The position numbers were made by a program, and so were the translations under genes. The notes beneath the pieces are model-generated. The model worked only from the letters and a program-made list of their open reading frames with translations. It made no database searches and had not been told where the DNA came from. A stretch of 28,041 nucleotides of DNA, from positions 1 through 28,041 of the IMG/VR virus record IMGVR_UViG_3300028376_000024. One strand, 5' to 3'. The stretch is from a virus. Shown here one piece after another: positions 1 to 28,041 of the stretch. Numbering within the stretch: the stretch's first letter is position 1; every line of letters begins with the position of its first letter.

Positions 1-46
1 TTTTAAGCTCGTGTATCATTTCCGTAATTTTAAAAGCGTACAACAT
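1..46 (-). CDS. Possible leftward gene cut by the window edge
   Basis: An ATG on the minus strand at 46-44 opens a frame (MLYAFKITEMIHELK...) that runs without a stop to the window edge. Only 15 codons are visible, so no family can be named. It lies downstream of the methyltransferase in the same direction, after a gap of about 95 bp, which fits another gene of the leftward arm. The short length makes a chance open frame quite possible. Confidence 0.25.
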   Translation of the reverse strand, partial: MLYAFKITEMIHELK

Positions 47-126
47 TGTGTGAAGTTAATACGCTATAATGGTCAGTACTTTAATTTAAACGTTTGTGCA
101 AAGCGTACTAACCTTATACTTTGCCG

Positions 127-149
127 TTGTAAGTAATAAAATTAAAAAA
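127..149 (+). repeat. Left arm of imperfect inverted repeat flanking the methyltransferase
   Basis: Read on the plus strand this is TTGTAAGTA, three bases, then AAATTAAAAAA. The same pattern occurs on the minus strand at 941-919, with about 21 of 23 positions equal; the only mismatches are two of the three central bases. This arm covers the methyltransferase stop codon (142-144). Part of the match is A-rich and less informative, but the TTGTAAGTA block is not. Confidence 0.5.
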
Positions 150-912
150 GCCCACCACACTCGATCAAGCGTTGCTCAATGATATTGCAGTACTCTTTCG
201 ATATTTCGCTGCCGATATAGTTCCTGTTGCTGACCTTCGCTGCTTTTGCAGTTGTTCCGCTTCCCATAAAAGGGTCATATATCATATCCCCTTCGTTACT
301 CCAACTAATTACGTGATCGTAGGCGAGTTTTTCGGGAAAAATAGCGGGATGACCACTTGCAATCTTGTCATTTGCTCCACCAGCAGCAAAGTATTTCCAC
401 ACATTTCTTTTCAATCGAGATGTATCACTTGATGAATACCCTGAATCAATAGTGTTATCTCTATTTCTTCCAAAGTCCTTCACCTTTCTATTGTCAGAAT
501 ACTCTTTAGGCTCTCTGATGCCGTTAAATGTATTTAGGACTCCTTTGGAAAAGCAAAACATGAACTCAAAGTTCTGCTCATATCTATTGTGAGATAGTGG
601 CGGGGTAGATTTTTGGTAGATCATTGTATCGTGAAGATTAAAACCACACTCCATGAAGTATAAAGCCTGTCTAAAGGAAGATCCTGTTTCACTTCCTTTT
701 ATTGTAGCATCTCCAACAACCCAAACGACTACGCCTCCGTCCTTTGTCACTCTGAATAGTTCTTTTGCAATACTCTCGAAGTCGAACGAATACCCGTTGT
801 AAGTTCTTAGATTATCGTATGGCGGTGATGTTACCGTCAAGTCGATGAATCCGTTAGGCATCCTTACCATTGTTTCAAGGCAATTTTCATTGTAAGTCTT
901 GTTTATTTCCAT
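142..912 (-). CDS. DNA methyltransferase, beta class (N4-cytosine/N6-adenine type)
   Basis: This 256-residue protein would transfer a methyl group from S-adenosylmethionine to an exocyclic amino group in DNA. Motif IV is TSPPY at residues 28-32 and motif I is DPFMGSGTT at 213-221, so the catalytic motif precedes the AdoMet motif, the beta order. HPAIFPEKL (188-196) is the conserved block typical of these enzymes. Residues ~100-180 are the likely target-recognition region, and their sequence specificity cannot be read. Length is normal for a solitary type II-like enzyme. No restriction nuclease gene lies beside it, so it is probably an orphan phage enzyme that protects phage DNA or alters regulation; that role is inference. 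It is the last full gene of the leftward arm. The ATG has no SD and an A-rich leader. Confidence 0.93.
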   Translation of the reverse strand: MEINKTYNENCLETMVRMPNGFIDLTVTSPPYDNLRTYNGYSFDFESIAKELFRVTKDGGVVVWVVGDATIKGSETGSSFRQALYFMECGFNLHDTMIYQKSTPPLSHNRYEQNFEFMFCFSKGVLNTFNGIREPKEYSDNRKVKDFGRNRDNTIDSGYSSSDTSRLKRNVWKYFAAGGANDKIASGHPAIFPEKLAYDHVISWSNEGDMIYDPFMGSGTTAKAAKVSNRNYIGSEISKEYCNIIEQRLIECGGLF

Positions 913-918
913 CGCTAT

Positions 919-941
919 TTTTTTAATTTAACTACTTACAA
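919..941 (-). repeat. Right arm of imperfect inverted repeat flanking the methyltransferase
   Basis: On the minus strand this reads TTGTAAGTA, GTT, AAATTAAAAAA and lies just upstream of the methyltransferase start codon. It is the partner of the arm at 127-149. It could be a remnant of how the gene was inserted, or a shared leader sequence element; the sequence alone does not decide. Confidence 0.5.
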
Positions 942-944
942 CAC

Positions 945-979
945 GGTATAAAAGCCATTGAAAAAACGGCTCTTATACC
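945..979. other. Stem-loop between two leftward genes
   Basis: Arms GGTATAAAAGCC (945-956) and GGCTCTTATACC (968-979) pair over 12 bp with one mismatch around an 11-nt loop. No T-tract follows on either strand, so it is not a standard intrinsic terminator. It sits in the leader of the methyltransferase and could act as an mRNA processing or stability element, or as a protein-binding site. Confidence 0.5.
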
Positions 980-985
980 CATCCG

Positions 986-1114
986 TTATGTAAAATCACT
1001 CCATGTCAAATGCTCAACCTCTTTTGAACGTTTAATGATCAAGCGAGTAAGTGTTTTAGAAATTAGCTCAGTAGCAATGTCCTCATCGTATTGATTGATG
1101 AGATTATCTTCCAG
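986..1114 (-). pseudogene. 42-codon in-frame continuation beyond the stop of the 1115-1333 gene
   Basis: After the TAA at 1117-1115 the same frame stays open for 42 codons to a TAA at 988-986. The encoded peptide begins LEDNLINQYDEDIATELISK and ends EVEHLTWSDFT. It has a normal amphipathic composition and does not look like random sequence. It contains no ATG, GTG or TTG start near its beginning; the first codon after the stop is CTG. It is either the C-terminal part of a protein cut by a nonsense mutation, a readthrough extension, or a separate ORF with a rare start. TAA ends many other genes here, so a general reassignment of TAA is excluded. Confidence 0.45.
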
Positions 1115-1333
1115 TTATTTTCCTTTCTCATCAATCTGAGACAGAATAAACCTTAGTGTTTTTGCAAATTGTTTTTCATCAATAGAATTGAAATCAATTT
1201 GTATATCATCACCTCTGTAATTACCTAAAAGAGTTAATCCAACTTTACCTTCTAAGTTTGGATGATCTAAATCTATATATAGCGTCTGTTCACCAGAAGA
1301 GTTCTTAGCTGTAAATTTAACTTTATGTGTCAT
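1115..1333 (-). CDS. Hypothetical 72-residue protein (possibly truncated)
   Basis: No family is recognised. The start at 1333 (MTHKVKFTAK...) is preferred over an upstream in-frame ATG at 1372, because that extension is a hydrophobic stretch (SCLLFLILINL) translated from an A/T-rich leader. The protein looks like a small alpha/beta fold: N-terminal strand-rich part, GNYRGDDIQIDF in the middle, and a C-terminal helix ending SQIDEKGK. No SD is visible and the leader is A/T-rich, as for many genes here. The frame continues for 42 codons past the TAA (986-1114), so the original product may have been about 115 residues. It lies between the mini-gene cluster and the methyltransferase. Confidence 0.6.
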   Translation of the reverse strand: MTHKVKFTAKNSSGEQTLYIDLDHPNLEGKVGLTLLGNYRGDDIQIDFNSIDEKQFAKTLRFILSQIDEKGK

Positions 1334-1462
1334 TTCAAGATTAATTAAGATTAAAAATAACAAGCAACTCAACCTGACGGGCTACCTGTCTACCCTTCGC
1401 AGGTATTTGCGTTGACCTCTCCGAGCTACCCGTCCGCAACGACGTACCCAAGCTCCCGCAGG

Positions 1463-1546
1463 TTAGTTGCAAGTCCGTTCCTTTCCTTCCTCAGTTTCAA
1501 TATACGCCATGTGCAGATCGTCAATGTAATCATCAACGTCAATCAT
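1463..1546 (-). CDS. 27-residue mini-ORF, possibly frameshifted from a ~40-residue gene
   Basis: The ATG at 1546 overlaps the TGA of the preceding ORF (ATGA). The peptide starts MIDVDDYIDDLHMAYIETEE and stops at TAA 1465-1463. If one base is skipped in the purine-rich tract GGAAGGAAAGGAACGG, the reading continues as NGLATNLRELGYVVADG to a TAG at 1428-1426, which looks more like a real protein C-terminus than RTCN. The intact gene may therefore span 1426-1546, broken by a one-base indel or a sequence error. Function is unknown. The acidic start and the ATGA coupling support real translation. Confidence 0.45.
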   Translation of the reverse strand: MIDVDDYIDDLHMAYIETEEGKERTCN

Positions 1547-1680
1547 CCCTGGCTATTAAGGAACGCCGCCATGTCAAAACTTACGATTGTTAAGCCTTGT
1601 TTAAGTCCGCAAGACTCTTTGCAACCATCCATGTAAGAAAACGGGTGAAGTGCGGTTCGTAATACGTCAGGTAAGTTCAT
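1543..1680 (-). CDS. 45-residue hypothetical protein
   Basis: The ATG at 1680 overlaps the TGA of the 101-residue gene upstream (ATGA), and its own TGA overlaps the next ATG, so three ORFs are chained in a row. The peptide starts MNLPDVLRTALHPFSYMDGC and ends VSFDMAAFLNSQG, with cysteines at residues 20 and 24. No known family is recognised. The main evidence for coding is the double four-base overlap with both neighbours. Confidence 0.5.
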   Translation of the reverse strand: MNLPDVLRTALHPFSYMDGCKESCGLKQGLTIVSFDMAAFLNSQG

Positions 1681-1982
1681 TTGAAGTCCTCTTTTGAATA
1701 AATTGGGTTAAGCTTATCGACATACTTTTTCCTCGCCTCAACGCAGGCAAGAGCATCCTCTTTTACCTCAAATACCGCTATCCGCTGACCGGCAGCGTCA
1801 ACGACAATTTCATCTTCATGTGTCGTGTATGGTGGCACGTAGTACCAATTATTATCTGTTTCGAGGCGTGAGACCCTGTTAATACACCTTGTTTCTGATT
1901 TAATTTTAAACTTTACATTACCACTTTCCTTAATCATGTGTGGTTCTTTTTTAGGTCCTTGTCCTTCTTTTCTACTCGCCAT
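1677..1982 (-). CDS. Hypothetical 101-residue protein
   Basis: The protein has a lysine-rich, probably disordered N-terminus (first ~20 residues, MASRKEGQGPKKEPH). A mostly strand-forming core (residues ~22-75) follows, with the aromatic cluster NNWYYVPPY, and then a C-terminal helix (EDALACVEARKKYVDKL). No known family is recognised. The start at 1982 follows an A/T-rich leader only a few bases after the stop of the 49-residue membrane ORF. The stop overlaps the start of the next mini-ORF. Its place in the leftward arm suggests an early regulatory, host-takeover or immunity role, but nothing in the sequence proves this. Confidence 0.65.
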   Translation of the reverse strand: MASRKEGQGPKKEPHMIKESGNVKFKIKSETRCINRVSRLETDNNWYYVPPYTTHEDEIVVDAAGQRIAVFEVKEDALACVEARKKYVDKLNPIYSKEDFK

Positions 1983-1984
1983 AA

Positions 1985-2134
1985 TTAATTCCCTATTAGT
2001 ATTAGTGTTATGATTATTCCCAAAATGAAGTTCAAAGATATTTTGGCCAACATCATCTTTCTGTCCACGTTATCGCCCAACAACTCCTTGAGATGATAGC
2101 GCATGACGATCAGTACCCTACGAATGTCTCTCAT
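1985..2134 (-). CDS. 49-residue single-pass membrane protein
   Basis: The frame begins with ATG at 2134, 17 bases inside the HTH gene, and ends at TAA 1987-1985, immediately before the next gene. The first ~30 residues are basic and charged (MRDIRRVLIVMRYHLKELLG...). Residues ~31-48 form one hydrophobic segment (ISLNFILGIIITLILIG). It would be a small tail-anchored inner-membrane protein with its basic N-terminus in the cytoplasm. Position beside a repressor-like gene is compatible with superinfection exclusion, but that is a guess from context. Its clean fit between two genes and its TM pattern make it credible despite its size. Confidence 0.6.
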   Translation of the reverse strand: MRDIRRVLIVMRYHLKELLGDNVDRKMMLAKISLNFILGIIITLILIGN

Positions 2135-2330
2135 GGATAATCCTCCCGATAGACGTTTCGACCGACTTCATTTGCTCTAATGTTCCGGTTCCATCAAATA
2201 CTTTACGCACGTAATAGGCGCTCAATTCCGCATCATCGGCAATGTCCTGTTTCTGGATTTTAAACTTAGCCCTGAACGCCTCAAGTGTACCTGCCCAATT
2301 CTTTTTATCCGGTAGTTGTGTATCAATCAT
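2118..2330 (-). CDS. Cro/CI-like helix-turn-helix regulator
   Basis: This 70-residue protein matches the small phage regulator pattern. A central helical region (residues ~18-50: FRAKFKIQKQDIADDAELSA then YYVRKVFDG) fits a lambda-repressor-type HTH, where 'KQDIADDAELSAYYVRKVF' would hold the turn and recognition helix. A C-terminal helix follows. It is first in the leftward arm and is separated from the rightward early operon by a 188-bp control region with a palindrome over the -10 box, the usual place for a phage repressor or Cro. Whether it acts as repressor or activator cannot be told. It is too short to hold a separate C-terminal oligomerisation domain like that of lambda CI. Confidence 0.7.
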   Translation of the reverse strand: MIDTQLPDKKNWAGTLEAFRAKFKIQKQDIADDAELSAYYVRKVFDGTGTLEQMKSVETSIGRIIHERHS

Positions 2331-2361
2331 TTGATTTAGTTTTGGTTAGTGTTTCTGTACT

Positions 2362-2400
2362 TATAATATGGAATATATTTTATATATGAAAGTATAATAT
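2362..2400. repeat. Two TATAATAT direct repeats in the control region
   Basis: TATAATAT occurs at 2362-2369 and 2393-2400, start to start 31 bp (about three helical turns). Between them lies A/T-rich sequence with an imperfect palindrome (ATATATTTTATATAT). The pair could be regulator binding sites or simply part of an A/T-rich promoter region. Confidence 0.35.
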
Positions 2401-2403
2401 CAA
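2375..2403 (-). promoter_or_regulatory. Candidate leftward promoter for the HTH gene
   Basis: On the minus strand TTGATA (2403-2398) is followed after 15 bp by TAAAAT (2382-2377), or after 17 bp by AAATAT. The -35 match is good, but the whole region is A/T-rich, so the -10 box is ambiguous. It lies 45-70 bp upstream of the HTH gene start, an expected place. Confidence 0.35.
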
Positions 2404-2422
2404 ATCTTTTTTATTTTAAGAG

Positions 2423-2450
2423 TTGACATTGAGCGTGGATAACTTAATAT
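2423..2450 (+). promoter_or_regulatory. Rightward early promoter (sigma70-like)
   Basis: A consensus TTGACA (2423-2428) is separated by 16 bp from TAATAT (2445-2450). Transcription would begin near 2457 and give a leader of about 60 nt before the first early gene. It is the best promoter match I found in the window. The spacer contains CGTGGATAA (2434-2442), one base away from a DnaA box on the minus strand. Confidence 0.7.
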
Positions 2451-2454
2451 TAAG
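2443..2454. promoter_or_regulatory. Candidate operator: perfect 12-bp palindrome over the -10 box
   Basis: CTTAATATTAAG is a perfect palindrome that covers the whole -10 hexamer of the rightward promoter. A dimeric regulator bound here would block polymerase. The product of the adjacent HTH gene is the natural candidate, although this is inferred from position only. Confidence 0.5.
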
Positions 2455-2467
2455 GTGAGATATAAAT

Positions 2468-2499
2468 GAGGCGCGACAGTATTCAGCTATCGCGCCCTC
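2468..2499 (+). other. GC-rich stem-loop in the early mRNA leader
   Basis: GGCGCGA (2470-2476) pairs with TCGCGCC (2490-2496) around a 13-nt loop. The flanking GA/TC extends the stem past one bulged base. It stands out in an otherwise A/T-rich leader and ends about 20 nt before the ATG at 2519. No T-tract follows, so it is not an ordinary terminator. It may stabilise the mRNA or regulate translation of the first early gene. Confidence 0.5.
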
Positions 2500-2518
2500 C
2501 TAACTAATCAATACACTT

Positions 2519-4492
2519 ATGAAACTAACAAAAATAAAATTCAATTACTTTAAAGGACTTATTGATATGACAGTTGAAGCGCCAAACGGTTGCTCGATTG
2601 ACATATTTGGCGATAACGGCGTGGGCAAAACAACGGTTGCGGACGGAATCACTTACATTCTGTTCGACAAAGACTATATGGGCCGTAGCCCAAACAGTTT
2701 CAGCCTTAAAACCCGTGAGGACGGTGAGGTAATTCACAATTTGAACCACGAGGTCGAAGCGACATTTATTGAGCCAAAACTCACGCTCAAGAAAATCTAC
2801 AAAGAGAAATGGACACGCCCACGAGGTCAGGCAACTGAGGAGTTAAGCGGTCACACCACAAATTACTATGTGGACGGTGAAAAGGTTAAGAAAAAAGACT
2901 ACGAAAACGCCATATCCGATATTATGAGCGATGAACAGTTCAAAATGCTAACCGTACCGTCTTATATAGCAGAGACAATGCACTGGTCGGACAGGCGCAG
3001 ACTACTGTCTAAAATGGCGGGAGAGGTGAATGACGATCAAATTATCGAGTCTCACCCCGAATTATCGGACTACCCCTCTATTCTTGACGGTAAAAGCTCG
3101 GATTCGCGAAAAAGTATTTTATCAAACCGCCGAACGGAGCTACTCAATCAGATTGACGATATTCCGAACCGGATTGACGAAAACAGCCGGTCGCTTGAAC
3201 AGGTTGACATATCCGGCGTTGAGGAAAAGATTTCCGAGTTACAGGAAAAGAAATCCGAGCTTACTGAAAAGCTGTCATTGGCGCGCAGCGGTGGGGGCGT
3301 GTCTGACCTACAGGTAAAGATTGAGGATATTGAAACAAAGCGCCAGGAGTTGGTCGAACAGCACAATGAAACGTTGGACAAGGCGATCGCCGGTAAACGA
3401 CAGGCGGTTCGTGATGCAAGGGCGGAGGTTGATGAGATTGAAGATGAACGCCGTAATGTTCAGAAAGACGTTCGCATTGCTACCGATAAGAAAGATGCGC
3501 TCGAAGATGCGATTGAAAAGATCAAGAAAAACATTTCAGATGAACAAGCAACAGAGCCAGACCCAAAGCCGACTCAAAGTGAGGACGGTGAATGCCCGTA
3601 TTGCGGACAGAGCATGGAATCTGACACGAATGATCACGCCGAGGAGTTTGAAAAGTATGAAAAGTATTTATCCGATTGGAAGCATGATAAAGCTGAAAAG
3701 CTGAAATCACTTAACGATCAAGTTGCCAAGTATGAGATGCACATCGAAAATGTTGAGGGAACCATATCCGACCTTGACGATGCGATTGAAGAGATGGGGG
3801 AACGACTTGAAAGCGCTCTTGACAGCGCTGTTGATGCTCGGTCGGAACTCAACAAGGCAATTAAAGATATTGTTAACCCTTCTGACACCGATGAGTACAA
3901 AGAGCTTCAATCCCGTAAAGAAGCACTGAACAAAAAGGTTGAGTCTATCCGGTCTGATAAAAAAGGCACGATTGACGAGATTCAGGAAAAGATTTCCTCT
4001 GTATCGGAAGAAATATCCTCTCTCGAAGAGAATCGGTTCAAGGTCAAACAAAATGAACAGACCAAGAAGCGAATCAAGGAGTTGAAGGATGAGCTTTCAA
4101 CAGCGCAATCCTCTCTTGAGAAGTGCGAGCATGGGCTTTACATTATTCAGCAGTTCGAGCTTCAAAAGGCAAAAATCATTACCTCTCGCGTCAACGATAT
4201 GTTTGACATAGTGAGTTGGAAAATGTTCGAGCCACAGATAAACGGCGGTATCAACGACCAGGTGTGTGAGCCTGTTGTAGGTGGTATTCCCTATTCAGAC
4301 GGACTCAACAACGCTATGCGGGTGCAGGCCGGGCTTGACATAATTAGAACCGTTGGCAAGTATTTAGGCGTTACAGCGCCCGTAATTATTGACAACGCCG
4401 AGAGCGTGGTGTCGCTCGACACATACGACCTACAGGTCATTGCCCTGTACGTTGTAAAAGGACAACAAGAACTAAGAATTGAGGAAAAATAA
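2519..4492 (+). CDS. Rad50/SbcC-like coiled-coil ATPase
   Basis: This 657-residue protein belongs to the SMC/Rad50/SbcC ATPase group, which bridges DNA ends and drives a nuclease partner. The N-terminus carries Walker A GDNGVGKTT (31-39). Two long charged coiled-coil arms (about 200-350 and 375-540) flank a zinc-hook-like CPYCGQ at 359-364. The C-terminal ATPase half has a signature-like SDGLNNAMRVQAG around 592 and a Walker-B-like VIIDNAE (about 622-628), where D/NAE replaces the more usual DE. It is shorter than bacterial SbcC (about 1,000 residues), as is usual for phage versions. It is the first gene behind the early promoter, followed by RecT and a possible nuclease, which supports a role in phage recombination or DNA-end processing. 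No SbcD nuclease gene is adjacent. The start has no SD. Confidence 0.88.
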   Translation: MKLTKIKFNYFKGLIDMTVEAPNGCSIDIFGDNGVGKTTVADGITYILFDKDYMGRSPNSFSLKTREDGEVIHNLNHEVEATFIEPKLTLKKIYKEKWTRPRGQATEELSGHTTNYYVDGEKVKKKDYENAISDIMSDEQFKMLTVPSYIAETMHWSDRRRLLSKMAGEVNDDQIIESHPELSDYPSILDGKSSDSRKSILSNRRTELLNQIDDIPNRIDENSRSLEQVDISGVEEKISELQEKKSELTEKLSLARSGGGVSDLQVKIEDIETKRQELVEQHNETLDKAIAGKRQAVRDARAEVDEIEDERRNVQKDVRIATDKKDALEDAIEKIKKNISDEQATEPDPKPTQSEDGECPYCGQSMESDTNDHAEEFEKYEKYLSDWKHDKAEKLKSLNDQVAKYEMHIENVEGTISDLDDAIEEMGERLESALDSAVDARSELNKAIKDIVNPSDTDEYKELQSRKEALNKKVESIRSDKKGTIDEIQEKISSVSEEISSLEENRFKVKQNEQTKKRIKELKDELSTAQSSLEKCEHGLYIIQQFELQKAKIITSRVNDMFDIVSWKMFEPQINGGINDQVCEPVVGGIPYSDGLNNAMRVQAGLDIIRTVGKYLGVTAPVIIDNAESVVSLDTYDLQVIALYVVKGQQELRIEEK

Positions 4493-4662
4493 TGACGAAA
4501 GAACCACCACGAGGCCCGTTGACGAATAACACCCTGCAAGAACTTTTCGAGGTTCGCAGGCGAATGAATAGCAGCGATTACAGCGGGGACGGCTATTCGC
4601 GAGCCGAGGAAGATGTCCAAAGCGACATTGAGTATTTAATTCGACAATCAAAAAACAACTAA
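4492..4662 (+). CDS. Hypothetical 56-residue early protein
   Basis: ATG at 4492 overlaps the TAA of the ATPase gene (TAATG), which implies translational coupling. The protein is hydrophilic, starts MTKEPPRGPLTNNTLQELFE and ends EYLIRQSKNN. It probably forms one or two helices with a flexible N-terminus. No known family is recognised. It lies between the ATPase and RecT genes in the recombination operon, so a role as a partner or adaptor of one of them is possible, but nothing in the sequence shows it. Confidence 0.7.
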   Translation: MTKEPPRGPLTNNTLQELFEVRRRMNSSDYSGDGYSRAEEDVQSDIEYLIRQSKNN

Positions 4663-4675
4663 ACCGAACAATACC

Positions 4676-5653
4676 ATGAGTAAAAAAGAAGAAAAAGCAG
4701 TAGCGAAACGAAAGGAAACGAGCATGTCCGAGCGCTTTATATCGAAAGTGACAAGCGAAATGGCAAGCGCAATCGGGCAAGGCGTTAAGTTCAGCGAGTC
4801 CCAAAAGAGATTGGCGACAAACTTGTTCGTAAAAGTGGATAATGACTTGCAGAACGCCGAGGCTGACCGCAAGAAACGAAATAAAGGCAGCGTCCCGATT
4901 ACTTGGAACAATGTCAATATGCAAAAGCTGGCATTGGACGCAGCGCACCGTATTCAGCTTGGCCTTGACGCTCTTGTGCCGAATCACTTGCACACCATTC
5001 CGTACCTAAACGGCAAAACGAATAAGTACGACCTTGATCTTCGCATAGGTTACAAAGGAAAGCACCTGTACCGGATCAAGTTTTCGTCTGACGATGTGGT
5101 TGATATTCGGTACGAACTTGTTCATGCCAACGACCATTTCAAGTTGCTCAAGAAGAATTTTGAGCGCGACATTGAGGACGTTGAATTTGAAATAGAGGAT
5201 GCGTTTGATCGTGGGCCGGTGATTGGCGGGTATGGTCATATTATCTACAAGGACGCAACCAAAAACAAGGTTGTAGTCGTACCGAAGTCCGATTTTGAAA
5301 AGATTAAGAAGTCTTTCACATCGGGTCCTGTATGGAAATCCGAATGGGAAGAGCGTATGCAGTTGAAAACGGTGGTTCACCGCACCACTGAGCGACTTGA
5401 TATTGATACGACCAAAACGAACATGAGCTATCACTACGTTGAATCTCAGGACGACCCGTTTCGTGATGAGCTTGACCCGTCCAAAGCGATTGATCCGGGA
5501 GAGATGCAATCACTTGGGTTTGAAGATGAGGAAGAGGAGAATGATCCGGAATCAAATTCGGTGGACGAGTTACCAGACAATGAACCGCCGAAAGGATCTG
5601 ACCCCGCTAAACTTGACAATCAAATAGAAGAAGAGGGGCTTCCGTTCAAATGA
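4676..5653 (+). CDS. recT: RecT-family single-strand annealing protein
   Basis: This 325-residue protein would bind ssDNA and anneal complementary strands in phage recombination. The first ~260 residues match the RecT pattern: helical start, then NMQKLALDAAHRIQLGLDAL near residues 80-100, YDLDLRIGYKGKHLYRIK around 117-135, and a VIGGYGHIIYKDA block around 182-195 with the RecT-type alternation of glycines and aromatics. The C-terminal ~65 residues are acidic and low in complexity (many D, E, P and S), as in many RecT proteins that recruit partners through an acidic tail. Length is slightly above that of E. coli RecT (269) because of this tail. It overlaps the next gene (MBL-fold) by ATGA. The start has no SD and an A-rich leader. 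Confidence 0.88.
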   Translation: MSKKEEKAVAKRKETSMSERFISKVTSEMASAIGQGVKFSESQKRLATNLFVKVDNDLQNAEADRKKRNKGSVPITWNNVNMQKLALDAAHRIQLGLDALVPNHLHTIPYLNGKTNKYDLDLRIGYKGKHLYRIKFSSDDVVDIRYELVHANDHFKLLKKNFERDIEDVEFEIEDAFDRGPVIGGYGHIIYKDATKNKVVVVPKSDFEKIKKSFTSGPVWKSEWEERMQLKTVVHRTTERLDIDTTKTNMSYHYVESQDDPFRDELDPSKAIDPGEMQSLGFEDEEEENDPESNSVDELPDNEPPKGSDPAKLDNQIEEEGLPFK

Positions 5654-6351
5654 AAATATCCCAAATAGGTTCATCATCGAAAGGAAATGCCATCCTGATT
5701 GACGATGGAAAAACAAAGGCGCTGCTTGATGCGGGGCTTGCGTTTAAAGATCTTCAAACCAAGTTGCCATGTCGTCTGTCCGATATTGAGTGCGCCTTAA
5801 TCACGCATTCACACGGCGATCATGTGAAGGCGGTTCCTGAACTGTTACGGCGTGGCGTTCACTGCTATGCAAGCGAGGGAACTTGGGGGTCTGTCATTGG
5901 AGAGATCCAGAAGTGGCCTGCCATTTCCTGCTATCATAAACTGTCGTTTCAGGAGGGATCTTTCGAGATTCTTCCCTTTAACGTCAAGCACGATGTTCAG
6001 CAGCCGTTCGGGTATCTAATTCGGTCCCATCACACGGGCGAACGACTAATTTACGCGGTCGATACGGGGCAAATGTGGTTTACGTTCAAGGGTATAAACT
6101 ACTTTTTGATCGAGGCGAATCACTGCAAACACATTCTTGACGGGCAAGACATGGACGAGAAGTTAAAGTTCAGAATAGCAAATAATCACTTGTCGATTCA
6201 GAAGCTAACCGCCTATTTAATGGCAAGTGACATGACACATGCGAAAGAGATACATCTTTTGCATCTTAGTAACTCAAACAGTAACGAAAAACAATTTGTA
6301 CGTGACCTGCAAGCCCAATTCGGCGTACCGGTTTACGTGCATGGAGAATAG
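5650..6351 (+). CDS. MBL-fold metallohydrolase, possible recombination nuclease
   Basis: This 233-residue protein has the metallo-beta-lactamase fold. THSHGDH (52-58) is the main metal motif. Further candidate ligands are H114, D138 (AVDTG) and H205 (HLS). The start MKISQIGSSSKGNA is typical of the YycJ/WalJ-like branch, whose members have been linked to 5'-exonuclease activity. It overlaps recT by four bases (ATGA). No RecE, lambda Exo or YqaJ nuclease is visible, so this protein may be the exonuclease that supplies ssDNA to RecT; that role is inference. Metal-site residues appear intact. Confidence 0.85.
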   Translation: MKISQIGSSSKGNAILIDDGKTKALLDAGLAFKDLQTKLPCRLSDIECALITHSHGDHVKAVPELLRRGVHCYASEGTWGSVIGEIQKWPAISCYHKLSFQEGSFEILPFNVKHDVQQPFGYLIRSHHTGERLIYAVDTGQMWFTFKGINYFLIEANHCKHILDGQDMDEKLKFRIANNHLSIQKLTAYLMASDMTHAKEIHLLHLSNSNSNEKQFVRDLQAQFGVPVYVHGE

Positions 6352-6352
6352 A

Positions 6353-6838
6353 ATGAACTCAAAAATGATTACAAAGGTACAGTACAAAAAAGATAAACTT
6401 GACATTCAGTGGCACGAAATACGAGACGGTCATGTGGATAAAAAATCCATTGAAAGCCGTGTGGAACCGCACGAGGACTTGTTTAACGCTCTTCGTGCGT
6501 TGGATAGACCACTTTGTATTGAGGCCGAGCTTGAGCAAGACGAAAACGAGTACAAGCGCCATGACATTCAGGTATTGAACGTTGAGTATGATGAAAATGA
6601 GAAAGACGGGTCAATCGTTATGAGCGCTTCAATTACAAGCGAGCGTCACATGGAGCTTACGATGGAAAGGATGAAAATTGTGAGTCCGATGAAGCCAGAG
6701 GTCGGTGAGTTTGGACTTGACAGCCTGACGGTGAAAACTGTTGAAGAGGTGATCAAAGAAGCCGAGGCGTATCTCGGTGGAAAGCGACATGACCTGTTCT
6801 CGATGACCGATAAGCAGAAAGAGCTTGTCAATGATTGA
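6353..6838 (+). CDS. Hypothetical recombination-operon protein, 161 residues
   Basis: No known family is recognised. The frame is open further upstream, but the start at 6353 (MNSKMITKVQ...) is chosen because it lies just after the MBL stop and has GGAG six bases ahead. The protein looks like a compact beta-rich fold (residues ~5-110, many alternating polar/hydrophobic strands, DNEYKRHDIQVLNVEYDE in the middle). An acidic helix follows (EEVIKEAEAYLGGKRHDLF). It lies between the MBL-fold gene and rusA, and its stop overlaps the rusA start by 8 bp. A role in recombination or replication is suggested only by position. Confidence 0.75.
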   Translation: MNSKMITKVQYKKDKLDIQWHEIRDGHVDKKSIESRVEPHEDLFNALRALDRPLCIEAELEQDENEYKRHDIQVLNVEYDENEKDGSIVMSASITSERHMELTMERMKIVSPMKPEVGEFGLDSLTVKTVEEVIKEAEAYLGGKRHDLFSMTDKQKELVND

Positions 6839-7235
6839 GGTGATTATTCCCGGCGATCCTGTGTCTCAAAAAAGGCACAGGGATTCTAAACACGGGGGTA
6901 AGTACGACCCGTCAAAAAAGGACAAGAAACGCATTCGGAACTTCTTCTTGCCGCACAAGCCGACTGAGCCTTTAGAATGCCTTCTAAAAGTAGACATCTA
7001 TGCGTTTTTCAGAACTCCGACATCATGGAGTGGCGTTAAAAAGAAGAGATCCGAGGGGAAGTACAGACCAAAGACACCGGACGTTGACAACATTGAGAAA
7101 ATAATCTACGATGCGCTGAATAAGTACATCTACGTTGACGACTCTCAAATTGTACGAAGCGTGACCGAAAAATACTACTCAGTGCAGCCGTGTACTGTAA
7201 TTAAAATTGAATCAATACAACAGGATAAAATATGA
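6831..7235 (+). CDS. rusA: RusA-family Holliday junction resolvase
   Basis: The 134-residue protein matches RusA, a dimeric endonuclease that cuts four-way DNA junctions. The N-terminus IEVIIPGDPVSQKRHR fits the first strand and basic region. The catalytic signature TPDVDNIEKIIYDALN starts at residue 82, with D84 and D86, and DD at 103-104 (YVDDSQIV) completes the acidic site. Many basic residues between 17 and 80 would bind DNA. ATG at 6831 is preferred over an in-frame TTG six bases upstream. It overlaps the previous gene by 8 bp and the next by ATGA. It probably resolves recombination or replication intermediates before packaging. Confidence 0.92.
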   Translation: MIEVIIPGDPVSQKRHRDSKHGGKYDPSKKDKKRIRNFFLPHKPTEPLECLLKVDIYAFFRTPTSWSGVKKKRSEGKYRPKTPDVDNIEKIIYDALNKYIYVDDSQIVRSVTEKYYSVQPCTVIKIESIQQDKI

Positions 7236-7489
7236 GAACATCAAATATTATATGGACGTTTTTAGTGGCTATCACCATTGCTTTTGTCATGGTTATTAAT
7301 CTCGTCTTTGAATTGGAAAGCGAACCTAAACCGATAGAGTACGCCGAGAAGAATTGCGTACATACCCGTTATTCCTATCGAGGATTGCCGGAGGTCTTGC
7401 TACTGTGCGAGGACGGTACATATTATGACACGTCCGGTTTTAACCCAGATAGAGGCGAAATGCTACGTAAAATGAAGGGGGGGTTATGA
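7232..7489 (+). CDS. Small membrane-anchored protein, 85 residues
   Basis: Residues ~6-27 (IIWTFLVAITIAFVMVINLVF) form one N-terminal hydrophobic segment, followed by a soluble domain with two cysteines (C42 and C59) that could form a disulfide outside the cytoplasm. It could also be a signal anchor of a secreted protein. No known family is recognised. It overlaps rusA upstream and the next gene downstream by ATGA. Its last codons run through a G7 tract in slippery phase (7477-7483), so a -1 shift could fuse it to the next protein. Membrane genes in a replication operon are unusual. Confidence 0.75.
   Translation: MRTSNIIWTFLVAITIAFVMVINLVFELESEPKPIEYAEKNCVHTRYSYRGLPEVLLLCEDGTYYDTSGFNPDRGEMLRKMKGGL
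7477..7483 (+). other. G7 tract in -1 slippery phase at a gene junction
   Basis: The seven G residues read G GGG GGG in the zero frame of the 7232 gene, a perfect X XXY YYZ heptamer, two codons before its stop. A -1 slip enters the frame of the 7486 gene one codon before its ATG. The tract may instead simply serve as a purine-rich ribosome-binding site two bases before that ATG. Confidence 0.35.
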
Positions 7490-7887
7490 TACACGAAAAC
7501 GGTATTACGCTGACGGAAAAAGAACGAGGAATGCTGAAATCGGCTGAATTTTCGCAAGACAGACGGATAGCCATGATATTTATGGCACGACCCGCCGAAG
7601 GATTCACCTTCCACGACATATTGGCGGCTACAGGATTTAACCAGGACAGCGTTAAACGGTCAATTAGTAATATGGCTGGGGCAGGCGATATTAGTAAGTA
7701 TAAAGACAAATTTGATCGCTTTCCGCTTGTCAAAACGGATATGAAAAAGGAAAACCCTGATACGGGCATTCGTATTACGTGTTACAAGTGGAATCCAAGG
7801 TTTAAAAAGCCTCAGAGCCATTCAGAAATAGTTGATCAGCACAAAAAAAGGAAACAGTTAGACTTCCTTAACGGAGGCTCGCAATGA
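7486..7887 (+). CDS. Possible winged-helix DNA-binding protein, 133 residues
   Basis: Residues ~10-75 look like a winged-helix domain: helix LTEKERGMLKSAE, helix RRIAMIFMA, then FTFHDILAATGFNQDSVKRS as helix-turn-recognition helix, and a basic wing. The C-terminal part (75-133) is basic and polar, ending KKRKQLDFLNGG. No named family is assigned. It lies just before the DnaA-IV-like and initiator-like genes with four-base overlaps on both sides, so a role in replication or early transcription control is plausible. Start ATG 7486 overlaps the previous stop. Confidence 0.65.
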   Translation: MIHENGITLTEKERGMLKSAEFSQDRRIAMIFMARPAEGFTFHDILAATGFNQDSVKRSISNMAGAGDISKYKDKFDRFPLVKTDMKKENPDTGIRITCYKWNPRFKKPQSHSEIVDQHKKRKQLDFLNGGSQ

Positions 7888-8174
7888 CCATACTCAAAGA
7901 CATTAAAGCGATAGGCCTTGCTAATCAAGCGGTTTTCAAGAACATTGAGAGTCAGACAGGGATTAGCCGTTGGCGATTGAAGTCTAAAAGCAGGAAGGAG
8001 GACGTGGTTTACGCAAGGTACCTGTTTGTTCAGGAAGTTAAATCCTACATGAAAATAAACCATATTGCCGAATTGCTTAACATTCACCGCACAAGCGTTT
8101 ATCACTATCTCTATGACCACCAACCGAAAAAAAAACTTGTTAACCAATTCTCTTATAAGGGGCTTAAAAAATGA
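7884..8174 (+). CDS. Stand-alone DnaA domain IV-like DNA-binding protein
   Basis: This 96-residue protein resembles only the C-terminal DNA-binding domain of DnaA. After an N-terminal helix (residues ~17-30), the segment RKEDVVYARYLFVQEVK matches the basic-loop and R..V.AR..A helix of domain IV. HIAELLNIHRTSVYHYLYDH at ~60-79 corresponds to the HTH that reads the DnaA box (IG..FG.RDHSTVLHA in DnaA). The ATPase domain is absent. It has a good SD (GGAGG, 5-9 bases upstream) and overlaps both neighbours. It may mark the phage origin, compete with host DnaA, or regulate a promoter. The following gene is a replication-initiator-like protein, which supports a replication role. Confidence 0.75.
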   Translation: MTILKDIKAIGLANQAVFKNIESQTGISRWRLKSKSRKEDVVYARYLFVQEVKSYMKINHIAELLNIHRTSVYHYLYDHQPKKKLVNQFSYKGLKK

Positions 8175-9064
8175 GCAAACTTAGAAGCGTAAATACACAC
8201 TTTTGGAGCGACACATATATCGTTGATTTAGACCCGATTGAGAAGCTACTTTTTCTGTTTTTATTGACCAATGAACAGACGAATATGCTTGGCATATATG
8301 AGCTTCATATCAGGCGAATTGCCTTTGATACTGGCGTTGATAAAGACATGGTTTTGAAGATTTTTGAAAGGTTTGAGAAAGCCGGAAAAGCAAAATACTC
8401 CGATGGGTATGTAATTTTGCAGAAATTTTTGAAACATCAGAGCTTTAACGCAAATATGGAGACTTCCGCTATAAAAAGCTGGAACGACCTGCCTTTAAAC
8501 ATACGTAAGGACAGTTTTTGCGAACCCATACTAAAGGGTTTGAAAGGCTTTACCAAGGCTTCGGAACCCATTGCCGAAATAGAAGTAGAAGTAGAAAGGG
8601 AAATAGAAAGGGAAGTAGAAGTAGAATATGAATTAGAAACTGAACATGAAGTCACTAATGTCACTGCTCTCGCAGATGACGTTCCCAATGCGTCTGATTC
8701 TGAAACATGGGAATCTGCTATCCGAATATCGGACTACCTACTTGAAGCAATTTGTGAGAATGACCCGACACATAAATTCGTGACGAACAAACCCGCTAAA
8801 AAAAGGTGGGTAAAAGAGATTGATTTAGGGCTGAGAAGAGACGGCCGGACAGAGGAACAATTTATGTTTCTTATAGACGCTGTTTTCAGAAATTGCCGTG
8901 ACTTCTCAGACCTTTGGGACAAGTGGCATATAAACATTCAATCTGGTAAAAAGCTACGTGACAAATTTGACGCAATTAAAAACCAAATCAAATCATCAAA
9001 AAATGGAAGTTCAAAAAAACAAACAAAAGGCGATCTTGACGTACAATTCCTCAGAGACGTGTGA
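8171..9064 (+). CDS. Phage replication initiator-like protein
   Basis: The 297-residue protein has the layout of phage replisome organisers. An N-terminal winged-helix region (residues ~1-100, with FWSDTYIVDLDPIEKLLFLFLLTN spanning its first helices and IRRIAFDTGVDKDMVLKIFE) is followed by a linker and a C-terminal helical domain (~185-285) ending in a W-x-x-x-I-x-S-G-K-K-L-R-x-K-F block. That block resembles the C-terminal part of several phage initiator/helicase-loader proteins. The linker holds a strongly acidic E-V/E-I repeat (about residues 136-160). It would bind the phage origin and help load the host helicase. No phage DnaB-type helicase or polymerase is in the window, so host replication proteins are probably used. 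The exact family is uncertain. Confidence 0.7.
   Translation: MSKLRSVNTHFWSDTYIVDLDPIEKLLFLFLLTNEQTNMLGIYELHIRRIAFDTGVDKDMVLKIFERFEKAGKAKYSDGYVILQKFLKHQSFNANMETSAIKSWNDLPLNIRKDSFCEPILKGLKGFTKASEPIAEIEVEVEREIEREVEVEYELETEHEVTNVTALADDVPNASDSETWESAIRISDYLLEAICENDPTHKFVTNKPAKKRWVKEIDLGLRRDGRTEEQFMFLIDAVFRNCRDFSDLWDKWHINIQSGKKLRDKFDAIKNQIKSSKNGSSKKQTKGDLDVQFLRDV
8575..8652 (+). repeat. Short imperfect GAAGTA/GAAATA repeat coding for an acidic linker
   Basis: About 78 bp of 6-base units (GAAGTA, GAAATA, GAAAGG and variants) encode alternating Glu with Val, Ile or Arg inside the initiator-like gene. Such tracts arise by slippage and often vary in length between relatives. Many phage origins lie inside the initiator gene, so this tract could have a DNA role too, which is speculative. 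Confidence 0.6.
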
Positions 9065-9629
9065 GGTTCCTGCTGAGTATTCGCGTCAAAAGGCGATGGT
9101 ATATTCCAAGAATAACTCTGGATTTAACAACGCGGCCCCAGGAGAACCGGCTCGGCGTAAACTTGCGATGATGTATGTGAAAATGGGGGCAAAGGCTGAG
9201 GTTCCTGGAAGTACAAATGAAAAGATTGCGTTCCTGAATGATTTTTGGCGTACGATTTACTTCACCAACAACCTTTGTCCTGTCGATATTCCGTTCAGTA
9301 TCCTCATGGACGAGTTCGTTCTTGCGCTTGCTCATGGTGTTATTGATCGCAAAGGAAACAATCAAGTGGCTATCTGCAATGCGTTCAACGAATGGGTTAT
9401 TCGTCCTGATGTACGTAATCGGCTGTATCAGAAGCGTGACGAGATATATCCCGAAAAGAAACCAAAGCAGATAGCGGAATCCGCGACACCGGAAACGACT
9501 GAGGACTACACGGACGAGGAAATTATCCAAAAATACAACGCGATTAAACCTATGGCGGGTATCGGCATGGTCGATCACATGCTTAGGGAACTTAAAAAAC
9601 ACATTGATTCACGGGGATTTGAGTTATGA
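9003..9629 (+). CDS. Hypothetical protein at the end of the replication operon
   Basis: The protein of 208 residues is not recognised. The frame is open upstream to a GTG at 8958, but ATG 9003 is chosen because the upstream extension lies deep inside the previous gene and 9003 leaves a shorter (62-bp) overlap. A polar N-terminus (~50 residues) leads to a helical core (~60-150: NEKIAFLNDFWRTIYFTNN, LMDEFVLALAHGVID) and an acidic, P/T-rich linker (KKPKQIAESATPETTEDY). The C-terminal helix is MVDHMLRELKKHI. It directly follows the initiator gene, so a helicase-loader-like job is possible. It also sits where a small terminase could be. Neither is shown by a motif. Confidence 0.65.
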   Translation: MEVQKNKQKAILTYNSSETCEVPAEYSRQKAMVYSKNNSGFNNAAPGEPARRKLAMMYVKMGAKAEVPGSTNEKIAFLNDFWRTIYFTNNLCPVDIPFSILMDEFVLALAHGVIDRKGNNQVAICNAFNEWVIRPDVRNRLYQKRDEIYPEKKPKQIAESATPETTEDYTDEEIIQKYNAIKPMAGIGMVDHMLRELKKHIDSRGFEL

Positions 9630-9638
9630 AATTAACCT

Positions 9639-9667
9639 TTTGTAAACTTGGCTAAACCTGATACTTT
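9639..9667 (+). promoter_or_regulatory. Weak promoter candidate ahead of the lysis genes
   Basis: In the 44-bp gap before the endolysin gene, TTGTAA is followed after about 16 bp by TACTTT. The same bases nearly fit the Bacteroidota-type pattern TTG-N19-TAnnTTTG (TACTTTAG). Both matches are imperfect. The gap is one of few real intergenic spaces here and would suit a late promoter. Confidence 0.25.
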
Positions 9668-9673
9668 AGTGAT

Positions 9674-10162
9674 ATGATCCCAACTCACATGAAAATCTCG
9701 GAATACATTATGCGACCAGACCTTAAAGTCCCGGTCGGTGTCATGGATAAGATTCAACAATGCCATGCGAATCCGATGAGTTATGTGCGGCAGAAATTGG
9801 GGGTTCCTATCATTGTAAGCAAGTCAAGCGGGTATCGGCCTCTTGAACATGAAATTGATAATGGAAGAGACGGTACAAGTGAACATGTATTCCGTTTGCA
9901 AGACCGCCCCGGATCGGAAAAAGGATTAGGTGCAGCAGACTATACGACCTTGAACGATGGTTTCTATGACATGGTTCGACTTATTTCAAAATTAACCAAT
10001 TACAGCAGGATTGCATTTTACACTGACACCGACACACAATTCGTTCACTGCGACTACCGATATTTCGGGTCAAAAAAGCAATTCTTCTTAGTAAGGAGGA
10101 ACGCATGGAAGCAGACGGAATTGACATCGGTGTTAGAGGCAATAAAAGAGATTATCATCTAA
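9674..10162 (+). CDS. Peptidase M15-like endolysin
   Basis: This 162-residue protein resembles the M15 D-Ala-D-Ala/L-Ala-D-Glu peptidase group, zinc enzymes that cut peptide links in peptidoglycan. The motifs appear in order: SGYR (52-55), SEH (69-71), GAADY (86-90) and HCDY (125-128). The likely zinc ligands are H71, D89 and H125. No signal peptide is visible, so export would depend on a holin, and the next gene is a good holin candidate that starts inside this one. As a single-domain enzyme it fits a Gram-negative-type envelope. It could also be a virion-associated peptidase, but the holin neighbour favours lysis. Confidence 0.87.
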   Translation: MIPTHMKISEYIMRPDLKVPVGVMDKIQQCHANPMSYVRQKLGVPIIVSKSSGYRPLEHEIDNGRDGTSEHVFRLQDRPGSEKGLGAADYTTLNDGFYDMVRLISKLTNYSRIAFYTDTDTQFVHCDYRYFGSKKQFFLVRRNAWKQTELTSVLEAIKEIII

Positions 10163-10545
10163 ACGAGAAGGTTATGTATCAATTTCTAATAAGCAAGATC
10201 GCACAAGCATCCCTTACTATTGTTGCGTTCGTGACTTACATTTACGCAGAGATTCAAGAAACAATACCGGGAACCGTTGGCGCTCTTGAAGAGGCTGCCA
10301 AGTACGGTTTTGCCGTTCTTGTCCTGTTCATTGTCCTCACCTTACTGTACCAAGACTGGAATAAAGAACGCGACTATTCACGTACCGAGATCAAGAAACT
10401 CAATACGCTTATTGGCGAAATGGTTAAGTTAAACCGTGAGGCACTAACCCGTTCTACACGTGCTATTGAGCAACAAAATTATATGAACGAACGAATGATA
10501 AACTTTATGCTCAGGCATAAAAAAGATCAAAACTCAAAGAATTAA
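10105..10545 (+). CDS. Holin-like two-TM membrane protein
   Basis: The 146-residue protein has two hydrophobic segments (residues ~26-48 and ~66-84). A polar, helical C-terminal tail of about 60 residues follows, with many K, R and E, and ends HKKDQNSKN. This is compatible with a class II-like holin. ATG 10105 has a near-perfect SD (AGGAGG, five bases upstream) and lies inside the endolysin gene. A second in-frame ATG at 10174, after the endolysin stop, is preceded by AGAAGG and would give a protein starting right at the first TM segment. Two starts that differ in N-terminal charge recall the holin/antiholin pairs of lambda S, but here this is only a suggestion. Function is inferred from topology and neighbour. 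Confidence 0.65.
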   Translation: MEADGIDIGVRGNKRDYHLNEKVMYQFLISKIAQASLTIVAFVTYIYAEIQETIPGTVGALEEAAKYGFAVLVLFIVLTLLYQDWNKERDYSRTEIKKLNTLIGEMVKLNREALTRSTRAIEQQNYMNERMINFMLRHKKDQNSKN

Positions 10546-10546
10546 T

Positions 10547-11854
10547 GTGCGAGAGCAAATTGAATATCGCATAGCATCGTGGCAGGATGATTTCATAAGC
10601 GACTACAATAAACGGGTTGCGATTATAGCGGCAAAAGGATCTGGAAAAACATGGTCGGGAGCAAGATTCGTAGCTAATCAGGCCGCTCTACAGCCGAATG
10701 AACAGCATTTAATCATGCTAAATACGCTTGGACAGGCTCGTGACGTTTTTTATCAGGACATTGAGCCACTGCTACAGGAACTAAATTGGCCGTACCATTT
10801 CTCACCTCAGTACGGCGTTCTCAAAATATTCGATACTACCTTTCACGTTCGTAGCGCTGAGAAAGATTCTATTAAGCGCATTGAGTCGATTGTCTACGCC
10901 TCTGGTTGGGCTGATGAGGTGTCATTCTACGACTACGAATCATTCAAGGTATTCTTTTCTCGTATTCGTGTAGGAAAGCGCCTTGTTCGGGTAAGTTCCA
11001 TGCCGGATGACCCCGAACACTGGATATACACTATGCTTGATAAAGCGAAATTTATCATGCACGAAAAGTCGCTTTATGACAATCCCGATAAAGAGTTTGT
11101 TAAGAACTACGAAGAGATTTTGAAAGCGATTTATGAAGGCCCACAGCTCAAGCGGTATCTCAGTGGCGAGAGGGTGTCCCTTGCGGGGCTTGGCCTGTTC
11201 AACGTGCATCCGAGTATGAAGGGTGAAGAAACTGTTGACCCCGACATGGATATTTACTTGCATTGGGATTTCAACGTTTCTTATCGGGCGGTGTCAGCCT
11301 GGCAACAAAGGGGCCGGGATGAAAAGGGTCGCCCTATGGTTGCCTGCGTTCGATCATGGCAGATGAAAGAGAAGATTGTTCACGAAGATGCGATTGCGCT
11401 TGCGAAAGTATTCGAGAATCACAATGGTATTATCTATCTTGGGGGTGATGCGTCTGAAAACAAGCGTAGCTCTCAGACAACGGAAAGTATATGGCAAAGC
11501 GTTCGCAGAGGATTCAAAGAGCATTTTCAGGAAAAGGTAGAAAATGATTCAGCATACACCCCTCCAAGCGTCAGAAACATCGTTCCGAGCAAGAACCCGT
11601 CCGTCAAAGACACGATTCAATGCGCTAATTGGGCGTTCATACAAGGATTAGTCTCTTTTGATGCGGGTGAAAAAAATGTATATTCTTCATTACAGGCAGT
11701 CAAAGCAGATAAATATGGCGAAATTGATAAATCAGGTGATGATTCTCCCGGCGGCGCAAAAACACATGAATCTGACACGGCAAGGTACGCGCTTTGGCAC
11801 TTCTACAAGAAGCTGTACCCTGGTGGGACTGGAAAACTTTGGGCGGTAGGATGA
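10547..11854 (+). CDS. terL: Terminase large subunit
   Basis: This 435-residue protein is the motor that drives DNA into the prohead and cuts concatemers. The N-terminal ATPase has Walker A AAKGSGKT (28-35) and a Walker-B-like IVYASGWADE (115-124) with the catalytic glutamate at 124. The C-terminal RNase H-like nuclease shows D241 (HWDFNVS), D301 (GGDASENK) and the H407/D410 region (HESDTARYALW). Length is typical for TerL. The start is GTG at 10547 just after the previous stop; a nearby ATG at 10545 is in another frame and closes quickly. The stop overlaps the portal start (ATGA). No clear small terminase gene precedes it. Confidence 0.93.
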   Translation: MREQIEYRIASWQDDFISDYNKRVAIIAAKGSGKTWSGARFVANQAALQPNEQHLIMLNTLGQARDVFYQDIEPLLQELNWPYHFSPQYGVLKIFDTTFHVRSAEKDSIKRIESIVYASGWADEVSFYDYESFKVFFSRIRVGKRLVRVSSMPDDPEHWIYTMLDKAKFIMHEKSLYDNPDKEFVKNYEEILKAIYEGPQLKRYLSGERVSLAGLGLFNVHPSMKGEETVDPDMDIYLHWDFNVSYRAVSAWQQRGRDEKGRPMVACVRSWQMKEKIVHEDAIALAKVFENHNGIIYLGGDASENKRSSQTTESIWQSVRRGFKEHFQEKVENDSAYTPPSVRNIVPSKNPSVKDTIQCANWAFIQGLVSFDAGEKNVYSSLQAVKADKYGEIDKSGDDSPGGAKTHESDTARYALWHFYKKLYPGGTGKLWAVG

Positions 11855-13128
11855 GCAACCTGAAAGATATTCGTACCAAAACATCAAAAGCCCGTCAAGA
11901 CGCAATTCAGCAAAAGTATCTACCCGACCGATCATGGTCAGCCTTTGTGTGGAAAAACTGGAAAGGGTATAGCCGTTGGGATAAGCAGCAGGTTATCGAA
12001 CAGGGATACAACCGTAACGCCGCGTTCTACGCCGCCGCAAACATAATCGCTCAGACGGTTTCAGAAGCGCCAATTATTATTGAGTACGAGAAAAACGGAG
12101 AAAAGCATACTACGCACAATCACCCGATTATTGACGCAATGGAGCGCAATGATAGCAGGGAAGAACTGATTGAGGCGATCACGCTTTACTTTGTTGTTAC
12201 AGGCGAAGCGTATGCCCGAATTGTCATGTCTAACGCAGGACGAAGGAAGCGAATATTAGGATTTATACCTCTTCCGTCTCAATATACAACACCTGTTCAG
12301 GGCGATGAGTTTTCTCCAATATCGCACTTTGAGGTTCAGAACAGAACCAAAGAGACGTTCATGCCGGAGGAAATGATTTACATCAAAAAACCCGACCTTA
12401 AAAAGCCGTTGCAGGGCATGAGTCCGGGCGTTCCGCTTGCAGAATTGATTGACCTGAACAACGCAGGAATTACATGGAACAAGAATGTTGCTTTGTCTGG
12501 CGGTACGCCGCCAATCATTGCGTCCGCACCCGCCGGAACGACTCAGGAAGAAGCGAAAGAAATTCAGGACGCGTTTCAAAATCAATCCGGCGCTGATAAT
12601 GCACACCGACTAAAAGTGCTTTCAGGGGAATTGAACCTGCATGATCTTAACGTTGACCCGCATGACGCTGAGTGGGGGAACGCCGTTCTGATGTCCATGC
12701 GAATGATTCTTATGACGCTTAACGTATCGTCCTCACTTATGAACGATGCGGCGAATAAGACCTACAACAATGTTAAGGATTCTCGAAAAGCGCTGTATAT
12801 TGATGCGGCTTTGCCTATTGCAGACCGTATATACAAGAAAATAAGCCTGTCGTGTCGCCGTCACTACGATGATAATCCGGTGATACGGGTGGACAGGGAA
12901 GCAATAGAAGTATTGCAAGAGGACATGAAATCACGATCAGAATGGGTAGGAAATACCGTTGATCGTGGTCTTATGACCCGAAACGAAGGGCGAGAGAAGT
13001 TGAGGCTACCGAGGTCAAACGACCCTATGGCAGATCAGCTTGTTATATCAAATTCACCAAGTCAACGTGAAAAACGACCTGGGGAGGTCGAAACAGACAA
13101 CGAACCCGTTAATAACACCGAGGAATAG
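11851..13128 (+). CDS. Portal protein, HK97-like
   Basis: The 425-residue protein is the likely dodecameric ring at the capsid vertex through which DNA passes. ATG 11851 overlaps the terL stop (ATGA); the frame is open upstream but that part lies inside terL. The N-terminal region (AFVWKNWKGYSRW..., then YNRNAAFYAAANIIAQTVSEAPI) matches the usual wing start of portals. The middle PGVPLAELIDLNNAGITWNKNVALSGGTPP is the characteristic region before the stem. The segment MNDAANKTYNNVKDSRKALY matches the conserved N..T.NN..E.. block of HK97/phage-portal families. The C-terminus is short and acidic. Position between terL and the protease is the classical one. Confidence 0.92.
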   Translation: MSNLKDIRTKTSKARQDAIQQKYLPDRSWSAFVWKNWKGYSRWDKQQVIEQGYNRNAAFYAAANIIAQTVSEAPIIIEYEKNGEKHTTHNHPIIDAMERNDSREELIEAITLYFVVTGEAYARIVMSNAGRRKRILGFIPLPSQYTTPVQGDEFSPISHFEVQNRTKETFMPEEMIYIKKPDLKKPLQGMSPGVPLAELIDLNNAGITWNKNVALSGGTPPIIASAPAGTTQEEAKEIQDAFQNQSGADNAHRLKVLSGELNLHDLNVDPHDAEWGNAVLMSMRMILMTLNVSSSLMNDAANKTYNNVKDSRKALYIDAALPIADRIYKKISLSCRRHYDDNPVIRVDREAIEVLQEDMKSRSEWVGNTVDRGLMTRNEGREKLRLPRSNDPMADQLVISNSPSQREKRPGEVETDNEPVNNTEE

Positions 13129-13130
13129 CC

Positions 13131-14348
13131 ATGACAGAATTAGAAAGCATACGATCTACCATTGAAGAGCTTGAGCAACTTGCCGAGCAAATGGAAAGCA
13201 CCGAGATTGATTTTCAGTCCGGTCAAGTCGTGAACTACGAAAGCGAGGAAGGATCAGGCGTTGCCGTTATTGAATCGGTTCGTGAGAATGATCTTACCGC
13301 AAGGGTCATGGCAGTTGCCGGAGATAACTACGAGCCGACCGATGATGTGTTGACGCTCGGATTCGATCAGGTGTCACCGCATGACGAGGCTAATGCCGAA
13401 GAGCCAGAGGATGAGGAAGAACCCAAAGAGGAAGAAGAAAATGAGGACGAGGACGATCAGGAAGAAGAAGTAGCAAAAGGTATGTTCGTGTCATGGAATA
13501 GCAAGCATGGTCCTGTTATCGGGAAAGTGGTTGACGTTCTTACCGGCGAGCCGGCAATCATTCCTGAAACGGGTGACGAAATTAAATCTGACAAACCTCT
13601 TGCGCTCATTGAAGTGTATAAGAAAGCCGATGAGTCCTACGAGGACACGGGCGTTCATGTCGCTCACAATGTATCTGATGTTGAGGTCATTGACTCGGTT
13701 GAAGTGAAGCAACGCCGACTCATGGTAAAGGTCAAGAATTACGAACTTGAATCCGATGAAGAGAAAGTCGGCATGTTTAAGGGTCTTGGCAGCGCCTACG
13801 GAAAAGTTGATCTCGGTGGTGATACGGTTGCAAAAGGTGCCTATACACAAACGATCATGCACAATAACAGCAAGGTTCAACTCATGTTTAATCACGGGTG
13901 GGAAGTATCGGACGTTGCTGGAATCGCCTACCTTGAGGATTCGGAAGAGGGGTTGATGGTTGAAGGTAAAATGCCACTCAGCGTACCGTCCATAAAGGAT
14001 GGGTATGAGATTATGAAATTTATGCTCAAGGAAAGCAATCCGCTTGGACTGAGTATCGGCTATCAGGTCATTAAAGCCGCGCCGGGGCCGAACGGAACGC
14101 GCATTCTTAAAGAGATTGCCCTTGAGGAAATGTCAATCACTCCCTGGCCGATGGACACCCATGCAAGAATCAGGGATGCGAAAGACAGGAAAATTGGCTA
14201 TCATGCTAAAAGACGAGGGTGGCAAACGCTGTCTGACTCTAAAACTACTGATGCGCCCACCGGCAATCAGTCCCACGAAAGCGAGTATAAATCATTTTGT
14301 GGCGCACTCATAGAAATAAAAAATAATATTGAGGAACAATATGATTGA
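13131..14348 (+). CDS. XkdF-like prohead protease with N-terminal SH3/Tudor-like domains
   Basis: The 405-residue protein ends with an HK97 U35-like serine protease domain (residues ~192-355). H255 lies in FNHGW, S308 in LGLSIGY, and the EEMSITPWP block follows at 332-340. It would mature the capsid by cleaving scaffold and capsid N-termini. The first ~190 residues are extra. A helix (1-25) is followed by a small beta-barrel-like unit (about 28-84, GQVVNYESEEG...), a highly acidic linker (85-113) and a second unit (about 115-188, GMFVSWNSKHGPVIGKVVDV... LALIEVY). The second unit resembles the W-N-S-x-x-G-x-x-x-G-K-I module of XkdF-like proteins. The acidic linker may act as scaffold or bind the capsid. 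It overlaps the capsid gene by 8 bp. Confidence 0.87.
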   Translation: MTELESIRSTIEELEQLAEQMESTEIDFQSGQVVNYESEEGSGVAVIESVRENDLTARVMAVAGDNYEPTDDVLTLGFDQVSPHDEANAEEPEDEEEPKEEEENEDEDDQEEEVAKGMFVSWNSKHGPVIGKVVDVLTGEPAIIPETGDEIKSDKPLALIEVYKKADESYEDTGVHVAHNVSDVEVIDSVEVKQRRLMVKVKNYELESDEEKVGMFKGLGSAYGKVDLGGDTVAKGAYTQTIMHNNSKVQLMFNHGWEVSDVAGIAYLEDSEEGLMVEGKMPLSVPSIKDGYEIMKFMLKESNPLGLSIGYQVIKAAPGPNGTRILKEIALEEMSITPWPMDTHARIRDAKDRKIGYHAKRRGWQTLSDSKTTDAPTGNQSHESEYKSFCGALIEIKNNIEEQYD

Positions 14349-15660
14349 CAAATATTTTACATTCGCGGCTATGTGCTTCGATGCTCCTACAGACGGGGCG
14401 GGTGGCGCAAGCGGTGACGGTGGAGGCGCAGCAGTAACAGCTCCATCCGATGCTAAGAGCGAATTTCGACAAATGGTTGCCGGTCTTAAAGACTTGGTGG
14501 CTACAAAGCACGAAAAGACTGAGAATGAATTTCAGAATCAGTTCGCGAAAATCAGCGACCGCCTTGACGACCTTGAGTTTGATTTTGAAACTAAGCGCAA
14601 GAACAGCATGGCGAACGCCAATGAGTCCAAAGGCTTTCAGCACAAGGACACGTTCAAAAGCGCATTTTGGGAATTTGTAAAGGGCAATCGTAAAGGATTG
14701 ACTCTTGAGCAAGTGAACGGCGGTAAAGAAGTTAAAGGCTATCACCCGTCCATTCAGGGCGAGACGAAAAGCGATAACCTTGTCCGCTTCGATTTTGAAA
14801 GCTCCGGCGCTCTTCTGCTTCCGGCTGAACTGTCTGATCAGATTATCTACAACGCGATTGAGTCTACACCGATCACACGCCTTGTACTGACCACGACCAC
14901 AAGCCGTTCTCAGAAAAAGCGTAATCTCCGAGTTAGCACTCCCGGCCTGTCATGGGTTGAAGAGGAAGGCGCTGTAAGTAAAGGGAAAGTTAAGTACCGT
15001 CAGGTTACACTTACCCCTAAAAAAGCGGCTGCCCGATATGGCGTGTCGATGGAGAACGAGCAGGATTCCGGTTATGATCTGTTTGGCGAAGTCCAGAGGG
15101 CATATCAGGAAGATTTCAACGTAGCCATTGGTTCTGCTTGCCTGTCCGGTAACGGAAACGGCAAACCCAAAGGTATGATTGGCGAACTGCAAGGTTTTGA
15201 TTCAGGTGCATTGACGTTGACGCCCGATATGCTTATCAAGATGCAGGAAACTCTTCTTGACGAGTACCAGGCAAACGGACAATGGTTATTCACCCGTCAG
15301 ACACGAGCGTTCATTCGTTCACTTTTCCTGACGAGCAGTAACGCTGCTCTGCAATACTTGTGGGAGCCTGACTTCACCCGAAGGACGCCTACTGTACTTC
15401 TTGGTGCGCCTGTAAACATTGCCCGTGAAGGCGATATGGCAGGTGATGTTGAAGGAACGTTTACCGCAGGTCAAGTGCCTGTACTGTTTGGAGATTTCCA
15501 AACGGCCTACGAATTTACAACTCACACAGATATGTTCATGCTTGATGATCCATATACTGAAAGTGAGCGATGGATTCGAAACATGAATATTATGAGCCGA
15601 GTGGACGGTCAGCCGATGAAAACGGAAGCCGCCGCCGAACTCAGAATCACAAACTCATAA
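14341..15660 (+). CDS. Major capsid protein, HK97 fold
   Basis: This 439-residue protein forms the icosahedral shell. ATG 14341 follows GAGG six bases upstream and overlaps the protease stop by 8 bp; an in-frame TTG upstream is less likely. The N-terminal ~95 residues are a delta-like scaffold region: a Gly/Ala-rich start, then a coiled coil (~37-85). Mature sequence probably begins shortly before the SDNLVRFDFESSGALLLP block (~140). The core has RNLRVSTPGLSWVEEEGAVS, the E-loop part, followed by TLTPKKAAARYGVSMENEQDSGYD (P-domain). The ending MFMLDDPYTESERWIRNMN... is typical of HK97-type proteins. It is expected to be cleaved by the protease just upstream, and it needs no separate scaffold gene. 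Confidence 0.93.
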   Translation: MIDKYFTFAAMCFDAPTDGAGGASGDGGGAAVTAPSDAKSEFRQMVAGLKDLVATKHEKTENEFQNQFAKISDRLDDLEFDFETKRKNSMANANESKGFQHKDTFKSAFWEFVKGNRKGLTLEQVNGGKEVKGYHPSIQGETKSDNLVRFDFESSGALLLPAELSDQIIYNAIESTPITRLVLTTTTSRSQKKRNLRVSTPGLSWVEEEGAVSKGKVKYRQVTLTPKKAAARYGVSMENEQDSGYDLFGEVQRAYQEDFNVAIGSACLSGNGNGKPKGMIGELQGFDSGALTLTPDMLIKMQETLLDEYQANGQWLFTRQTRAFIRSLFLTSSNAALQYLWEPDFTRRTPTVLLGAPVNIAREGDMAGDVEGTFTAGQVPVLFGDFQTAYEFTTHTDMFMLDDPYTESERWIRNMNIMSRVDGQPMKTEAAAELRITNS

Positions 15661-15672
15661 CGGAGGACACAC

Positions 15673-16083
15673 ATGAGTTCATTTGATATTGGACAACAAT
15701 TAAAGTCAGCCGTCCTTTTGCCTCCGCAGGTATGGGATGGTGATGCAGCGCTTGTTACCTCCGATGCTCTTGCCGTAGACACGGCTGGCGCAGAGGGTGT
15801 GGCGGTGCAAGTCATTACCGGGGCTGTTGCCGGCGCAACTGAAATCGAGATTGCTTTCTATGAAGGCGATACCAACGATTTCACTGCCGACTCAAGCTCT
15901 GAAATTGACGCAAGGTATGTCACTGACAAACCTACTATGGATGACACGGCTAACGCCTCATACATTCACGCAATTAAGACAAACAAGCGGTACTTGAAAA
16001 TTCAGATCACTCGATCTGGAACAAACGCCGCTACACTCAGCGCGAATGCGATTCTTGGACATCTTTCCAACGCCCCCGCGTAA
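15673..16083 (+). CDS. Probable capsid decoration/head protein
   Basis: The 136-residue protein is rich in Ala, Thr, Ser and Asp, mostly beta-strand in pattern (VAVQVITGAVAGATEIEIAFYE, YLKIQITRSGTNAATLSANAI), with no Cys or Trp-rich core except one VWDGD. A strong SD (GGAGG, about eight bases before ATG) predicts high expression, and an intrinsic terminator follows directly, so it shares the abundant head transcript. Position right behind the major capsid gene is that of head decoration proteins. The family is not recognised with certainty; a minor head or fibre protein is an alternative. Confidence 0.65.
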   Translation: MSSFDIGQQLKSAVLLPPQVWDGDAALVTSDALAVDTAGAEGVAVQVITGAVAGATEIEIAFYEGDTNDFTADSSSEIDARYVTDKPTMDDTANASYIHAIKTNKRYLKIQITRSGTNAATLSANAILGHLSNAPA

Positions 16084-16090
16084 CCCCTAA

Positions 16091-16123
16091 ACCGGATAGG
16101 ATCTCTCACCTATCCGGTTTTTT
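16091..16123 (+). terminator. Intrinsic terminator after the capsid genes
   Basis: ACCGGATAGG (16091-16100) pairs perfectly with CCTATCCGGT (16109-16118) around an 8-nt loop, followed by a run of six T (16118-16123). It is a clear rho-independent terminator located 8 bp after the decoration-gene stop. It probably splits head from connector/tail expression, with some readthrough or a second promoter supplying the downstream genes. Confidence 0.92.
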
Positions 16124-16136
16124 AAATTAAAATTCC

Positions 16137-16442
16137 ATGCAAGAACATCCCGATTTTTCATTTGTATGGGTAAGCAATAATACAATGGATATGCCAGTCA
16201 TAATCACACTAAAAGAACAAACGAATTTATCTCTTGACGGCGTGAACTCGAAGCAGTACAAGAAAGGTGAGGAATTGACCTCACAGAGTACACTCCAACG
16301 CCGACTTTTTGAGCATCTTGTCGAAACAGGTAAGGCAGAATTATCAATTGATGCCAAAGAGACGAAATCTGAGGGTAAGAAAGTGAAAAAGCCCAAAGAA
16401 ACGAAGTCCAAAAAGAAATCAAGTAGCAAAAAAGACTCCTAA
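16137..16442 (+). CDS. Hypothetical protein with lysine-rich tail, 101 residues
   Basis: The N-terminal ~70 residues look like a small folded unit (MDMPVIITLKEQTNLSLDGV, then a helix RRLFEHLVETGKAEL). The last ~30 residues are a lysine/serine-rich tail (KKVKKPKETKSKKKSSSKKD) likely to bind DNA or stay disordered. ATG 16137 lies only 14 bases after the terminator T-run, with no SD. The in-frame ATG at 16185 (MDMPVI...) is a credible alternative start. No family is recognised. Position between capsid and connector genes suggests a head-associated protein, and the tail could contact packaged DNA. Confidence 0.6.
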   Translation: MQEHPDFSFVWVSNNTMDMPVIITLKEQTNLSLDGVNSKQYKKGEELTSQSTLQRRLFEHLVETGKAELSIDAKETKSEGKKVKKPKETKSKKKSSSKKDS

Positions 16443-16451
16443 GAGGTCTGA

Positions 16452-17051
16452 TTGAATAAAAACTACTATACACATCACCCGCTAAGCCCGTCACGGGAAA
16501 ACAGAGGCATACCCAACCAGACAGAGGTTGTGGAGCTTATTGAAGGCGCTACGCCTATTCTCAGTCGTGATGATGTTAAGGAATTTATTCCTGTTCGCCA
16601 CGATCAGTACAATGTAACGATTGACAGGCTGATTCGATCTGTAACCGAGCAGGTGGAGTCTTATATCCGGCATGATGTGGTTCAAAAGACTATACGCTCA
16701 TACTGGCGGCTCACGCCGAGAAAAGCAATCCTTACACGAGGGCCTCACTCAGCCGTTACAAGCGTGACGATTGATGGTGATGTACTCACCGGTGGCGAGG
16801 ACTACACAGTGTCCGGCATGAAGTATAAAACAGTCGAGGGGTTTAAAACGACAGGCGAAACGCTGATTGAATACACCTCTGGCTATGCGCCGGATAAAAT
16901 ACCGCCTCAGATACCGGATGCTATTTTGCAGGAGATTTCCTTGCAGTTTAAAAACAGGCAAGACCCTGACACACCCGCCATGACGTCTGTGCATTTACTC
17001 TCACTTGAGGCAAGGCACTTGCTATCGTCACTCATACGGAGGGCCTTTTGA
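16452..17051 (+). CDS. Head-tail connector (gp6-like adaptor)
   Basis: This 199-residue protein fits the phage gp6/gp15-like adaptor group that sits below the portal. A helix with VTIDRLIRSVTEQVESYIRHDVV is followed by a strand-rich middle (YWRLTPRKAILTRGPHSAVTSVTIDGDVL...DYTV) and TLIEYTSGYAP, then helices with PDAILQEISLQFKNRQD. This pattern is typical of the family (helix pair, short beta region with a G-Y-x-x-x-x-x-P-P motif, helix). There is no ATG near the beginning, so TTG at 16452 is the likely start, with AAGAGG upstream. It is followed by HK97 gp10-like and tail-terminator-like genes in the classical order. Confidence 0.8.
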   Translation: MNKNYYTHHPLSPSRENRGIPNQTEVVELIEGATPILSRDDVKEFIPVRHDQYNVTIDRLIRSVTEQVESYIRHDVVQKTIRSYWRLTPRKAILTRGPHSAVTSVTIDGDVLTGGEDYTVSGMKYKTVEGFKTTGETLIEYTSGYAPDKIPPQIPDAILQEISLQFKNRQDPDTPAMTSVHLLSLEARHLLSSLIRRAF

Positions 17052-17509
17052 GTCTACCAACGATTGAAGAGCAGCTTGGAAAAAGCCTGAAAGAGAAAAC
17101 AATGGACATCAACAAGAAAGTTGGTAAAGATGTAGCAAAGCTATTTGAGGATGAGATGAAGTTAAACACTCAGCAGGGGCGTGGATTTGGTCAGGATCAG
17201 TACGATTCAACCTACTCACCCTCTCACAGAAAGGAACGTCAGCGCCGGGGGTTGCAGACAGACAGAGTTGATTTACGTATGAAGCATCGTAGAATAGAGA
17301 GGACAGTTGTTGAGACAACTGCGGGATCAAACGGCTCAACCACGATTAAGCACGCCGAGCATGGAGATATATTTAAGCTTCATCATACCGGACGCGCGAA
17401 GGGTGGCAAGGTCAGAAGCATTTGGCCCAAGTCGCCAGAATCCATACCCGAAAAGATTAAGTTACGAGTTAAAGAATTGGTTGGGGAGGCAATGAGTGGG
17501 AAAAAGTAG
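17048..17509 (+). CDS. HK97 gp10-like neck/tail-completion protein
   Basis: The 153-residue, strongly basic protein starts at TTG 17048, which overlaps the connector stop (TTGA). It has a charged N-terminal helix (IEEQLGKSLKEKTMDINKKV...), a polar middle (GRGFGQDQYDSTYSPSHRKERQRRG), a strand-rich part with HAEHGDIFKLHHTGRA, and a C-terminal helix after a proline/lysine-rich piece. The 'Y.ps...rk..rG.....dL..TG' type of layout and the position between the gp6-like and tail-terminator-like genes point to the HK97 gp10/virion-morphogenesis type group. Assignment relies strongly on gene order. Confidence 0.6.
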   Translation: MSLPTIEEQLGKSLKEKTMDINKKVGKDVAKLFEDEMKLNTQQGRGFGQDQYDSTYSPSHRKERQRRGLQTDRVDLRMKHRRIERTVVETTAGSNGSTTIKHAEHGDIFKLHHTGRAKGGKVRSIWPKSPESIPEKIKLRVKELVGEAMSGKK

Positions 17510-17957
17510 ACAGGTTATAGAAACACTTTTAAAAGACATGGAGAAGTATATTTCAGAATACGAAGTGGTCTATGAAGCATACAAAGAGCTTCCAGAAGAT
17601 TTAGAACCGAGGCAGGACATTCAGAAGATTCGTATTGCGTTGTATAATGATTCAGAAACAGAAGTGACCAAAGTCGGCGCTGAAAAACCCGCCGACAGCC
17701 GTCAGCAGTACGGTATTGATATTAGCGTGGTTCGTGGCTACAGGGGCGAGGGTGCGTATAACCACGAGCTTGTCGCCCTTGACGTGAAAGACGATATTAT
17801 TGAATGGATTAAAAACCTTGACGCATTTGAGTCAAGCAATGGGTCTATCTCAAGTTTCGGCTACGACTCAGCGACAGGATTCTTGCGCCGGAAACGGTTT
17901 GTGACCATGACGCTCAACTGTTCGGGTCAAAAAGATTTGATTGTAACACAACCATAA
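17496..17957 (+). CDS. Tail terminator-like protein
   Basis: This 153-residue protein starts at GTG 17496 with GGAGG eight bases upstream and overlaps the previous gene by 14 bp. An N-terminal helix (VIETLLKDMEKYISEYEVVYEAYKEL) leads into strands (IQKIRIALYNDSE, QQYGIDISVVRGYRGEGAYN), a helix (LVALDVKDDIIEWIKNLDA) and final strands (RRKRFVTMTLNC). This alpha/beta order fits the small tail terminator/tail completion group that caps the tail tube at the head end. No specific motif proves it; position before the tail tube candidates supports it. Confidence 0.6.
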   Translation: MGKSRQVIETLLKDMEKYISEYEVVYEAYKELPEDLEPRQDIQKIRIALYNDSETEVTKVGAEKPADSRQQYGIDISVVRGYRGEGAYNHELVALDVKDDIIEWIKNLDAFESSNGSISSFGYDSATGFLRRKRFVTMTLNCSGQKDLIVTQP

Positions 17958-18029
17958 ATATTATTGTATAAGTCGCCAACAATTATGATATTGAACTATA
18001 TATTTATAACCTTCACCTAAGATACAGTT
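17958..18029 (+). promoter_or_regulatory. A/T-rich intergenic gap with weak promoter candidate
   Basis: This 72-bp gap is one of the longest in the late region. TTGTAT followed after 16 bp by TGATAT is a weak sigma70-like match, and TATATATTTATAA lies further on. It precedes the probable tail tube gene, which needs high expression, so an internal promoter is reasonable. The match is too weak to be certain. Confidence 0.3.
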
Positions 18030-18437
18030 ATGGCAATTTCAGCCCCTTTAATTTTTGACGAGATTGAGATCACAGACGCTGGTGGTGGTACCGCCGAGCA
18101 ATACGCAAATCACCTGGTAGATTCTGCCGAAGTGACCCCGGAGCCGACAAGCTCAAAGGTTGGCGATGGGCAGACGCTTACCGACTTTTACGATGTTGAA
18201 TATGCCGTGAATCTGTATGAGCTTGGCATTCTTGATGATGCTCGTGTTTACACAAACTCGTCAGAAGAGCCGGTCAGGGCAGACATTATTTTCAAGAAAG
18301 CGACCGGCGCTGTTCAGCTTGTTCTGTCAAACGTTATCATTAACGGCACGAGGACGTATGACGGTAATCGGGTGCAAGCCCGTGTATTCGGCTCCAAGCG
18401 ATCCGTTCAAATAAGCGATACAATTACAGAATCGTAA
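18030..18437 (+). CDS. Probable major tail (tube) protein
   Basis: The 135-residue protein is almost entirely strand-forming and acidic: MAISAPLIFDEIEITDAGGG, then DVEYAVNLYELGILDDARVYTNSSEE, VRADIIFKKATGAVQLVLSNVIIN and VFGSKRSVQISDTI. It has no Cys, Met apart from the start, or Trp. This fits a tail tube or related virion protein. Its own intergenic leader suggests separate strong expression. The next gene (18449) has a similar size and place, so which one is the tube is unclear. The start has no SD and an A/T-rich leader. Confidence 0.5.
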   Translation: MAISAPLIFDEIEITDAGGGTAEQYANHLVDSAEVTPEPTSSKVGDGQTLTDFYDVEYAVNLYELGILDDARVYTNSSEEPVRADIIFKKATGAVQLVLSNVIINGTRTYDGNRVQARVFGSKRSVQISDTITES

Positions 18438-18448
18438 TCAACTAAAGT

Positions 18449-18838
18449 ATGGCACTTACGCTTAAAAATGTTGTAATCAAAGACCCCGACAGTGCCGACA
18501 TGGTTATACTGTCAAACATCATGGACGGTGTTGATGGGGCCGCCTCAATGGGCTGGACGCTTGAAGGTGAAGAAGTCCGTATTGAGGACAATCAAACGTA
18601 TGAGCATTCCCACATGGGAGAGCTTGACATCAAAGTATTGCGGCTTAACGACACCGATCTTGCCACTTTAAGGGGCTTGGTCGGAAAGCGAGTTGAGATT
18701 ATGGGCTGGACGATTGACGGGTTTTTCCTGATGCGGGATAATCCGATTTTGAACAGGCACGAAGATTATAACAGTGCCATTCTTAACGACCGTATTTACG
18801 TCAGCACGAAAGCGCCAAAAGGATATTCCACGACATAA
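18449..18838 (+). CDS. Tail structural protein, tube-like candidate
   Basis: The 129-residue protein is beta-rich (LTLKNVVIKDPDS, ASMGWTLEGEEVRIED, LDIKVLRLNDTDLATLRGLVGKRVEIMGWTIDGFFLMRDNP). It contains a central EHSHMGELDIKVLRL block. It is likely a virion component of the tail. The family is not recognised with certainty; it could be the tail tube, or a partner of the 18030 product. It follows that gene by 11 bp and has no SD. Confidence 0.5.
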   Translation: MALTLKNVVIKDPDSADMVILSNIMDGVDGAASMGWTLEGEEVRIEDNQTYEHSHMGELDIKVLRLNDTDLATLRGLVGKRVEIMGWTIDGFFLMRDNPILNRHEDYNSAILNDRIYVSTKAPKGYSTT

Positions 18839-18847
18839 CTTATTGAC

Positions 18848-19357
18848 ATGGCTATAAAATCACAGGCTTTTTATCTCGGCAAAAATGCTCTCGGCCTCTA
18901 TGACTACAGAGAGGGAGATTCAAACTTATTGGGAGGATTCGACCTTGACCCCGGTTTTTCAGGTTCAATAAATGACGTGTCGGGGTCTGTTTCAGGCGCA
19001 GTTCAAACCGTCATCACAGACAATAGGCTCGTTGGTGTTATGTCAAAGCCGATACTGTTTCCTTTTCCTATCATAAATTTCGATGGCCATACGGTTATTG
19101 CGTCTGCCGATTTTAGCGCCGCCACGGTTCGTTTTGTAGTTGGCGTTCGGTTTCTTGATGCAAATAAAGAACAGATTAGTAGATCAACATCAGACTATAT
19201 AGCATCGGGCCGCCGACACCATGAAGCTTTTATTTCCATAGGAACGGTTTATATTCAGTGGTTTACAGCAAGGGAAGATGATACCGCCGCCGATGGTGGA
19301 CAGTGGTCATTCACGCGACCTGCACTTAGGATTAATGGAACTACATTTACACCATAA
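18848..19357 (+). CDS. Tail protein with jelly-roll/carbohydrate-binding-like fold
   Basis: The 169-residue protein has the cadence of phage carbohydrate-binding-like modules. An NLLGGFDLD start (about residues 27-35) is followed by a strand-rich core and FSAATVRFVVGVRFLDANKEQIS. Its FTRPALRINGTTFTP end resembles the 'ar..l..G..at.yt.' terminus of such domains. Such domains usually occur in tail fibres. Here it lies between tail tube candidates and the G/GT chaperone genes, so it may decorate the tail tube. The protein ends right at the start of the next gene (TAATG overlap). The fold call is by eye. Confidence 0.45.
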   Translation: MAIKSQAFYLGKNALGLYDYREGDSNLLGGFDLDPGFSGSINDVSGSVSGAVQTVITDNRLVGVMSKPILFPFPIINFDGHTVIASADFSAATVRFVVGVRFLDANKEQISRSTSDYIASGRRHHEAFISIGTVYIQWFTAREDDTAADGGQWSFTRPALRINGTTFTP

Positions 19358-19725
19358 TGGATTTACGCGAACAGATTCAAGTCAACGGCGTTCGGGTTCG
19401 GCTTAAACCGTACACTGAGCTTCGTTACAAACAAATGCAGAAGATTGAAGATGATATTGACGCATTTGTTCAGCAAAATAATGACAAGTCGTTCAAGGAT
19501 ATTCCCGTGAAAGACAAAGCTCAGTTCTGGATGCGAAAAGCAAGAATCCTATGGGAGCCGGAACCACGTTTTGATCAAAACGGTGAGCCGGTTGAGCTAA
19601 CCGAGGCGCATTGGGATAAGAAAGAGCAGTTTTTCACACCCTCTTTTTTTGAGGACGATGCGTTTGAATATCCTATCCTTGCCAAGAGTCAGACTTTTTT
19701 TTTGACGCAAGAAGTGTATCTATAG
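19357..19725 (+). CDS. Tail assembly chaperone, G-like
   Basis: This 122-residue protein is the short form of the tail chaperone pair. It is mostly helical and charged (LREQIQVNGVRVRLKPYTEL, RYKQMQKIEDDIDAFVQQNN), with a P-rich middle (PEPRFDQNGEPVELTEAHWD) and an end FEYPILAKSQTFFLTQEVYL. The place immediately before a T-like frame and the tape measure gene is that of lambda G. In lambda, G and GT bind the tape measure protein during tail assembly and are not in the virion. Near its end a T9 run is in slippery phase, which allows the longer GT form. Confidence 0.8.
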   Translation: MDLREQIQVNGVRVRLKPYTELRYKQMQKIEDDIDAFVQQNNDKSFKDIPVKDKAQFWMRKARILWEPEPRFDQNGEPVELTEAHWDKKEQFFTPSFFEDDAFEYPILAKSQTFFLTQEVYL

Positions 19726-19979
19726 AGAAGGCAGAGCATTATTTCGCTCAGTCTATATCCTTTATGGACGATGCTTCTTCTTCGTCAAACCCGCCTCAGA
19801 CAAAACAGCAATGGATTGAAAATACGGGGACTTATCACTATTATGCCCTTATACTTGCAAACTTCAATCCCAATAGTGCATTAGATATACTCGATAACCC
19901 GGCTGATGTAATTGCACAAGCCTACGTTTCGATGAAATGCTACGATTGGTCACCAAAAAAGGACACGCATGGCCGGTAG
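19357..19979 (+). CDS. GT-like tail chaperone made by -1 frameshift
   Basis: The T frame (71 residues from ATG 19764) has no credible own start and is open in phase back to the slippery T run at 19695-19703. A -1 shift there joins the two frames into a product of about 207 residues. The shifted part reads DARSVSIEKAEHYFAQSI... and then MDDASSSSNPPQTKQQWIEN, and ends at TAG 19977-19979, overlapping the tape measure start. The T part is helical, with YHYYALILANFNPNSALDIL and IAQAYVSMKCYDW, which fits a tape-measure-binding domain. The frames and positions are read directly from sequence; that frameshifting occurs is inferred from the lambda G/GT system. Confidence 0.82.
19695..19704 (+). other. 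Slippery site T TTT TTG for -1 frameshifting
   Basis: Nine T (19695-19703) followed by G. In the G frame the codons are TTT TTT TTG, so T TTT TTG (19698-19704) is a valid X XXY YYZ heptamer. The P-site tRNA re-pairs perfectly and the A-site tRNA in two positions. The shift goes from the G frame to the T frame, exactly the -1 direction required. No clear downstream pseudoknot was recognised by eye. Confidence 0.8.
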
Positions 19980-22512
19980 TGATGAGCTAATTTATAGAAT
20001 CAAGTTTGAGACGGACGAGTCAAGCAAAGAGAGTGTCAAGCAATCCTTAAAAGACCTTCGGGAAGAACAGGAAAAAGCCGCTTCGTCAAAGCTCAATGAA
20101 TCCCTGAAAGAAACTATTGAAGTACAGGGGCAGTTCACGGAAGAAAATCTAAAGACGATTGAACGACTTGTTGAGCTTCGTAAACAGATTGATTCCTACC
20201 GGGAGTCACTTTCTGAAATTAGAAAGGCGAAGCGTGACGATATTGATCTTACCGATGCACAAAGAGAAAAGGAAGTAGAAATTCGTGCTTCACTCAAGGA
20301 AGCTTCTCAGGCGTACCGAGACAACCAGAAAGAGCTTATAGCGAACACTACCTCGGTTGACGGTGCTACTGTATCTTACAATCAATTAGCGTCCGAAACA
20401 AAGCTGCTTGAACAGCAGTTGCGGAAATTGCCGATTGATGAAGAGAGTGAAGAGTTCAAGGGCCTCCAAAAGCAGATAGGTCAAAACCGCGAAGAAATGA
20501 AGAAGTTCAACGCGGACATTGGCGATCACTCCATGAATGTAGGTAACTACTCTGAGGCTATGAGTACCGCCGCATCTGCCCTCGCCTCATTTGAGGGGCC
20601 GCTTGGTCCAATAGCAGGGCGATTGAACTCTATCAATACAACGATGAAGCGCGCAATACCGATTATAAAAGCAAAGACGGCGGCTTGGAGCGCTCTTAGA
20701 ATAGCTATAATGTCAACGGGTATTGGCTTACTTATAGTCGGTTTGGGAACGCTAATTGCCGCACTCCGAACAATTCAACCTGTCGTTGATGAGGTAACCA
20801 AGCGATTCCAGCAACTTGGCGCTATTTGGGGGTATGCCAGAGATCGCATTGGATGGTTATTAGGAATGAATGAGATGTCTAATTTCAGCCTGATGGAGTC
20901 TATTCGTATAACCGGAGAGCTTGCCGATGCGGAACGCGCGCTTGAGGATGCAAGAATAAATTCTACCGAGCGACTTGCAGAGCTTCAATCAGACATTGCA
21001 ATGCTACGGCGTGATGCAGAGGATGAATCCTTGTCTCACCGGGAAAGAATGCGCCGAATGGACGATGCTATTGCCAAGACCGAGGAAGAGTTTCGCATTA
21101 AAAGGGAATTTGCCGAGGAGGAGGTTCGTATCGCCGAGCGCCGAGCCTCTATTGCGCGTAATGAACGGTCAGACAATAAAGAAGTTGCCGAGACGCGAGC
21201 CGCACTTGTGAAGCTACAGGGTGAGCAGGCTATGTCGGAAAGGCAGTTGCTTCGCCGCCGTCAATCCATTATTAACAGCCTTGAGACGGAAGAAAACCGC
21301 CGTAGAAAAAATATCCAATCTATTCGTGATGAGGCGCAAGCCCTTGAGGATGCGTTCAGAGAAAGGGTTCTGCAATATACTAATGACCCGACCGAGACCC
21401 TTGCAGAGCAACGTCACCGCCGAATGGTAGCTTTGTATGAGGGATTGGGGGAGAATCGCCTTGCGATTGAATTAAAGGCGAATCGAGATGTTGATAAGGC
21501 AAGACAAGAGTCCGAGCAAAAGATTAAGGAAGCCTACGAAAATAGAGAGGAGAGGGAGACGGCTTTAATGAAGAAATTGATCGTTGATGGTGTTGAATCT
21601 GAAAAAGCAAGGGGAGATGCAATTATTGAAATCAGAAAACGTATCGAAGAAGAGATTGAGGCTATTGAAGAAGGAAAGCGGTTAATGATTAAAGCCATAC
21701 GTGAACAAGAATCGGCTGATACAAACGCTATACTTGATGAAGAGATCAAGAATCGCAATAATGTCCGCGCTCAGATTCAACAACTTGAAAAAGAGTCGGC
21801 TATTCGCAACATGGCATTGCAGTCTCAGATTCGAGGCGAAGCGAACCGCCAGCTACTTGTTCTTGAAGAGCAAAAAGAAATGAGGCGTTTAGAACTTCTT
21901 CGTGAGTATCGTGAACTTGAATTTACAGAAGAGCAGGCGCAACAAAACTCCCGCAGACAGGCAGAGCTTGAATTTGAAGAGAATATCCAGAAAACGAAAA
22001 CGGCTATCCGTCAGGCCGAGTTGCAGAACCGACTTGACATGGAGCAAGCCTACGCTGATTTAACGTTTGGAGTGTTGTCAACATTATTTCAGGATGCAAA
22101 AGGCGTTCAGGTAGCCACAGCGATTGCAGATACCTATGTAGCGGCCAACAAAGCTCTTGCATCGGCTCCACCACCGTTGTCAACTATTCGGGCGGCGGCG
22201 GCGGTTGCTATGGGACTGGCAAATGTTCGTAAAATTATGAAAGCTGAACCTGGCGATAAGCCGAGTGGAAGCGGCGGCGGCTCTCAACAAGCAGCGCTAT
22301 CATCACAACGAGGATTTGAAGTTCTTGGAGCCGATCAGGACGAAGGCGCGGTTGCCCGTCAGGTCGCGGAAATGGGGTCGTCCTCTGATGGTCGCGGAGA
22401 TCCTACATTCATATTTAAAGGCGATCTTGATTCTGAGATCATGGCAATCAAAGTCCGGCAAGGAAACCGCACCATTAATACAAAATCTGTGATAACCAAT
22501 TCTCGTTCATAA
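19969..22512 (+). CDS. Tape measure protein
   Basis: The 847-residue protein sets tail length and helps DNA entry. It is mostly coiled coil with long charged helical runs (residues ~15-180 and ~310-700). A hydrophobic segment at ~238-266 (IAIMSTGIGLLIVGLGTLIAAL) is typical of tape measure proteins. A Gly/Ser-rich part follows at ~760-780, and the C-terminus is polar. From typical coiled-coil rise, ~847 residues correspond to a tail of about 120-130 nm; this is an estimate. ATG 19969 overlaps the end of the T frame, the classical neighbour relation. No lysozyme-like or peptidase domain was seen. Confidence 0.9.
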   Translation: MAGSDELIYRIKFETDESSKESVKQSLKDLREEQEKAASSKLNESLKETIEVQGQFTEENLKTIERLVELRKQIDSYRESLSEIRKAKRDDIDLTDAQREKEVEIRASLKEASQAYRDNQKELIANTTSVDGATVSYNQLASETKLLEQQLRKLPIDEESEEFKGLQKQIGQNREEMKKFNADIGDHSMNVGNYSEAMSTAASALASFEGPLGPIAGRLNSINTTMKRAIPIIKAKTAAWSALRIAIMSTGIGLLIVGLGTLIAALRTIQPVVDEVTKRFQQLGAIWGYARDRIGWLLGMNEMSNFSLMESIRITGELADAERALEDARINSTERLAELQSDIAMLRRDAEDESLSHRERMRRMDDAIAKTEEEFRIKREFAEEEVRIAERRASIARNERSDNKEVAETRAALVKLQGEQAMSERQLLRRRQSIINSLETEENRRRKNIQSIRDEAQALEDAFRERVLQYTNDPTETLAEQRHRRMVALYEGLGENRLAIELKANRDVDKARQESEQKIKEAYENREERETALMKKLIVDGVESEKARGDAIIEIRKRIEEEIEAIEEGKRLMIKAIREQESADTNAILDEEIKNRNNVRAQIQQLEKESAIRNMALQSQIRGEANRQLLVLEEQKEMRRLELLREYRELEFTEEQAQQNSRRQAELEFEENIQKTKTAIRQAELQNRLDMEQAYADLTFGVLSTLFQDAKGVQVATAIADTYVAANKALASAPPPLSTIRAAAAVAMGLANVRKIMKAEPGDKPSGSGGGSQQAALSSQRGFEVLGADQDEGAVARQVAEMGSSSDGRGDPTFIFKGDLDSEIMAIKVRQGNRTINTKSVITNSRS

Positions 22513-22997
22513 TGGCAAAAACATCAAAACAGGTCAAACAGATTGCGATTCAGTTAGGCACGTATGAGAGCGGTTCGTTTACCGCTACAGTCGACTATGA
22601 CCCGGCTATTTTGTACGATGTATGGAATTTTGACGGTAGGTGGCGTACGGACTGGCTTGGCGGTAATGCAAATACACGTAGTTTAACAGGCTTTGATCGC
22701 GTGGGTGTGGGCGGGTATCGCCTTGATTTACGGGTTACATTCCGTCACATGACTCCTTCACAGGCGACAAAAATGAGAAATTTACTCAATGACCTGTTTG
22801 AAGTGCCTGCATTCCCGAGGATTATAAAGATTTCGGCTGACGACACTATTGCAAACGGCGTATTATGCAATATCAGGTCAGCAGCCTTTGGTATTCGCCG
22901 TGAAATGACTATTGGCAGGCAAGCGGTCAACATGCAGTTCTCAGGGCTTCTCAGGGTTGATACGATACCCGATTCATATGAAATTGCGAGTGGATAA
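22512..22997 (+). CDS. Distal tail (Dit)-like protein candidate
   Basis: This 161-residue protein follows the tape measure gene (TAATG overlap) and precedes the large hub gene, the place of the distal tail protein. It is beta-rich with many aromatics early (YDVWNFDGRWRTDWLGG), RLDLRVTFRHMTPSQATKMRNLL, and ends with strands MQFSGLLRV. Small Dit-like proteins form the ring at the tail tip that links tube and baseplate. No direct motif is known to me, so the call rests on position, size and composition. Confidence 0.55.
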   Translation: MAKTSKQVKQIAIQLGTYESGSFTATVDYDPAILYDVWNFDGRWRTDWLGGNANTRSLTGFDRVGVGGYRLDLRVTFRHMTPSQATKMRNLLNDLFEVPAFPRIIKISADDTIANGVLCNIRSAAFGIRREMTIGRQAVNMQFSGLLRVDTIPDSYEIASG

Positions 22998-25135
22998 TGA
23001 TTAATGGTTCATTCAGGTCAAAGACAGGTGTTATAAGCGTTGCTATTGACGATGGAGGAACGGCCACAAACGTTGAGGTGTCCGATGTGGGGGGCTTACG
23101 GTACGAGTTCGACCTCATACCCGACTCCCCGGAAGTTGACTCGGTACAAGCCCTTTATTCAAAGCTTGATATTGAGATTTTCCAACATGACAGGGGTAAC
23201 AACGATCTATACGACCGATTATTAACAAACCTGATAGCTCAGGGCGGCGCGAGCGTGATAATAACCGTTGGCGGCGACCCGTTCCGGTTTTTTGTTCAGG
23301 TGAACGACATTAAACTTGATGAGATAGAGCGAACCATAAAATTATCCTGTCGGCCAAGAGTTGATAGCTCTGCAAAGTCGATTGATGTCTTTGATGATAT
23401 TGAAACAGCCGATAATACCCTTTTAGAGCCGTTCTTGCATAATGATGAGTTCCCAACGGAGACGCTTGACTGTGTAGGACCCGAGGACTGGATAAAGTAC
23501 GCACTTAAACAGGTGTTTTTGAACGATGATGATGTCATTTTTGAATCCTGCCCGACCGGGTTAAACCTGAATTATCACCAAAAGAACTATAATTCCTACT
23601 CTGGGGGTATTCCTGACAATATGGTCACAACCGTCATGGTTCGATTAGACCCGCAAATATTCACTGACACTGAAAATGCGGTCGATGGCGAGCAGGTGAT
23701 TCGATACGAGGGAGGCAAATCGTTTACAGGAGGAGGATTTTCAGACCTTTCACCAGGCGATTTGCTGTATGTAAGCCTTGAAGGTGGTCGATTAGGTACA
23801 TTCAGCGAACTTTTTACCGTTGATGCGATCATCTCAGACAATGAATTGACCGTTGTAGAGAACGTGACCACATTAGCCCAACGCTCATACAGCTACAAGT
23901 ACGCAATTGAGTATTCGACCGAGACCATACTGACGATTGACTCTCTAAAAGAGCTTGCCGCAATGGAGGGGTCTATTTTCGGATATGCGTTCGGCAAGAA
24001 CTTTTTTATCAACCGATTACAGCGTAATCAGGTGGTTAGTATCAGTTGGGACGATGTAGTGGATAGTGATATTGACCCGTATTACAACCCGGTTGGCGGC
24101 GGCTTCATTGTGCAGCTTGCTCGGACGTATAAAGACTTAGGGAACAGCGAAAAGAACTTTGGAGCCGAAAACCTCGGTATCTGGCCTGTTATAAGCGGTA
24201 ATTACGAGCTTCCATTGATTACAGACGCAAAAGTTCAGGCTCCTAACGTTCCAAATACCAGTCAAAGAGTTAATTTACGACTTGCGCCGGGCTATCCATT
24301 CTTCAATAAGGTGATTGGTCAGCACCTTGAAAGCTCAGAAAGATTTTTGGGTAAATATTACATTCCCGCAATCCCTATTTACATTCAGGACGCACCTCAG
24401 CCGGGGTCGGAACCGCAAGTTTTACCTCCTGAACAATGGTATGAGGATTACAAACCGATGCTTGCGCTATGCAGGTCGGGGTTAAACAGCTATATACGGT
24501 CTATATCGTCTAACGGAAACAACATATTCATTGATTTTACCTGTTTTTACGCTAAAAGCATCAAGCCGTGGAATTTGATTGAGTTCGTGGACGGGCCAAA
24601 TACTGATTGCCCGGCTCGGTATAAGGGCAAGCTGTTTCGACCAACGGCTCTCGAATATGACTTCAAGAACGATACGGTCAACGCAAAAGCCTACGAGATT
24701 CTTGAAAATGATATTGCAAGTTTCAGCCAAGAGTTTGCAGAGGACATTGGCGCTATTTATGGCGAGTCCGGAACTGATGGCAGCGTCACGGTAGAAGTTA
24801 ATGTTGGCACGACACCCCCTGCAAGTTTTGACGCACCTTTTATTGACTCTGCCGCTTTTGAGGGTAGTCGATCCATCAGTGCGGAGTGGGATTATGGAGA
24901 TTCACCAAGCTATTTTGATGCTCAGATACGCATAAACTTTAGTACATGGGAAAGCGTGCCTCCTGACTATAATTCCGATCAGAATTGGGGAACGTCCACA
25001 GATCCTAAAGAGGGTGCATGGCTTGCCAGTCAGTCCCTTGTATCCGGTGACGTTGCCCAGATCCGAATCAGAGCAGGCGCTCAGGGAGGTAATGAGGCAA
25101 GCGATTGGTCAAATGAGGTTTCTGTATCAATTTAA
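22997..25135 (+). CDS. Large tail hub/tip protein with C-terminal FN3-like domain
   Basis: The 712-residue protein is a likely baseplate hub or tail-associated structural protein. The N-terminal ~140 residues are beta-rich (VISVAIDDGGTATNVEVSDV, RFFVQVNDIKLDEIERTIKL), suggestive of a hub domain. The middle (~150-580) has many aromatics and beta strands (e.g. GIPDNMVTTVMVRLDPQIF, YSYKYAIEYSTETILTIDSL). After a Gly/Thr/Val linker (~597-617) comes an FN3-like domain (~618-712) with ISAEWDYGDSPSYFDAQIRI and a WSNEVSVSI end. No lytic domain motif was found. It starts by TAATG overlap with the Dit-like gene. Long A/T-rich space follows it. Confidence 0.7.
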   Translation: MINGSFRSKTGVISVAIDDGGTATNVEVSDVGGLRYEFDLIPDSPEVDSVQALYSKLDIEIFQHDRGNNDLYDRLLTNLIAQGGASVIITVGGDPFRFFVQVNDIKLDEIERTIKLSCRPRVDSSAKSIDVFDDIETADNTLLEPFLHNDEFPTETLDCVGPEDWIKYALKQVFLNDDDVIFESCPTGLNLNYHQKNYNSYSGGIPDNMVTTVMVRLDPQIFTDTENAVDGEQVIRYEGGKSFTGGGFSDLSPGDLLYVSLEGGRLGTFSELFTVDAIISDNELTVVENVTTLAQRSYSYKYAIEYSTETILTIDSLKELAAMEGSIFGYAFGKNFFINRLQRNQVVSISWDDVVDSDIDPYYNPVGGGFIVQLARTYKDLGNSEKNFGAENLGIWPVISGNYELPLITDAKVQAPNVPNTSQRVNLRLAPGYPFFNKVIGQHLESSERFLGKYYIPAIPIYIQDAPQPGSEPQVLPPEQWYEDYKPMLALCRSGLNSYIRSISSNGNNIFIDFTCFYAKSIKPWNLIEFVDGPNTDCPARYKGKLFRPTALEYDFKNDTVNAKAYEILENDIASFSQEFAEDIGAIYGESGTDGSVTVEVNVGTTPPASFDAPFIDSAAFEGSRSISAEWDYGDSPSYFDAQIRINFSTWESVPPDYNSDQNWGTSTDPKEGAWLASQSLVSGDVAQIRIRAGAQGGNEASDWSNEVSVSI

Positions 25136-25192
25136 TTATAACAACCGATAGAATTTGTGGAGTAACAAAAAAAAATCATTACATTCTACAGT

Positions 25193-25264
25193 ATGGATAA
25201 TGAAGCAATAGAATCAAGCGTTGAAATCACGATAACACGAGCCGAGGACACTGATAATGGCTGA
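25193..25264 (+). CDS. 23-codon leader-like ORF
   Basis: ATG 25193 opens MDNEAIESSVEITITRAEDT and ends at TGA 25264, overlapping the ATG of the next gene by 8 bp. The gap before it (25136-25192) is A/T-rich with an A9 run. The acidic peptide may be a leader whose translation couples to the next gene, or a chance ORF. No function can be assigned. Confidence 0.3.
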   Translation: MDNEAIESSVEITITRAEDTDNG

Positions 25265-25595
25265 TGCACGGGCAACGGCGGTATTGATTTCAGATGTTTC
25301 TTCTGGCAGTGTTGTTTTTGAAGCTGTAAATGACACGGGAGCCGTTATTGGGACCGTGACAGAGACAGGTGGTTTTGATATTGTCTCAGGGACGGCGGCA
25401 AGGCTTGAATGGAATGGCCCTGACATTGAAATCACCATTACAAGCCCCGGCCTTGCCAAGTCGCTGAGAATTAAATATCCTACACCGTTATCCTATTCAG
25501 GGTTGCTTGTTAATATTCCACATACGGCAAAAGATCTTAATACAAACGATGTTGTGACCTACACAAGCATTAAATGGACGCAAATAACTCCATAA
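25257..25595 (+). CDS. Hypothetical tail-region protein, 112 residues
   Basis: The protein has an all-beta look, with short strands rich in Val, Thr, Ile and Ser (TAVLISDVSSGSVVFEAVND, TGAVIGTVTETGGFDIVSG, IEITITSPGLAKSLRIKYPT) and no Cys. It suggests a small immunoglobulin-like or baseplate-accessory virion component. No family is recognised. It lies between the hub gene and the small membrane-like gene, and its ATG overlaps the 23-codon ORF. Confidence 0.7.
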   Translation: MADARATAVLISDVSSGSVVFEAVNDTGAVIGTVTETGGFDIVSGTAARLEWNGPDIEITITSPGLAKSLRIKYPTPLSYSGLLVNIPHTAKDLNTNDVVTYTSIKWTQITP

Positions 25596-25613
25596 ACTTC
25601 ATAAACTGATCTC

Positions 25614-25850
25614 ATGGGAAAATTATTGAAACGACTTGTTAAGCCTAAATCTGTAATTGGAAAAGTGGTGGGGGCTGCCGGATCACTTCTTGGTATTGGT
25701 GGTGGAGGAGCAGCGCTTGGAATGGATATCGAGTTCGCGTTTCTTGTTGGGCTTGCCGTTGCTGGGGGGTATGTGTTCGGATGGAGCCTTGAGCAAGTCA
25801 AAGGGTTCATTTCATTTTTAAACAAAGAGTCAGGAAAACGTAAAGACTAA
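25614..25850 (+). CDS. Small basic membrane/amphipathic protein, 78 residues
   Basis: A basic N-terminus (MGKLLKRLVKPKSVIGKVVG) is followed by a glycine-rich stretch (GSLLGIGGGGAALG) and one hydrophobic segment (residues ~40-58, IEFAFLVGLAVAGGYVFGW). The C-terminus is polar and ends in lysines. It may be a second holin-like or tail-associated membrane protein. The glycine-rich basic start also resembles pore-forming peptides, though this is only a resemblance. It sits between tail genes and has no SD. Confidence 0.65.
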   Translation: MGKLLKRLVKPKSVIGKVVGAAGSLLGIGGGGAALGMDIEFAFLVGLAVAGGYVFGWSLEQVKGFISFLNKESGKRKD

Positions 25851-25855
25851 GAATC

Positions 25856-27637
25856 ATGGCTGATATATTTCTTACCGCTGCATCGTTAGGCGTTCGCATG
25901 TATAAAGGCGATTCGTTTAGCCAGAATTTTGAGGCAAATTGGGACTTGTCTCAGACGACAATTACGGCAGAATTACGCAAGGACGGTAAGAAAGTCGATG
26001 ATTTTGTTATTACCGCCCCTGTTGAGTCTCAGGAAACGCCAGGAACCTACCTATTCACCGCTACGCTTGAGGACACTGATATATCAGGGTACTATAAGTG
26101 GTATTTTGTCTTTGAGGGTGATACTGTTCGTACGAATATAAATGGCGAGTTCATTATATCTGATCGAGACGACACGAAGCAGTCTAAAAAAACTACTGAG
26201 GTGGGGCAAACACTTACGAAGCTCAACCTGCAAGAGGCTACAGAGACTATTTCTATTGTGGCCGCTCAAGGTGAAGGGCCTAAAGGTGAGCCGGGGCAAG
26301 AAGGCAAAAGCGCATATCAAATTTGGCTTGATGAAGGCAATACAGGCACACAGGCGGAGTTCATTGAGTCGCTCCAGGGCGCTCCCGGTGAAGCAGGCGA
26401 CACACCGTACATTCAGGATGGAACCTGGTGGATCAATGGAACAGACACCGGGATACAAGCAGTGGCCGCCGATGGCGTCACACCCGTCATTGGTCAGAAT
26501 GGCAATTGGTTCTTAGGCGACACCGACACAGGTGTGCTCGCTGAAGGACAGCCGGGGCAAGAGGGCAAAAGCGCATACCAAGTATGGCTCGATGCCGGCA
26601 ACACAGGAACAGAGCAAGATTTTCTTGATTCATTACAGGGAACTGACGGCGACCCCGCCCCAACTCCCGAATTTCAGAATGTAGAGCAAGGCCCAACCGT
26701 TGCCACTACCGCCCTCACTATTCAGAATGTGACCGACACAGGCTTTGATGTGCAGTTTCAGAAAGCAGTGCCCGGCAAGAATCTTTTGCAGTGGCGCCCC
26801 GATGAGCAAACAGCCTGGGCTACACTTGCCGAGTTTCCATCCGACCTAAGCGCAGATAATTATATCTATCAGCTGTACACCGGCAGTCTTTCAGCGGTAT
26901 CAGATGTCGGGCAGATCGAAGCAGAGACCCTCGCTGACTTCGGCACGGACATCACCCAGCTGCAGGCAGAAGGTACCCCAGGTGAAACAATCAACTTCAA
27001 TGTTCTGGTTGCTGATTCTGATGGCAACAAAGCAATCTATCAGTCCGGTACACAGCAGCTATTGGACCCTCAAGTTCTTGGCATTACTGTTACGCCCGAT
27101 CCTATTGAGATCGACAAAGATGAAGTTCTCACATTAGGCGTCACAATAAATGTACAGGATGGTGCAGGTCAGGGATTCACATTATCAATTAATGATAATT
27201 CGATTGCCAGTATTTCAGGTGCAGACATTACCGGGCTTGTAGCAGGTTCAGGAATCGTAACAGTCACGAGTGATTATGATCCTTCATTCTCAGTTGATGT
27301 GAGTATCGTTGTCAGTTCTGATGCGCCTGCAGTTCCGACTTTTCTTCCCGCAGGATTTTCAAATACTATTGATAGTATCACAGTTGATTGGGCTAATGTT
27401 CCCGAAGCCGATACGTTTGAAGGTGTTCTTGAGGATTTGCAGGGGTCTCCTGTTCAAACATTTAGCGGCATTACTGCGACAAGCCGATTATTTCAAGGCC
27501 TCGATTCAGGTACAGCATTTAAAGTCAAAGTTAGAAGTAGTGGGCCGGGTGGAATTTCAGCTTACGCTGAGGAGAACGTCCAAACAGACGACTCCGTATT
27601 AATAGAAACAACAGACACAGGATATTTCACGCCATGA
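25856..27637 (+). CDS. Modular tail fibre: BppU-like N-terminus, collagen-like repeats, FN3 and Big-like domains
   Basis: The 593-residue protein is a mosaic receptor-binding/tail-fibre candidate. The N-terminal ~110 residues (YKGDSFSQNFEANWDLSQTT... and YYKWYFVFEGDTVRTNINGE) resemble BppU-like domains that attach fibres to the baseplate. Residues ~140-275 hold two copies of a collagen-like module (G-rich, GQEGKSAYQ.WLD.GNTGT...F..SLQG) with a W-N-G-x-D/T-G type spacer. Then come an FN3-like region (~285-410), a Big2-like domain (~412-495, ITVTPDPIEIDKDEVLTLGV...) and a second FN3-like domain (~500-580). The gene overlaps the next by ATGA. Its bases are richer in G+C around 26400-27060, which supports recent domain exchange. 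Confidence 0.78.
   Translation: MADIFLTAASLGVRMYKGDSFSQNFEANWDLSQTTITAELRKDGKKVDDFVITAPVESQETPGTYLFTATLEDTDISGYYKWYFVFEGDTVRTNINGEFIISDRDDTKQSKKTTEVGQTLTKLNLQEATETISIVAAQGEGPKGEPGQEGKSAYQIWLDEGNTGTQAEFIESLQGAPGEAGDTPYIQDGTWWINGTDTGIQAVAADGVTPVIGQNGNWFLGDTDTGVLAEGQPGQEGKSAYQVWLDAGNTGTEQDFLDSLQGTDGDPAPTPEFQNVEQGPTVATTALTIQNVTDTGFDVQFQKAVPGKNLLQWRPDEQTAWATLAEFPSDLSADNYIYQLYTGSLSAVSDVGQIEAETLADFGTDITQLQAEGTPGETINFNVLVADSDGNKAIYQSGTQQLLDPQVLGITVTPDPIEIDKDEVLTLGVTINVQDGAGQGFTLSINDNSIASISGADITGLVAGSGIVTVTSDYDPSFSVDVSIVVSSDAPAVPTFLPAGFSNTIDSITVDWANVPEADTFEGVLEDLQGSPVQTFSGITATSRLFQGLDSGTAFKVKVRSSGPGGISAYAEENVQTDDSVLIETTDTGYFTP
26290..26380 (+). repeat. Collagen-like module, copy 1
   Basis: The first copy of a ~90-bp module beginning CCGGGGCAAGAAGGCAAAAG. 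Copy 2 lies 261 bp downstream in the same frame. The two copies differ mainly at third codon positions, so selection kept the protein motif. Confidence 0.85.
26551..26641 (+). repeat. Collagen-like module, copy 2
   Basis: The second copy, starting CCGGGGCAAGAGGGCAAAAG, 261 bp (87 codons) after copy 1. The duplicated unit includes the G-x-W-x-x-x-x-T-D-T-G spacer between the copies in diverged form. Confidence 0.85.
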
Positions 27638-28041
27638 CACAAGGAATAACAAATAACATCATAAACGTAGATGCTAAATTAAAAAGCACTCAGTTAGCTC
27701 AATCTATTGATAATGTTGATAGTGATTTTGAAATAGTAGCAGTGGGATTCATTAGACTATCTCCTGCTCAAGATGCAACAGGGGTAGGCGCTACTCCTAC
27801 ATTTGAATGGCAAGATCCTGAAAATTATGACTTGTACCGATTGATATACAGTGAGAATGAAAATTTCACAAATGCTGTAGAAGTATGGACCACTTCAAAA
27901 ACATATACACCCACAGTTAATATAGTAGCAGGTACCTATTGGAAAGTTGAAGGTCATAATTTAATTGACAAAACCCCTATTGTTCCTCAATTAGGCAATG
28001 GTTCTGAGGCGGTTGATACCCAGTGGGCAAATGATTTTTAT
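27634..28041 (+). CDS. Tail fibre-like protein, cut by the right window edge
   Basis: The frame starts with ATG 27634 (ATGA overlap with the fibre gene) and stays open for 136 codons to the window end. The visible part has an FN3-like or Big-like section (RLSPAQDATGVGATPTFEWQ, YRLIYSENENFTNAVEVWTT, TYWKVEGHN) that resembles the carbohydrate/fibronectin-type repeats in secreted and fibre proteins. Sequence is clearly more A/T-rich than the genes before it, with AT-ending codons. It may be an acquired fibre or receptor-binding gene. The missing C-terminus prevents a firmer call. Confidence 0.75.
   Translation, partial: MTQGITNNIINVDAKLKSTQLAQSIDNVDSDFEIVAVGFIRLSPAQDATGVGATPTFEWQDPENYDLYRLIYSENENFTNAVEVWTTSKTYTPTVNIVAGTYWKVEGHNLIDKTPIVPQLGNGSEAVDTQWANDFY

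Follow-up and report, generated by a model that had tools for sequence, protein, structure and literature searches.

The window analysed here is the whole of IMG/VR virus record IMGVR_UViG_3300028376_000024, a stretch of 28,041 bases that holds a tailed-phage head and tail module, with PHROG matches to terminase, portal, protease, major capsid, head-tail adaptor and tape-measure proteins. Directly upstream of the tape-measure gene lie two overlapping open reading frames, one spanning 19357-19725 and the other running to 19979 in the -1 frame, an arrangement by which the G/GT class of tail genes is recognized. The small genes upstream of this pair, at 18030, 18449 and 18848, are conserved in the related phage L008 (described below), and profile scans of the Pfam/PHROG type returned no match to a major tail protein family. 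Neither Rfam families nor tRNAs were found in the window. The features of the locus are listed below.

19357-19979, plus strand: the whole G/GT-like unit.
19357-19725, plus strand: G-like open reading frame of 122 aa, candidate tail assembly chaperone, short form (open frame, similarity to L008 and coding signal; function suggested by position).
19695-19703, plus strand: run of nine T (T9), read directly; the next base is G19704.
19695-19701, plus strand: slip heptamer T TTT TTT, common to the window and L008 and in phase in both.
19698-19704, plus strand: overlapping heptamer T TTT TTG, in the window only.
19701-19979, plus strand: T-like extension of 92 codons in the -1 frame, the count beginning with the first codon read after the shift (open frame; similarity to L008).
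19709-19780, plus strand: hairpin that may stimulate the shift, starting 7 nt past T TTT TTT (predicted fold).
19969-22512, plus strand: tail tape-measure gene (PHROG tape-measure families, E 3e-4).

The T9 run falls within the last codons of the 122-codon G-like frame, which at this point reads ACT TTT TTT TTG ACG CAA GAA GTG TAT CTA TAG and ends at 19725. In the -1 relation to it, a second frame is open from 19668 to its stop codon at 19977-19979, with its first ATG at 19764, and the tape-measure ATG at 19969 overlaps the end of this frame by 11 nt. An earlier, sequence-only reading of this DNA had described nine T's at 19695-19703 in exact phase with the G-like codons TTT TTT TTG, and a T-like frame at -1 that stays open from the run to the tape-measure gene, and direct inspection agrees with it on both points. 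The extent of 19695-19979 given in that reading can be refined, the whole unit being 19357-19979. A -1 slip would yield a fusion of 207 aa whether it took place on T TTT TTT or on T TTT TTG, the same length as the approximately 207 residues that had been predicted.

On the plus strand, T9 occurs only once in the window, and there are two A9 runs, at 8127-8135 and 25167-25175. Across the window's genes, 33 in-phase heptamers of the X XXY YYZ type were counted, and codon choice by chance would give T TTT TTT at Thr-Phe-Phe about 5% of the time and T9 at Thr-Phe-Phe-Leu about 1% of the time. Taken alone, an in-phase homopolymer heptamer is weak evidence. The site goes beyond chance because it is conserved in L008 and because the coding signal switches between frames: before the site, the codon-usage score was +24.1 for the 19357 frame and -12.5 and -24.2 for the other two, and after 19764 the -1 frame scored +13.4, the stretch between the site and 19764 being too short for the measure.

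Direct queries of viral contigs and phages with the G and T proteins gave no matches, and the sole relative that covers the region, IMG/VR 3300012036_000035 (L008), was then reached through a search with the terminase large subunit (TerL). The TerL of L008 is 78% identical to that of the window outside the intein carried by L008, the portal and capsid proteins are each 55% identical, and the tape-measure proteins are 42-44% identical, with the L008 tape-measure gene overlapping the T frame by 11 nt as well. Searches with the portal and major capsid proteins also retrieved L002, a contig that ends short of the site, and two distant portals (L003 and L004), and a further TerL search gave L010, which likewise ends short of it. 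No relatives were found with the tail protein encoded at 22997-25135 as query, TerL had no match among plasmids, and no prophage was found in the genome contigs scanned. Among named phages, the best matches to the window's TerL (10547-11854) were Salinibacter phages, at only 26% identity.

Against Pfam and PHROG, no credible match was obtained for either the G or the T protein, and structure models of the G protein, which were of low confidence (pLDDT 54 and 63), gave no credible fold match. Membership in the G/GT class does not require a match to a catalogued family, since the class is conserved, and its frameshifting common among phages with long tails, even though the sequences are little alike (PMC5009743).

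Both products aligned well with their counterparts in L008. The G-like protein is 54% identical over 121 residues to the protein encoded at L008:11901-12272, with the stop codon at the equal aligned position, and the T-like protein is 66% identical over 91 residues, in a similarity that begins directly past the run and keeps the equal -1 relation between frames. The fusions computed for the two phages are both 207 residues long and share 121 identical positions. At the site, the aligned L008 codons are GTT TTT TTT CTG AAT CAA GAA GTG TTT CTT TAG, so that the run is T8 followed by C, and the codon after the shared T TTT TTT differs by a synonymous change (TTG in the window, CTG in L008). Since a T8C run cannot contain T TTT TTG, the heptamer shared by the two phages must be T TTT TTT. 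The sequence-only reading was thus right to propose an in-phase poly-T site for -1 slippage, but the heptamer it chose, T TTT TTG, is absent from L008, and the conserved one lies one codon upstream; in the window, both heptamers could serve. Its suggestion that an alignment be checked for retention of the T run was borne out in the one relative available, which keeps T8, the in-phase T TTT TTT and both frames, and an in-phase -1 slippery heptamer retained in the overlap is a further mark of the G/GT class. The junction between frames sits sharply at the run, because the nine T-frame residues upstream of it are dissimilar (ISYPCQESD vs. IPIIAENAG), and conservation of the T-frame peptide begins just past it, at ARSVS/SRSVS. 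The G-like gene also contains T TTT TTT in phase at 19644-19650, 51 nt upstream of the site; slippage there would produce a truncated product, as the -1 frame stops at 19665-19667, and the aligned L008 sequence is C TTT TTT.

The alignment also bears on the accuracy of the run itself. The window is a metagenome-derived assembly, a homopolymer of nine bases is a common spot for length errors, and one more T would join the two frames, so that a miscounted run or a recent indel could conceal a true T10 and a single continuous 207-codon reading frame. However, the independent L008 contig, with its different run (T8C), shows the equal -1 relation and the equal position of the G stop, and a similar error would be required in both assemblies. 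The G tail past the site also remains alike in amino acids, reading LTQEVYL in the window and LNQEVFL in L008, each followed by the stop codon. Because two assemblies with different run lengths keep both frames, a miscounted homopolymer is very improbable.

The presence of an in-frame ATG at 19764 raised the possibility that T is a separate gene of 71 aa, translated from this codon with no frameshift. This ATG is not preceded by a Shine-Dalgarno-like sequence, and the codon at its position in L008 is ACC (Thr). Moreover, about 20 T-frame codons ahead of it are well conserved between the window and L008, which upholds the earlier claim that coding in the T frame begins upstream of the ATG. Separate initiation of T is disfavoured because L008 lacks the ATG and because the T-frame similarity starts at the run, and we regard it as scarcely credible. 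The downstream frame appears to have no start of its own, with no ribosome binding site at 19764 and no ATG in L008, as is characteristic of the G/GT class.

Downstream of the run, the candidate hairpin at 19709-19780 can be lengthened by a weak stem extension to 19704-19786. The 97 nt past the run (19704-19800) had a predicted minimum free energy of -31 kcal/mol and a z score of -3.84, and none of 200 shuffled sequences was as stable. The hairpin window also ranked as the strongest of 2093 windows of 85 nt by GC-corrected energy, a ranking mildly biased in its favour, because 19704 had been selected in advance as a start and was included among the grid positions. In L008, the aligned sequence does not fold into the hairpin, and the structure may be a stimulator particular to the window phage, or a coincidence.

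The site was compared with known systems. Lambda's slippery sequence is GGGAAAG. The window site resembles lambda G/GT in gene position, in the -1 direction and in the short and long chaperones predicted from one start, and differs from it in slippery sequence and in protein sequence. In phage P2, the E/E+E' genes use a -1 frameshift on TTTTTTG (T6G) (PMC3091744; PMC3931495), and are like the window genes in being two overlapping tail genes with a -1 shift, a poly-T slippery site and a downstream part without its own ribosome binding site, although PHROG and Pfam scans detected no sequence similarity between them. A downstream RNA structure is reported to be absent from P2 (PMC3091744), in contrast to the strong hairpin predicted in the window. 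Stenotrophomonas phage Smp131 and its relatives carry a T7G/T7C slippery site (PMC3931495), and in this group, as here (T9G in the window, T8C in L008), T TTT TTT is followed by G or C, varying among relatives; however, these are P2-like phages with unrelated proteins and runs that are one to two bases shorter. Accordingly, the lambda-like arrangement with a poly-T run instead of lambda's sequence, which the sequence-only reading had put forward, is present, but such a run is not unusual, given TTTTTTG in P2 and T7G/T7C in Smp131 (PMC3091744; PMC3931495). The comparisons give good support to the view that the site belongs to the G/GT class of tail-chaperone frameshifts, in which it is new and divergent in sequence but otherwise ordinary.

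The same fusion protein could be made if RNA polymerase, rather than the ribosome, slipped on the T9 or T8 run, so that some transcripts gained one U, or lost two, and were translated normally. Bacterial RNA polymerases are known to slip on runs of nine A or T (PMC5009743), the window has exactly nine T, and the result at the protein level would be identical. U UUU UUU is reported to be much less slippery than A AAA AAG in E. coli, which counts against slippage by the ribosome (PMC5009743). Against polymerase slippage, L008 has only eight T, a length at which polymerase slippage should be weaker, making it a poorer general explanation, and polymerase slippage needs no perfect in-phase X XXY YYZ heptamer, yet both phages keep one. 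At the comparable sites of P2 and Smp131, where the runs have 6 to 7 T, slippage by the ribosome is the accepted explanation. This precedent and the conserved phase favour the ribosome here too, and we consider polymerase slippage improbable as the explanation, although it may make a minor contribution in the window phage.

The frames, the in-phase run and their conservation are observed directly, and we infer from them that the site, with high probability, directs a programmed -1 frameshift by ribosomes, like those of lambda G/GT and P2 E/E'. Translation would mostly pass the run unshifted and end at 19725, producing the 122-aa G-like chaperone. In a minority of cases, both tRNAs would shift back by one base on U UUU UUU, and reading would go on in the -1 frame as far as 19979, giving the 207-aa fusion. 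Slippage in the window phage may be made more frequent by the hairpin that begins 7 nt downstream. The position of the genes before the tape-measure gene suggests a tail-chaperone function, and if the lambda model applies, the tape-measure protein would be coated by the G part and the major tail protein recruited by the T part. An unlikely further reading is that, in the window phage, the long T run makes the G/GT ratio depend on slippage by polymerase as well as by ribosomes, and that the hairpin particular to the window tunes this ratio; run length and RNA structure would then change rapidly under a constant fusion length of 207 residues.

These results add a putative, divergent chaperone pair that present Pfam and PHROG models do not detect to a conserved mechanism of tail-length control, and the identification came from frame conservation rather than homology. 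With T9G and a predicted hairpin in the window, and T8C and no hairpin in L008, the two phages lend themselves to testing how the rate of shifting depends on run length and RNA structure.

The terminase large subunit of the window, like that of L010, has no intein-like insert. In L008, the gene (L008:2368-4512) is split within the Walker A motif by an intein-like insert, with boundaries at GYGK / AQPLWEP ... DFIVTHN / TWSG, that contains a Hint-like stretch and a LAGLIDADG-like domain.
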